Shown in pieces: positions 1 to 64,000 of a stretch of 64,000 nucleotides of DNA. The stretch is from Clostridiaceae bacterium (GTDB lineage: Bacteria; Bacillota; Clostridia; Oscillospirales; Acutalibacteraceae): assembly GCA_016288315.1 (NCBI GenBank), contig JAEEYU010000055.1, forward strand, positions 90,417 through 154,416, read 5' to 3'. Under the pieces are notes generated by a model. It searched no databases, was not told the origin of the DNA, and saw only the letters and a program-made list of their open reading frames with translations. How positions within the stretch are numbered: position 1 is the first letter of the stretch; the number at the start of each line of letters is the position of its first letter. The position numbers and the translations under genes are program-made.

Positions 1-1664
1 TTTGCAATAACCGCTTTGATTCCGAGATAAAGAGGAACAAGAGCGGCGTGTTCTCTTGACGAGCCCTGACCGTAATTTGTTCCGCCGATAATGAAACCTT
101 TGCCTTCTTTTTTGCAGTTTTCGGCAAAGTTCTCATCGCACTGTCTGAAACAGAAATTTGAAAGGTATGGGATGTTTGAACGGTAAGGCAGTATTTTTGC
201 GCCTGCCGGCATTATGTGGTCGGTTGTGATATTGTCGCCGACTTTGAGTATGGCTTTTGCCTCAATGCTATCGGGCAGAGGAACGCTCACGGGGAAGGGT
301 TTGATATTCGGACCGTATTTTATTTCGACACCGGCCGCATCTTCTTTGCTTGCCGGTTTTTCAATAAGATTGTCATTGATAATAAATGAATCAGGCATCT
401 TTATTTCCGGCATTTCGCCGAGTGTTCTCGGGTCGGTGAGACATCCCGCTATAGCGGATGCTGCCGCAGTTTCGGGGCTTACAAGATAAATCCCTGCGTC
501 TGCTGTTCCGGAACGGCCTTCAAAATTACGGTTGAATGTTCGTAATGAAACGCCTTTGGACTGCGGTGACTGACCCATTCCTATGCAGGGACCGCAGGCG
601 CATTCAAGTAATCTTGCACCGGCGCCGAGGATATCCGAAAGCGCTCCGCTGAGTGAGAGCATGTTGAGAACCTGCATTGAACCTGGACTTATTGTCAGAC
701 TGACATTAGGAGCAATCTTTTTGCCCTTGAGAATTGCCGCAACTTTAAGCATATCATAAAGTGATGAGTTTGTGCAGGAGCCGATACATACCTGACTGAT
801 TTCGATATTACCGATTTCTTCAACAGTTTTGACATTGTCGGGCATATGAGGCATTGCCGCAAGGGGAGTAAGCTCGCTGAGATTAATCTCGATTATTTCA
901 TCATATACGGCATCCGCATCGGATGAAAGCTCAACCCAGTCATTTTCTCTGCCCTGAGCCGCCATAAACTTCTTCGTTATTTCATCTGACGGGAAAATTG
1001 ATGTTGTGGCACCGAGCTCGGCTCCCATATTGGTAATGGTTGCTCTTTCGGGAACAGAGAGCGTTTTTATGCCTTCGCCGCCGTATTCAATTATTTTGCC
1101 TACGCCGCCCTTGACAGACATTATTCTGAGAACTTCAAGGATAATATCTTTTGCGCTGACAAACGGCCTGAGGGCTCCGCTTAGTCTGACAAGTGTCATT
1201 TTCGGCATTGTTGTGAAATATTCGCCGCCGCCCATGGCAACTGCAACATCAAGACCGCCTGCGCCGATTGCTATCATTCCGAGACCGCCGCCGGTCGGGG
1301 TGTGACTGTCGGAACCTATCAGCGTTTTGCCCGGAATGCCGAAGCGTTCGAGATGAATCTGGTGGCAGATTCCGTTGCCGGGTTTGGAAAAAAGCAATCC
1401 TCTTTTTTTGGCACAGCTTTGTATAAAACGGTGGTCGTCAGCATTTTCAAAACCGGTCTGGAGAGTGTTGTGGTCAATATAAGCTACCGAGAGTTCTGTT
1501 TTGACCGAATCAATTCCCATTGCCTCAAACTCAAGATAAGCCATGGTGCCTGTTGCATCCTGGGTAAGAGTCTGATCAATGCGAAGTCCGATTTCCGTTC
1601 CCGGAATCATTTCGCCGCTGACAAGATGATTCTTAATGATTTTCTGAGCAATAGTAAGACCCAT
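1..1664 (-). CDS. acn: aconitate hydratase (C-terminus runs off the left edge of the window)
   Basis: Manual reverse translation gives MGLTIAQKIIKNHLVSGEMIPGTEIGLRIDQTLTQDATGTMAYLEFEAMGID...IGSDSHTPTGGGLGMIAIGAGG...CIGSCTNSS...CACGPCIGMG, with aconitase-type Cys motifs. SD TTTTGGAGGT upstream of the ATG at 1664. Confidence 0.93.
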   Translation of the reverse strand, partial: MGLTIAQKIIKNHLVSGEMIPGTEIGLRIDQTLTQDATGTMAYLEFEAMGIDSVKTELSVAYIDHNTLQTGFENADDHRFIQSCAKKRGLLFSKPGNGICHQIHLERFGIPGKTLIGSDSHTPTGGGLGMIAIGAGGLDVAVAMGGGEYFTTMPKMTLVRLSGALRPFVSAKDIILEVLRIMSVKGGVGKIIEYGGEGIKTLSVPERATITNMGAELGATTSIFPSDEITKKFMAAQGRENDWVELSSDADAVYDEIIEINLSELTPLAAMPHMPDNVKTVEEIGNIEISQVCIGSCTNSSLYDMLKVAAILKGKKIAPNVSLTISPGSMQVLNMLSLSGALSDILGAGARLLECACGPCIGMGQSPQSKGVSLRTFNRNFEGRSGTADAGIYLVSPETAAASAIAGCLTDPRTLGEMPEIKMPDSFIINDNLIEKPASKEDAAGVEIKYGPNIKPFPVSVPLPDSIEAKAILKVGDNITTDHIMPAGAKILPYRSNIPYLSNFCFRQCDENFAENCKKEGKGFIIGGTNYGQGSSREHAALVPLYLGIKAVIA

Positions 1665-1695
1665 TTGTTTACCTCCAAAAATATATAACATATTT

Positions 1696-1724
1696 ATTTT
1701 ATATTTATGATTTTTCATTGTCAA
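1696..1724 (-). promoter_or_regulatory. sigma-A-like promoter for the aconitase gene
   Basis: On the minus strand: TTGACA - 17 nt - TAAAAT. Confidence 0.7.
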
Positions 1725-1904
1725 GAAAAACGGTATATATTGCGAAAAATATTTTTTATAATACAAAATATTGTGCCGAAACTATTGAAATATAATGTTT
1801 TTAATGATATTATAATAATGTTTTATTATATTTTGAGAAACATACTGATTTTGATACATTTGATGATTTAGAATTAATCAATAATTGTTAAGGGGAACAA
1901 AAAA

Positions 1905-4652
1905 ATGGCTAATAACACGAAAAATGCAGGCACATCCAAACAGCCTGCAAAGAAAAAAACGCCGACGGTGCCTGATATAGGCAAAAAGCCCGCTCCGGCA
2001 AAAAACTCAAAAATAACCAATACAAATAAGCAAAAACAATCTCAAAAAAACAATAATGAAAATGATTATTCAACCAAGAGACAGAGAATTGCAATAATAT
2101 TTGCCGCTGTTTCCGCCGTGCTTTTTGCTGTTGCGCTTATTTCCGGCGAGAGCGCCTGGCTTGCAATGCATAACTTCAGCTTCCGTGTTTTCGGGATGTG
2201 TATGTATGTGATTCCCGTTGTTTTTCTGTATCTTGCATTTGTATATGCAAAAAACAAAAGTATCGGCTCTGCTGCACTGAATCTTTCGGGCGGCGGTCTG
2301 TTCGCCGTAATCGCCTGTATGCTTATCCATATCATTTCAAAACTCGGCGCTATTACCGATACAGGTGAAAAATATCTTTCATCTTTTCCTGTTTCCGAGC
2401 AGATTAAAGAGGTCTGGAACAGCGTTACACCCAACAAAACAGGCGGAGTTACCGGTGCCGCTCTCGGCGGCGGTATGGCTCATTTCCTCGGTCAGACCGG
2501 TTCAACAATTCTGCTTGTTATTTTACTGGTTGTTATTGTTATGTTCGTCAGCAATTTAACGCTCGGAGGAGTTTTTAAAACAATATCAAAACCGGTTAAA
2601 AAGGCCGGCGAAATCGCAAGTGAAAAAATAGAACAGAGAGCCGAAACAAGAGAGAGCAAAAAATTCAACCCTCCCGAAACAAATAAAAAAGCAGATAAAG
2701 AAAGTGCTGCTGATAAAAAACAAAAGGAAGAGAAAAAATCATCTTTTACCGATTCATATATTACTGACGAATCAACATTTAAAATCAGAGAGAAAAACGA
2801 AAAAACAAATGAATTCGGTGCTGATATTCCCGTTATGGGTATTCCCGCTGTCGCTGTTGCGACTCCCTCTGTTTCTCCCGTAAAAAAGAAAAAGAGTCAA
2901 TTTGCAGCAGAAAAACCGGCTTCCGAAACGAAAGAACAACACCCTTCAACTAAATATATTTACCCACCGATTGACTGTCTTCAGGTTCGCTCAAACAGCG
3001 GAGCACTTGACAGCAGTGATGAGATGAATTATGTTGCACAAAAGCTGATTGACACACTCGACAGCTTCGGCGTCGGCGCTCAGATTGTAGGCATCTGCAG
3101 AGGCCCTTCCGTTACCAGATATGAGATTGAACCGGATGTAGGCATTAAAATCAGCAAGGTTACCAGACTTGCCGATGATATTGCATTAAGACTTGCTGCA
3201 ACCGGTGTTCGTATTGCCGCCATACCAAACAAAACCGCAATCGGAATTGAAGTGCCCAACAGGTCCCGACAGACTGTAGGCATGCGTGAGTGTATTGATT
3301 CAGATGATTTCCGCCGTTCCAAAAACAAGCTCAATGTTGCCCTCGGCATGGATATTGCGGGCAATACCGTCTTCTGTGATATTTCTAAAATGCCGCATAT
3401 GCTTATTGCAGGCACTACCGGTTCAGGTAAATCCGTTTGTCTGAACACAATGATTATCAGCATTTTGTATAATTCATCACCCGATGAAGTCAAAATGGTT
3501 ATGATAGACCCGAAACAGGTCGAGTTCAAGATTTACAACGGTATTCCTCACCTTGAGGTTCCCGTTGTTTCAAATCCGCGAAAAGCGGCAGGCGCTCTCG
3601 GCTGGGCCGTAAAAGAAATGGAAAGCAGATATCAGAAGTTTTCCGAGAACAATGTTCGTGACATCAAAGGCTATAACGAACTTGCCGATAAAAAAGACGG
3701 CATGGTAAAAATGCATCAGGTTGTCATTTTTATTGATGAGCTTGCAGACCTTATGATGGTTGCCCCGACGGAGGTTGAAGATTCTATCTGCCGTCTTGCG
3801 CAGATGGCACGTGCCGCAGGTATGCACCTTGTTATTGCAACGCAGAGACCGTCAACCAATGTCATTACAGGCGTTATCAAGGCAAACATCCCTTCGAGAA
3901 TTGCCCTTTCGGTTTCATCGGGCATTGATTCGAGAGTTATTCTGGACACTTCCGGTGCCGAAAAGCTTCTCGGCAACGGCGATATGCTCTTTATGCCTGT
4001 CGGTGAATCAAAGGCAAAAAGACTTCAGGGCTGTTTTATTTCCGATTCTGAGGTTGAATCTGTTGTTGAATTTATTAAACAGAATTCCCAGGCGGAATAC
4101 AACGACGATGTAATTCAGCAGATTGACAGTATTGCAGCCGCAAGTGAAGCCGGCAAAAAGAAGGGTTCTTCCGTTACGCTTGAAACGGAAGACGACGGCA
4201 ACGGACCGAGCGATGATGTTATTAAAGCTCTTGAAGCATTGATTAAAGCAGGCAAAGCGTCAACCACATTCTTACAGAATAAGCTCGGCTGGGGTTATCC
4301 CAAAGCCGCCCGTATAATGAACGAGCTTGAAGAATGCGGCTATATAGCGCCCAAAGAAGGCAATAAAGAACGCCGTGTTCTCATAACCTTACAGCAGTTG
4401 TATGAAATGAGCTCTTCAAATGAAGGCATCCACGCTCCAGTTGACTCGAGTATTTTAGAAGAAGAATTCGAAGAGATTGACGGTTTTGAATCTTCTGATG
4501 AACTTGATGCCGATGAAAATGATGATGAAGAAGAAGCTGTTTTTGAAGATTACGACAGTCTTCTCGGCTATGATGAAGAAGAGTCTTCATCAGATGAAAA
4601 TCAGGATGAAATAGATTTTGATTTTATTCCTTTTGATGACAGTGAGGATTGA
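1905..4652 (+). CDS. ftsK: DNA translocase FtsK/SpoIIIE, with acidic C-terminal extension
   Basis: N-terminal TM helices, Walker [21 protein letters not shown], gamma-like winged helix ([29 protein letters not shown]). Confidence 0.96.
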
Positions 4653-6532
4653 TTATGCCCTTTCTTCCCGTTACAAAAGAAGAATGTGATGCACTCGGCT
4701 GGGATCAGCCTGATTTTGTCTATGTATGCGGAGACGCTTATGTAGATCATCCTTCGTTCGGCGCGGCGATAATCACAAGAGTTCTCGAAAATGCCGGTTA
4801 TAAAATTGCTTTTCTTGCTCAACCTGACTGGCATTCAAAAAATGACTTTATGAAGTTCGGCAGACCGAAGCTCGGATTTTTTGTCAGCAGCGGAAATATT
4901 GACTCAATGGTTGCTCACTATACCGTTGCAAAGAAAAAACGCAGTGAAGATTTGTATTCCCCCGGCGGCAAAACAGGTTTTCGTCCCGACAGAGCGGTTA
5001 CTGTTTATTGCAACCGCATTCGAGAAGCATTCGGTTCGGTGCCGATAATTATAGGCGGGCTTGAAGCATCTCTGAGAAGATTCGCTCATTATGATTACTG
5101 GGATGACAAAGTCCGTCGCTCTGTATTATTTGATTCAAGTGCCGATGTTATTTCATACGGTATGGGCGAGCGCTCGGTTGTTGAGCTTGCGGATGCTCTG
5201 TCAAAAGGTTTGTTTCGCGAATCGCTCGGCGATATACGCGGAATATGCTATGCGGTTGATGTCAGAGATACTCCGTTCGGTGCAAAGGAGTGCCCGTCGT
5301 TTGAAAATGTCAGCACAAACGCAAAAGAATATGCTTCAGCCTGCAGGATTCAGATGGATGAGCAGGATTTTTTCAGAGGCAAAACGGTTATTCAGCGACA
5401 CGGAGGTAAAATGCTTGTGCAGAACCCTCCGGCACTGCCGCTTGAGCAGGATTCGCTGGATAAAGTTTATGCTCTGCCTTATATGAGAAATTATCATCCG
5501 ATGTATGAAAAATACGGCGGAGTTCCCGCCATAAAAGAGGTTAAATTCTCCGTCACACATAACAGAGGTTGCTTCGGGGCGTGCAATTTCTGCTCAATTG
5601 CTTTTCACCAGGGCAGATTTATTATAACGCGAAGCAAGGAATCCGTAATTGAAGAAGTAAAACTGCTGACTGCTCAGCCCGATTTCAAGGGATATATTCA
5701 TGATGTCGGCGGTCCTACTGCAAATTTCAGACATCCGTCTTGCGAAGGTCAGCAGGAGAGGGGACTTTGCAAAGGCAAAAAGTGTCTTGCGCCTGTTCCC
5801 TGTAAAAATTTAAATGCAGATGAGAGCGAATATCTGGACCTGCTGCGTTCTGTTCGCAGCATCCCGAAAGTCAAAAAAGTCTTTGTTCGTTCAGGCATCC
5901 GATTTGATTATGTTATGCAGGATAAATCTGATGATTTTATGCGTGAACTTGTTGCGTATCACGTCAGCGGTCAGCTTAAGGTAGCGCCTGAACATTGTTC
6001 AGATGCTGTTCTTGACAAGATGGGGAAGCCCCATATCGAACAATTCATTGCTTTTAAAAAGAAGTTTTTTGAATTAAGCAAAAAAGAGAAAAAAGAACAG
6101 TATCTTGTGCCGTATCTGATGTCCTCACACCCCGGCAGCACTTTGAAAAATGCTGTTGAACTCGCTCTTTTTCTTAAAAAAGAGAATCTGAGACCGGAAC
6201 AGGTTCAGGATTTTTACCCTACACCGGGGACTGTTTCCACAGCGATGTATTATACAGGTCTTGACCCATATACTCTCGAAAAAGTCTATGTTTCCAAAGA
6301 TCCTCACGAAAAGGCTCTTCAAAGAGCGCTTCTTCAATATTATAACCCCAAAAACCGTTCTCTGGTTGAAGAAGCATTACGAAAAGCGGGCAGACAGGAT
6401 TTAATAGGCAATTCAGAAAAATGTCTTATTAAACCTTTGTTATCAAATAAAACCGCATTCAAATCAAACGCGAAAAACATAAAAAGCGGAAAGGGAAAGC
6501 AAAATGCAGTCAAAGCAAAAAGGAAAGGGTAA
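4649..6532 (+). CDS. YgiQ family radical SAM protein
   Basis: [19 protein letters not shown]-terminus and [13 protein letters not shown] radical SAM motif. Overlaps the ftsK stop by 4 nt. Confidence 0.93.
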
Positions 6533-7460
6533 AAAAGCTTTAATATTTGCCGTTTGCTTTTTTCTTGTTTTATCCGCCGCAATTATCTTTAAAGTTTTCG
6601 GGCCCGATATTTCCGAAATTGATGAGTATGTTTCATCAGCTTATCTCAATGCCCAGTATTCACTGGGCTTAATTAATGATTACGGTCGTAATGATATTGC
6701 GGTGCATTATCTTTATGTCGGTCAGGGCGATTGCGAGCTGGTTGTTTGTGAAGGTCAGGCAATGCTTATTGATGCAGGTGAAAGCGGTAATGAAAAGAAG
6801 GTAATTGATTACATTCACAACTGCGGAATAACAACTCTTGCTTATGTTGTTGCAACACACCCTCACTCTGACCATATCGGTGCCATGCCTTATGTAATCG
6901 ATTCATTTAACGTGAAAAATATTGTTATGACTGCATTGCCCGAAGAACTTGAACCGGATTATTATTGTTACAGCCAACTGCAATACTACATTTCAGAAAG
7001 TAAAATAAACGTAATAACCGCAAGAGCGGGTATTAAATTCCGGCTCGGCGGCGCTGATGTAACTGTTGTTGCTCCCGTAAATTACGGAAGCGACCTTAAC
7101 AACAATTCGATTGTTCTCAGGGTGGATTATAAAGGCGGTTCATATATTTTTCAGGCAGATGCCGAATTTGAAGAAGAAGATTCCATACTTAATTCCGGAA
7201 TTGATATTGATTGCGATGTTATTAAAATCGGTCATCACGGCAGCGATTCATCTTCGAATGAAAAGTATCTTAAAACCGTTTCACCTGAAATTGCCGTTAT
7301 CAGTTGCGGTAAAGATAATGATTACGGTCACCCGCACGATAAAACAACGGCAAGAATTAAAAAATATACAAAAAATATCTACAGAACCGACTTGCTCTCT
7401 GATATAGTCGTCGCCTATGACGGCGAAAAGTATAAAGTATATTTTGACAAAGAAAGTTAA
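6504..7460 (+). CDS. MBL-fold metallohydrolase, ComEC/Rec2-like standalone domain
   Basis: [21 protein letters not shown] and [11 protein letters not shown] motifs; one N-terminal TM helix. Confidence 0.88.
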
Positions 7461-7478
7461 AGTCCTTTAAATTATCAC

Positions 7479-7507
7479 TTGATTTATATTTATATATATA
7501 TTATAAT
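7479..7507 (+). promoter_or_regulatory. sigma-A-like promoter for miaB
   Basis: TTGATT - 17 nt - TATAAT, upstream of SD TTGGAGTG and the TTG start at 7538. Confidence 0.7.
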
Positions 7508-7537
7508 ATATTGAATTATCATTTTGGAGTGAATTAT

Positions 7538-8953
7538 TTGTCTCAACCGATTGAAAAAGCAACGGGAATTGTTCCCGGAAAAGATATTGAAAAACAGCGC
7601 GAATATTCAACTCTTGTCGCAGAACTGGTTTCAATGAGATATTCTGAGAAACCGAAAGCTTTTGTTCATACATACGGTTGCCAGGGTAATGTTGCTGACG
7701 GCGAACGTATTGAAGGAATGCTTGTTTCAATGGGTTATGAACTTATTTCCGATGTTGATCAGGCTGATCTCATTTTATTCAATACCTGTGCAATTCGCGA
7801 ACACGCAGAAGACCGTCTATACGGTAATGTCGGCGCTTTAAAGGTTCTTAAAAAATCAAAACCCGGTCTTAAGATAGTCCTTTGCGGCTGTATGATGCAG
7901 CAGAAACATGCCGCCGAAAAAATCAAAAAAAGCTACCCGTTTGTTGATATTGTTTTCGGCACACACGCCTTATACAGATTTCCCGAAATGCTTTACATAA
8001 ATCTTTCTTCCGGCAAAAAAGTTTTTGACATAACCGATGAGCCCGGTAAAATTGCAGAAGATTTACCGATTCACCGCGACAGCAAGTTCAAGGCGTGGCT
8101 CCCCATAATGTATGGATGCAATAATTTTTGCTCATACTGCGTTGTTCCATATGTCCGCGGAAGAGAAAGAAGCAGAGCTCCGCAGGTTATCATTGATGAA
8201 ATGAAAGAGCTCGTAAAGCAGGGCTATAAAGATATTACACTTCTCGGTCAGAACGTTAATTCCTACGGCAAGGGCACCGATTATAATTTTTCAAGGTTGT
8301 TAAAAGAACTTAACAGCATTGAAGGCGATTTTCTTATCAGATTTATGACATCACATCCAAAGGACTGCACTTTTGAACTTCTTGATACAATGTCTCAATG
8401 CGATAAGGTTGCCGGGCACCTTCATCTTCCTTTTCAAAGCGGCAATAACAGAGTTCTCAAAGAGATGAATCGCGGCTATACACGTGAAAAATATCTTGAG
8501 CTTCTCGAATATGCCTACAAAGTTATGCCTGATTTGTCTGTTACCGCTGATGTTATAGTCGGATTCCCCGGCGAAACCTACGAGGAGTTTCTTGACACGG
8601 TCTCACTGGTCAGACAGGCAGGTTTTACTTCGATGTATACTTTTATCTATTCTTCAAGACCGGGCACAAAAGCGGCTGAAATGCCGGATCCCGTTTCGAG
8701 AGATGAAAAAGGCAAGTGGTTCAGCGAGCTTTTAAAAGTTCAGGAAGATGTCGCCGACAAAAGAACAAGCGCAATGGTCGGCAGGACATTTCGTGTTTTA
8801 TGCGAAAGTGTAAATAAAAACGGATTGATCGAAGGCAGAACACAGGGCAATATAATAATTGAATTCCCGGCGGATGAAAACCTGATAGGTTCGTTTGCAA
8901 ATGTAAAAGTTACGGAATCTTTAATCTGGATTCTCAAAGGTGAACTTCAATAA
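7538..8953 (+). CDS. miaB: tRNA-2-methylthio-N6-dimethylallyladenosine synthase MiaB
   Basis: TYGCQGNVADGERIEGML, CNNFCSYCVVPYVRGRERSR, TRAM-like C-terminus. Start moved to the TTG at 7538 (SD at 7524-7531), because the track start 7511 lies at the predicted transcription start. Confidence 0.95.
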   Translation: MSQPIEKATGIVPGKDIEKQREYSTLVAELVSMRYSEKPKAFVHTYGCQGNVADGERIEGMLVSMGYELISDVDQADLILFNTCAIREHAEDRLYGNVGALKVLKKSKPGLKIVLCGCMMQQKHAAEKIKKSYPFVDIVFGTHALYRFPEMLYINLSSGKKVFDITDEPGKIAEDLPIHRDSKFKAWLPIMYGCNNFCSYCVVPYVRGRERSRAPQVIIDEMKELVKQGYKDITLLGQNVNSYGKGTDYNFSRLLKELNSIEGDFLIRFMTSHPKDCTFELLDTMSQCDKVAGHLHLPFQSGNNRVLKEMNRGYTREKYLELLEYAYKVMPDLSVTADVIVGFPGETYEEFLDTVSLVRQAGFTSMYTFIYSSRPGTKAAEMPDPVSRDEKGKWFSELLKVQEDVADKRTSAMVGRTFRVLCESVNKNGLIEGRTQGNIIIEFPADENLIGSFANVKVTESLIWILKGELQ

Positions 8954-8968
8954 TTTAAGGAGATAAAT

Positions 8969-9376
8969 ATGGATTTAGTAGCAAAAACAAGAGAACTCGG
9001 CGCTTTACTTCAGCAGGACGAGCGTTATCTGAAATTAATGGAAGCTCAGAAAGCAAATGAAGCAGATGCATCACTCAATGAATTGATTTCAAAAATTCAG
9101 CTTATCCAGATGTCGTTCCAGCACGAGGCGGCAAAGGAAGATAAAGATGAAGCCAAGCTTCAGGAATATGACAGAGAGTTCGGTCAGCTCTACGCACAGG
9201 TTATGGAAAATGAAAATATGAAAGCGTATGAAGCTGCAAGACAGGAAATTGACACACTTATGAATTATCTTACGGGTATTCTCGGTATGTGCCTTCAGGG
9301 CGCAGACCCTGCAACCTGTGAGCCTCCTCAGGGCGGATGCTCAGGTGACTGTTCAAGCTGCGGCGGCTGCAACTGA
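8969..9376 (+). CDS. YlbF/YmcA (Ric) family protein with Cys-rich C-terminus
   Basis: YlbF/YmcA-like helical sequence ending CLQGADPATCEPPQGGCSGDCSSCGGCN; lies between miaB and mutS. Confidence 0.85.
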   Translation: MDLVAKTRELGALLQQDERYLKLMEAQKANEADASLNELISKIQLIQMSFQHEAAKEDKDEAKLQEYDREFGQLYAQVMENENMKAYEAARQEIDTLMNYLTGILGMCLQGADPATCEPPQGGCSGDCSSCGGCN

Positions 9377-9415
9377 TTACGATTTAATTATTATTTGAAA
9401 GGTTCGGATTCTTAA

Positions 9416-12031
9416 ATGGCGGAACTTACACCGATGATGAAACAGTATGTTGAGATAAAAAAACAGTATCCCGACACAATTCTTATGTTTCGTCTTGGGG
9501 ATTTTTATGAAATGTTTTTCGAGGATGCCGTTACCGCATCGAGAGAATTGGAACTTGTATTGACAGGCCGCGACTGCGGTCAGGAAGAAAGAGCGCCGAT
9601 GTGCGGTGTTCCTTTTCACAGTGTTGACCCTTACATAGCCAAACTTGTTTCAAGGGGCTATAAAGTCGCAGTTTGTGAACAGCTTGAAGATCCTGCACTT
9701 GCCAAAGGTATTGTAAAACGTGACGTTACAAGGATTCTCACGCCTGGAACCGTTATTGAAAGCGCTATGCTCGACGAGAGCAAGAATAATTATCTTGCTT
9801 GCTTATGCACATCAAAACAGAATTGTGCAATATGTTTTGCCGATGTTTCGACAGGTCAGGTTCATCTTACCGATTTCCCGAGAAGAGATGTTGAAAAAAA
9901 GCTTATTAATGAATTGGGCAGATTTACACCCTCAGAGGTTTTGTTTGATTCAGCATCTTTAAAGCTCAAAAATGTTGTTTCTTTTATTTCAACAAGACTC
10001 AATGTTGTATATGACACTCTTCCTGATAATTGTTTTGAATACTCTGACTGTGAAAAAACTGTTATTAATCATTTCAGAACCTTATCTCTTGAAGAACTCG
10101 GGCTTTCCTCTTCAAAAGAATCTGTCTGTGCGCTAGGAGCCGCACTTGAATACCTTAAAAATGTTCAGAAGAATGACCTTCTGAATATCAGAGAAATTGA
10201 TTATTACGGCACTGCAAATTTTATGCGTCTTGATGTTTCAACATTAAGGAACCTTGAAATCACCGAGACAATGCGTAACCGTGAAAAAAAGGGAACACTT
10301 CTCTGGGTTCTTGACAAAACAAAAACATCAATGGGCAAGAGAATGCTTCGCAACTGGCTGGAACAGCCGTTGATTAACATTCCGAAAATCTCAAAAAGGC
10401 ATTGTTCTGTTGATGAATTGTTAAGTAATCCCGCTTTACGAAATGACATCCGTGATGAACTTTCCGGTTGTCAGGACATTGAGAGACTTATTACAAGAAT
10501 AGTTTACGGCTCGGCAAATGCGCGTGAATTAAGGGCTCTTTATTCAACGGCAGTTCATCTTCCCGAAATAAAAAGACTTACATCCGGTCTTTCAAGCGGT
10601 ATGCTTGTTGAAATCAATAATAACATTGACACACTTGATGATACCGCACGGCTGATTGATGCGGCTGTTGTTGAAGAACCGCCTTTTACAGTCCGTGAAG
10701 GCGGAATGATTAAATCCGGTTTTAACGAAGAGCTTGACTCTTTGAGAAATATCGTTTCAAACGGCAAAGAGTTTCTTGCTGACATTCAGCAGAGAGAGCA
10801 GGAAAAAACAGGAATCAAAAAACTGAAAATCGGTTATAACAAAGTTTTCGGTTACTATATTGAAATCTCCAACTCATTTAAAGAACTTGTTCCCGATACT
10901 TATATCAGAAAACAAACACTTGCAAATTGTGAAAGATATATCACTCAGGAATTAAAGGACCTTGAATCAAAAGTTCTCGGCGCACAAGAGAGAATTGCAA
11001 AGCTTGAGTATGAGATTTTTGATGAAGTCAGAAAAAAGACTGCCAAAAAACTTAGTGAAGTTCAGACAACCGCTAATGCTGTTTCCGCACTTGACGTTTT
11101 GTGCTCTTTTGCTCAATGCGCTTTTGAAAACAATTATGTTCGTCCGGACCTCAATGAAAAGGGCGTTCTTGATATCAGCGACGGCAGACACCCCGTCATT
11201 GAAAAAATGATTAAGGATCAGCCGTTTGTTCCCAACAATACTTACCTTGACTGCAACGAAAACAGATGCGCTATCATTACAGGACCCAATATGGCAGGCA
11301 AATCCACTTATATGAGGCAGGTTGCTTTAATCTGTCTGATGGCGCAGGCCGGTTCGTTTGTTCCTTCTTCAAGAGCGGATTTATGTATTGTTGACGGTAT
11401 CTACACAAGAATCGGTGCTTCCGATGACCTTTCTGCAGGTCAATCCACTTTTATGGTGGAGATGAACGAAGTTGCATCAATACTCAAAAATGCAACGGCA
11501 AACAGTCTTATAATCTTTGATGAAATCGGCAGAGGAACATCAACCTTTGACGGAATGAGTATTGCAAGAGCAGTTCTCGAATATTCAGCCGATAAATCAA
11601 AAATCGGCGCCAAAACTTTGTTCGCGACTCATTACCATGAACTGACGGAACTTGAGAATCTTGTTGACGGTGTCAAAAATTATAATATTGCCGTAAAAAA
11701 ACGCGGTGATGATATTACTTTTTTACGCAGAATTGTCAAAGGTCCTGCTGACGGAAGCTACGGAATAGAGGTTGCAAAACTTGCCGGAGTTCCTGTCAAG
11801 GTTGTTGAACGGGCAAAACTGATTCTTGAAGACCTTGAAAATAATGAATCTGTTCCGGTTCCTGTAATAAAAGAAGTCAAAGAAAAAGACGATGATATGC
11901 AGATTTCTTTTACCGCTTCCGAAAGTGATGCAATAATTGAAAAATTGAAAAAAATCGATGTCAATACTTTGACGCCTATTGAAGCTATGTCTTTGCTATA
12001 CCAGCTTTCTGCCGATGCAGGCGCTGTCTGA
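9416..12031 (+). CDS. mutS: DNA mismatch repair protein MutS
   Basis: LGDFYEMFFEDA, TGPNMAGKSTYMRQVALI, FDEIGRGTSTFDG. Confidence 0.98.
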   Translation: MAELTPMMKQYVEIKKQYPDTILMFRLGDFYEMFFEDAVTASRELELVLTGRDCGQEERAPMCGVPFHSVDPYIAKLVSRGYKVAVCEQLEDPALAKGIVKRDVTRILTPGTVIESAMLDESKNNYLACLCTSKQNCAICFADVSTGQVHLTDFPRRDVEKKLINELGRFTPSEVLFDSASLKLKNVVSFISTRLNVVYDTLPDNCFEYSDCEKTVINHFRTLSLEELGLSSSKESVCALGAALEYLKNVQKNDLLNIREIDYYGTANFMRLDVSTLRNLEITETMRNREKKGTLLWVLDKTKTSMGKRMLRNWLEQPLINIPKISKRHCSVDELLSNPALRNDIRDELSGCQDIERLITRIVYGSANARELRALYSTAVHLPEIKRLTSGLSSGMLVEINNNIDTLDDTARLIDAAVVEEPPFTVREGGMIKSGFNEELDSLRNIVSNGKEFLADIQQREQEKTGIKKLKIGYNKVFGYYIEISNSFKELVPDTYIRKQTLANCERYITQELKDLESKVLGAQERIAKLEYEIFDEVRKKTAKKLSEVQTTANAVSALDVLCSFAQCAFENNYVRPDLNEKGVLDISDGRHPVIEKMIKDQPFVPNNTYLDCNENRCAIITGPNMAGKSTYMRQVALICLMAQAGSFVPSSRADLCIVDGIYTRIGASDDLSAGQSTFMVEMNEVASILKNATANSLIIFDEIGRGTSTFDGMSIARAVLEYSADKSKIGAKTLFATHYHELTELENLVDGVKNYNIAVKKRGDDITFLRRIVKGPADGSYGIEVAKLAGVPVKVVERAKLILEDLENNESVPVPVIKEVKEKDDDMQISFTASESDAIIEKLKKIDVNTLTPIEAMSLLYQLSADAGAV

Positions 12032-12060
12032 ACCGATAATTAATTGAAAGGAGTGATAAG

Positions 12061-13989
12061 GTGCCGAAAATCAATGTTTTACCTAAGTCTGTAGCAGAAC
12101 TGATTGCCGCCGGCGAAGTAGTTGAACGTCCGGCATCCGTTATTAAAGAACTCCTTGAGAATTCAATAGATTCGGGCGCTTCATCCATTACCGCTGAAAT
12201 AAAAAACGGCGGAATAACTTATATTCGTGTCAGTGACAACGGTTGTGGTATTGAACGTGAAGATATAAAAAAAGCTTTTCTGAGCCATGCAACAAGCAAG
12301 ATTTCATCCGAAAATGATTTGAATTCAATTCTTACGCTCGGATTTCGGGGCGAGGCGCTTGCGAGCATTGCCGCCGTTTCCAAAGTGGAACTCATTACAA
12401 GACCTGCTTCCGAAGAGATTGGCTCACGCTATTGCATTGAAGCCGGTGAAGAGGTTTTGATTGATGACGCCGGCTGCCCTTTGGGAACAACTATTGTTGT
12501 GCGTGATTTGTTCTTCTGCACACCCGCAAGGATGAAATTCTTAAAAAAAGATGTTTCTGAAGGGAACTCTGTTTCGGGAGTTGTCGAAAAGATTGCTTTA
12601 TCTCATCCCGGCATTTCATTCAGATTTATCCGCGACGGCAAGCAGACTCTATTAACCAGCGGTTCAAATGATATGCGCACTGTTGTCAGAGAGGTTTTCG
12701 GTAAAGAATTTGAAAAAAATCTTATTCCCGTTAAAGGTGAAGTTGACGGCATAAAAGTCAGCGGTCTGATTTCTGTTCCGCATGCATCCAGACCTAACAG
12801 GAATATGCAGTTCTTCTTTATTAACGGTAGATTTGTCAAAACCGGAACCGGCAGTGCTGCATTGAGTGAAGCATATAAGAATTCCGTAATGGTCGGTAAA
12901 TTCCCCGCTTGTGTTTTAAATATTGAAATTAATCCTCTGACAGTTGATGTAAATGTTCACCCTGCAAAAACAGAAGTCAGGTTTTCAAACGAAAAGGCAG
13001 TATTCAGTGCGATATATTTTTCCTGTAAGAATGCTCTTTCCGATGATTCTACCAGAGTTGAGTTCAAGCAACCGCATATTGACTTTTATGCAGCACTTGA
13101 AAAAGCTCCCGAGCAGTTAAAGTTTAATAATCAAAGCAAAGCACCGGATTTCTGGCAGCATAAATCTGTTAATAAAAACAGCAATGATGATAAATCAAAA
13201 AAAGCTGTTATGCCCCAAGTGGAGGTTTATAATCCTCAAAAGCCTGCTTCCGCTCCTGTTTTCAGAACTACAGAGCCTGTCGGCTACTCTGCCCAAAACG
13301 ATGACAGGTCAGGACTTATCCCCGAATCAATAAATACTGAAAAAAATATAACACCCGAACCCGATAAAGAAATAACAGTTTCTTCACAAAATAGTTCCGA
13401 AAAAGAAAATACTTTTTCCGAAGAAGATTTCAGACTTATCGGTGAAGCGTTTAAAACATATATCATTGCAGAATATGACAAAAAAATAATTGTTATTGAT
13501 AAACATGCCGCACACGAGCGTATCATATATGAAAGATTAAAAAAAACAGATTCCGAAAGAACACCGCAGGTTTTGCTTGCTCCCGTTTCCGTATTATTGT
13601 CTGATGATGAGTATTCGGCAATTCTTTCAAATAACAGCCTGCTTACGCAGGCGGGATTTGATGTGACGGATTTCGGGCAGGGGACTGTTATTGTTAATGA
13701 GTGCCCGATGGAATTATTACCCGAAGACATTCCGGATGTTATCTGTGAGGTTGCCGGCAATCTTGCTGAAAATAAACAGAGCGCAGATTATGAAAAAATA
13801 GATGATATTTTTCATTCTGTTGCCTGCAGGAGCGCAATTAAAGCGGGTAATATCACATCACGTTATGAGATGGAAGTTTTTGCAAAGCAGGTGCTGTCAA
13901 TGCCGGAAATAAAGTATTGCCCGCACGGCAGACCTGTTCTGATTGAAATAACACGCAGAGAGTTGGAAAAGAATTTTGGCAGAGTGTAA
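12061..13989 (+). CDS. mutL: DNA mismatch repair protein MutL
   Basis: IAAGEVVERPASVIKELLENSIDSGA, GFRGEALASIAAV; C-terminal DKHAAHERIIYE and CPHGRP. GTG start. Confidence 0.97.
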   Translation: MPKINVLPKSVAELIAAGEVVERPASVIKELLENSIDSGASSITAEIKNGGITYIRVSDNGCGIEREDIKKAFLSHATSKISSENDLNSILTLGFRGEALASIAAVSKVELITRPASEEIGSRYCIEAGEEVLIDDAGCPLGTTIVVRDLFFCTPARMKFLKKDVSEGNSVSGVVEKIALSHPGISFRFIRDGKQTLLTSGSNDMRTVVREVFGKEFEKNLIPVKGEVDGIKVSGLISVPHASRPNRNMQFFFINGRFVKTGTGSAALSEAYKNSVMVGKFPACVLNIEINPLTVDVNVHPAKTEVRFSNEKAVFSAIYFSCKNALSDDSTRVEFKQPHIDFYAALEKAPEQLKFNNQSKAPDFWQHKSVNKNSNDDKSKKAVMPQVEVYNPQKPASAPVFRTTEPVGYSAQNDDRSGLIPESINTEKNITPEPDKEITVSSQNSSEKENTFSEEDFRLIGEAFKTYIIAEYDKKIIVIDKHAAHERIIYERLKKTDSERTPQVLLAPVSVLLSDDEYSAILSNNSLLTQAGFDVTDFGQGTVIVNECPMELLPEDIPDVICEVAGNLAENKQSADYEKIDDIFHSVACRSAIKAGNITSRYEMEVFAKQVLSMPEIKYCPHGRPVLIEITRRELEKNFGRV

Positions 13990-14920
13990 AAAAGTTCTTG
14001 CAGTTGTCGGACCGACGGCATCGGGCAAAACCGCTCTTGCTGTTGAATTGTGTAAAGAATTCAACGGAGAAGTAGTTTCCTGCGACTCAATGCAGATTTA
14101 CAAAGAAATGCCGATTGCCACTGCAACGCCATCAACCGAAGAAATGCAGGGTATAACGCACCACCTTATAGGATTTGCTGACCCGTCCGAGAATTTCAAT
14201 GTTGTTTGTTACTGTGAGCTTGCCCGCAAATGCATTGATGATATTATTTCAAGAGGTAAAGTCCCGGTTATTGCCGGCGGCACAGGTTTATACTTTGACT
14301 GGCTTGTCAATAATATTCAATATACCCCTGAAACAACTGATTCCGTTTACAGGCGTGAACTTGAACAAAGAGCTTTAACTCAAGGCGCACAGGTGCTTTT
14401 GGATGAACTGTCTGAAATCGACCCGGAAACAGCTTCTTCACTTCATATAAATAATGTCGGCAGAATTATCAGGGCTCTGGAGATTTATAAAAATACCGGT
14501 TTGACTATGAGCGAAAGTAAAAAACTTTCCCGTTCAAAAGGAACCGATATTCAACCTTTTATAATCGGTCTTGACAGCAGAAACAGAGATTATTTATATA
14601 ATAGAATCAACACCCGTGTTGATAAAATGATTGATGACGGTCTTGTTGATGAAGCAAAGAATTATTTTGAAAAGTTCAGCGGAAAAACCTCAATTCAGGC
14701 AATCGGTTATAAAGAATTAAAACCATATCTTGACGGTGAAGCTGTTCTTTCGGAGTGCGTTGAAAAATTAAAGATATCAACCCGTCATTATGCAAAACGT
14801 CAGTTAACCTGGTTTCGTAAAAATGACAAGATTCATTTTGTTTTTATTGATGAATATGAAACCTTTGATTCAATGGTTAATCATATTATTAATCTGATTA
14901 AGGAGGCGAATATGTTTTGA
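13976..14920 (+). CDS. miaA: tRNA dimethylallyltransferase MiaA
   Basis: VVGPTASGKTALAVEL, SCDSMQIYKEMPIATATPS, IPVIAGGTGLY-like region. TTG start overlapping the mutL end. Confidence 0.96.
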   Translation: MAECKKVLAVVGPTASGKTALAVELCKEFNGEVVSCDSMQIYKEMPIATATPSTEEMQGITHHLIGFADPSENFNVVCYCELARKCIDDIISRGKVPVIAGGTGLYFDWLVNNIQYTPETTDSVYRRELEQRALTQGAQVLLDELSEIDPETASSLHINNVGRIIRALEIYKNTGLTMSESKKLSRSKGTDIQPFIIGLDSRNRDYLYNRINTRVDKMIDDGLVDEAKNYFEKFSGKTSIQAIGYKELKPYLDGEAVLSECVEKLKISTRHYAKRQLTWFRKNDKIHFVFIDEYETFDSMVNHIINLIKEANMF

Positions 14921-16137
14921 ATATGAATAACAAGCTTATTAAGGGCTTGTTGATAGCTGCTTCCTTTCTTGTTGTTTTCTTTTTTGTATTCAGATTGGTA
15001 AATATCATTTCAGAAGAGTATGAAACAGTTTCAGCTGAGGATTCATCGGTTTACGACACCTTAGATACTAAAGGTTATCTTGTCCGCGATGAAATTATGC
15101 TTTATAACTCGGGAGGCGGAACGGTTGTATCCACTGCAGCAAATGCTGACAAAGTCAACGCAAATTCACCTGTTGCAGTTACGTTTTCAAATTCAAATGC
15201 TGCAAATGCCTACACAAGACTGAGCTACCTTAAAGAAGTTCAGGAAAGCTACCGTCTTATTTCGGAGCAGACCGAATTTACCAATATTGATATGTCTGTT
15301 CTCGGCAATCAGATAGATTCCGATTACAAAAGTATAATATCTTCAGTTTATGAAGGCGATTATTCTTCAATCGGCGACACAAAGCTGAATCTTCTGGTTG
15401 ATGTTTCACGCAGGCAGGTTTCTCTGGGCACGAAAATTGACTGCGAAAACAAAATCAACACCATTCAATCCGAAATCAGCTCACTTGAGACTCAGGCAGT
15501 TCAACAGAGTATAATCTCTGCAGGTTCAGCGGGCTATTACATAAGCAGCGCTGACGGTTACGAGTCTGTTATTCAGGTTTCAATGCTGGATGAACTTAAA
15601 GCTGCTGATTTAGAAAATGTAATCAATTCCAAACCTCAGGCGATTGCCGAAAGTTGCGTCGGCAAGGTTATGAACGGTTTTTATTGGTATCTCGCCGCTG
15701 TTGTTGATCTGAATGATTCCAATTCACTAAAAGAAGGCGATGTAATCAATATTATTATCGGAAATACCGAAACTGAAAAAATTAAAACGGAAGTCTTTAA
15801 AATCAATAAAGAGAATGAGAAAAAATCTGTTGTAATTCTTAAAAGCAACAGCATTTCGCCAGACATACTTACATCCCGCATTGTTAATGTCAAACTGATT
15901 TTAAATGAATTCAGCGGTCTTAAGGTCCCCAAAAAAGCAGTCCGTGTTATAGACGGTAATCAGTGCTGTTACGTTCGCATAGGCAATGTTACAAAACTTC
16001 GTTATCTGAATGTTATTTACAGTTGCAACGAGTATGTTATCGCTTCAGAGGACAGTAAAAAAGAGTTCCCCGGAACTCAACTCAAAAAGCACGATAATAT
16101 AATTCTCAACGGAAGGGGGCTTGGCGGTAATGCCTGA
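14917..16137 (+). CDS. HlyD-like membrane-fusion/periplasmic adaptor family protein
   Basis: Single N-terminal TM helix, then a beta-rich and coiled-coil architecture. SD AGGAGGCG 8 nt before the TTG at 14917, overlapping the miaA stop. Confidence 0.65.
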   Translation: MNMNNKLIKGLLIAASFLVVFFFVFRLVNIISEEYETVSAEDSSVYDTLDTKGYLVRDEIMLYNSGGGTVVSTAANADKVNANSPVAVTFSNSNAANAYTRLSYLKEVQESYRLISEQTEFTNIDMSVLGNQIDSDYKSIISSVYEGDYSSIGDTKLNLLVDVSRRQVSLGTKIDCENKINTIQSEISSLETQAVQQSIISAGSAGYYISSADGYESVIQVSMLDELKAADLENVINSKPQAIAESCVGKVMNGFYWYLAAVVDLNDSNSLKEGDVINIIIGNTETEKIKTEVFKINKENEKKSVVILKSNSISPDILTSRIVNVKLILNEFSGLKVPKKAVRVIDGNQCCYVRIGNVTKLRYLNVIYSCNEYVIASEDSKKEFPGTQLKKHDNIILNGRGLGGNA

Positions 16138-16849
16138 TGCAGATAATAAATTCAATGACATCCGGCAAAACCTTGCGGAAGTCAGAGAAAAGATAGCCGA
16201 TGCCGCTTTAAAATCAGGGAGAAAACCCGAAGAAATCAAGTTGATGGCGGTTAGTAAGACCATTGAAAGCAAATACATCAATTTCGCCATTTCCGAAGGT
16301 ATTGATTTAATCGGTGAAAACAAGGTTCAGGAGTTCCTTGCAAAAGAACCTGAGCTCAATCTTCAGAATTGCAAAGCTCATTTAATCGGTCATTTACAGT
16401 CAAATAAAGTCAGAAAGATTGTAGGCAAGGTTGATGTAATTCAATCCGTTGACAGCGTCTCACTTGCAACCGAAATTGCAAAGCGCTCCCGGGAAAACGG
16501 TATTGTCAGCAAGATTCTTCTTGAAGTCAATGTCGGTAATGAAGAAAGCAAATTCGGTTTTGATTTAAATGAGATTAATGAGCGTGTTTTTGAAATATCA
16601 GAAATAGACGATATTTCAATTCAGGGCCTTATGTGTGTTGCTCCGATTTGCGACGATGAAAAGGTTTTGAGGCATATTTTTTCAAATATGTATCGCTCAT
16701 ATCTTGACATCGCCTCAAAAAAAATAAATAATGTAAATATGAATGTTCTTTCCATGGGTATGTCGGGTGATTATTGCCAAGCTATTCTTGAAGGTGCAAA
16801 CCTTGTCAGAGTCGGCTCTGCAATTTTCGGCTCCAGGAATTACAGATAA
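16130..16849 (+). CDS. YggS family pyridoxal phosphate-dependent protein
   Basis: LMAVSKTI..., GENKVQEFLAKEPEL, HLIGHLQSNKVRKIVG, LSMGMSGDY. ATG at 16130 follows a GGAAGGGGG SD. Confidence 0.95.
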   Translation: MPDADNKFNDIRQNLAEVREKIADAALKSGRKPEEIKLMAVSKTIESKYINFAISEGIDLIGENKVQEFLAKEPELNLQNCKAHLIGHLQSNKVRKIVGKVDVIQSVDSVSLATEIAKRSRENGIVSKILLEVNVGNEESKFGFDLNEINERVFEISEIDDISIQGLMCVAPICDDEKVLRHIFSNMYRSYLDIASKKINNVNMNVLSMGMSGDYCQAILEGANLVRVGSAIFGSRNYR

Positions 16850-16867
16850 TAACAGGAGGATTATATA

Positions 16868-17371
16868 ATGGGTGCATTTGACAAATTCAAAAATGAAATC
16901 AGCAAATTTATCAACGTTTCAGATGCTGAATATGAGGATTACGATCCTGAAGAAGAATCATATGAAAAAGAAGAAACAAGAACACAGGTAAAAGAGCGTT
17001 ATCCCGAACCCGATTATTCAAGCTCGGCTCCGCAGAAAAAAAGCAAAAAGCAGAATGTTGTTCCTCTTGACGGTGGCAGAACTCCCGCTGTAAGAACTCT
17101 CGGCGACTCTCAGGTAGTTGTCAAAAAGGTTGCCGGTGTGTCTGAAGTTGGCCCTGTTGCGGATATTCTCAAGCAGGGGCGTATTGTTGTTCTTAACCTT
17201 GAAGAATGCCCTACTGATGCTCTTCAGAGAGTTATTGACATCCTTTACGGTGTTACTTATGCAATTGACGGTTCGTTTAATTCCATAGCTGAAAAAGCAT
17301 TTGTAATTACACCTTATAATGTTTCCGTTTCCAACGACGAATATTCTGAAATTGTCGATTCACAGGAATAA
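16868..17371 (+). CDS. sepF: cell division protein SepF
   Basis: ILKQGRIVVLNLEECPTDALQRVIDILYGVTYAIDG...ITPYNVSVS; adjacent to yggS and divIVA. Confidence 0.93.
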   Translation: MGAFDKFKNEISKFINVSDAEYEDYDPEEESYEKEETRTQVKERYPEPDYSSSAPQKKSKKQNVVPLDGGRTPAVRTLGDSQVVVKKVAGVSEVGPVADILKQGRIVVLNLEECPTDALQRVIDILYGVTYAIDGSFNSIAEKAFVITPYNVSVSNDEYSEIVDSQE

Positions 17372-17403
17372 TGACTTTGAACTAAGAAAGAGAGGCATAG
17401 AAT

Positions 17404-18510
17404 ATGCTTAAACCCGAACAGATTTCAAATGCTCAGTTCACACTGGTAGGCAAAGGCGCATACCGTGCTGAAGAAGTTGACGCTTTTCTCAAAAGTGCGG
17501 CTGAATCTTATGAACAGCTTACGGCACAGAATGCCGATCTTATGAAAAAAATGAGCATTCTTGCCCGCAAAATTGAAGAATACCGCGCCGAAGAAGATAC
17601 AATCAAAACAACTCTTCTTACCGCCGAACGCACTGCCAAAGCAGTTCGTCAGGAAGCGGAAGATGAAAAGGTGGCTACTGTTGCTGCCGCAAAGGCAGAG
17701 GGCTCGGAGATTATTGAGGCGGCAAGGAAAAATGCAAAAGATTTTGTTGATAAAACAAAGCAGACTGTTCAGGCATATATAGAAAAAGCAAAACAGGACG
17801 GTCAGACCGCCATTTCCGCCGCAAATGAGTCTGCAGAGGCAATTATTGCCGATGCAAGAAAAAAAGCTGCTGAAATAATCGGCGACAGTGAAAAAAGACT
17901 TGCTTTTTATACTGCTCAGGCATCACGCCTTAAGGATGAAGTAGGCAAATATAAAACATCTGTAGGCGATGTTTGTGAAAAACAGTTATCTTTACTTGAT
18001 GATATTGCCGAAGAACCTGACATTGAAAACCTTGAAATTGAAGTTACCGATAATTCACCGGCAGAAGAAATCACGGTTGATGATGTTACTGTTCCCGTAG
18101 TTTCATCTGATGAGCTTGAATCTCAGGTTGAAGCTGTTGCTGAGGATGTTGAGAATTTTGAACTTTCCGAAGATATAGTTGAAGCTGAAGAAACTGAAGA
18201 GGTTTCGGTTGATGACATAATCAACACTGAAGATGATGACACAGAAGAAGAAACGGTTGAAATATCCGCAGAAACTGAAGAAAGCATTGAAGCTGACGAC
18301 GAGGATGAATTAACTGATTCTGCAGTTTCTGATGATGAAACAGTTTCAGATGAGACAGATTCCGATGAAGCCGAAGAGACTGAAGATACTGCGGCAGATG
18401 AAGAAGAAGATGATGAAGAGTTTACCGGCTTTAAAATCAATCTTGATGATATTGCCGATGACGACGATGACGATCAGCAATCCATTTTCAGCGGATTTTT
18501 TGACGATTAA
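17404..18510 (+). CDS. DivIVA domain-containing protein with a long acidic C-terminal tail
   Basis: LKPEQISNAQFTLVGKGAYRAEEVDAFL; coiled coil followed by roughly 150 residues rich in D/E. Confidence 0.9.
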   Translation: MLKPEQISNAQFTLVGKGAYRAEEVDAFLKSAAESYEQLTAQNADLMKKMSILARKIEEYRAEEDTIKTTLLTAERTAKAVRQEAEDEKVATVAAAKAEGSEIIEAARKNAKDFVDKTKQTVQAYIEKAKQDGQTAISAANESAEAIIADARKKAAEIIGDSEKRLAFYTAQASRLKDEVGKYKTSVGDVCEKQLSLLDDIAEEPDIENLEIEVTDNSPAEEITVDDVTVPVVSSDELESQVEAVAEDVENFELSEDIVEAEETEEVSVDDIINTEDDDTEEETVEISAETEESIEADDEDELTDSAVSDDETVSDETDSDEAEETEDTAADEEEDDEEFTGFKINLDDIADDDDDDQQSIFSGFFDD

Positions 18511-18516
18511 CACTAT

Positions 18517-19014
18517 ATGTTTCAACTGATATCACTGATTGTTATTGCTGTTCTTACGGCAGCAGATCAGTTTGTCAAATATATTGTGACTGATTACATA
18601 GAATCACACGGTCCAAAAGAGTTTCTGTTCGGTTTATTCCGTTTGACTTATGTTGAAAACACAGGCGCCGCTTTCAGTTCATTTTCAAACAGCACGGTGG
18701 TTTTGTCAGTTGTTACATCTGTAATAATTGTTGCCTGCATTATTTATCTGTTGTTAAAAAGGTCAAAGAGCATTTTCGTAAATATATCTTTGATTCTGAT
18801 TATTTCCGGCGGAGCAGGCAATATGATTGACAGAATAACAAACGGTTTTGTCGTTGATTTTATTGAACCTCTGTTTATCAATTTTGCTGTTTTCAATGTT
18901 GCTGATTGCTTTATTACTGTCGGTGCTTTTATGCTTGCAGGATATGAGCTTTTTTCAGGTCTGAAAAAAAACGATAACAGTTCCGGCAAGGGCAGGGGTG
19001 ATAATAATGGCTGA
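18517..19014 (+). CDS. lspA: lipoprotein signal peptidase (signal peptidase II)
   Basis: TAADQFVKYIV, VENTGAAFS, GGAGNMIDRITNGFVVDFI, FNVADCFITVG. Confidence 0.96.
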   Translation: MFQLISLIVIAVLTAADQFVKYIVTDYIESHGPKEFLFGLFRLTYVENTGAAFSSFSNSTVVLSVVTSVIIVACIIYLLLKRSKSIFVNISLILIISGGAGNMIDRITNGFVVDFIEPLFINFAVFNVADCFITVGAFMLAGYELFSGLKKNDNSSGKGRGDNNG

Positions 19015-19966
19015 TGACGGAATAGTAATCGGTATTGAAGAACCGGTCAGAATAGTTGTTTCAGCGGAAGATTCCGGTCAGAGAATTGACAAAATAATAG
19101 TTTCTTCCGTTCCGTCGCTTTCGAGGTCTTTTGTTCAATCGCTTTTGCAATCATCCTCGGTTTTTGTCAACGGTAAAGCGGTTGCCAAAAACTATAAACC
19201 GGCAGAAAATTCTGTTATTCAGTTTATTGTTCCCGCTCCCCGTGAATTAGAGGCAACGCCGCAGAATATCCCGCTTGATATCAGATATGAAGATGACGAC
19301 CTTCTAGTTGTAAATAAACCGAGAGGTATGGTTGTTCATCCCGCTGCAGGCAATTATGACGGAACCCTCGTCAATGCATTGTTATATCATTGTTCCGGTG
19401 TTCTTTCAGGGATAAACGGAGTTATAAGACCCGGTATTGTTCATCGTATTGATAAAGATACAAGCGGTTTGCTTTTAGTTGCTAAAAATGATTTTGCTCA
19501 CATATCGCTTGCCGAACAGATTAAAGAACATTCACTTGACCGTGAATACCGTGCGGTAATTCACGGCAGACTTAAAGAAACTCATGGGGTTATTGATGCA
19601 CCGATAGGCAGAAGCACAAAAAACCGCAAAATGATGTGTGTTACAGACAGATATTCTCGCTCTGCCGTTACTCATTATGAGGTTCTTGATGAAACATCCG
19701 ATTTTTCATACATTAAACTTAAACTTGAAACAGGCAGAACTCATCAGATAAGAGTTCATATGGCATATATCGGGCATCCCGTTGCGGGTGACCCTGTTTA
19801 CGGCCCTTCAAATGGTGTATCAAGTTTAAACGGTCAATGTCTTCACGCCGGTCTTCTCGGTTTTACACACCCGTCAAGCGGAGAACGCATTGTTGTTAAA
19901 TCGGAATTGCCTGATTATTTTACCGCCTTTTTAAAAAAATGCGGTCTGAATAATGTTGAAATTTAA
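19007..19966 (+). CDS. RluA/RluD family pseudouridine synthase
   Basis: VNKPRGMVVHPAAG, IVHRIDKDTSGLLLVAKN, ETGRTHQIRVHMAYIGHPVAGDPVYG. Start at ATG 19007 after a GGGGTGAT SD. Confidence 0.95.
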   Translation: MADDGIVIGIEEPVRIVVSAEDSGQRIDKIIVSSVPSLSRSFVQSLLQSSSVFVNGKAVAKNYKPAENSVIQFIVPAPRELEATPQNIPLDIRYEDDDLLVVNKPRGMVVHPAAGNYDGTLVNALLYHCSGVLSGINGVIRPGIVHRIDKDTSGLLLVAKNDFAHISLAEQIKEHSLDREYRAVIHGRLKETHGVIDAPIGRSTKNRKMMCVTDRYSRSAVTHYEVLDETSDFSYIKLKLETGRTHQIRVHMAYIGHPVAGDPVYGPSNGVSSLNGQCLHAGLLGFTHPSSGERIVVKSELPDYFTAFLKKCGLNNVEI

Positions 19967-20019
19967 ACTTTAAACAGATTTGCGGTTTTCCGCTTAATTT
20001 AACAGGAGGTGCCTGCATA

Positions 20020-20862
20020 ATGGATGCAGTTGTCAAAAAACAGTTAAAAATCAAAGCCTGTAACGCCAGAATCGGTATTATTGAAGGTGTTTACAATGCA
20101 AAGTCCGGTCATCCCGGCGGATCTCTTTCATGCGTTGATATTCTGACTTATCTGTATTTTCATCAGATGAATGTTGACCCCAAAAATCCGCAATGGGAAG
20201 ACAGAGACAGATTTGTTCTCTCAAAAGGTCATTGTGCTCCTGCTCTTTATGCAGTTCTTGCGCTCAAGGGATTTTTCCCTGTTGAAGATCTTAAAACTCT
20301 CAGAAAGCCCGATTCTTATCTTCAGGGTCACCCCAGTATGAGATATACTCCCGGTGTCGATATGAGCACCGGTTCACTCGGACAGGGTATTTCAGTTGCC
20401 TGCGGTATGGCTCTCGGCGGAAAGCTTTCCGGTAAATCGTTCAGAGTTTATTCTATTCTCGGCGACGGTGAAATTCAGGAAGGTCAGGTCTGGGAAGCTG
20501 CAATGTATGCCGCTGCAAAAGGTCTTGACAATCTTTGTGCGGTTGTTGACCTTAACGGACTTCAGATTGACGGCAAAATTGCAGATGTAAACTCTCCTTA
20601 CCCCGTTCCCGAAAAATTCAAGGCGTTTGGTTGGAATGTAATTGAAATCTGCGCTCACAGTTTTGATGAAATTGATGCCGCTTTCAAACAGGCGTCTGAA
20701 TTCAAGGGTAAGCCCTCTGTCATAATTGCAAACAGTGTCAAAGGCAAAGGTGTTTCGTTTATGGAAAACGAGGTTTCGTGGCACGGAGCTGCTCCCAATA
20801 CGGAACAGTATGAACAGGCAATGAGCGAACTCAAAGCTCAGCTTGCCGAGTTAGAAGCATAA
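20020..20862 (+). CDS. transketolase, N-terminal subunit
   Basis: NAKSGHPGGSLSCVDILTYLYF, GHCAPALYAVLA, GDGEIQEGQVWEAAMYA. Confidence 0.95.
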   Translation: MDAVVKKQLKIKACNARIGIIEGVYNAKSGHPGGSLSCVDILTYLYFHQMNVDPKNPQWEDRDRFVLSKGHCAPALYAVLALKGFFPVEDLKTLRKPDSYLQGHPSMRYTPGVDMSTGSLGQGISVACGMALGGKLSGKSFRVYSILGDGEIQEGQVWEAAMYAAAKGLDNLCAVVDLNGLQIDGKIADVNSPYPVPEKFKAFGWNVIEICAHSFDEIDAAFKQASEFKGKPSVIIANSVKGKGVSFMENEVSWHGAAPNTEQYEQAMSELKAQLAELEA

Positions 20863-20886
20863 TTAATCGGGAAAGGAAGAATTACA

Positions 20887-21837
20887 ATGGCTGATACAGT
20901 TAAAATGGCTACACGCGAAGCTTACGGCAAAGCACTCGTAGAGCTTGGCGAAAAAAATGATAAAGTTGTCGTTCTCGATGCCGACCTTGCGGCTGCAACA
21001 AAAACAGGTATGTTCAAAAAAGCTTTTCCCGACAGATTTATTGACACGGGAATTGCAGAAAGCAATATGATGTGTGTTGCGGCAGGTCTGTCAACAACCG
21101 GTCACATTGTTTTTGCGAGTTCTTTCGCAATGTTTGCGGCAGGCAGAGCATTTGAGCAGGTCCGTAATTCCATAGGTTATCCTCATCTTAATGTTAAAAT
21201 CGGTGCTACACATGCAGGTATTTCCGTCGGCGAAGACGGCGCAAGCCACCAGTGCTGCGAAGACATTGCCCTTATGCGTTCAATTCCCGGCATGACAATA
21301 ATCAACCCTGCCGATGACGTTGAATCAAGAGCTGCCGTTATGGCTGCCGCAGAAATGGACGGTCCTGTTTATCTCAGGTTCGGCAGACTTGCTGTTGAGA
21401 GATTCAATGACCCCGACAACTATGAGTTTAAAATCGGCAAAGCTGTCAAGCTTTGCGACGGAACAGATGTTACAATCTGTGCAACCGGTCTTATGGTTAA
21501 AGAAGCTCTTGCAGCAAAAGAAATTCTTGCTTCAGAAGGTATTTCCGCCTCTGTTCTCAATTTCCATACAATTAAACCCATTGATGAAGAAGCAATTGTT
21601 GAGGCTGCAAAATCAACAGGTGCTATTGTTACGGCTGAAGAGCATAACATTATCGGCGGTTTCGGTTCTGCTGTAACCGAGGTTGTCTGCAAGACTGTTC
21701 CGGTTCCCGTTATCAGAGTCGGTGTTGAAGACAAATTCGGCAAATCAGGTCCTGCAGTTGAAATGCTTCACATTTACGGTCTTGACGCCGCTAACATTGT
21801 TGCAAAAGCAAAAGCAGCAATCTCATTAAAAAAATAA
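20887..21837 (+). CDS. transketolase, C-terminal subunit
   Basis: TREAYGKALVELGEKNDKVVVLDADLA, GATHAGISVGEDGASHQCCEDIALMR. Confidence 0.95.
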   Translation: MADTVKMATREAYGKALVELGEKNDKVVVLDADLAAATKTGMFKKAFPDRFIDTGIAESNMMCVAAGLSTTGHIVFASSFAMFAAGRAFEQVRNSIGYPHLNVKIGATHAGISVGEDGASHQCCEDIALMRSIPGMTIINPADDVESRAAVMAAAEMDGPVYLRFGRLAVERFNDPDNYEFKIGKAVKLCDGTDVTICATGLMVKEALAAKEILASEGISASVLNFHTIKPIDEEAIVEAAKSTGAIVTAEEHNIIGGFGSAVTEVVCKTVPVPVIRVGVEDKFGKSGPAVEMLHIYGLDAANIVAKAKAAISLKK

Positions 21838-21861
21838 AACTATTCTTTACACGGTGATATT

Positions 21862-22413
21862 ATGGCATCAGAACAAATTCTCAGACGTGCCGTCTTCGGC
21901 GGATTTAAACGTGAAGATGTAATTGATTATATTGAAAAACTTCAGATTCAGTTATCCGAAGCTCAACAAACTGCCGGCAGCACTAAAAAAGAATCTGTGA
22001 AAAATACCGATGCCTGCGTCGTTCTTAAAAAAACCGTTAAAGAAAAAGATTCTGCCATAGATTCGCTTAAATCTGAGATTGAAAAATTAAATGGTGAAAT
22101 TGACTGCAATCAGAATACAATTCATCTTCTCTCAGTTGAGATTTCATCAAAACAGAGCATTCTTGACAGTATAAAAAGTTCTTGTGAAGAATTTGAACAA
22201 AACAGAGAAGTAATTAATAAACTATTTAATTCTGACGCTGTTAAAGAATCTGATATCTATATAGATGCTTTGAATTCTTTAATTAATTGTTTTGAATCAG
22301 TTTTTTCTAATTTTGAAAAAGAACCTGAAGACGAAGATCAGTTTAAGTTTGATTATGACGGTCTTGAAAAGGTCGAAGAAGAGTATCTCAACAAAATGTT
22401 TATTACCGAGTAA
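21862..22413 (+). CDS. DivIVA-like N-terminal motif/coiled-coil protein
   Basis: RAVFGGFKREDVIDYIEKLQIQLSEAQQ resembles the FxxxxFGGFKREDVxxYI opening of DivIVA-like proteins; remainder coiled coil. Confidence 0.6.
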   Translation: MASEQILRRAVFGGFKREDVIDYIEKLQIQLSEAQQTAGSTKKESVKNTDACVVLKKTVKEKDSAIDSLKSEIEKLNGEIDCNQNTIHLLSVEISSKQSILDSIKSSCEEFEQNREVINKLFNSDAVKESDIYIDALNSLINCFESVFSNFEKEPEDEDQFKFDYDGLEKVEEEYLNKMFITE

Positions 22414-22418
22414 AAAAT

Positions 22419-22943
22419 ATGGCTGAATATTATATTAATACCGATGATATTAAAGAATACAGTAACAAATTAAATGCAGGCGATTCCGTCTTTTTGTCTG
22501 GAGTTGTTTACACATCCAGAGACGCCGCTCATAAAAGAATTTTTGAAATACTTGAAAACGGCGGCGAACTTCCATTTGTAATCAATGGAGCAAGTATCTA
22601 TTACGCCGGCCCTACTCCCACTCAACCGGGATGTGTAATCGGCAGCTGCGGTCCGACAACATCAGGCAGAATGGATAAATTTGCGCCGAAGCTTCTCGAC
22701 CTCGGTCTTGTTTCAATGATTGGCAAAGGTCCGCGCAGCAAAGAAGTTTGCGAAGCTGTTGTCAGAAATAATGCTGTTTATTTCTGTGCTATAGGCGGTG
22801 CAGGGGCTCTTTGCTCGAAAAGTATAGTTTCTTGTGATGAAATTGCATTTTTTGATCTTGGATGCGAAAGTGTAAAAAAGCTTGTGCTTAAAGATTTTCC
22901 CGTTATTGTAGGCATTGATTCTCACGGGGGAAATCTGTTTTAA
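22419..22943 (+). CDS. class I fumarase / tartrate dehydratase beta-subunit family (FumA C-terminal type)
   Basis: LNAGDSVFLSGVVYTSRDAAHKRI, YAGPTPTQPGCVIGSCGPTTSGRMD, MIGKGPRSKEV, AIGGAGAL. Confidence 0.92.
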   Translation: MAEYYINTDDIKEYSNKLNAGDSVFLSGVVYTSRDAAHKRIFEILENGGELPFVINGASIYYAGPTPTQPGCVIGSCGPTTSGRMDKFAPKLLDLGLVSMIGKGPRSKEVCEAVVRNNAVYFCAIGGAGALCSKSIVSCDEIAFFDLGCESVKKLVLKDFPVIVGIDSHGGNLF

Positions 22944-22957
22944 ATAATGATTAGTCA

Positions 22958-22987
22958 AAAACGGAGCGTCGAATGACGCTCCGTTTT
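22958..22987. terminator. bidirectional intrinsic terminator between convergent genes
   Basis: Perfect 13-bp stem AAAACGGAGCGTC-GAAT-GACGCTCCGTTTT; the stop codon of the convergent gene overlaps its edge. Confidence 0.85.
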
Positions 22988-24143
22988 AAACTTTTGAATT
23001 TTTCTTGTTAATCAATTTATATCCAGCGCATATAAACGCTGTAATTATTATACCGGTTTCGGGATTAATCAACAGAATAACAGAAATTACTGCGATAAAA
23101 GTAATTATTCCGGTAACGCCTGAGGTAAAAGCAGTTTTTAAATATCTCCATACATTTTGCTGCCACATTCCTATAATCAGAATTACAGCAGCCGTAGGAA
23201 CCGGAGTGCGTGCTATAAACCTGCTTAGAACAATCAGAATAATTGAGCTGTAAACAGAACCCGAAATTGCAGAAATGACTTTATTTGAAATGCTTTCTTG
23301 TTTTTTAACAGCAAGGCAGGGTGGAATGCTTCCGGTTAAAGATGAAACTAAAATAACCGTTCCTGAAAACAGAATATTCTTTTTATCTTTCGGCGTTTCA
23401 TCAAGACTAAGTTTGTAAAGAAAAATAAACAGCATTGCTCCGCCGCATAAAACAGCACCCAATATATTGACTGAATTAAAAGAAATAAGCTCGGGAATGA
23501 ATGCGTAACTGCCGACTTCTCTGATAGGCGTTATGATGCTTCCGGGAACAAGAATCATATTCAATGGTATTGTAATTACAAAACACCAGAAAGCGGCAGG
23601 GATTTTTTTGCTCAGATTTTTGAATTTTCGGCGGTAAACAATCATAATAACCAAAACAATTGTGCCGTAAAGAACGCCGCGCCAGTTACCGTGAAAACCC
23701 AGGGAACGGTAGGATTTCATCATCTCAATAACATTTCTTCCGGTTGCGTCGATTCCGAAGTAGTTTGTTGTCTGCATAACAGTCATATATAGTGTAAAGC
23801 CGAGCATAACGGCGGCAACTGAAGGAATGTAAACAGCAGACTTTAAATTGTCAATTTTAAGCATTGACACAATCACCAGCAAAACTGCGCAAATAAGAGT
23901 GCCTGCAAGAGAAGTAGACAAACCGTAAAATGATGAAATACTGTATAAGACGATAAAGATTGAATATGAGGGCATAAGCCCTGTAAACGGAAAAGCAAGA
24001 CAGCAGAGAATTGCAGAGAAAAGACTTGCCTGCATTGAAAAAGTGGAGCAGACACACATTGAAACTGCAAGCGGCAAAATCTGCGTCATATTGAAAAATC
24101 CGTCTGATACAACGGAAAATGTCTTTTTGAAAACGTCTGACAT
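22986..24143 (-). CDS. SulP-like membrane transporter without an evident STAS domain
   Basis: Multi-TM protein; SSLTGSIPPCLAVKKQESISNKVISAISGSVYSSIILIVLSRFIARTPVPTAAVILI resembles the SulP 'GG(I/M)...T..N...G..T..S.I.......L......IP..ALAAIL' region. Start at ATG 24143. Confidence 0.65.
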   Translation of the reverse strand: MSDVFKKTFSVVSDGFFNMTQILPLAVSMCVCSTFSMQASLFSAILCCLAFPFTGLMPSYSIFIVLYSISSFYGLSTSLAGTLICAVLLVIVSMLKIDNLKSAVYIPSVAAVMLGFTLYMTVMQTTNYFGIDATGRNVIEMMKSYRSLGFHGNWRGVLYGTIVLVIMIVYRRKFKNLSKKIPAAFWCFVITIPLNMILVPGSIITPIREVGSYAFIPELISFNSVNILGAVLCGGAMLFIFLYKLSLDETPKDKKNILFSGTVILVSSLTGSIPPCLAVKKQESISNKVISAISGSVYSSIILIVLSRFIARTPVPTAAVILIIGMWQQNVWRYLKTAFTSGVTGIITFIAVISVILLINPETGIIITAFICAGYKLINKKNSKV

Positions 24144-24297
24144 ATTTAACCTCAACAAATAAACTGTTGTATAGTTTACATTAATCTTGAAGAATATTCA
24201 AGCACAGATTAAATATTTTTAAATTCATTAATAATTAAGTATAGAAAATATAATATTAATATGTTATTATATTCATACTTTATTGACGGAGAATAAA

Positions 24298-25296
24298 ATG
24301 AACAGCAAAAAAGCAAAAAAAATTGCAACCTGGATTATAGTTCCTCTGATGGCATTGATATTTGTGCTTGATATATTGACGGTAGTTCTTTTTAACAGTT
24401 ACTGTAAAAAAGTTCCTGTTAAAAAAGAGAGTTTTGATTATTCAACAGGTGACGACAGGATTCATTTTCTCAACACTGCCAATTCAGATGCAATTCTGAT
24501 TGAGAGCAACGGAATGTTTGCTCTTGTTGATTCGGGAGAAGGTAACTCCAATCCTCGCAGAAAAACCGAATATAAAGGGTATGAAAAAGAAACGGTTGAT
24601 TATATTCTTAAAACATGTTCCGACAGTAACGGAATTGCTCACCTTTCATTTATACTCGGAACACATTGCCATTATGATCATATCGGCTCTTTTCACGCTG
24701 TAATTACCAGTGAAAAAATCAAAATAGATAAAGCGTATTTCAAGGGCTGCGATGAGGATTATTTCAGTAAATACGATTATAAATGGGGGCTTACTCAAAC
24801 ATATAATCAGATTATTGCCGACCTTGAGAACAGGAATATTCCTGTAATTCACAACCTGCCGGACAAACCTTTTAAATTCGGAGATTTTACTTTGCAGTTT
24901 TTTAATACGGTAAATAATCCCCAACTTAAAGGTAAAGGCGAAAACTCCGAGAGTGTCGGTGTAAAAGTTGTTAAAGGTAAAAAAACCGCTTTTCTTGCGG
25001 CGGATATCACAAGACCGAGCGGAGTTGAAGAGCTTGTTGCCGATAAGGTCGGTGATGTCGATTTGCTTAAAATCGGTCATCATGGTTATTACGGTTCATC
25101 GTCAATGAGTTTTCTGAAAACTCTGAGGCCGGAAATTGCCATTGTAACAAATCATCTCGGCAAAGTGTATCCGAATGTCAAATGGAATCTTATAATGGTT
25201 GCAAAATGCCCGTTCTTTGCAACTTATGACAATAACGGAATAATTGCAACATTTACAGATTCGGATAAAATTCTGCTGACAAATCAAATATATTGA
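24298..25296 (+). CDS. MBL-fold metallohydrolase, ComEC/Rec2-like, membrane anchored
   Basis: [40 protein letters not shown] at 24298 after CGGAG. Confidence 0.85.
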
Positions 25297-25309
25297 AAGG
25301 ATTATTTAT

Positions 25310-25903
25310 ATGAGCAAACAGAACAGAATGCCTGCAAAAGGCGATATTACAGCAACAATGAGAACCAATAAAGGAGATATAAAAATACTGCTTTTTCCCG
25401 AAGCATCGGCAAAAGCAGTTGAGAATTTTGTTACTCATTCAAAAAACGGTTATTATGACGGCGTAGTTTTTCATCGCGTTATCAATGATTTTATGATTCA
25501 GGGCGGCGACCCTACCGCAACCGGAAGAGGCGGAGAAAGCATCTGGGGAAGTCCTTTTGAAGATGAATTCAATGTTGATTACCATAACCTGCGCGGCGCT
25601 CTATCAATGGCAAATGCAGGACCGAATACAAATGGCAGCCAGTTTTTTATTGTTCAGGCAAAAACTGTTAATCCTGCTCTTTTATCTCAAATGCGGTTGT
25701 ATCCCGACAGTTATCCTGAAGAGACAGTCAACGATTATGCTGAGCTCGGAGGCACTCCTCACCTTGATTTCAGGCACGCTGTTTTCGGTCAGGTATATGA
25801 AGGAATGGATGTTGTTGACACAATAGCAGGTGTTGAAACCGACAGCAGAGACAAACCGCTTGATGACGTTGTTATTCTCGGTGTTGATATTGAAGAATTA
25901 TAA
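25310..25903 (+). CDS. cyclophilin-type peptidyl-prolyl cis-trans isomerase
   Basis: [72 protein letters not shown]. Confidence 0.96.
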
Positions 25904-25935
25904 ATGCCATCCGCTCGCTAACGGATGTCATAAAC

Positions 25936-26487
25936 TTAATATTTGAAATGTATGTCGCTGTTTTTCAAAAGAGGAGCAGCGGCGTCTTTTTGTGAAACAA
26001 CAGGGTTATCAACAGGCCATTCAACGCCTATGTCAGGGTCAGAGTAGCAAACGCTTCTGTCATTCTGAGGTGAGTAAAAAGAATTGGTTTTATAAAGCAC
26101 TTCAACATCGTCTGTCAATGTTGCAAAACCGTGCAGAAAACCTCTGGGAATAAAAAACTGATTTTTATTTTCATCGCTGAGTTCAACACCGACCCATTTT
26201 AAATATGTAGGTGAACCTTCGCGTATGTCAACTGCTACGTCAAATATTTTGCCTCTGGTGCAGGTGAGGAGCTTTGCCTGTGCATCGGGGTTTATCTGGC
26301 AGTGCAAACCTCTCAATGTGCCCTTTTGAGAGGAGTAAGAACGGTTATCCTGAACAAATTCTGTGGTTATTCCGAGTTCTTCAAGAGTTCTTTTTGAATA
26401 TGATTCATAAAACCAGCCGCGGTTGTCGCCGAAAACTTTCGGTTCAAGAATAAATAAACCTTCTATTCCCGTTTTTATGAGATTCAT
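25936..26487 (-). CDS. rfbC: dTDP-4-dehydrorhamnose 3,5-epimerase
   Basis: [55 protein letters not shown]. Confidence 0.96.
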
Positions 26488-27416
26488 ATTTCTTCGTCAT
26501 CCTCTCTGCCCCAGTGAGGTCTCTCACCGGGTTTACTGCCGTAAAGAATTGTGCCGTTGGCAACTCTCTGAAGGTGTCTGCCGTATGATGATTTACCGTA
26601 TTTTTCAGCGGATTCAATGAGTGATTTTTTGCTTATCCATCTGTTGTTATAGGCAATTTCTTCGGGAGCGGATATTTTTATACCCTGTAATCTTTCGACT
26701 GTGCCGATGAAATTAGAAGCTTCATAAAGCGCCTCAACAGTTCCGGTGTCAAGCCAGGCATAACCTCTGCCGAGAAGCTGAACGTCAAGCGTGCCTGCTT
26801 CAAGATACATCTGGTTTATGTCTGTTATTTCAAGCTCGCCGCGCTTGGAGGGCTTTAATGATTTGGCGTATTCAATAACTTTATTGTCATAAATATAAAG
26901 TCCGGTTACAGCATAATGTGATTTAGGGTGTTCGGGCTTTTCGACTATAGAAACAGGTATTCCTTTCGAGTTGAATTCAACTACGCCGAACGCCTGCGCA
27001 TTCTCAACATTATAACCGAAAATTGTTGCTCCCTCAGGTCTTTTAACAGCCTGTCTGAGCATATGACCGAGACCGCTTCCGTAAAAGATGTTGTCGCCGA
27101 GAATCATTGAGACAGAATCATCGCCTATGAATTTTTCGCCGATAATAAATGCCTGTGCAAGACCGGCAGGAGACTCCTGAACGGCATAAGATAGCTTAAG
27201 ACCGAACTGCTTGCCTGTTCCGAGCAATCTTTCAAACTTAGGTGTGTCGTCGGGTGTTGAAATAATCAGAATTTCTCTTATTCCGGCGAGCATAAGTGTT
27301 GAGAGCGGGTAATATATCATCGGTTTGTCATAAACCGGCAAAAGCTGTTTACTGGTAACCATCGTCAGCGGATAAAGTCTTGAACCGGTTCCGCCTGCAA
27401 GGATAATTCCCTTCAT
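26484..27416 (-). CDS. rfbA: glucose-1-phosphate thymidylyltransferase
   Basis: [46 protein letters not shown]; overlaps rfbC by 4 nt. Confidence 0.97.
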
Positions 27417-27452
27417 TATAAATACTCCTTAATACTGTAGTATTTTTTTATG

Positions 27453-27481
27453 ATTTTATCACTTTATATAAAAAGTGTCAA
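27453..27481 (-). promoter_or_regulatory. sigma-A-like promoter for rfbA-rfbC
   Basis: On the minus strand: TTGACA - 17 nt - TAAAAT. Confidence 0.7.
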
Positions 27482-27516
27482 TAATTCCGGGTTTCACTTG
27501 ATTGAGATGAAGAGAC

Positions 27517-27545
27517 AAGGTCTGCAACCGATGGCTGCAGACCTT
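27517..27545. terminator. hairpin downstream of ileS (putative terminator)
   Basis: 10-bp stem AAGGTCTGCA/TGCAGACCTT immediately after the ileS stop; U-tract weak on the minus strand. Confidence 0.5.
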
Positions 27546-27551
27546 TGAAAT

Positions 27552-30500
27552 TTATACTGTTTTTTCAACTCCAAGAGTTACGGCAATACCGTTTATATCC
27601 CAATCCTTGGTGTAAGAGCCGCCTTCGCCGCAGGTTATGTTTTCAGCAAGAACATCATGACTGATAGCTTTGCCGAATTTCTCAAATACAGATCCGATAA
27701 CATTTCCTTCATTTTCTTTATAGAAAATGTTGATGTGGTCCATAACCTCAAATCCGGCTTCTTTACGCATAGTCTGAATCTTGGAAATAAGCTCGTTTAC
27801 ATAACCCTCTTCGATAAGCTCATCATTTAGTTTTATGTCAAGAACAACATTGACACCGTAATCTGAAACTGAGTATAAGCCCTCTTTCTGAACGGAATCA
27901 ATAAGAAGATCGTATGCAGTGAGTTCAACGGGTTCTCCGTTTACTTCAAACTTAATCGCGCCATCTGCATCAAGCTGTGCTTTTGCTGACGTTCCGTCAA
28001 CATTTGCGAGGTATTCTTTAATTCCGTTAAGAAGTTTTCCGTATTTGGGGCCGACAGTTTTAAGCTGCGGTTTAAATGCGTATGAAACAAAACCGGAAGC
28101 ATCTGTTACAAACTCGACTTCTTTAACATTGAGTTCATCTCTGATTATCGATGTAAGTTCTTCGTCAAGTGATTTATCTGCCTGAACAAACATCTTTGAA
28201 AGGGGCTGTCTGTTTTTGATGTTTGCGCCGTTTCTTGCCGCTCTTCCGAGAACGACAATGTCCAATACTTCCTGCATTGATGCTTCGAGTGCTGAGTCAA
28301 TTACTTTTTCATCAGCAACGGGATAATCGCAAAGATGAACGCTTTCGGGTGCGTTCTTATCAATGTTGCAAACAAGGTTGCGGTAAATCTCTTCCGCCAT
28401 ATAGGGAATCATAGGCGCAGAGAGCTTTGCAACAGTAACAAGGGCTGTGTAAAGAGTCATATAAGCGTTAATTTTATCCTGACTCATATCCTGTGCCCAG
28501 TAGCGTTCACGACCGCGGCGGACATACCAGTTGCTCATATCATCAACAAAGCTCTGAAGAGCTTTTGCAGCTTCGGGTATGCAGTAATTGTCAAGGTAAC
28601 CGTCAACAGTGAGAATAAGTGAATTAAGCTTTGATACAAGCCACTTATCCATTACAGAAAGCTTGTCATATTCAAGTGTATATTTTGTAGCATCGAATTT
28701 GTCAATATTCGCATACAAAACAAAGAAAGCGTATGTGTTCCAGAGAGTTCCCATAAACTTTCTCTGACCTTCTACAACAGCTTTGTCATAAAAGCGGTTC
28801 GGGAGCCAGGGGGCGGAATTGGTGTAGAAATACCATCTTATTGAGTCTGCACCGAACTTTGAAAGAGCATCAAACGGATCAACGGCGTTGCCTTTCGATT
28901 TTGACATTTTCTGACCGTTCTCATCCTGAACAAGACCGAGAACTATGACGTTTTTGTAAGGTGCTTTATCAAAAAGAATTGTTGAAATTGCAAGAAGAGA
29001 ATAGAACCATCCTCTTGTCTGGTCAACTGCTTCGGAAATAAACTCGGCAGGGAACTGCTTCTCAAATACTTCCTTGTTTTCAAATGGATAATGGTGCTGA
29101 GCGAACGGCATTGAACCTGAGTCAAACCAGCAGTCGATTACTTCCGGAACGCGTTTCATCTGCTTGCCGCATTCGGGGCATGTGATAGTAACTGCATCAA
29201 TGTAAGGACGGTGCAGCTCAATGTCATCCGGGCAGTTGTCAGACATTGATTTGAGTTCTTCAATGGAACCTATTACGTGTCTGTGACCGCATTCACATTC
29301 CCAGATGTTAAGGGGAGTGCCCCAGTAGCGGTTACGGGAAAGACCCCAGTCCTGAACATTGTTAAGCCAGTCGCCGAAACGTCCTTTGCCTATGCTTTCG
29401 GGAATCCAGTTAATAGTGTTGTTGTTTTTGACAAGATTGTCACGGACTTCCGTCATTTTAATAAACCAGGACTCTCTGGCATAATAAATGAGAGGAGTGC
29501 TGCAACGCCAGCAATGCGGATATTCATGTTCCATTTTAGGCGCGCTGAAAAGGATTCCTCTTGAATCAAGCTCTTTGAGAACTTCAGGGTCGCAGTTGAT
29601 AGCGCCTTTATCGATTTCAGCCTGTGTGGGCTTGCAACGCATACCGGCAAAAGGAGTTTCATCCTTCATGACACCGTGTTCGTCAACCATCTGAACAAAG
29701 GGAGCATCATATTTGCGACCTACTCTTGCGTCATCTTCACCGAATGCAGGAGCAATATGAACAATACCTGTGCCGTCTGACATAGTTACATAGTTGTCGC
29801 AGTAAATAAAGAATGCTTTTTTATGTTGTTTGTCAGCGACATCTTTTGCACATTGATAAAGAGGCTCATACTCTTTATACTCAAGGTCTTTGCCCGAGCA
29901 GGTCTCAATTATCTCATAAGCAGGAGTGCCTTCCTCACGCTCAATACCGCCCAGAACCGAGTCAAGAAGTGCTTTTGCAAGAATATATGTGAAACCGTCG
30001 GCAGCTTTGACTTTTGCATATATCTCATCGGGGTTTACACATAAACCTATGTTTGAGGCAAGAGTCCATGGCGTAGTTGTCCACGCAAGGAAATATGCAT
30101 CTTCATCTTTTATTTTAAAACGCACTATTGCGGTGCGCTCTTTAAGAGTTTTATAACCCTGAGCAACTTCGTGTGATGAAAGCGGGGTGCCGCAACGCGG
30201 GCAGTAGGGAACGATTTTAAAACCTTTGTAGAGCAGGTTTTTCTTCCATATTTCTTTTAATGCCCACCATTCGCTCTCGATAAAGTCATTATGATAGGTA
30301 ACATAGGGATTCTCCATATCCGCCCAGAAGCCGACTGTTTCGGAGAAATCTTCCCACATTCCTTTATATTTCCAGACACTCTCTTTACAAAGCTTAATAA
30401 AAGGTTCAAGGCCGTATTCTTCAATCTGATCCTTACCGTTGATTCCGAGCATTTTTTCAACCTCAAGCTCAACGGGAAGACCATGAGTGTCCCAGCCGGC

Positions 30501-30746
30501 TTTACGCGGAACCATATAGCCTTTCATCGTTCTGTAACGGGGAATCATATCTTTAATAACACGTGTAAGAACATGACCTATATGCGGTTTGCCGTTTGCT
30601 GTGGGCGGACCGTCATAAAAAGTATAGGTCGGGCATCCTTCACGTATTTTGATGCTTTTTTCAAAAATGTCGTTCTTTTTCCAGAAATCAAGAACTTCCT
30701 TTTCGTTTTTTACAAAGTCAAGACTTGTTGACACTTTGTCATACAT
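27552..30746 (-). CDS. ileS: isoleucine--tRNA ligase (eukaryote-like type 2 architecture)
   Basis: FYDGPPTANGKPHIGHVLTRVIKDMIPRYRTMKGYMVPRKAGWDTHGLPVE, QKMSKSKGN, 1064 aa. Confidence 0.97.
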   Translation of the reverse strand: MYDKVSTSLDFVKNEKEVLDFWKKNDIFEKSIKIREGCPTYTFYDGPPTANGKPHIGHVLTRVIKDMIPRYRTMKGYMVPRKAGWDTHGLPVELEVEKMLGINGKDQIEEYGLEPFIKLCKESVWKYKGMWEDFSETVGFWADMENPYVTYHNDFIESEWWALKEIWKKNLLYKGFKIVPYCPRCGTPLSSHEVAQGYKTLKERTAIVRFKIKDEDAYFLAWTTTPWTLASNIGLCVNPDEIYAKVKAADGFTYILAKALLDSVLGGIEREEGTPAYEIIETCSGKDLEYKEYEPLYQCAKDVADKQHKKAFFIYCDNYVTMSDGTGIVHIAPAFGEDDARVGRKYDAPFVQMVDEHGVMKDETPFAGMRCKPTQAEIDKGAINCDPEVLKELDSRGILFSAPKMEHEYPHCWRCSTPLIYYARESWFIKMTEVRDNLVKNNNTINWIPESIGKGRFGDWLNNVQDWGLSRNRYWGTPLNIWECECGHRHVIGSIEELKSMSDNCPDDIELHRPYIDAVTITCPECGKQMKRVPEVIDCWFDSGSMPFAQHHYPFENKEVFEKQFPAEFISEAVDQTRGWFYSLLAISTILFDKAPYKNVIVLGLVQDENGQKMSKSKGNAVDPFDALSKFGADSIRWYFYTNSAPWLPNRFYDKAVVEGQRKFMGTLWNTYAFFVLYANIDKFDATKYTLEYDKLSVMDKWLVSKLNSLILTVDGYLDNYCIPEAAKALQSFVDDMSNWYVRRGRERYWAQDMSQDKINAYMTLYTALVTVAKLSAPMIPYMAEEIYRNLVCNIDKNAPESVHLCDYPVADEKVIDSALEASMQEVLDIVVLGRAARNGANIKNRQPLSKMFVQADKSLDEELTSIIRDELNVKEVEFVTDASGFVSYAFKPQLKTVGPKYGKLLNGIKEYLANVDGTSAKAQLDADGAIKFEVNGEPVELTAYDLLIDSVQKEGLYSVSDYGVNVVLDIKLNDELIEEGYVNELISKIQTMRKEAGFEVMDHINIFYKENEGNVIGSVFEKFGKAISHDVLAENITCGEGGSYTKDWDINGIAVTLGVEKTV

Positions 30747-30761
30747 CTAATTTTACCTCCG

Positions 30762-30995
30762 AAAATAAAATAACCCCGCCCATACAGGACGGAGAAAACT
30801 ATCCGTTGACCACCTGATATGCATAGCTGATTTTATGCCTCCCCGCTAACGGTGGGACTCCGTCAAAGCCTACTTGTTCTCTTTCGGTTTGAAACTCGGG
30901 AGTGATATTCGTTCATTGCAGCAAATACCGGCATCGCACCGCCGCCGGCTCTCTTTGATTCACAGTGCAAAGACTACTGTCTCCGTCAAAGTTTT
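30762..30995 (-). ncRNA. T-box leader of ileS (Ile/AUC specifier)
   Basis: Minus strand reads GACGGAGACAGTAG...AGAGAGCCGGCGGCGGTGCGATGCCGG...ATGAACGAATATCACTCCCGAGTTTC (specifier ATC at 30904-30906)...AGTAGGCTTTGACGGAGTCCCACCGTTAGCGGGG...CAGGTGGTCAACGGATAGTTTTCTCCGTCCTG, followed by a terminator. Confidence 0.92.
30774..30794 (-). terminator. T-box intrinsic terminator upstream of ileS
   Basis: Minus strand CTCCGTCC-TGTAT-GGGCGGGG (8 bp including G-U pairs), then TTATTTTATTTT; mutually exclusive with antiterminator CAGG...CCTG (30785-30816). Confidence 0.85.
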
Positions 30996-31019
30996 TGTGG
31001 TGTTTTTTAATTTCGATAA

Positions 31020-31048
31020 AGTATATCACAAGCACTATTTATTGTCAA
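31020..31048 (-). promoter_or_regulatory. sigma-A-like promoter for the T-box/ileS transcript
   Basis: On the minus strand: TTGACA - 17 nt - TATACT. Confidence 0.8.
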
Positions 31049-31059
31049 TAAATATGATA

Positions 31060-31088
31060 TTGAAATTTATAATTATAAATATTATAAT
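31060..31088 (+). promoter_or_regulatory. sigma-A-like promoter with closely abutting SD for the radical SAM gene
   Basis: TTGAAA - 17 nt - TATAAT, then 6 nt, then GGTGAT (31095-31100). Confidence 0.7.
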
Positions 31089-31104
31089 TCTTACGGTGAT
31101 AAGT

Positions 31105-31983
31105 TTGTTGTGTAATATTTGCCCCAGAAAATGTAATATTGACAGAAATGTATTAACAGGTTACTGCTCTTCGGGTTCTCAAATTAAGATTTCAAGGGCG
31201 GCACCTCATTATTGGGAAGAACCTTGCATAAGCGGAACCAAAGGCAGCGGAACGGTGTTTTTTACAGGATGTTCGCTTAAATGTGTTTTTTGTCAGAACT
31301 ATGAAATCAGCCATCTGAATAAAGGAATAAGTGTTTCTCAGACAGAACTTCTGAAAATATTTGAAAAGCTTGTTGAGTCGGGAGTTCATAATTTGAATCT
31401 TGTTACTCCTACGCACTACACTACGGAAATATGCAAAGCTTTGAAAGAATTCAGGTCACCGGTTCCCGTAGTGTGGAATTCATCCGGTTATGAAAGAACG
31501 GAAACTCTTAAAACACTTGAAGGTCTTGTAGATATTTATTTGCCCGATATTAAGTTTTATGACAGTAATATATCATTAAAGTATTGCGGTACGGATGACT
31601 ATTTTGAGTATTGTTCTTCGGCTTTGAAAGAAATGTTCAGACAGGTCGGAACATTAAAAACAGATAAAAACGGTATAGCCCGGAAGGGCATGATAATCAG
31701 GCATCTTGTTTTACCTGGAAATGTTTCGCAATCATTTAGAATACTGGAGTATTTATCAGATAATTTTCCCGGAGATATTTCAATAAGCATAATGCGTCAA
31801 TATATTCCATGCGGCGATGCTGTGAATATGCCGCCTATTGACAGAAAGCTCTCAGCTAAAGAATATAAACTGGTAAAACAAAAAGTATTGGAGCTTGGTT
31901 TTGAAAATATATATTTTCAGAGTTCCGAATCTGCAGAGAATAGTTATATTCCCGATTTTGATTATGAAGGTATTGACCTGTAA
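31105..31983 (+). CDS. radical SAM protein (PflA-activase-like family)
   Basis: LLCNICPRKCNIDRNVLTGYCSSG, FFTGCSLKCVFCQNYEIS. Start placed at TTG 31105 (GTG 31096 or TTG 31108 possible); the track start 30874 lies inside the ileS T-box. Confidence 0.88.
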   Translation: MLCNICPRKCNIDRNVLTGYCSSGSQIKISRAAPHYWEEPCISGTKGSGTVFFTGCSLKCVFCQNYEISHLNKGISVSQTELLKIFEKLVESGVHNLNLVTPTHYTTEICKALKEFRSPVPVVWNSSGYERTETLKTLEGLVDIYLPDIKFYDSNISLKYCGTDDYFEYCSSALKEMFRQVGTLKTDKNGIARKGMIIRHLVLPGNVSQSFRILEYLSDNFPGDISISIMRQYIPCGDAVNMPPIDRKLSAKEYKLVKQKVLELGFENIYFQSSESAENSYIPDFDYEGIDL

Positions 31984-32031
31984 TAATTTTATATGTTAAA
32001 ATAAAAAAAATAAAAAAAAGGAGATTTTTTT

Positions 32032-32466
32032 ATGGCAAAAGAAAAAGGCAAAGGCATAGTATCCGAGTTTAAAGAATTCGTTATGAGAGGTAACGTTCTT
32101 GACCTTGCTGTAGGCGTTATCATAGGCGGTGCATTTCAGGCAATAGTCAGCTCACTTGTTGATGATGTCATTATGCCGGTTATCAGTCTTGCAACAGGCG
32201 GCAAGGATTTCTCTGAATGGAAAATAATGCTCGGTGATACAGCATCTCTTAATTACGGCAACTTTATCAGTGCTATTATCAATTTCCTTATTATGGCAAT
32301 TGTTATTTTCCTTATTGTTAAAAGCATCAACAAAGTTTCTGCTAAATTCAGCAAAAAGGAAGAGGAAGCTCCTGCTGCTCCCACTACCAAAGTCTGTCCG
32401 TATTGCAAGAGCGAAATTGCAATTGACGCCGTTAAATGCGCACACTGCGCTTCTGATCTTGACTGA
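32032..32466 (+). CDS. mscL: large-conductance mechanosensitive channel MscL with C-terminal zinc ribbon
   Basis: [40 protein letters not shown]-terminal [18 protein letters not shown]. Confidence 0.96.
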
Positions 32467-33260
32467 TGGCTAAACTGTCTTTTATAGGCACAGGTAATTT
32501 GGCTTCCGCCATGCTTAAAGGCGTGGTTGAGGCCAAATTGGTCTTGCCAGAGAATATTTTTATTTATGATGTTGATTCAAATAAAACGGATTCTTTAAGA
32601 AATATCTACGGAGTTAATGTTGCGAAAGATTGTAAATCTTGTGCTGAGTCAGCGGATATTACCGTTGTTGCCGTCAAGCCGAAAGATATTTCTCATGTGC
32701 TTGAACAGATAAAAGATTTCACAAATTCGGTTATTTCAACGGCTGCAGGTGTTGAGGTTTCATATCTTTCTGCCAATCTTAAACCGGAATGCTCGGTGTT
32801 CAGGATTATGCCGAACATCAATGCAGCTGTCGGTATGGCTATGACTGCATATTGCTTTAACTGTAATGCTACAGAAGAACAGATTACTTTTGTTTCCGCT
32901 TTTTGCTCAAGCTTCGGTGAGTGCATGCAACTCGATGAAAATCTTTTTTCGGTGTTTACTGCTCTTGCAGGTTCCGCTCCTGCCTTTGTTTATGAATTCA
33001 TAAACGATCTGGCATTTGCCGGAGTCAAGAACGGTTTATCGCGTAATGACGCACTCAAAATAGCTGTTCAGACTGTTTCGGGAAGTGCTCAGGCGGTAAA
33101 AGAACTCGGCGTTCATCCCTGCGAGCTTACTGACAGAGTCTGCTCGCCAGCTGGCACCACCGCTGCCGGTGTTGCCGCCTTGCGAAAAAACGGTTTTGAC
33201 AATGCCGTAATTAAAGCAATTGACAAAACCGTTGCAAGAGATATTGAAATGAAAAAATGA
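32466..33260 (+). CDS. proC: pyrroline-5-carboxylate reductase
   Basis: FIGTGNLASAMLKGVV, FRIMPNINAAVG, GSAPAFVYEFI, VCSPAGTTAAGV. Confidence 0.96.
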   Translation: MAKLSFIGTGNLASAMLKGVVEAKLVLPENIFIYDVDSNKTDSLRNIYGVNVAKDCKSCAESADITVVAVKPKDISHVLEQIKDFTNSVISTAAGVEVSYLSANLKPECSVFRIMPNINAAVGMAMTAYCFNCNATEEQITFVSAFCSSFGECMQLDENLFSVFTALAGSAPAFVYEFINDLAFAGVKNGLSRNDALKIAVQTVSGSAQAVKELGVHPCELTDRVCSPAGTTAAGVAALRKNGFDNAVIKAIDKTVARDIEMKK

Positions 33261-34894
33261 CAGAAATTAAACTTTTAAGTTCATTGGTTAAAGTTTTTAA
33301 AGACAGCTCTCCCATTGAGAATGAAATCACAAGTATTTCTTTATTCAGAAATGAGAGGGCTTCTTTTCAGTTTGCTGTAAAAACCGATAATAAAACTGAT
33401 GTTTCAATTTCAGTTGACGGCTTTTCGGGTTCAGTCAATATTTTCAGGGTGTATGACGTTCCAGTCAATCTTGCCTGCAATCCGAACGCGGACGACTATT
33501 ATTTAAGAAAAGAACCGGGAGATTATCCCGATATTTTAAAACCTGTTAAAAACACTGAAATTCTTGAAGCGGATTTATGGTATTCCTTCTGGATTGAACT
33601 GTCTGCCGATAATATTTCGGCTGGTTGTTATGATGTTACTGTCAGGGCTGATTTTATGAACAATTCGGTTTTATCTAAAAAAATATCTGTTGAGATTATT
33701 GACGCACTGCTTCCTGACATTGATTTTGTTTACACAAACTGGTATCACTGTGACGGAATTTCACAATTCTATAATGTTCCTGTTTTCAGCGACAGTTTCT
33801 GGAATATCAACAAACACTTTATTAAAACAGCTGCACTGCATGGGATGAACTGTATTCTCACTCCGTTATTTACTCCACCTCTTGACACTGAGGTAGGAGG
33901 TGAACGGCTGACTGTTCAGCTTGTTGATGTCAAGATGCGCGGCGGTAAGTATATTTTCAATTTCACTAAATTGAAAAAGTGGATTGATATGTGCCGTGAA
34001 TGCGGAATTGAATACTTTGAAATGTCTCATCTGTTTACTCAATGGGGTGCTCTTCACGCCCCGAAAATAATAGCAGAGGATAAAAAGGGCAGAGAAAAAA
34101 AGATTTTCGGCTGGCAAACAAGAACATCAAGCAAAAAGTATGATGATTTCATTATTCAACTGGGGAAAAAACTTGTTCCTTTTCTTGAAAAGGAAGGAAT
34201 AAAAGAAAAGTGCTTTTTCCATGTTTCAGATGAACCGTCACAGGACCGACTTCCGATTTATAAACGAAGAGCAAATATAATTGAAAAAGCATTTCCCGGC
34301 TTTAAGACCATAGATGCTTTGTCAGATATTGAGTTTTATAAATCGGGCGCCGTAAAGCAACCGATTCCCGAAACCGGGCGAGCGGATAATTTCTGCGGTA
34401 TTGTTCCGGATTTGTGGGTATATTATTGTTGCGGGCAGGGTAACAGATATCTGTCAAACCGGTTTATATCAATGCCGTCTCAACGCACCAGAGTTCTGGG
34501 TTTTCAGCTTTATAAATATAACGCAAAAGGGTTTCTGCAATGGGGTTATAATTTTTATAATTCCTGTCTTTCAAAAAAGCAGATTAATCCGTTTGAAATA
34601 ACCGATGCAGACGGTCATTTTCCTTCAGGAGATGCTTTTATTGTTTATCCCGATGAAAACGGTGAGGCTTTGCCTTCTTTGCGATTAAAAGTTTTTTATG
34701 ATGCTGTTCAGGACTTAAAGGCATTAAAACTGCTGGAGTCACTTATCGGCAGAGAAAAAACAGTAGAATTACTTGAAGACGGTCTCAGTTCCCCGATTAC
34801 ATTAACCGAATATCCTCACAGCGGCGAATGGCATCTTAATATTCGTGAAAAAATCAACAATGCAGTTAAAGAGAATATAAAAAGCAGTTCATAA
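33257..34894 (+). CDS. DUF4091-type glycoside-hydrolase-like protein
   Basis: Overall DUF4091-like pattern (FHVSDEPSQDRLPIYKR, DLWVYYCCGQGNRYLSNRFISMP, FLQWGYNFYNS). Confidence 0.75.
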   Translation: MTEIKLLSSLVKVFKDSSPIENEITSISLFRNERASFQFAVKTDNKTDVSISVDGFSGSVNIFRVYDVPVNLACNPNADDYYLRKEPGDYPDILKPVKNTEILEADLWYSFWIELSADNISAGCYDVTVRADFMNNSVLSKKISVEIIDALLPDIDFVYTNWYHCDGISQFYNVPVFSDSFWNINKHFIKTAALHGMNCILTPLFTPPLDTEVGGERLTVQLVDVKMRGGKYIFNFTKLKKWIDMCRECGIEYFEMSHLFTQWGALHAPKIIAEDKKGREKKIFGWQTRTSSKKYDDFIIQLGKKLVPFLEKEGIKEKCFFHVSDEPSQDRLPIYKRRANIIEKAFPGFKTIDALSDIEFYKSGAVKQPIPETGRADNFCGIVPDLWVYYCCGQGNRYLSNRFISMPSQRTRVLGFQLYKYNAKGFLQWGYNFYNSCLSKKQINPFEITDADGHFPSGDAFIVYPDENGEALPSLRLKVFYDAVQDLKALKLLESLIGREKTVELLEDGLSSPITLTEYPHSGEWHLNIREKINNAVKENIKSSS

Positions 34895-34914
34895 CTGCTT
34901 GTAAGGAGATTGTT

Positions 34915-37092
34915 ATGTCTATTTCTTATAATTCAGAAAAAAAGATTTTCAAACTTGACACATCGGGTTCAACCTACGCTTTTCAGGTGTTTGATGAAAA
35001 CTATCTTATTCATCTGTATTACGGTGCCAAAATACCTGACGACAACCTTGCTTCAATGTATTATCACGGCGGTTTTGCCTCGTTCAGTCCTTCAAATGAG
35101 AAGGTCGAAACAGAGGGCTTTTCTCCCGATATGTGCCCGATGGAGTATTCTTGTGAAGGGGCAGGGGATTTCAGGGTTTCTGCTCTTGCAATACTTAATT
35201 CTGACGGCAACAATGTTACCGACGTCAGATATACGGGTCATAAGATTTATAACGGAAAACCCGAAATAAAAGGCCTTCCTTCACTGTATCTCAATAGTGA
35301 GAGCGAAGCGCAGACTCTTGAAGTTTATACAATCGATTCAACTACCGGTGCAAAGGTAACTTTGATATATACCGTATTTGAAAATTATTCTGCTATTACA
35401 AGAAGCGTTATTGTTGAAAACACATCTGAAAAAACACTGGATATTGAACGTGTATACAGTTGCTGCGTTGAATTTCCGCAGATGAATTACAATATGATGC
35501 ATCTTTACGGCAAATGGTATAAAGAGCGTTCACTGCAGGTAAGACATCTTGCTCACGGTATTCAGTCCATTGTCAGCAAACGCGGTTCATCAAGCCATTA
35601 TCACAACCCGTTCGTTGCGCTTGCCGATGATAAAGCAACCGAAGATTTCGGTGAAGTTTACGGTTTTAATCTTGTTTACAGCAGTAACTTTTCTGCCGAA
35701 ATTGAGGTTGACAGTTCAAATTCAACACGTCTGATTATGGGTATTAATCCTGAGAGCTTCGGCTGGCATCTTGAAAAAGATGAAAAGTTTTATTCCCCGG
35801 AAGTGGTAATGGTTTACAGCAACGAAGGCATCGGCGGTATGAGCAGGACTTTTCACGATTTATACAGGAACAATTTAATCCGCGGTTATTGGAAAAACAA
35901 AAAAAGACCTATCCTTATCAACAGCTGGGAAGCATGCTATTTTGATTTTGACGACGATAAAATAGTTTCATTTGCTGAAAGAGCAAAAGAAATGGGCATT
36001 GAAATGCTCGTAATGGATGACGGCTGGTTCGGTGAGAGAAACGATGACACATCATCTCTCGGCGACTGGTTTGTTAATGAGAAAAAACTAAAAGGCGGAC
36101 TCGGAAGTCTTATTGACAGAGTCAGGGCTTTGGGTTTGAAGTTCGGTATTTGGTATGAGCCCGAAATGATTTCGCCCGAGAGCAAGCTTTATAAAGAACA
36201 TCCCGACTGGTGTGTTCATGTTCCCAATCGCGACAAATCTATTGCAAGGCAGCAGTATGTTCTTGATATGTCAAGAAAAGATGTTCGTGATAATATTTTC
36301 GATCAGATTTACGGTCTGTTAAGCAAATATCCCGTTGATTATCTAAAATGGGATTTTAACAGAAATATTACCGAGGCGGGTTCTGCTCTGCTTCCGCCTG
36401 AAAGACAAAAAGAGTTTTTCCATCGTTTCATTCTCGGAACTTATGAGCTTATGGGCAGAATTACTGCTGCTTTCCCTGAGATGCTGCTTGAAAACTGCTC
36501 CGGCGGCGGCGGAAGATTTGACCCCGGCATGTTAAGCTTTTCACCACAGATCTGGTGTTCTGACAATACAGATCCCATCGAAAGACTTACAATTCAGTTC
36601 GGTTCATCAATGTGCTATCCCGATTTGTGTATGGGCGCTCATGTTTCCGCCTGCCAAAGAACAGGTATTGATACAAGAGCAAATGTTGCTTTATGGGGAA
36701 CATTCGGTTATGAGCTTGACCCTAATAAAATGAGTGATGAAGACAAAGAAGCCGTTAAATCACAAATACATAATTATCATAAGTTTTATGATGTTATTCA
36801 TAATGGTGATTTATATAGAATTATTTCTCCATTCGAAAACCATTACCGCGCTGTGTGGCAGTTTGTCAGCAAAGACAAAAACAAAGCACTTTTAACAAGC
36901 GTTGTGATGAGAAGACCTGAAACGCAAGCATTTTTTGTCAGATTAAAAGGACTTGATCCATTAAAGTATTATAAAGACGAAGATAACGGTGAGGTATACT
37001 CCGGAGCGTTACTGATGAATGCCGGTCTGAATCTTACCGACACCGATTGTTCTGACGGAAGCAGTTTTATTAAATATTTCACTGCACAATAA
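34915..37092 (+). CDS. alpha-galactosidase, GH36 family
   Basis: RPILINSWEACYFDFDDDKIVSFAERAKEMGIEMLVMDDGWFGER, YLKWDFNRNITEAGS, LLENCSGGGGRFDPGML. Confidence 0.96.
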   Translation: MSISYNSEKKIFKLDTSGSTYAFQVFDENYLIHLYYGAKIPDDNLASMYYHGGFASFSPSNEKVETEGFSPDMCPMEYSCEGAGDFRVSALAILNSDGNNVTDVRYTGHKIYNGKPEIKGLPSLYLNSESEAQTLEVYTIDSTTGAKVTLIYTVFENYSAITRSVIVENTSEKTLDIERVYSCCVEFPQMNYNMMHLYGKWYKERSLQVRHLAHGIQSIVSKRGSSSHYHNPFVALADDKATEDFGEVYGFNLVYSSNFSAEIEVDSSNSTRLIMGINPESFGWHLEKDEKFYSPEVVMVYSNEGIGGMSRTFHDLYRNNLIRGYWKNKKRPILINSWEACYFDFDDDKIVSFAERAKEMGIEMLVMDDGWFGERNDDTSSLGDWFVNEKKLKGGLGSLIDRVRALGLKFGIWYEPEMISPESKLYKEHPDWCVHVPNRDKSIARQQYVLDMSRKDVRDNIFDQIYGLLSKYPVDYLKWDFNRNITEAGSALLPPERQKEFFHRFILGTYELMGRITAAFPEMLLENCSGGGGRFDPGMLSFSPQIWCSDNTDPIERLTIQFGSSMCYPDLCMGAHVSACQRTGIDTRANVALWGTFGYELDPNKMSDEDKEAVKSQIHNYHKFYDVIHNGDLYRIISPFENHYRAVWQFVSKDKNKALLTSVVMRRPETQAFFVRLKGLDPLKYYKDEDNGEVYSGALLMNAGLNLTDTDCSDGSSFIKYFTAQ

Positions 37093-37097
37093 TAATT

Positions 37098-37129
37098 AAT
37101 GCGCATATCCGTTTTCGGATATGCGCATT
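37098..37129. terminator. bidirectional intrinsic terminator
   Basis: Perfect 14-bp stem AATGCGCATATCCG-TTTT-CGGATATGCGCATT, then TTTAAAA; convergent genes on both sides. Confidence 0.88.
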
Positions 37130-37137
37130 TTAAAACA

Positions 37138-37431
37138 TTATTTACAATCAGAATAATTAAAAAACTCAGTTTTTTCAACGAATTCAGCTTTTAATTTCTG
37201 AAGCAGGATGAAATGCGGTTGTGTTGTATGAACCTTCTGTGCTTCGGCATTTTTCCATCTTTCAATCAAAAGCAGGACTTCATCCGGTCTGTCTTCGGAA
37301 ATGAAATAATCGTATTGTAGACAGCCGATTTCATCTCTGCACTGCTGAGCTATATTGTTAAAGTTTAATGCTTCAATAAAGCTCTGCATCATACCTTTTT
37401 TGACATAATAATAAACATTCAATCCTGTCAT
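37138..37431 (-). CDS. antibiotic biosynthesis monooxygenase (ABM/YgiN-like) domain protein
   Basis: VYYYVKKGMMQSFIEALNFNNIAQQCRDEIGCLQYDYFISEDRPDEVLLLIERWKN. Confidence 0.85.
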   Translation of the reverse strand: MTGLNVYYYVKKGMMQSFIEALNFNNIAQQCRDEIGCLQYDYFISEDRPDEVLLLIERWKNAEAQKVHTTQPHFILLQKLKAEFVEKTEFFNYSDCK

Positions 37432-37433
37432 AA

Positions 37434-38051
37434 TTATGATGCCTTTGCAGTTGTTTCTGTTGCTTTTTCAGAAGATTTTGATGTTGTCTCTTTGACGGTT
37501 TTATCTTCTTTCTTTTCTTCTTTCGCTTTGGTGGTGGGCGCAGCCGTGGTTCTTTCGCCTGACGCAAGAGTTCTGCCTTCTGCGTCAATTATAGGAGCCG
37601 CAATAAGATTACCGTTGCTGTCATAAATATCTTCTTCGTAATATTTAAGAGTTCCGTCTGCGTTATAATAATAGATGTGCTGTCTGACACCGGCATCATC
37701 ATAATCATAGGCCTGAGCCGAAACAAGATTGTTCTCGGCGTCAAAATCTCTTACGGAAAGACTTTTACCATTTTCATCATAGGTAAAAAATCTGTATGTT
37801 TCAACATTTCCTTTATTGTCATAATTGACTATTGTGTCAATTTGGGCATCATTTTCTTCGTTGTAGTAGTTTACTGATTTGCTGCCGTCTGTTGCCTTGA
37901 ATTCTTTTACTTCAACTTCTTCATTTAAAGTGGGAACTTCAACAGAAATGTTGCTGAAATCCTTTGAAACAATGGCTTTTTCTTTTTTGCCGCATCCGAA
38001 GAACATTGTCAGAGTTGCGATGCAAAGTAAAATAACAACTGCTTTTTTCAT
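37434..38051 (-). CDS. putative lipoprotein with YD-repeat-like tracts and Lys/Thr-rich tail
   Basis: Signal peptide with lipobox FFGC; repeated NYDNKGNVETYRFFTYDENGK..., YDYDDAGVRQHIYYYNADGTLKYYEEDIYDSNGN. Confidence 0.7.
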   Translation of the reverse strand: MKKAVVILLCIATLTMFFGCGKKEKAIVSKDFSNISVEVPTLNEEVEVKEFKATDGSKSVNYYNEENDAQIDTIVNYDNKGNVETYRFFTYDENGKSLSVRDFDAENNLVSAQAYDYDDAGVRQHIYYYNADGTLKYYEEDIYDSNGNLIAAPIIDAEGRTLASGERTTAAPTTKAKEEKKEDKTVKETTSKSSEKATETTAKAS

Positions 38052-38151
38052 ATTTATCCTCCTGAAAACGCTTGTTGAATTTACACAGATATTAACACAT
38101 TAATATAAAAAAATCAATTCAATTTATTTTTTATTACACTTTATTTACAAT

Positions 38152-38727
38152 TCAGTCAAAAACATCGGGTAATTTGTCAAGTTGGTTGCCTTGTGCATCA
38201 TAAAGTTCTACCGGCTTATCAATACCGTTGCCGTCGTATGTGACAACTTCATAATATATAAGAGTGTAATCATAATTATAATAATAATAGCGGTAGTATC
38301 TTCCGAGTGAATCGTATTCATGCAAGCAGGCGTAGTCAAAAGTTTTTTCTGCCGAAAAAATATAATCACAGCTCACTCTGCCTTGTGAATCGAAAGTGGT
38401 TTTTGTATAACTGAACAGTTTACCGTCTTTATTGTAATTGACTTTTTCTGTGAAGCTTCTATCTTCGCTTTCATATATATCTGAAAACGAGCCGTCTTCA
38501 TAATATTCGGTTTCATGACCCTTACTGTTATCAAGGTAAAGTTCAATAGAAGGCAGCGTTTTTTTATCTTCTGTATATTCGTTATTTGGTAATAAATTTA
38601 AAGTTGTAGGTTCGTAAGTATTAATTACAGTATCTGACGTTGACTCAGATGTTTTTTCACCTTTGACACATCCGGTTAAGAAAAGTAATAAACATAATGT
38701 TAATAATAATAAATATTTTTTTATCAT
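38152..38727 (-). CDS. putative lipoprotein, divergent paralogue of 37434..38051
   Basis: Lipobox LTGC; NYNKDGKLFSYTKTTFDSQGR..., YDSLGRYYRYYYYNYDYTLIYYEVVTYDGNG. Confidence 0.7.
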   Translation of the reverse strand: MIKKYLLLLTLCLLLFLTGCVKGEKTSESTSDTVINTYEPTTLNLLPNNEYTEDKKTLPSIELYLDNSKGHETEYYEDGSFSDIYESEDRSFTEKVNYNKDGKLFSYTKTTFDSQGRVSCDYIFSAEKTFDYACLHEYDSLGRYYRYYYYNYDYTLIYYEVVTYDGNGIDKPVELYDAQGNQLDKLPDVFD

Positions 38728-38749
38728 TAATAAAATCTCCTGAAATTAT

Positions 38750-38778
38750 TGACATTAATCAAAATGATATGTATAATT
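38750..38778 (+). promoter_or_regulatory. consensus sigma-A promoter for argF
   Basis: TTGACA - 17 nt - TATAAT, exact consensus hexamers. Confidence 0.85.
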
Positions 38779-38813
38779 ATGCATAATTTTGAATCGATAT
38801 TTGGAGGAACAAA

Positions 38814-39725
38814 ATGGATCATCTGTTAAAGCTTGCTGATTTATCAACGGAAGAAATAACTCAGCTTTTAAACCTTGCTGATCAGCTTAAATATGAAAAG
38901 AAAAACGGTATTGAGCATCACTATCTTAAAGGTAAAACGCTCGGAATGATTTTTCAGAAATCGTCAACAAGAACAAGAGTGTCATTCGAAGTCGGAATGT
39001 ATGACCTTGGCGGCTCAGCGCTTTTCCTGAGTTCAAACGACCTTCAGATTGGCAGGGGAGAACCGGTTGAAGACACGGCAAGAGTTATGTCACGTTATCT
39101 TGACGGTATTATGATAAGAACATACAGTCAGGATGAAGTTGAAACTTTAGCAAAATACGGAACAATTCCCATCATAAACGGATTGACAGATTACTGCCAC
39201 CCCTGCCAGGTTTTGGCAGATCTGATGACTATAAGAGAACATAAAAAGGTTATTGCCGGCAAAAAGTTCTGCTATATAGGCGACGGCAACAATATGGCAA
39301 ATTCACTTATAGTCGGCGGAATTAAAATGGGTATGAGCGTTTCAATCGGCTGCCCTGAAAACTACCAACCCGATTCCGGAATAATGAAATGGGCAAAAGA
39401 GAACGGTGAATTTTTATGTACACCGGATATTCTTGAAGCTGCAAAGGATGCAGATGTTCTTTATACCGATGTTTGGGCTTCAATGGGTCAGGAAGGTGAA
39501 GCTGCCGTCAGGCGCAAGGCGTTCAGCGGTTATCAGATTAATGATTCCGTTATGGCTGTTGCAAAACCCGATGCAATGGTTATGCACTGTCTTCCCGCTC
39601 ACAGAGAAGAAGAAATAACTTCAAAAGTTTTTGAAGAGCACGCAGGTGAAATATTTGACGAGGCGGAAAACAGACTTCACGCTCAGAAAGCTGTTCTTGT
39701 CAAGCTTCTTTCAGATAATAAATAA
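38814..39725 (+). CDS. argF: ornithine carbamoyltransferase
   Basis: FQKSSTRTRVSFEVGMYDLGG, NGLTDYCHPCQVLADLMTI, MHCLPAHREEEI. Confidence 0.96.
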   Translation: MDHLLKLADLSTEEITQLLNLADQLKYEKKNGIEHHYLKGKTLGMIFQKSSTRTRVSFEVGMYDLGGSALFLSSNDLQIGRGEPVEDTARVMSRYLDGIMIRTYSQDEVETLAKYGTIPIINGLTDYCHPCQVLADLMTIREHKKVIAGKKFCYIGDGNNMANSLIVGGIKMGMSVSIGCPENYQPDSGIMKWAKENGEFLCTPDILEAAKDADVLYTDVWASMGQEGEAAVRRKAFSGYQINDSVMAVAKPDAMVMHCLPAHREEEITSKVFEEHAGEIFDEAENRLHAQKAVLVKLLSDNK

Positions 39726-39732
39726 TTTTTTC

Positions 39733-39762
39733 TGCAGGGATTGCATTTTGACAATCCCTGCA
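39733..39762. terminator. intrinsic terminator downstream of argF
   Basis: 11-bp perfect stem TGCAGGGATTG...CAATCCCTGCA followed by TTTTT. Confidence 0.88.
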
Positions 39763-39765
39763 TTT

Positions 39766-41025
39766 TTATATTATACAATCAATTATGAATATTGCGAAAA
39801 GTGTGTTTGCCCAGGCAAACCATGAGCGGGTGAATTCATAAGGATTATTACAGTCAAATCCTTCATGCATAAAACCGGTTCCCGCTGTAGTAGAACGTAA
39901 TATTTCAAAAATCCGCTTTTGATCGTCTTTGTTGTCTGTTGTCAATGCTTCAATAATAAGAGAAATGTGCCAGATGTAGTTTTCAGGAGTATGAGGGCTG
40001 CCGATTCCTTTTGCACATGTTCCCTCAAAAAAGTAGGGATTGTTTTTGCTTAAAATATATTTTCTGGTGTTCAGATATATTTCATCGTCTTTATTGCAAT
40101 ATCCGAGATAAGGTAATGATAAAAGACTCGGAACATTTGCGTCATCCATCATCAATTTATTTCCGAGACCGTCAACCTCGTAAGCATATATTTTTCCGAA
40201 TTCTTTATCATCAACTACAGCATATTTTTCTATTCCGTTTTTAATCTGTTCGCAGAGAGTAATAATGTCTTTTTTTAGAGGATTATTGATATTCTCTTTG
40301 TTAAGAATTGTATTAAGATCATTGAATACGGCTATAATAAACATATTTGCAGGAACAAGGAAAGGATATTCGCATCTGTCGTCACTCGGTCTGAATGCAG
40401 AACGGACCATTCCTGTATATTTATAATTGGCACCGTAACCGTTATTCAGAAGACTGTCTTTTTCATCGTCAGGCCTTCTGAAATAGTATGGAGATTTATC
40501 TTTATAATCCTGTTCAGTAATAAGTGTTTTTACAATAGTGTCTAATGTTTCAAAAAATAATGAATCAAAAACAGAAATATCTTTTGAATAATAATAGTAT
40601 TTATTTAAAAGCCAAAGGGGATAAATCAGAGAATCAATTTCATATTTTCTTTCAAAAACAATCGGTTTTGTCGGAGTCTCATCTTTGTGACCCGTTCCGT
40701 CCGGTTTCTCGTTGAATGCGTTGGCGTAAGGATCGGTATTGATGTATTGAAACTGCCTTTTTAAAAGACTTCTGACAAGCTGTCTGCAATCACGGTCAAC
40801 TCCGGCAAGTCTGACATAATGGCTTACCTGAACGCTGCTGTCCCGAAGCCACATTGCCTCAATGTCGCCGGTTATTATAAACACATTACCGTCATCGTCA
40901 TATTTTACAGTAGTTTCAAGCGTATTGAGATAACATTTGCGAAAGTCATTTTTCAAATCTTCATTATCGAGTTTATCGCAAACGCTTTCTATATATTTTC
41001 GCATTTCCGGGAATTTATTATCCAT
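39766..41025 (-). CDS. glycoside hydrolase family 125 (exo-alpha-1,6-mannosidase-like)
   Basis: ITGDIEAMWLRDSSVQVSHYV, DEPTPKPIVFERKYEIDSLIYPLWL-like region, MHEGFDCNNPYEFTRSWFAWANTLF. Confidence 0.92.
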   Translation of the reverse strand: MDNKFPEMRKYIESVCDKLDNEDLKNDFRKCYLNTLETTVKYDDDGNVFIITGDIEAMWLRDSSVQVSHYVRLAGVDRDCRQLVRSLLKRQFQYINTDPYANAFNEKPDGTGHKDETPTKPIVFERKYEIDSLIYPLWLLNKYYYYSKDISVFDSLFFETLDTIVKTLITEQDYKDKSPYYFRRPDDEKDSLLNNGYGANYKYTGMVRSAFRPSDDRCEYPFLVPANMFIIAVFNDLNTILNKENINNPLKKDIITLCEQIKNGIEKYAVVDDKEFGKIYAYEVDGLGNKLMMDDANVPSLLSLPYLGYCNKDDEIYLNTRKYILSKNNPYFFEGTCAKGIGSPHTPENYIWHISLIIEALTTDNKDDQKRIFEILRSTTAGTGFMHEGFDCNNPYEFTRSWFAWANTLFAIFIIDCII

Positions 41026-41038
41026 AATTAATATCCTT

Positions 41039-42367
41039 TTACTTTATTTGAAAACACATTTTATATTGCTTTGCCCAGCGAAAAACAGATTGTCTGTTCC
41101 AGTGTCTCGGCATTGTGGTTGTTACGGCAACAACAGAAGCAATTCTTTTGCCTGTCATAAGAATTTTCTTTAAGAGAACTGTATCTTTGCAGACATTTTT
41201 TGCTTTATTAATCATATCGGTCGGAGAGAAGTTGATGAAAGAAACAAGACTTGTGCTGTCTGCGCCGATTGTTAAATCTTTACCGGTTAGTATTCCGTTT
41301 TCGAACATAAAATCAAGTTCTTCGGGTTTTAATTCTGCAAGAAGCAGTTTAACGCAGGCAAGCTGAGCAAGACCTGAGCCGAGGTTTTTATAATATTTAA
41401 CCTGATAATCCCACAGTGTGTCTGCGCAGAAGCAGTTGTATTTGTCAGCAATAACAGTATCTGCAAGCATTCTTGATGCTCTGAGTGAATTTGCAATACC
41501 GGAACCGATTACCGGAACGGTCATAAATGCGCTGTCGCCGATTGCCGCATAACCGTCGCAAACCATAATTGCAAGCGGCTGACGAACCGGTATTTTGACA
41601 TACTGACCGCCTCGCTTTAGCTCGGTGCCGAGAACAGGGTTTTCGCTTCTGAAAAGTGTTGCTATTTCGTTGACCTTCTCATCTGTCAGTTTTTCAAAAA
41701 GTCCGATGAGTAAATCTGAGTATTCTTCTTCCGCTGCAATCCAGCCGACGCCGGTATTTCCTCCGGGAAGAAGACAAACCTTGTATTTGTCTTTTACTTC
41801 TTCTTCGGTGCCTCTGTTGTAAAATGCTCGGAAAACATTGAACTGACTGAAATCACCGGGAATTTTTTCAATTCCGCAGACAGCCGGCAGTTTTGTTCTT
41901 ACAGGTGAATCAATACCTGCGGCATCAATTATCAGATCGCCGTAAAAATTACCGAGTGACGTTTTTATGCCGACTACTCTGTTGCCTGCCATCAGCGGGC
42001 ATTCTATTTTACATTCATAAACAAATTTAACACCGCAGTTAACTGCATGATTAATGAGATGAGCGTAAATATCTTTTCGCTCCATTTTTATTTCAAGCTG
42101 ATCCGGCGATACATCCTGACGCAGACCGATTTTCATATTTGTTGAGTAAAAAGTCATATTTTCTTTATACTCATATTTTTCTTCATCGGGCATATCGATT
42201 CCGGCAATCTTTAAAGCACCGGGAGCAAAAATATCTGTCCAGTCATAGCCCAGTGTGCCTTCTTTTTCTTTTTCATATACAGTTACGTCATAGCCGTTTT
42301 GCGCAAGGATAGCAGCAACGGCAATACCTCCGTGGCCCGCTCCGGCAACAATTATTTTTGCTGACAT
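41039..42367 (-). CDS. FAD-dependent oxidoreductase (geranylgeranyl-reductase/PHBH-like fold)
   Basis: IIVAGAGHGGIAVAAILAQNGYDVTVYEKE; C-terminal YAAIGDSAFMTVPVIGSGIANSLRASRMLAD. Confidence 0.85.
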   Translation of the reverse strand: MSAKIIVAGAGHGGIAVAAILAQNGYDVTVYEKEKEGTLGYDWTDIFAPGALKIAGIDMPDEEKYEYKENMTFYSTNMKIGLRQDVSPDQLEIKMERKDIYAHLINHAVNCGVKFVYECKIECPLMAGNRVVGIKTSLGNFYGDLIIDAAGIDSPVRTKLPAVCGIEKIPGDFSQFNVFRAFYNRGTEEEVKDKYKVCLLPGGNTGVGWIAAEEEYSDLLIGLFEKLTDEKVNEIATLFRSENPVLGTELKRGGQYVKIPVRQPLAIMVCDGYAAIGDSAFMTVPVIGSGIANSLRASRMLADTVIADKYNCFCADTLWDYQVKYYKNLGSGLAQLACVKLLLAELKPEELDFMFENGILTGKDLTIGADSTSLVSFINFSPTDMINKAKNVCKDTVLLKKILMTGKRIASVVAVTTTMPRHWNRQSVFRWAKQYKMCFQIK

Positions 42368-42440
42368 ATTCCACCTCCGAATTTTTCATAATTTTAACAT
42401 AAATCATTGTTTTTATCAATATTATTTGATTAAAATGACG

Positions 42441-42469
42441 TTGACTGAAATGATTATTTTTATTATATT
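42441..42469 (+). promoter_or_regulatory. sigma-A-like promoter for pyk
   Basis: TTGACT - 17 nt - TATATT. Confidence 0.7.
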
Positions 42470-42500
42470 ATCAATGTTAGAGAAAAAAAGGAGAAAAGCT

Positions 42501-43922
42501 ATGAGAAGAACTAAAATTGTCTGCACTCTCGGACCCGCAAGCAACAGCGAAGAGGTTATATCCGAGCTTCTTAAAAATGGTCTTAATGTTGCCAGACTTA
42601 ACTTTTCACACGGTTCATATTTTGACCACGCTAAAACCATAGATACTTTCCGCAAGGTCAGAGATGAATTAAAACTACCTGCCGCCGTAATGCTTGACAC
42701 AAAAGGTCCGGAAATCAGAATCAAATCAATAAAAGGCGGTCAGACTGAGCTTGTTGCAGGCGAAAGAATAATCCTTTCTGCATCTGATTGTGAAGGGGAT
42801 TCTTCAAAAGTTTCAATTACTTACCCCAAATTATGCGGTCAGCTTAAAAACGGAAATACCATTCTTATTGACGACGGTAAAATTATTCTGAATGTAATTG
42901 ATTCTGATGAATCTGAGCTTGTTTGTGAAATCACAGAGGGCGGAATACTCAAAAGCAACAAGAGTATAAATATTCCGAATGTTCATATAGATATGCCCTT
43001 CATTAGTGAAAAAGACGAGCAGGATTTACTGTTCGGAATTGAGCATGACGTTGATTTTGTAGCTGCTTCATTTGTCCGTTCAAAAGATGATGTAATTGAA
43101 ATGAGAAAATTCCTCGATTATCACGGCGGTCATTCAATTAAACTTATAGCTAAAATTGAAAATATTGAAGGCGTCAGAAATTTTGATGACATTCTGCAGT
43201 ATTCTGACGGAATAATGGTTGCGCGCGGTGATATGGGTGTTGAAGTTGAATTTGAAAGACTTCCCGGCATACAAAAAAAGTTTATAAAAAAATGCTACCA
43301 GTCCGGCAAAATGGTAATTACGGCCACACAGATGCTTGAATCAATGATTACCAGTTATACACCAACACGTGCGGAAATATCAGATGTTGCCAATGCTGTA
43401 TTTGACGGAACAAGTGCTGTAATGCTTTCAGGTGAAACCGCAGTCGGCGAACATCCGGCAAGAGTTGTTGAGGTTATGGCAAAAATTGTTGAGCAGGCGG
43501 AACAGGATGCTTTGAAAATGATGGCATATAACGGCATAAGATATGACGTTGACAAAAACGATGTCACCAACGCTATTTGTGATGCTGCCTGCACAACAGC
43601 CCGCGACCTTAAATGCAAAGCGATAATAGCTGTAACAACATCCGGAACAACAGCAAGAAGAGTTTCAAAATTCAGACCTCACGAACCTATTGTTGCTTCG
43701 ACTCCCGAGGTTAAAACATATCATCAGCTGTCTTTATCCTGGGGCGTATTTCCCGTTCTTGCTCTCAATCAGGATGATGAAAACAAGCTCTTCCTTCACG
43801 CAATTGACTGTGCAAAACAGATTGACCTTGTCAATGAGGGCGACACCGTAGTTATAACGGCAGGCGTTCCTCTCAAAATGTCAGGAACAACAAATATTCT
43901 CAAAGTTGAAGTTGTAAGATAA
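42501..43922 (+). CDS. pyk: pyruvate kinase
   Basis: MRRTKIVCTLGPASNSEEVI, MLDTKGPEIRI, MVARGDMGVEVEFERLPGIQKKFIKKC. Start at ATG 42501 after AAAGGAG; the track start 42426 precedes the promoter. Confidence 0.97.
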   Translation: MRRTKIVCTLGPASNSEEVISELLKNGLNVARLNFSHGSYFDHAKTIDTFRKVRDELKLPAAVMLDTKGPEIRIKSIKGGQTELVAGERIILSASDCEGDSSKVSITYPKLCGQLKNGNTILIDDGKIILNVIDSDESELVCEITEGGILKSNKSINIPNVHIDMPFISEKDEQDLLFGIEHDVDFVAASFVRSKDDVIEMRKFLDYHGGHSIKLIAKIENIEGVRNFDDILQYSDGIMVARGDMGVEVEFERLPGIQKKFIKKCYQSGKMVITATQMLESMITSYTPTRAEISDVANAVFDGTSAVMLSGETAVGEHPARVVEVMAKIVEQAEQDALKMMAYNGIRYDVDKNDVTNAICDAACTTARDLKCKAIIAVTTSGTTARRVSKFRPHEPIVASTPEVKTYHQLSLSWGVFPVLALNQDDENKLFLHAIDCAKQIDLVNEGDTVVITAGVPLKMSGTTNILKVEVVR

Positions 43923-43926
43923 GCTA

Positions 43927-43952
43927 AAATGAGCGCCATTCGGCGCTCATTT
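43927..43952. terminator. shared bidirectional terminator of pyk and rnhA
   Basis: Perfect 11-bp stem AAATGAGCGCC-ATTC-GGCGCTCATTT; rnhA's stop codon lies within the stem. Confidence 0.88.
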
Positions 43953-44402
43953 ATTTTCAGAATATTTCGCAGATTGTTCAGTTGCGAGCTTGTCACATCT
44001 TTCGTTTTCGGGGTGTCCGGCATGTCCTTTAACCCAGATAATTTCATATTTATGCTCAGCCAGCAGATTAAGCAGTTCCTGCCATAACTCAACATTGAGA
44101 ACAGGCGATTTGTCGGCTTTTTTCCATCCTTTTTTAATCCAGTTCCAGATCCATCCGTTATTGAATGCATCAGAAATATATTTGGAGTCAGTAAATATTA
44201 TAATGTTGCATTTTTCTTTAAGCCGTTTCAGAGCGGATATTAATGCTGTAAGCTCCATACGGTTGTTGGTTGTCTGTTTTTCACCGCCGGAAATTTCAAG
44301 CTCATGTTCACCGTAACGCAGAATAGCGCCCCATCCGCCGGGACCGGGGTTTCCCGAACAAGCGCCGTCTGTAAAAATCTCTACTGTTTTTAAATCTTCC
44401 AT
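43947..44402 (-). CDS. rnhA: ribonuclease HI
   Basis: [56 protein letters not shown]. Confidence 0.96.
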
Positions 44403-44474
44403 AGTATCTCCGTTTTTCTTTAATAATAACATTTATTTGAAATTTTTCAATGATCTTTATTTATTTTCTAAATC

Positions 44475-44503
44475 TTGACTTATTTTATATTTTAAAGTAA
44501 TAT
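44475..44503 (+). promoter_or_regulatory. sigma-A-like promoter for the RNase J gene
   Basis: TTGACT - 17 nt - TAATAT. Confidence 0.55.
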
Positions 44504-44562
44504 AAAATATCAAATAATATTTTAAATGAAAGGCGGTTGACCGTTTCAACCGATATTTTGTA

Positions 44563-46452
44563 ATGGCAAAAATATCAAATACTCTTAATAACAATGAGCG
44601 TTTGAGTAAAAGAAGAGCAGATCAGAAGTCGAAGCAAAGCAATCTTAATTCAAAACAAAAAAATAATAATAAACACTCAAAATCTGCGTCTCAGAACAGA
44701 CAGAAACTTTCAAACACTCAAAAAACCAAACAATCAAATATCAAATCAAAAAACAGCAAACAATCTTCTCAAAACAATAAGCAAACAAAATCATCTTCGC
44801 CCGTAAGGATTGCTTTTCTCGGCGGATTAAATGAAATCGGCAAAAATATGACGCTTTATGAATTTGAAGGCGATATGTTTATTGTTGATTGCGGTCTGTC
44901 TTTTCCCGAGCAGGAAATGTTCGGTGTTGACCTTGTAATTCCCGACTTTACTTATGTTCAGAGAAATGCCGACAAAATCAAAGGAATTGTAATTACTCAC
45001 GGTCACGAAGACCACATCGGCGGACTTGCTTATCTTTTAAAAACAGCAAATATACCTGTTTACAGCACAAGACTTACCATTGGTCTTATTGAAGGCAAGC
45101 TACGTGAGCACGGCATTCTTGAAAAGGCAAAACTTAATATATGTGCACCGGGTGATGTAATCAAACTTGGCAAATTTGATATTGAGCTGCTTCATGTGAA
45201 TCATTCTATTCCCGATTCACTTGCTCTTGCAATCAGATGCGGTGCGGGAACAATTATTCAGACCGGTGACTTTAAAATCGACACAACTCCCATTGACGGT
45301 GAAATGATTGACCTTGCACGATTCGCGCAGATTGGAAAAGAAGGCGTGCTCTGTATGCTCTCCGATTCAACAAACGCCGAAAGACCCGGCTACACCGAAA
45401 GTGAACGCAAAGTCGGCGAATCGTTTGAAACTCTTTTCAGAAAAGCCAATAACAGAAGAATAATTGTTGCTACATTCGCTTCAAATATTCACAGAGTTCA
45501 GCAGATTATCAATGTTGCCAAAGCCCTAAAAAGAAAAGTAGCTTTATTTGGCAGAAGTCTTGAAAACGTTGTTTCAATCGGTGCTGAACTCGGATACCTT
45601 GACATTCCCGACAATGTTCTTATCAACAGCGATTTAATCAATAAATATTCGCCTCAGGAGCTTGTCATTATTACTACGGGCAGCCAGGGAGAACCGATGT
45701 CTGCATTGTCTCGTATGGCATTTTCGGACCATCGTAAGGTGGAAATTTGCCCCAATGATTATGTAATTATATCTGCGACACCTATTCCCGGCAATGAAAA
45801 AACCGTCGGCAGAGTTGTTAACGAGCTTATGAAACTCGGCGCTGAAGTCGTTTATGAAAAAATGTATGACGTTCACGTGTCAGGTCACGCCTGCCAGGAG
45901 GAACTTAAACTTATGATGGGTATTGTAAACCCTAAGTATTTCATCCCCGTTCACGGTGAACAGAAGCATATGTTCAAACATGCACAGCTTGCTGAAAGTG
46001 TCGGTATTGATAAGAAAAACATTTTTATTGCCGACAATGGTGTAGTTGTTGAATTAACACAGAAGTCTATAAAACAGGCGGCTTCCGTTCCTGCCGACAG
46101 AGTTCTTGTTGACGGCAACGGCGTAGGCGACATAGGAAGCGGCGTTCTTAAAGACAGAAAAAGACTTGCCGAAGACGGAATTGTTGTTATCAGCGCTGCA
46201 ATAGACAGCCAGTCCGGTGAATTGATAAACGGTCCCGAGGTTATTACCAAAGGATTTGTTTATGTCAAGGGCTCAGAAGAAATCCTCGAAGGCGCTGTAA
46301 AAGCAGCAGAGGATGCTATTTACTATTGCTGCGACAATGATATTTACGACTTAAATGCCGTAAAATCCAGAACAAGAGATGCTGTCTTCCGCTATGTTTC
46401 GGATAAAACCAAGAGAAATCCGATGGTTCTTCCCATGATACTGGAGGTTTAA
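44563..46452 (+). CDS. rnj: ribonuclease J with N/Q/K/S-rich N-terminal extension
   Basis: RIAFLGGLNEIGKNMTLYEFEGDMFIVDCGLSFPEQEMFGVDLVIPDF, ITHGHEDHIGGL, HVSGHACQEELKLMM. Confidence 0.96.
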   Translation: MAKISNTLNNNERLSKRRADQKSKQSNLNSKQKNNNKHSKSASQNRQKLSNTQKTKQSNIKSKNSKQSSQNNKQTKSSSPVRIAFLGGLNEIGKNMTLYEFEGDMFIVDCGLSFPEQEMFGVDLVIPDFTYVQRNADKIKGIVITHGHEDHIGGLAYLLKTANIPVYSTRLTIGLIEGKLREHGILEKAKLNICAPGDVIKLGKFDIELLHVNHSIPDSLALAIRCGAGTIIQTGDFKIDTTPIDGEMIDLARFAQIGKEGVLCMLSDSTNAERPGYTESERKVGESFETLFRKANNRRIIVATFASNIHRVQQIINVAKALKRKVALFGRSLENVVSIGAELGYLDIPDNVLINSDLINKYSPQELVIITTGSQGEPMSALSRMAFSDHRKVEICPNDYVIISATPIPGNEKTVGRVVNELMKLGAEVVYEKMYDVHVSGHACQEELKLMMGIVNPKYFIPVHGEQKHMFKHAQLAESVGIDKKNIFIADNGVVVELTQKSIKQAASVPADRVLVDGNGVGDIGSGVLKDRKRLAEDGIVVISAAIDSQSGELINGPEVITKGFVYVKGSEEILEGAVKAAEDAIYYCCDNDIYDLNAVKSRTRDAVFRYVSDKTKRNPMVLPMILEV

Positions 46453-46455
46453 TCA

Positions 46456-48420
46456 ATGAATACGTATTTACAGCGCAATAATCTGTTCTACGTTGCGGCT
46501 ATTGCCGCAGCGTCGGTGTGCGCTGTAATCACTTCATTTTTTTCACCTTTGCTTTCTTTCGTTGAGGCGGCTCTTATTATTCTTTTTTCGTTGTGGGTAA
46601 TAATCAGTGACAGATATTACAGAAGACATTCTCGAAAATATCTACTCAAGCTTTCAAAAAAACTTGATTTTTCCAAAGAGAAAGTTCTTAACAAATTGCC
46701 CTTTCCTGCAATAGTTTGCGCAAGTGACGGAACAATTAACTGGTGCAGCGAAAAATTCCTTAACAGAGTAATAGGTGACAAATCTGTTGTTGAAGGCAAT
46801 ATTGCCGCTTATATTAACGGTAAAGATTTGTTTGAAATAATCAATGCAGAAGAAACTGCCGTCTTTGTCAATAACCGCTCGTATTCTGTTTTTTCGTATT
46901 CATATGATTCAGACGGAATTACCAATTATGTTTTGTTTTATATTGATGTTTCTGATTTAAGAGAAATCGAAAAAAAATATAATTCAACAAAGCCCTGTGT
47001 AATATATATTGAAGCGGATAATGTCGGTGATACACGTCTTGATTTACGTGACAGTGAACGTGCGGAAATCCGAAGCATTGTTGAAGGCGAAATAGAAAAA
47101 TGGACCGGCAATTACTCCTGCATAATGAAGCGTCTCAATGAGAGCAGATATATTATTATTGCCGAAAAATCAGATGTCGATAAAATGATTGAATCAAAAT
47201 TCTCAGTTCTTGATTCAGTTAGAGATATCAGATATAAAGATATGCTTGTGCGTGCATCACTTTCAATCGGTGTTGCAAGCGGAGAAACATTTGTTGAATG
47301 TGAATCCCGGGCAAGAAAAGCGCTTGATATGTCAATAGGTCGCGGCGGTGACCAGGCAGCAGTCGCAAACAGTAATTCTTATGATTTTTACGGCGGAGTT
47401 TCAAAGAGTGTTGAGAAGCAGGGCAGGGTAGAAACAAGAATTATAGGTTCTGCATTTTCCGAGCTAATTGAAGGCAGTGACGATGTTATTGTTATGGGTC
47501 ACAGGAATCCTGACCTCGATGCAATCGGCGCCGCACTCGGAGTTTGTGCCGCTTGTGAAGCCGTAGGTATTCCCGCTTTTATAGCTACAGATAAGAATAA
47601 TACTCTATGCTCGACGCTTATTGAAAGAATTCTCAGCGATGAAAATCAGAGTGTATCCATTATTGACGAACAAACCGCACTGAATCTTCTTGATAAAAAG
47701 ACATTACTTGTCATTGTTGACACTCATATAAAGAATTATGTTGAATTCCCCGAAGTTTATAACAAAGCCACATCTGTTTTTGTTATCGACCATCACAGAA
47801 AATCAGTCGGTTATATTGATAATGCAGTTGTATTTTATCATAATCCGGGTGCTTCTTCGGCATGTGAGATGGTAACTGAATTACTTCAATACACAGGGAC
47901 TGAAATTAATATGTCTAAGCTTACCGCCGAGTCGCTTCTTGCCGGTATTATGCTTGATACAAAGAATTTCGTTCTCGGAACCGGAGTCCGGACATTTCAG
48001 GCAGCCGCTTTCCTGCGTAAAAACGGCGCTGATACTGTCAGCGTTCATAAAATGTTTGCCAATTCGCTTGACAGCTATATAATGAGAAACAACATTGTTT
48101 CAAATTCAAAACAATACAATAACTGCGCAATTTCAGTCGCTGACTTTGATTCACCTGACATCAGAGTTATTTGTTCTCAGGCAGCTGATGAAATGATGAA
48201 TATTCAAGGTGTAAAAGCATCATTTGTTATTTATTCGCTGAATAAAAATATTTGCATTTCCGCCAGGTCGTATGGTGAGAGAAATGTTCAGATTATTATG
48301 GAAGAATTCGGCGGAGGCGGTCATCAGTCAATGGCGGCGGCGCAGATTCCTTCAGGTTCGTCCACAGTTAAAGACGTTTTAAAGAAATTAATTGAAACCA
48401 TAGATGAAAAGTATAATTGA
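46456..48420 (+). CDS. gdpP: cyclic-di-AMP phosphodiesterase GdpP-type DHH/DHHA1 protein
   Basis: Two N-terminal TM helices, degenerate GGDEF-like region (SLSIGVASGE), VMGHRNPDLDAIGAALG, VIDHHRKS, FGGGGHQSMAAAQI. Confidence 0.93.
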   Translation: MNTYLQRNNLFYVAAIAAASVCAVITSFFSPLLSFVEAALIILFSLWVIISDRYYRRHSRKYLLKLSKKLDFSKEKVLNKLPFPAIVCASDGTINWCSEKFLNRVIGDKSVVEGNIAAYINGKDLFEIINAEETAVFVNNRSYSVFSYSYDSDGITNYVLFYIDVSDLREIEKKYNSTKPCVIYIEADNVGDTRLDLRDSERAEIRSIVEGEIEKWTGNYSCIMKRLNESRYIIIAEKSDVDKMIESKFSVLDSVRDIRYKDMLVRASLSIGVASGETFVECESRARKALDMSIGRGGDQAAVANSNSYDFYGGVSKSVEKQGRVETRIIGSAFSELIEGSDDVIVMGHRNPDLDAIGAALGVCAACEAVGIPAFIATDKNNTLCSTLIERILSDENQSVSIIDEQTALNLLDKKTLLVIVDTHIKNYVEFPEVYNKATSVFVIDHHRKSVGYIDNAVVFYHNPGASSACEMVTELLQYTGTEINMSKLTAESLLAGIMLDTKNFVLGTGVRTFQAAAFLRKNGADTVSVHKMFANSLDSYIMRNNIVSNSKQYNNCAISVADFDSPDIRVICSQAADEMMNIQGVKASFVIYSLNKNICISARSYGERNVQIIMEEFGGGGHQSMAAAQIPSGSSTVKDVLKKLIETIDEKYN

Positions 48421-48435
48421 TTAAGGAGAGTAATT

Positions 48436-48876
48436 ATGAAAGTTGTTCTGCTTCAGGATGTTAAATCTCTCGGCAAAAAAGGTGAACTTGTAAATGTATC
48501 CGACGGATATGCACGTAACTTCCTTTTCCCGAGAAAGCTCGCCGGTGAAGCTAATTCCCAGGCGATGAGTGAACTTAAAAACAGAGAAAATGCAGAGAAA
48601 CACCGCCTTGCGGTTGAACTTGAAAACTCAAAAAAATTCGCTGCTTCACTGGAAGGTAAAACAGTCAAAGTAACTGCAAAGGCAGGAGCAAACGGCAAGC
48701 TTTTCGGTTCCGTAACAACCAAAGATATTGCAGACGCAATCTCAAAACAGTTTTCTGTTAATGTTGACAGACATAAAATCAGCGCAGAGGACATTAAAAA
48801 CTGCGGAACATACCCTGCCGAAATTAAATTTCCTCAGGGTATAAGCGCAAACATCTTTGTTCTTGTTACAGAATAA
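48436..48876 (+). CDS. rplI: 50S ribosomal protein L9
   Basis: [36 protein letters not shown]. Confidence 0.98.
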
Positions 48877-48892
48877 TCTGAAGAGGTTTTTT

Positions 48893-50278
48893 ATGGCAGA
48901 CTCAACTTTTGTTTCATTGGATAATATTGAAATGCCCTACAGCCTTGAAGCTGAACAGGCTGTGCTGGGAAGTGTTTTATCCGATCCGTCATGTTTACCG
49001 AGTGTAACATCATACCTTAATTCGGATCATTTTTATATACCCGAGCACCGTGCTATTTTCACGGCTGTTCTCACTGCTGACAATACTGGAAGGGTTGACC
49101 CTCTTGCTGTTCTTGATATTCTTGTCAAAAACGGAACATTTGAAAGCAAAGCGGGTAAAGACTATCTCTTCCAGATAGCACAGATGGTTCCGTCAACGGC
49201 CAATATTGACACCTATGTAAAAATTGTCAGAGAAAAGTCATATATACGTTCTCTTATAACTCTTTCTCGTGATACCATTGAAGACGCCAGTTCTCAGAAA
49301 AAATCAGCTGATGAGATTCTTGATACCGCTGAGCAGAGAATCTATGATATCCGTCAGGGCAGAAATGTCAACGCACCTTCAAGGTTAAGCGACATTATGT
49401 TTAACGAGGTTTTTGAGAATCTCAAAAACATTACCGGTGAAGATAAAGATAAATATAAAGGATTTACAACCGGTTTTTCAGACCTCGACAATGTTATGAC
49501 CGGCCTGAATAAATCAGACCTTATTCTTATAGGCGCAAGACCTGCCATGGGAAAAACAAGCTTTGCTTTGAATATTGCAAGAAACGTCTCTGCAATAGCA
49601 AAAAAGAGAGTCCTGTTCTTCTCCCTTGAAATGAGTAAGGAGCAGCTGGCTCAGCGTGTGCTTGCAACTGAGGCAAGAGTTTCAAGCTCAAAAATGCGTA
49701 ACGGCTACATTACTGAAGATGAATGGCAAAGGCTGTTCACTGCAGCTGAAGTTCTGAACGGTTGCGAGTTATATTTTGATGATACGGCAAATATTACCGT
49801 AACAGAAATGAAAGCAAAAACGCGCAAATTAAAAGGCGTTGACTGCGTTATTATTGACTACCTCGGTCTTATTACTTCAAATAAAAGAACTGAAAACAGA
49901 ACAACTGAAGTCAGTGATATTACACGTAATCTGAAAATGATGGCAAAGGAATTAAAAATTCCCGTTATTTGCTGCGCTCAGTTAAACCGCGGAACAGAAG
50001 GCAGGGGCAAAAGCCACAGACCTCAGCTTTCGGAGCTTCGCGAATCCGGCTCAATTGAGCAGGATGCCGATATTGTTTTAATGCTTTACCGTGAAGATTA
50101 CTATCAGAATGAAAAGGATGACAATGAACCCGTAACCGAAGAAGAGGCAAAAGGACCTAAAACTGTTGAAGTCATAGTTGCCAAAAACAGGCACGGTGAA
50201 ACGGGAACAGTTAAATTCAACTGGGATGCGGAACATACTTTGTTTATCGGAAAAGAGAGAATTCACAATGATATGTAA
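48893..50278 (+). CDS. dnaB: replicative DNA helicase
   Basis: PYSLEAEQAVLGSVL, GARPAMGKTSFALNIA, LSELRESGSIEQDADIVLMLYR. Start at ATG 48893. Confidence 0.97.
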   Translation: MADSTFVSLDNIEMPYSLEAEQAVLGSVLSDPSCLPSVTSYLNSDHFYIPEHRAIFTAVLTADNTGRVDPLAVLDILVKNGTFESKAGKDYLFQIAQMVPSTANIDTYVKIVREKSYIRSLITLSRDTIEDASSQKKSADEILDTAEQRIYDIRQGRNVNAPSRLSDIMFNEVFENLKNITGEDKDKYKGFTTGFSDLDNVMTGLNKSDLILIGARPAMGKTSFALNIARNVSAIAKKRVLFFSLEMSKEQLAQRVLATEARVSSSKMRNGYITEDEWQRLFTAAEVLNGCELYFDDTANITVTEMKAKTRKLKGVDCVIIDYLGLITSNKRTENRTTEVSDITRNLKMMAKELKIPVICCAQLNRGTEGRGKSHRPQLSELRESGSIEQDADIVLMLYREDYYQNEKDDNEPVTEEEAKGPKTVEVIVAKNRHGETGTVKFNWDAEHTLFIGKERIHNDM

Positions 50279-51605
50279 GGTTCGCAGAACCATTGAAAAA
50301 TACTCAATGATTAAAAAAGGCGACAGTGTAGTAGTTGCCCTTTCCGGAGGCGCCGACTCAATGTGCCTTCTGCATATTCTTTGTTTGCTCAAAGATGAGA
50401 TAGGTTTTACCGTTTCGGCTGCTCATGTTAATCATTGCATCAGAGGGGCTGAAGCTGAACGCGACAATGAATTTGTCAGAGATTACTGCGAAAAAAACAG
50501 CATAAGATTTGACTGTTGCAAAATTGATGTTCCCGCTGTTTCGGCAGAAACCGGCGAAGGGATAGAAGAATGCGGCAGAAGGTTAAGATACTCTTTTTTA
50601 AATAAAACCGCAGACGGAGGTCTGATTGCAACCGCTCATAATCTTAATGACAGAATTGAAACCTTTATTTTCAATTTCACAAGAGGGGCTGGCTTGAACG
50701 GACTTTGTTCAATTCCGCCTGTAAGAGATAATATTATCAGACCTTTGATTGATTGCTCTCGCGAGGAAATTGAAGAATATTGTTCTGTCAATTCAATTCC
50801 TTATGTTACCGACAGTTCAAATTCGGATGTAGCATATTCAAGAAACAGAATCAGGCACAATATTTTACCTCAGATGAAATCGATTAATTCTGCGTTTGAA
50901 AATTCCGCTCTAAGATGTTTTGATTCTATTAACATTGATAATGATTATTTATCTACAATTGCTTATGGTCTTGTAAAAAAATCATTTAAAAACGGTTTTT
51001 ATGATATTGATTTTTTTAAAGAAGAACATCCTTCAATTAAAAACAGGGTTATTTCTGAAATTGTCAAAGAAAAAACCGGAATTACTCCGGACAGCAATAC
51101 AATTAATAAAATCAGTGAATTGGTTTTCTCAGGGGGAGTCACTCAGATATCTTCCGGTTTAACGCTGAGAGTAAGAAATAATATACTGGACTTTCCTGTA
51201 ATTACCGAAACTGAGAATTGGAAAACAGAGTGTATTCAGGGCGTAAATTCGCTTCCGGGTGCTGTTGTGGAAGTTGAATATATTAATAAAGATACAAATG
51301 TTTATTCACAAAATGATAAAACAAATTTGCTAATATATAATATTGACAGCGATAAATTGAACGGTAATGTGTATTTCAGAAATCGAATTGACGGTGACAG
51401 TTTTCGACCGGCTGGGCGCAACTGCACCAAAACTTTGAAAAAAGCTTTTAATGAAAAACATATTAAACCGGAAGAACGCAATAGCATTATCATTTGCTGC
51501 GATGATGAAGGAATAGTATTTGTTGAAGGTATCGGAACAGATGAAAGAGTGGCTGTTACGTCATCAACTCAAAGAATAACAAGATTTACTGTCAGGAGAA
51601 ATTAA
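50268..51605 (+). CDS. tilS: tRNA(Ile)-lysidine synthetase
   Basis: VVVALSGGADSMCLLHIL, AAHVNHCIRG, ATAHNLNDRIETFIFNFTRGAGLNGL. ATG at 50268, overlapping the dnaB end. Confidence 0.95.
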   Translation: MICKVRRTIEKYSMIKKGDSVVVALSGGADSMCLLHILCLLKDEIGFTVSAAHVNHCIRGAEAERDNEFVRDYCEKNSIRFDCCKIDVPAVSAETGEGIEECGRRLRYSFLNKTADGGLIATAHNLNDRIETFIFNFTRGAGLNGLCSIPPVRDNIIRPLIDCSREEIEEYCSVNSIPYVTDSSNSDVAYSRNRIRHNILPQMKSINSAFENSALRCFDSINIDNDYLSTIAYGLVKKSFKNGFYDIDFFKEEHPSIKNRVISEIVKEKTGITPDSNTINKISELVFSGGVTQISSGLTLRVRNNILDFPVITETENWKTECIQGVNSLPGAVVEVEYINKDTNVYSQNDKTNLLIYNIDSDKLNGNVYFRNRIDGDSFRPAGRNCTKTLKKAFNEKHIKPEERNSIIICCDDEGIVFVEGIGTDERVAVTSSTQRITRFTVRRN

Positions 51606-51607
51606 TT

Positions 51608-52162
51608 ATGCTTAATGATGCTGAAAAAATCCTTATCTCTGAAGATGAGTTACATAATATAGTTTCAAGACTCGGTTCGCAGATTACCTCAGATTATAAA
51701 GGCAAAAACCTTCTTTTGGTTAGTGTGTTAAAAGGCGCAGTTGTATTTATGACAGATCTTATGCGTGAAATTAAGATTCCGTGCAAAATTGATTTTATGG
51801 CAACGTCAAGTTATGTCGGAGCAAAATCTACCGGCGTTGTAAAGATTATAAAAGACCTTGATGAACCGATCGAAGGTATGGATGTTCTTATTGTGGAGGA
51901 TATTCTGGATTCAGGCAGAACACTCAGCTACATTACATCTATCCTTCTCAAACGTAATCCTGCATCGCTTAAAATATGCACTCTTCTTGACAAACCCTCT
52001 GCAAGAGTTGTTGATACAGTTCAGCCGGATTATGTAGGTGCTGAGGTTGAAGATCAGTTTGTAATCGGCTACGGTCTTGATTATAATGAAAAATACAGGA
52101 ATCTTCCTTGTATAGCAATTTTGAAAAAAGAAATATATCAAAACAACGGCAGTAAGGAGTGA
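51608..52162 (+). CDS. hpt: hypoxanthine phosphoribosyltransferase
   Basis: [35 protein letters not shown]. Confidence 0.96.
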
Positions 52163-52170
52163 TTATTCTC

Positions 52171-54141
52171 TTGAACAATAATAATGAAAACCCCGGTAAA
52201 AAACCGGCAGTCAGCAAAATACTGTCAATTTTGCCTTATATTCTGATTCCGGTTCTGATTATATTCGGCATTTCTTTTTTTGCTGATTCAAAACAAACAG
52301 AAAAAAAGCAATACTATGAAATAGTTCAGCTTTTCAATGACGGCGAAATAACGGCTTACTCTCTTAATGTCAGTAACGGCGCATTGACTTACTACACAAA
52401 AACCGACGGAAAAAAAGCAAATACATACACCGTTCCCAGTGTCAGCGTATTTATTGATGACGTTCACAAATCGGTTATGGAGCATAACGCAAAAGCCAAA
52501 AATGAAAGTGAAGTAATAAAAGCCGACTATATTTCCGGCGCAGCAAACCAATGGCTGATAAGCATTCTTCCTACAGCCGCAATGGTTATTTTCCTTGCGA
52601 TTCTTACATTTATAATGTTCCGCAGAATGAACAATACAATGAATATGGAGAATAACCGTGCAATCGGATTCGGCAAAGCAAAAGTCAAAATGGTAAAGGA
52701 TGAAAAACGCAAAACCACATTTGAAGATGTTGCAGGTGCCGATGAAGAAAAAGAAGAATTACAGGAAATTGTCGAATATTTAAAAGCACCCGAAAAGTTT
52801 AATAAACTCGGCGCGCGAATTCCGAAAGGTGTTCTTCTTGTCGGCCCTCCCGGCACAGGCAAAACTTTAATTGCAAGGGCAGTCGCCGGCGAAGCTAACG
52901 TTCCTTTCTTCTCAATTTCTGGTTCGGATTTTGTTGAGATGTATGTCGGCGTCGGCGCATCCAGAGTCCGTGATTTGTTTGACCAGGCAAAAAAGAATTC
53001 ACCTTCAATTATATTCATTGATGAAATAGATGCCGTCGGCAGGCACAGAGGCGCAGGAATGGGCGGCGGTCACGATGAAAGAGAACAAACGCTCAACCAG
53101 CTTCTTGTTGAAATGGACGGTTTCGGAGCAAATGAGGGTGTTATCATAATCGCTGCAACAAACCGACCGGATATACTCGACCCCGCTTTATTAAGACCGG
53201 GCAGGTTTGACAGACAGGTTACCGTCAATTATCCGGACACAAAAGGCAGAGAGGCAATTCTTCGTGTTCATGCCGCAAATAAACCTTTGGGTCCCGACGT
53301 TGAGCTTGACAAAGTTGCTCATTCCACTGTCGGTTTCACAGGTGCCGACCTTGAAAACCTTCTCAATGAAGCTGCTCTTCTTGCTGCAAGAAGAGGCAAA
53401 ATGGCAGTAACTATGGCTGAAATTGATGAAGCGACAATCAAAGTTCTTGTCGGCACAGAAAAGAAATCGCACAGAATGAACGAGCATGAGAAAAAGCTTA
53501 CATCTTACCATGAAGCAGGTCATGCTGTTGCAGGATTCTATCTTGAAAATGAAGACCCCGTTCAGCAGATATCCATTATTCCGAGAGGTATGGCAGGCGG
53601 CTATACTCTTCACAGACCGACTGAAGATAAAAGCTACCAGTCAAAGAAAGGAATGCTCGATTCTCTTGTAACACTTCTCGGCGGCCGTGTTGCGGAAGCA
53701 TTGACAATGGGAGATGTATCGACAGGTGCTTCAAATGACATTGAACGCGCTACGGATTTAGCAAGAAAAATGGTTACAAGATACGGTATGAGCGAAAAAC
53801 TCGGTCCCATAGCTTTCGGTCAGGGCAATGATGAAGTTTTCCTTGGCAAGGATTACGGTCATACCAGAAACTATTCCGAAAAGGTTGCAGCTGAAATTGA
53901 TGCAGAAATTGAGCGTATAATCAATGAAGCTTATGACAGAACAAAATCAATTCTCAGTGAACACATCGATAAGCTGGAAGCTGTTGCCGCAAGGCTGTTT
54001 GATAAAGAGAAAATCGAGGGGGATGAATTCCTCAGAATAATGAACGGCGAACCCGAACCTGATACTATATCACAGGTGCAGGAAGAAACAGTTCCGGAAG
54101 TTGAATTTAGCGACACGGTTTCTGAGTCTGATACCGATTAA
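52171..54141 (+). CDS. ftsH: ATP-dependent zinc metalloprotease FtsH
   Basis: [59 protein letters not shown]. Start TTG 52171 preferred over GTG 52159, which overlaps the SD. Confidence 0.97.
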
Positions 54142-54156
54142 TTCCTTTATTAAATC

Positions 54157-54183
54157 AGAGAGTCATTTTAAAGGTGACTCTCT
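54157..54183 (+). terminator. intrinsic terminator downstream of ftsH
   Basis: AGAGAGTCA...TGACTCTCT stem followed by CTCTTTTTTTATT. Confidence 0.85.
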
Positions 54184-54192
54184 CTTTTTTTA

Positions 54193-54221
54193 TTGATTTA
54201 ATATAATGCTTATGATAAAAT
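54193..54221 (+). promoter_or_regulatory. sigma-A-like promoter closely abutting SD AGGTGAT
   Basis: TTGATT - 17 nt - TAAAAT - 6 nt - GGTGAT (54228-54233) - 5 nt - ATG. Confidence 0.65.
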
Positions 54222-54238
54222 TATTCAGGTGATAAATT

Positions 54239-54943
54239 ATGAAAATAGGTGTCTTTACCGACTCGCACTACTGCACATTGAAATTTGATGATGACAGAAA
54301 TCCGGAACTTACAGCCGGCAAAATTAAGTCAATGCTGGATGATTTTAAAAACAATGGCATTGACAGAATATTCTGCCTGGGCGATTTACTTCATTTTGAA
54401 ACTGATGCTAAGCAAAATCTGAATAATCTTGAGTATATAGCGGATTTAATTAATTCATATAATATTCCGTTCACGCTTATTCCCGGCAACCATGACTGCG
54501 AAATATTCACAAAAGAAGAATATGCAAAAATATCGGGCTTTGATATTGCGCCTTTCTGTTATGAAACCGAGAAATCAAAACTGATTTTAATTGACGCCTG
54601 CTGTGATGATGACGGGACTCCTCATCTTCCGCCTGAAAACGACTGGACGAATTCTTATGTTCCGCTTTCTCAGATTGAATGGTTAAAAAAAGAATTATCT
54701 TCCACGTCGAAAAATTGTTATGTTTTTACGCATCAATGCCTCGATTACAGTGTTGAGTGTCACCATATTATCAGAAATGCAGTTGTTATAAATTCAATCA
54801 TTTATGATGCAGGCAACGTTAAACACGTTTACAGCGGTCATTATCACCCGGGTAAAGAAAGCGTTATCAATTCAATAGATTATACTACTTTGAAAGCGAT
54901 GGTTCTCGGAGAGGATAATTCTTATATTATAATTGAAATATAA
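54239..54943 (+). CDS. calcineurin-like metallophosphoesterase
   Basis: GVFTDSHYC, FCLGDLLHFE, LIPGNHDCE, YVFTHQCLD, VYSGHYHPG. Confidence 0.92.
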   Translation: MKIGVFTDSHYCTLKFDDDRNPELTAGKIKSMLDDFKNNGIDRIFCLGDLLHFETDAKQNLNNLEYIADLINSYNIPFTLIPGNHDCEIFTKEEYAKISGFDIAPFCYETEKSKLILIDACCDDDGTPHLPPENDWTNSYVPLSQIEWLKKELSSTSKNCYVFTHQCLDYSVECHHIIRNAVVINSIIYDAGNVKHVYSGHYHPGKESVINSIDYTTLKAMVLGEDNSYIIIEI

Positions 54944-54957
54944 TTTATATTGCTTTA

Positions 54958-54986
54958 TTGACATTTATTTTTAAAATATTTATACT
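54958..54986 (+). promoter_or_regulatory. sigma-A-like promoter for trxB
   Basis: TTGACA - 17 nt - TATACT. Confidence 0.75.
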
Positions 54987-55015
54987 TAAAATATATTTTT
55001 ACAGGAAGTATAAAA

Positions 55016-55930
55016 ATGTTTGATGTTATAATTATCGGAGCAGGTCCGGCGGGTTTGTCGGCGGCAATTTATGCAAGCAGGGCAGGGCTTGACTGCCTTA
55101 TTCTTGAATCAACAATGTATGGCGGGCAGATTACTTCCACTCCTGAAGTTGAAAATTATCCTTCTGTTAAAAAAATTGCAGGCTGGGAGCTTGCTGACAA
55201 CCTCTATCAGCAGGCAATTTCATTCGGAGCTGAATTCAATTTTGAAGAAGTAAAATCTATCATTGATGACGGACAATTAAAAACCGTTATTACTGCTGAA
55301 AACGCTTATGTAACAAAAACCGTTATTATTGCAAACGGCGCTAAAAGAAAACATCTCGGAATTGATGGCGAAGATGATTTATCAGGTAAAGGCATATCGT
55401 ATTGCGCTTACTGTGACGGTTCGTTTTTTAAAGACAGAACAGTTTGTGTCTGCGGAGGCGGCAATACTGCACTTGAAGATGCTTTATATCTTTCAAATAT
55501 CTGTAAGAATGTCTATCTGATTCACCGGAGGAATGAATACAGGGCACAGAAACATCTTATTGATTCTGTGAACAGAACCGAAAATATAAAACCGATTTTA
55601 TCATATATTCCATTAAAAATTTCAGGTGAAAAATCTGTCGAATCAATCACTTTAAAACATGTTGAAACAAACGAAGAATTAACAATTGAAACGGATGCAG
55701 TTTTTGTCTGCATAGGTCTTTTACCAGAAAATAAGATTTTTTCAGAAGTTGTTGAGCTTGATGAAAACGGCTACATAATTGCAGATGAAACCTGTAAAAC
55801 CTCGTGTGACGGCATATTTGCCGCAGGAGACACCAGAACTAAAGAATTAAGGCAGATTGTAACTGCGGCGTCCGACGGGGCGGTTGCAGCTACAGCGGCT
55901 TTATCTTATATAAATCAAATGGAGGATTGA
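55016..55930 (+). CDS. trxB: thioredoxin-disulfide reductase
   Basis: DVIIIGAGPAGLSAAIYASRAGL, ISYCAYCDGSFFKD (CxxC), GGGNTALEDALYLS, GIFAAGDTR. Confidence 0.96.
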   Translation: MFDVIIIGAGPAGLSAAIYASRAGLDCLILESTMYGGQITSTPEVENYPSVKKIAGWELADNLYQQAISFGAEFNFEEVKSIIDDGQLKTVITAENAYVTKTVIIANGAKRKHLGIDGEDDLSGKGISYCAYCDGSFFKDRTVCVCGGGNTALEDALYLSNICKNVYLIHRRNEYRAQKHLIDSVNRTENIKPILSYIPLKISGEKSVESITLKHVETNEELTIETDAVFVCIGLLPENKIFSEVVELDENGYIIADETCKTSCDGIFAAGDTRTKELRQIVTAASDGAVAATAALSYINQMED

Positions 55931-55937
55931 GTAAAAG

Positions 55938-57308
55938 ATGAAAGAAAGCAGCACCAGATACGCCCAGGAAGCATTCGAAATCGTCAAACACGCGGCTGAA
56001 AAAATAGGTTCAAGACTGCCCGGTTCCGATAACGAAAGAAAGTTTGCCGATTATATGGGGCAAAAACTCAAAGACATCGGAATTGAACCTAAAAAAGAAG
56101 AGTTTGCAGTTTCCCCCAGAGCATCAATCGGCGGAATACCTTATGCAGGTTGGGCAGGTATTATTCTCTGCATCGGCTCTTATTTTGCAAAATCCATTCC
56201 ATATCTCTGGTTTGCGCTTGCAGGTCTTGGCATAGTTGTTATTGCCTGGCTTATTCTCAGCGTTTTTCTTTACAAACCCTGGTTTGATATGTTCTTCAAG
56301 CAGGAAATATCACAGAATGTTTACGGAGAACTTGTTCCCGAAGACGGTAATTATGATTATACCATTGTTCTTTCCGGTCATACAGATACAAGCTGGAACT
56401 GGAAGCATTCCGAACACGCATATAAATATAAAGATAAACCGATTCTCGGCATTCTTGCTACATATTCTAAAGTCGGTTTCGGAGCTGTATGCTTCTTCAT
56501 TATGGCTTTCTATTGCATATTCCAGGCAGTTTATTATTCTGCTCTCTGGGTTTTCCGCGCAGAGTGGGCTGCTGTTTGCCAGTATGGCGCACAATACGGT
56601 GTAACAAACACCTTTACCAATGTTTATAATGTTCTTGAAATAATCTTCCTTTTCCTACCCGTTATTTGCTGCATCGGTTGTTTCTTTGTAATTATGTGGG
56701 CCGATCCCGATCCCCGAAACGCATCAAGAGGAGCTATGGATAACGCTTCCGGTATTGCCTTGGGTTATGAAGTTATTAAATATTTCAAAGAGAATCCTGA
56801 GAAAATGCCTGCCAACTGCCGTATAATTGACTTAAACTGCGGTTCTGAAGAAGCAGGTCTCAGAGGTTCCATGGCGTTTGTAAATGAACATAAAGGCGAA
56901 CCAATTCTTGATAATGTATGGAATATCAACATAGATTCCGTTGCTGATAAAGACTATTTTGAAGTTGTTATTAAAGATGACTGGCAGTTTACAAGATTTG
57001 ACGCCGACCTTGAAAAAATGTTCAAAGAAACTTTTAACGAACTTGGAATCGAGAGCAAAACCGGCGGCTGTATTCATAACCCTGTCGGCGGATGCGACAG
57101 CACACCTATGACCAAAGCAGGCATCAAATCAGTTACTTTTGCCGCGCAGAATCCCGTTCTTACATACTATTACCACACATGGCGCGATGTTCCCGAGCGT
57201 TTTGATATGGAAACAGTCGGAGACGGATTTGATGTTATTCTCGGTGTTATTGAAAAAATAAGCGCCTTCCAGCAGGAAAAAGGATTCAACGGTCCTCAGA
57301 AAAAGTAA
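55938..57308 (+). CDS. M28-family (Zn-aminopeptidase-like) peptidase with internal transmembrane helices
   Basis: LSGHTDTSWNW, GAMDNASGIALG, LNCGSEEAGLRGS, YYYHTWRD; hydrophobic helices between the N-terminus and the catalytic motifs. Confidence 0.85.
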   Translation: MKESSTRYAQEAFEIVKHAAEKIGSRLPGSDNERKFADYMGQKLKDIGIEPKKEEFAVSPRASIGGIPYAGWAGIILCIGSYFAKSIPYLWFALAGLGIVVIAWLILSVFLYKPWFDMFFKQEISQNVYGELVPEDGNYDYTIVLSGHTDTSWNWKHSEHAYKYKDKPILGILATYSKVGFGAVCFFIMAFYCIFQAVYYSALWVFRAEWAAVCQYGAQYGVTNTFTNVYNVLEIIFLFLPVICCIGCFFVIMWADPDPRNASRGAMDNASGIALGYEVIKYFKENPEKMPANCRIIDLNCGSEEAGLRGSMAFVNEHKGEPILDNVWNINIDSVADKDYFEVVIKDDWQFTRFDADLEKMFKETFNELGIESKTGGCIHNPVGGCDSTPMTKAGIKSVTFAAQNPVLTYYYHTWRDVPERFDMETVGDGFDVILGVIEKISAFQQEKGFNGPQKK

Positions 57309-57332
57309 TTTCATTTAAGAAAGGGTTTAAAA

Positions 57333-59009
57333 ATGGGGTATAAAACCGATATAGAAATAGCACAGGAATGCGAAATGCGTCCTATTACCGAGATTGCAAA
57401 AACAGCAAATGTTGATGAAAAATACGTTGAGCAATACGGTAAATATAAAGCAAAAATCGATCCTTCATTAATTAATGAAACAAATCGTGAAAACGGCAAA
57501 CTGATTCTTGTTACTGCAATAACTCCTACGCCTGCGGGCGAAGGCAAAACAACAACAACAATCGGTCTTGCGGACGGTCTTAAACGATTAGGCAAAAATG
57601 TTACTGTTGCTTTACGTGAGCCGTCACTTGGTCCTGTTTTCGGCGTCAAAGGCGGTGCCGCAGGCGGCGGCTACGCTCAGGTAGTTCCCATGGAAGATAT
57701 CAATCTTCATTTTACCGGTGACTTTCACGCAATAGGCGCAGCTAACAATCTTCTTGCAGCAATGCTTGACAATCACATTCAGCAGGGTAATTCACTCAAT
57801 ATTGATGTTCGTAAAATCACATGGAAGCGCTGTGTTGATATGAATGACCGACAGCTCAGAAATGTTGTTGACGGTCTTGGCGGAAAAGCAAACGGTGTTC
57901 CGCGCGAAGACGGTTTTGATATTACCGTTGCAAGCGAAATTATGGCTGTATTCTGCCTTTCTTCATCAATAACAGATTTAAAAGAAAGACTTTCAAAAAT
58001 CATTGTTGCATACACTTATGATGATAAGCCTGTTACTGCCGGAGATTTAAAAGCAGTCGGCGCAATGACAGCTCTTCTTAAAGACGCATTAAAGCCAAAC
58101 CTTGTTCAGACTCTCGAAGGCACACCCGCATTTGTTCACGGCGGACCGTTTGCTAATATTGCGCACGGATGTAACTCCGTTATGGCAACAAAACTTGCTT
58201 TGAAAATGGGCGATTATACTGTTACCGAAGCGGGATTCGGTGCAGACCTCGGAGCTGAAAAGTTCCTTGACATCAAATGCCGAATGGCAGGCCTTGTTCC
58301 CGATGCTGTTGTTGTTGTTGCAACAGTCAGAGCCCTTAAAATGCACGGCGGTCTTGCTAAAACACAGCTTGCAGATGAAAATATTGATGCTCTCGAAAAA
58401 GGTATTCCCAACCTTCTGCGACACGTTTCAAACATCAAAAATGTTTATAAACTTCCCTGTGTTGTTGCAGTTAACCGCTTCCCGACAGATACAGACAATG
58501 AAATAGATTTCATTATTTCAAAGTGCCGCGAGCTCGGTGTAAATACAGTTCTTTCTACTGTCTGGGCTGAGGGCGGCAAAGGTGGCGAAGATCTTGCACG
58601 TGAGGTTATACGCCTTTGTGATGAAGAACAGGGTGACTTCACCTTCTCTTATGAACTCGACTGTTCAATTGAAGAAAAAATCAAAGCTGTAGTCACTAAA
58701 GTTTACGGCGGAAGCGGAATTTCCGTTCTTCCCAACGCAAAAAAACAGATTGAACAGCTAACCGCACTTGGCTTTGACAAACTCCCTGTTTGTATTGCAA
58801 AAACTCAGTATAGTTTTTCAGATGATCCATCTAAACTAGGTGCACCCGAAAACTTTAATGTAACCGTTAAAAATGTTAAAGTTTCTGCCGGTGCCGGATT
58901 TATTGTAGTTCTTACCGGTGATATTCTCACAATGCCCGGTCTTCCGAAGAAACCGGCGGCAGAAAATATTGATGTAGATGAAAACGGTAAGATTTCAGGA
59001 TTATTCTGA
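57333..59009 (+). CDS. fhs: formate--tetrahydrofolate ligase
   Basis: [65 protein letters not shown]. Confidence 0.98.
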
Positions 59010-59026
59010 TCTTATAATATAAAATA

Positions 59027-59059
59027 ACCACCACTGAATCAAAACGATTCAATGGTGGT
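59027..59059 (+). terminator. intrinsic terminator downstream of fhs
   Basis: ACCACCACTGAATC...GATTCAATGGTGGT (one mismatch), then ATTTTTTATTA. Confidence 0.85.
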
Positions 59060-59092
59060 ATTTTTTATTAAACAATCATTTGAAAAGTGTAA

Positions 59093-60976
59093 TCAGAATA
59101 ATCTGAAGATATCAGAAAATCCTTTTCCGCCGAGAATGTTGAACAGCAGTCCGCTGAGCATCTTAAGGAATGAGGCAAGTCCGGCATTTAAGCTGTCAGA
59201 TATTTTATCAGAAACACTCGGTTCAGTTGAAACACCATTTATTTTCTTAAGAATTCTATCAAGTCTTGCATCAGCACTTTTGAACTCATTTGTATCGCAG
59301 ACTGTATCGTTATACGCTGCCTGTGCTCCCTTTAACGCTTCTTCAAGTTCCTTCGCATCAGCTTGTGAGAGCTTTGACGTATCAATCTGCTTTGCTGCGG
59401 CAATATTGTTTGCAATACCTCTTGAAAACCTTCCTTCGTTAAACTGAGGATATTTGTCGGGGTAAGAATCAATGCTTAAAAACTCATTATCGGTAAGAAG
59501 CGAAACAGCCAGTTTCAGAATAATATCATTTTGCGCTGTTTTTTCGTGGTTTTGGTTATGGAAATAGAATGTGCTGTCAGGCAAAAGTCCCGTGCCGGCA
59601 TCAACAAGCTTATACTTGTCAATATATTTCTCGCCTTTTGCGGGAACATAATCATCGGGGAGGGGAACGTCAACTGCGACACTGGTAGCACCCATTGATG
59701 TTGATGAAAGCTGAATAATACCGTCAGCGTTCATACTCTTCCATGAGTCACAAATTGGATAAAGAATTGAGTTATAGTCAACAATATTGTAAACCTTTGC
59801 TCCGTATTCATCTATCTGTCGCTGAATATTGGCAAATGAATTAACCTGTGCTTCGTGGAAACGGTCTGCCTGTTTACGCAAAACAGCATCTTCAGGTCCG
59901 GATAAATATTTATCAGCAGCTCCCTTATAATTTGCCTGCGGCAAGAGAGCCCAGAGGCAGGTGCTGTTGCCGATATAGTCCTCAATCAATGTGTCAACTG
60001 CTTTGTCAAGAATACTGTTGACAACTTTGTTAGGTAAAATTCTGAGAACTATATTAATAAGACTTCCTGTCCATGATGTTTCATCGCCGTCGAGCAGCTG
60101 CGGGAATATTTCACTGTAAAGGGCCTCGTCATCATCAATAAAGCCCTTTTCATAGATTTCGCCGAGAAGAACAGTTCCGTCAAGAGCAGGAACGATATAT
60201 ATTATTTTATCAACAACTTCTCCAACTTGAGGATATCTGTCGAGAAGGTCGTTTGCGAGGGTGCCGCCCTGGCTTATCGGAATAATATTCACCTTGCCTG
60301 TTGGCGAGTTTTCTGCCGCTTTCTGAATTAAAGTATATAGTTTATCTACTATCTTATTGATATTGCCGAGTGATTCATAAGAAAAATAATAAAGATGATC
60401 TTCACCGCATACATCCGCATATTCCTGCAGAGGAATCTGATCATAAATGAATTTAATATCATCTGTCCTGCCTTGGGCACGAAGGTCGGCAATTGAACCG
60501 TCATAATAATCGGCTTTGACATTTCTTATGAAATCACCGTTTGAGTCACATTTGACTTTACCACCGAGAGTTTCACCGAGAACGTCAGCAACATTATCAG
60601 CGAGATTTCCGCCCCAATCGATTTGCGTGATTAGTGTCAGGAGAAGGGGAACAAGGCATTTTTTAAGCGCAAGTTTAACAATGCTGTTTGTATCATCAAG
60701 GAAGAAAGGTGCTTCATATTCCTTCCCTTCGGCATTTAATGCAATTGTTCCATCGTCATTGTAAAGACGCACTTTTGACTGAAAAACGCCCGGAATAACT
60801 ACAGCGTTGCTTATCTCATCGGGATTGATGTTTTTGTTTGTGAGAAAACCGTATTTTTCTTCATCAATCGCTGTTTGCTGTGTTGAATTTTCAGCATAAA
60901 TATAAACAAATGATGTAGAAAAAACAATTGTCAATGCGAGAATAATTGACATTACCTTTAAAACACTTTTTTTCAC
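59093..60976 (-). CDS. secreted protein with alpha/beta-hydrolase-like segment, function unknown
   Basis: GTG start, signal peptide KSVLKVMSIILALTIVFSTSFVYIYA; NIIPISQGGTLANDLLDRYP resembles a nucleophile elbow. Confidence 0.6.
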   Translation of the reverse strand: MKKSVLKVMSIILALTIVFSTSFVYIYAENSTQQTAIDEEKYGFLTNKNINPDEISNAVVIPGVFQSKVRLYNDDGTIALNAEGKEYEAPFFLDDTNSIVKLALKKCLVPLLLTLITQIDWGGNLADNVADVLGETLGGKVKCDSNGDFIRNVKADYYDGSIADLRAQGRTDDIKFIYDQIPLQEYADVCGEDHLYYFSYESLGNINKIVDKLYTLIQKAAENSPTGKVNIIPISQGGTLANDLLDRYPQVGEVVDKIIYIVPALDGTVLLGEIYEKGFIDDDEALYSEIFPQLLDGDETSWTGSLINIVLRILPNKVVNSILDKAVDTLIEDYIGNSTCLWALLPQANYKGAADKYLSGPEDAVLRKQADRFHEAQVNSFANIQRQIDEYGAKVYNIVDYNSILYPICDSWKSMNADGIIQLSSTSMGATSVAVDVPLPDDYVPAKGEKYIDKYKLVDAGTGLLPDSTFYFHNQNHEKTAQNDIILKLAVSLLTDNEFLSIDSYPDKYPQFNEGRFSRGIANNIAAAKQIDTSKLSQADAKELEEALKGAQAAYNDTVCDTNEFKSADARLDRILKKINGVSTEPSVSDKISDSLNAGLASFLKMLSGLLFNILGGKGFSDIFRLF

Positions 60977-61051
60977 TTGCTCATTTCCTTCCGTTATTTT
61001 TTGTTTATTAAAACATATTTAATATAATTTTACAATAGAAAATAAGAATAA

Positions 61052-61080
61052 TTGACAAAATCAATATATTTTTATATATT
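61052..61080 (+). promoter_or_regulatory. sigma-A-like promoter closely abutting SD GGTGAT
   Basis: TTGACA - 17 nt - TATATT - 6 nt - GGTGAT (61087-61092) - 4 nt - TTG. The ORF-track start is the -35 hexamer itself. Confidence 0.75.
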
Positions 61081-61096
61081 TACATGGGTGATAGAT

Positions 61097-61750
61097 TTGA
61101 AAAAACATATTTGCAGTATTTTTGCCGCAGGGACTTATTATAATTATGAAAAACCGGTTAAAGGCAGTCTCGTTATTGCCGCAGACGGCGGCTGTGATTA
61201 TTTGCTTTCGCAAAATATTAAACCTGATTATGCAATCGGCGATTTTGACTCAGGCAAATGTCCTGAAGATATTCCTGCAATAAGATTAAATCCCGTCAAA
61301 GATGAAACAGATACTTTTGAAGCTGTTAAACTCGGTATTGAAAAAGGCTGCAATGAATTTCATTTTTTCGGTGCAACAGGAGGCAGAAGTGCACATACAT
61401 TTGCAAATATTCAGACTCTTGCCATGCTGGCACAAAAGGGTATGAGCGGTTTTATTTATGCAGACAATGAAATCTTTACCGTAATACATGATGGAAAGAT
61501 TACATTTGATAAAGAATCGAAAGGATATCTGTCTGTTTTTTCACTTGATATAAAATGTGATGGCGTCTTTGAAAAAGGTCTTAAATATTCGCTTGATAAT
61601 TATAATCTTTCAAATTCATACCCCGTAGGCGTCAGCAATGAGTTCGTAGGCAATGAAGCCGAAATATCTGTCAAAAGCGGTAATCTTTTGATTATTTACA
61701 CGTTCAACGCAAAAGTTAAATCAATAACAAATAAATCCGGCGATGAGTAA
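61097..61750 (+). CDS. thiamine diphosphokinase
   Basis: VIAADGGCDYLLSQNIKPDYAIGDFDSG, KDETDTFEAVKLGIEKGCNEFHFFGATGGRSAHTFANIQTL. Confidence 0.94.
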   Translation: MKKHICSIFAAGTYYNYEKPVKGSLVIAADGGCDYLLSQNIKPDYAIGDFDSGKCPEDIPAIRLNPVKDETDTFEAVKLGIEKGCNEFHFFGATGGRSAHTFANIQTLAMLAQKGMSGFIYADNEIFTVIHDGKITFDKESKGYLSVFSLDIKCDGVFEKGLKYSLDNYNLSNSYPVGVSNEFVGNEAEISVKSGNLLIIYTFNAKVKSITNKSGDE

Positions 61751-61765
61751 TTAAACTCACCGCCG
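61738..61765. terminator. hairpin between convergent thiamine diphosphokinase and deacetylase genes
   Basis: CGGCGATGAG...CTCACCGCCG stem with one mismatch, followed by TTTAAAATTTATTT. Confidence 0.6.
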
Positions 61766-61773
61766 TTTAAAAT

Positions 61774-62472
61774 TTATTTGGCTAAAAGAACTTCTTTGTT
61801 TGTTCCGTAAAAGATATCTTCACGGTTGCTTATAATTTTACAGAATTCATCAAATTCGCTCCACCTGTTGAATAAATCAAATTCATAAGAATGTCCCCAG
61901 ATATAAAACAATTGAGGTTTGTCCGTTTCAAGTTCAACAAATCTTTTACCGAGTTCAAACATTTTATCAAAATCATTATGCCAGATTGTCGGCTCAAATT
62001 CAAATAAATTGCTTTGCAGTTCAAAAGAGTTATTGCTTATAGCTGTTCTGCAGTATTTTATTCCTGTATTATTTTTTATCAATTCTGAAACTCTTCTGTC
62101 AAAATTAACGCCCCCGCTGGGATAAGCAAAGCCGACAACTTCATAACCTGCAAGCTCAGATAATGCAATTCTGTCTTCTTCAACTTCTCTGATTATTTCT
62201 TCATCGCACAGCTCGGGAAGTCTGGGATGAGAAACCGTGTGTGAAGCAATTTCATGACCTTTGTAAATATCTCTTATTTCTTCAGGTCTGGGTTTACAAT
62301 GAGCAACAGTTATGCCGTTGATTACAAGCAGATTTGCATTTCCAAGCAATCCGGAATTAATGTTGAAAGTGCATTTTAATCCGTATTTATTCAATATATC
62401 AATAAAACGTCTGTCCTGAGTCACTCCGTCATCATAACTGAATGTTATTGCCTTCATTTTTCCGTTAAACAC
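61774..62472 (-). CDS. polysaccharide deacetylase family protein
   Basis: AITFSYDDGVTQDRRFIDILNKYGLKCTFNIN, EIASHTVSHPRL, VGFAYPSG. GTG start at 62472 after AGAGGTGAT. Confidence 0.92.
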   Translation of the reverse strand: MFNGKMKAITFSYDDGVTQDRRFIDILNKYGLKCTFNINSGLLGNANLLVINGITVAHCKPRPEEIRDIYKGHEIASHTVSHPRLPELCDEEIIREVEEDRIALSELAGYEVVGFAYPSGGVNFDRRVSELIKNNTGIKYCRTAISNNSFELQSNLFEFEPTIWHNDFDKMFELGKRFVELETDKPQLFYIWGHSYEFDLFNRWSEFDEFCKIISNREDIFYGTNKEVLLAK

Positions 62473-62490
62473 AATAATCACCTCTTTTAA

Positions 62491-62519
62491 ATTATACAAT
62501 AATAATCTATAATTATCAA
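62491..62519 (-). promoter_or_regulatory. sigma-A-like promoter for the deacetylase gene
   Basis: On the minus strand: TTGATA - 17 nt - TATAAT - 8 nt - GGTGAT - 4 nt - GTG. Confidence 0.75.
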
Positions 62520-62529
62520 ATGTATTTTA

Positions 62530-62558
62530 TTGCTAAATAGTAATTTTTATGATATTAT
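62530..62558 (+). promoter_or_regulatory. sigma-A-like promoter closely abutting SD AGGTGAT for GDPD
   Basis: TTGCTA - 17 nt - TATTAT - 6 nt - GGTGAT (62565-62570) - 4 nt - ATG. The ORF-track start 62530 is the -35 element. Confidence 0.65.
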
Positions 62559-62574
62559 TAATCAGGTGATTTGT

Positions 62575-63423
62575 ATGATTGATTTTGAAAAATCCATATT
62601 TGAAAACACAAGAGATAATCTAATTCTTTGCGCTCACAGGGGACTTTCTTCGGCGGATATTCCATGCAACACGTTATCCGCTTTCAAAGCGGCTGTTATG
62701 GCAGGTGCAGGTATGGTTGAACTTGATGTTTCGATCAGCAGAGACGGTAAATATTTTGTGTTTCATCCGGGTATGGAGCATGCACATCTGAATAAAAAGA
62801 AATTAATTGCCGTTATGAAATCCGAAAAGGTTAAAAAACTGAAGTTTGTCAACCAGGATAACTGTGCGACTGATTTCGGCATAAACAAACTTGAGGAAAT
62901 ATTTAATTATCTTAAGGGCAAGTGTTATATTAATGTTGACAAATTCTGGACTGATGTTCGCGGTATTACCGAATGCATCCGCAAATGCGGAGTGGAAAAA
63001 CAGGTAATTGTCAAAACAAGCACAAATAAAAAACATATTGATGAAGTGAAAAAGTATGCACGAGATTTAATGTTTATGCCAATTGTCAGGCATAAAGACG
63101 ATATCACAGATTCTCTTGTTGAACAAGGCATCAACTGCATCGGTGCTGAAGTGCTTTTCCAAAAAGAGGATGAACCCGTTGCATCTGAAGAATACATCAA
63201 TTATATGCACAGTAAGGGCAGAATAGTTTTTGCCAATGCAATTGTTTATAATAAAAATGATGTTCTTGCAGCAGGACACTCGGATGATAATTCGATTTCA
63301 ATATCTCCGGATTATGGCTGGGGCTGGCTGGCAGACAAGGGCTTTGACGTTATTCAGACAGACTGGTGTTTGCTTGCAAAAGATTATCTTGAAAAAAAGA
63401 ATGCGGTGTTTTTCAATGATTGA
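62575..63423 (+). CDS. glycerophosphodiester phosphodiesterase family protein
   Basis: LCAHRGLSSADIPCNTLSAFKAAVMAGAGMVELDVSISRDGKYFVFHPG. Confidence 0.9.
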   Translation: MIDFEKSIFENTRDNLILCAHRGLSSADIPCNTLSAFKAAVMAGAGMVELDVSISRDGKYFVFHPGMEHAHLNKKKLIAVMKSEKVKKLKFVNQDNCATDFGINKLEEIFNYLKGKCYINVDKFWTDVRGITECIRKCGVEKQVIVKTSTNKKHIDEVKKYARDLMFMPIVRHKDDITDSLVEQGINCIGAEVLFQKEDEPVASEEYINYMHSKGRIVFANAIVYNKNDVLAAGHSDDNSISISPDYGWGWLADKGFDVIQTDWCLLAKDYLEKKNAVFFND

Positions 63424-63949
63424 AAAGAGAAATTATGAAGTCAATAAATTCATAAAGCTCGGCAGCGGCACCGTGAACGGTCAGGGTATCGGACCGGTAA
63501 GTCAGATGCGTTACGGCTTATTTCCGATGTCGTTTAACGGCTGCGAAATGATTGCGATATATAATTTTCTTCTTCTTGAAAAATTAGATAATCCCGGACT
63601 TGCCGAAATTGCCCGTGAGATGTATCCTCACAGCGGAGTGCTGATGGGCTTGTTCGGTTCAAATCCATTTTTACTTCATAAATTCTTTGATTATAGAAAC
63701 ATAAAAATTAATAGATATTACAATATTAAGAGTTTCTTCAGTCAACTTGAATCTTCCAAATTCGGAATAGTATCTTTCTGGAATGCACACCATCCCTTTC
63801 ATGGTCTTCACACGGTATGTGTTGAAAGTGTTGATAACGGAATAAGAGTATATAACAGAAGCAATAAAAAAGACGTTCCGGTTGAATATAAGAATTACAG
63901 TGAATTTGTTGACAGAGCCCGGTTTATATGCGGCTATTTATTCAAGTGA
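63416..63949 (+). CDS. C39/papain-like cysteine peptidase-fold protein
   Basis: FPMSFNGCEMIAIYNFLLLEK (Cys), HHPFHGLHTVCVES (His), IRVYNRS (Asn). ATG at 63416 overlaps the GDPD stop; the track start 63230 is inside GDPD. Confidence 0.65.
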   Translation: MIEKRNYEVNKFIKLGSGTVNGQGIGPVSQMRYGLFPMSFNGCEMIAIYNFLLLEKLDNPGLAEIAREMYPHSGVLMGLFGSNPFLLHKFFDYRNIKINRYYNIKSFFSQLESSKFGIVSFWNAHHPFHGLHTVCVESVDNGIRVYNRSNKKDVPVEYKNYSEFVDRARFICGYLFK

Positions 63950-64000
63950 TTAATTGACACATATTTAATTAAATGATAAAATTTTTAAAACTGAACAGAA

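Follow-up and report, generated by a model that had tools for sequence, protein, structure and literature searches.

Promoters predicted to start transcription at the ribosome-binding site in a rumen-type Clostridia genome and its relatives

Genes and promoter-SD modules of the window

The window, i.e. the whole 64,000-nucleotide stretch of DNA that was analysed, corresponds to C70:90417-154416 within a 2.15-Mb MAG that is 78% complete. The named GDPD relatives nearest to the window gene belong to rumen and gut Clostridia/Ruminococcaceae MAGs. Four modules in which a promoter is followed after 6 nt by GGTGAT, as well as the related promoter of a divergent gene, are listed below together with the genes that they precede.

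31060-31107, plus strand: radical SAM module; -35 TTGAAA at 31060, 17 nt, -10 TATAAT at 31083-31088, tcttac, GGTGAT at 31095-31100, aagt, TTG at 31105
31105-31983, plus strand: radical SAM gene (PF04055)
54193-54241, plus strand: metallophosphoesterase module; -35 TTGATT at 54193, 17 nt, -10 TAAAAT at 54216-54221, tattca, GGTGAT at 54228-54233, aaatt, ATG at 54239
54239-54943, plus strand: metallophosphoesterase gene (PF00149)
61052-61099, plus strand: thiamine diphosphokinase module; -35 TTGACA at 61052, 17 nt, -10 TATATT at 61075-61080, tacatg, GGTGAT at 61087-61092, agat, TTG at 61097
61097-61750, plus strand: thiamine diphosphokinase (TPK) gene (PF04263, PF04265)
61774-62472, minus strand: polysaccharide deacetylase gene (PF01522)
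62470-62519, minus strand: divergent polysaccharide deacetylase promoter; -35 TTGATA at 62519-62514, -10 TATAAT at 62496-62491, gap of 8 nt, GGTGAT at 62482-62477, tatt, GTG at 62472-62470
62530-62577, plus strand: GDPD module; -35 TTGCTA at 62530-62535, -10 TATTAT at 62553-62558, taatca, GGTGAT at 62565-62570 (predicted +1), ttgt, ATG at 62575-62577
62575-63423, plus strand: GDPD gene (PF03009 and C-terminal DUF4996)

All five promoter-SD strings claimed in the first-pass annotation are present in the sequence as quoted there. It had given 54193, 61052 and 31060 as positions of genes; the sites exist, but these coordinates mark the starts of the -35 boxes. The deacetylase promoter, described earlier as a near-identical form, obeys the same rule, although its GGTGAT lies at gap 8: the longer SD GAGGTGAT begins at offset 6 after the -10 box, which explains the difference. 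The C-terminal DUF4996 (PF16387) of the GDPD protein (62575-63423) is a domain of unknown function.

Enrichment of the 6-nt gap in the genome

Counts for this genome cover 1.69 Mb of its 2.15 Mb. The scan proposed with the original observation (a TATAAT-like hexamer, N6, GGTGAT, N3-5 and a start codon) returned 8 sites in 1.69 Mb, while the same scan gave none at gaps 2-5 and none at gap 7. For the shuffled control proposed alongside it, gap 6 occurred 7 times in the real intergenic DNA against a mean of 0.05 and a maximum of 1 in 60 dinucleotide shuffles.

For a search independent of gene calls, a sigma-A matrix was trained de novo on this genome and both strands were scanned, which yielded 962 promoters; these are predictions, made by a matrix trained on the genome that it then scans. 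Downstream of them GGTGAT was found 8 times at offset 6, never at offsets 2-5 and 7, and at most twice at any other offset up to 44. The excess at offset 6 has a Poisson p of 3e-6 (corrected for 51 offsets and calculated from 7 deduplicated open-frame genes). The matrix scores of all eight sites range from 12.6 to 16.7, whereas shuffled upstream DNA attains 11 in only about 12 of 749 genes, and each site has a -35 TTGnnn, a 16-18 nt spacer and a -10 TAnnnT, as expected for sigma-A. In every case the start codon follows the -10 box at a gap of 15-18 (predicted leader 9-12 nt), GGTGAT lies 3-6 nt ahead of it, and the SD match starts at the predicted +1 and not upstream.

Four of the eight sites are located in the discovery window and thus do not constitute independent support. 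The remaining four, which by themselves are far above chance expectation, precede a MoaB/Mog-type gene on C12, an alpha/beta-hydrolase-like gene on C7, a 243-aa gene on C33 and an 810-aa gene on C24; among these, the Pfam check covers the MoaB-type gene only. Evidence independent of the discovery comes from these four outside sites, a second genus (G198) and a sample of the family (see below), and the promoter-SD observation is confirmed.

Over all SDs of this genome, the leader distribution has a shoulder at -10 to start gaps of 16-25 and its main mode from gap 29, and the split into short and long leaders is clearer among GGTGAT genes. A separate feature is a sharp spike at gap 29, corresponding to a predicted leader of 23 nt: exactly this gap is shared by 23 predicted promoters, compared with 5-7 and 13-14 for gaps 28 and 30, respectively. 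The spike marks the onset of the main leader mode.

Related genomes and SD-class controls

In G198, a genome of another genus of the same family (0.71 Mb), GGTGAT was absent from offsets 1-5 and then occurred 8, 4 and 4 times at offsets 6, 7 and 8. The excess at offset 6 has a corrected p of 6e-6; some of the G198 stretches were picked for containing TATAAT, a choice from which sites with other -10 boxes are free. Several of the G198 short-leader genes (set L101 to L129) are AraC-regulator-like, as judged by N-termini only (L107, L118, L123, L128, L129), hinting at a bias toward low-expressed regulators among them.

The family sample comprised up to 339 genomes searched with exact TATAAT, and gave 138 places among the first 150 matches listed, repeat copies of one G262 element being counted once. 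Among these, gaps 0-5 total 11 places, and gaps 6, 7, 8 and 9 have 24, 15, 8 and 11, respectively, with a second rise near gaps 18-22. In the AGGAGG control from the same family there was no rise at 6, and the peak lay at 12-20, which rules out the geometry as a general trait of all SDs. At the phylum level the GGTGAT gap peak is blunter (6-10), but when the SD match is taken as a whole, its first base is still most frequent at offset 6-8. The geometry is specific to the SD class within single genomes, too: offsets 6-8 were found in 9 of 17 GGTGAT genes and 8 of 209 GGAGG-type genes of the window's genome (p 1e-7), and in 13/28 versus 3/82 in G198.

Thus, the exact 6-nt gap reported initially holds as the mode, but it is not unique; it is rather a sharp lower boundary with a tail that declines over 7-11. 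A distance of 6 nt is a hard floor for the SD behind its promoter, and GGTGAT-type genes most often lie exactly on it.

Conservation among orthologs

The geometry is usually conserved between orthologs that share about 70-90% protein identity, and N6 and the promoter letters vary. Counting the gene of our genome in each case, offset 6 was observed in 4/4 MoaB/Mog-type genes (N6 aaaatc, taaagc, tagttt and atattg), in 3/3 metallophosphoesterase genes (window, G228 and G015; tattca, aattta and aagaaa) and in 3/3 GDPD genes (window and same-genus L138 and L160; taatca, attaaa and aattaa, the last with GGTGAA). Retention was partial for TPK, with offset 6 in 2/3 (offset 6 in L160 and 7 in L138; spacers tacatg, aaaaaa and aatatac), and lowest for radical SAM, with offset 6 in 2 of the 8 examined (window and G228), the offset growing to about 11-12 in G015 and G145 and the leaders being ordinary in further species. 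The deacetylase geometry is not retained in L138 and L160.

GDPD orthologs with 60% identity or less carry ordinary leaders with GGAGG-type SDs. The short-leader design is therefore not essential to the GDPD gene, and an element bound to the gene family is ruled out. As the spacing is kept within the genus and absent from distant orthologs, the geometry is held over genus-scale time without being tied to the gene. Three MAGs titled Kiritimatiellae (L189, L195 and L201) have Clostridia-like GDPD loci, with identical upstream DNA in L189 and L195, and are probably mislabelled or mixed bins.

SD register and the predicted transcription start

Where leaders are shortest, the SD typically corresponds to the 3' part of AGGAGGTGAT, the extended form, placed in the usual register to the start codon. 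Its form changes with the -10 to start gap: GGTGAT at 16, AGGTGAT/GAGGTGAT at 17-18, and a AAGGAGTGAT-like sequence at 20. In the family sample, the SD extension 'GA' ahead of GGTGAT was present at 24/68 long-gap sites and at 0/24 gap-6 sites (p 3e-4); because of this difference, selection for SD pairing appears to reach no further than the first G where GGTGAT occupies the predicted +1. The base before GGTGAT in the same sample is C in 15/38 cases, against a background of 15% (p 2e-4), which would fit a pyrimidine(-1)/purine(+1) transcription start. When the window's genome and G198 only were considered, A as the preceding base was non-significant (p 0.36). Together, the loss of GA and the C at -1 represent indirect sequence evidence for a TSS at the first G.

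By the usual anti-SD pairing, GGUGAU would bind AUCACC at the 3' end of the 16S rRNA. A search for this 16S 3' end (GGNTGGATCACCTCCTT) in 20 relatives, some of them 98-100% complete, gave 0/20 matches, and the rRNA is probably absent or masked in this genome collection.

Proposed mechanism and alternative explanations

We suggest that, in this rumen-type Clostridia genome and in related ones, the promoters of some genes are positioned such that transcripts would start at the ribosome-binding site. Specifically, it is quite likely that these are sigma-A promoters with +1 at the first G of GGTGAT, giving a minimal, SD-led leader of about 10 nt. From an ordinary promoter (-35, 17-nt spacer, -10) the polymerase would initiate 7 nt past the -10 box, giving a leader that consists of GGUGAU and about 4 nt. 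GGUGAU would represent the 3' half of AGGAGGUGAU, the extended SD, in normal register to the start codon; with so short a leader, the AGGAGG half would come before +1. Since that half would lie outside the transcript, selection would keep GGUGAU alone, and translation would proceed through normal SD pairing by the 3' SD half in fixed register. If the SD has to lie within the transcript, and transcription starts 7 nt after the -10 box, a distance of 6 nt from this box to the SD is what one would expect. Sequence statistics, conservation among orthologs and the missing upstream SD extension at +1 thus support the earlier proposal that these mRNAs start at or beside the SD, with a leader of about 10 nt.

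The same facts could be read as the signature of a dual-function element, in which GGTGAT serves both as the initial transcribed sequence (G+1 G+2, GTP-sensitive) and as the SD, so that one hexamer co-regulates transcription and translation. The mode lies exactly at 6 in two genera, GG would occupy +1/+2, and the distance to ATG falls within a narrower range in the module (4 nt in 14/18 versus 23/64 elsewhere). Nevertheless, we regard this reading as unlikely: a truncated SD register accounts for the same facts without a second function, offsets 7-11 fall off smoothly, and there is no common regulon among the phosphoesterases, TPK, radical SAM, MoaB-like genes and the AraC-type regulators of G198. 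A common regulon as such was rejected, as no shared function was seen in the gene set. Slightly more doubtful still is a fuller version, a bacterial composite initiation element in which the initiating bases would set the promoter response (e.g. to the GTP level), the SD would be 5'-terminal, and the chemistry of the 5' end together with start slippage by 1-2 nt would directly switch translation on or off. A regulatory role for the short leader is speculative. What stands of the 'one compact expression cassette' of the first-pass annotation is the compact and enriched geometry, but not the dual function, since a fixed SD register cut by the 5' end suffices.

Leaderless mRNAs, known from mycobacteria and others, resemble the modules in having a TSS very near the start codon, and GGTGAT could in principle act as start-codon context instead of an SD, with translation beginning at the GUG at +2. 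At 4-nt spacing this GTG is in frame with the ATG, and the frame is open in 12 of 14 such module genes. We find this very improbable, as a stop occurs in that frame in the other 2/14, spacings of 5 (window metallophosphoesterase), 3 (L047) and 6 (L039) also exist, the metallophosphoesterase conserves its ATG but not the GTG frame across species, and GGTGAT is found at longer gaps with the SD-like GA extension. With the GUG out of frame or stopped in several module members, leaderless initiation was rejected as a general rule on the grounds of variable spacing and closed frames. Leaderless genes have their start within about 5 nt of +1, whereas here the annotated start is at +10 to +13, the genes keeping an SD and a predicted leader of about 10 nt. 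In this genome it is rare for a strong promoter to have a start codon at or beside the predicted +1, and in clostridia with mapped transcripts about 2-4% of these are leaderless (PMC9045289, PMC5171806). Hardly any weight can be given to a compositional artefact, whereby AT-rich upstream DNA would supply TATAAT-like hexamers near any SD while the real promoters lie elsewhere. Admittedly, the matrix was trained on the same genome and the first sighting was confined to one window, but the 8 sites against 0.05 in shuffles led us to reject a chance origin; the gap distribution is moreover a cliff and not a plateau, the AGGAGG control has no peak at 6, and the spacing is conserved in orthologs.

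Comparison with known systems

The closest parallel to the proposed SD-led leader is the 'Short 5'UTR' group of Thermotoga maritima, with experimentally mapped leaders of 11-17 nt that contain an SD and are set apart from a 26-32 nt group (Latif et al. 2013, PMC3636130). These leaders were described as the minimum to recruit the ribosome, leaderless transcripts were undetected, and the authors found no cause for the group in expression, RBS strength, operon layout or function (PMC3636130). Both cases have an SD inside a very short leader, which here is predicted from sequence alone. In T. maritima, a deep-branching hyperthermophile, the leader distribution is bimodal, whereas in the window's genome the predicted distribution over all SDs displays a shoulder rather than two clear modes. 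In the Clostridia studied here, moreover, short leaders go together with GGTGAT, the 3' SD half, and the SD starts at the predicted +1. Short leaders are thus already known, and GGTGAT at +1 is a variant of which we found no earlier description in open-access papers.

Mapped clostridial leaders peak at 20-32 nt (PMC5651825, PMC9045289). The modules share with the standard clostridial sigma-A and AGGAGG leader the -35/-10 pair, the 17-nt spacer and the SD register to ATG, but in the standard leader the SD normally begins 12-25 nt after the -10 box, instead of 6. A TISU-like element also has one short sequence beside the TSS that serves transcription and translation initiation on a very short leader; as it is eukaryotic, bound by YY1 and devoid of SD pairing, the analogy is architectural only.

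The rule of an SD truncated at +1 in fixed register would predict the TSS to the nucleotide in uncultured Clostridia, as well as start codons, TTG and GTG included, and provides a cause, open to test, for the short-leader peak that was left unexplained in T. maritima. In annotation it may separate genes that would have no room for leader-based control, and in which 5'UTR regulation is presumably absent, from genes with ordinary leaders.

Module copies at contig ends

Identical copies of a module, e.g. TATAATGAATATGGTGATGAAAATG, were observed at contig ends of single genomes, namely G187 (C2, C5, C15, C18 and C25, near position 50), G185 (C4, C7 and C38) and G262 (ten contigs). This suggests a multicopy mobile element whose gene uses the short leader.
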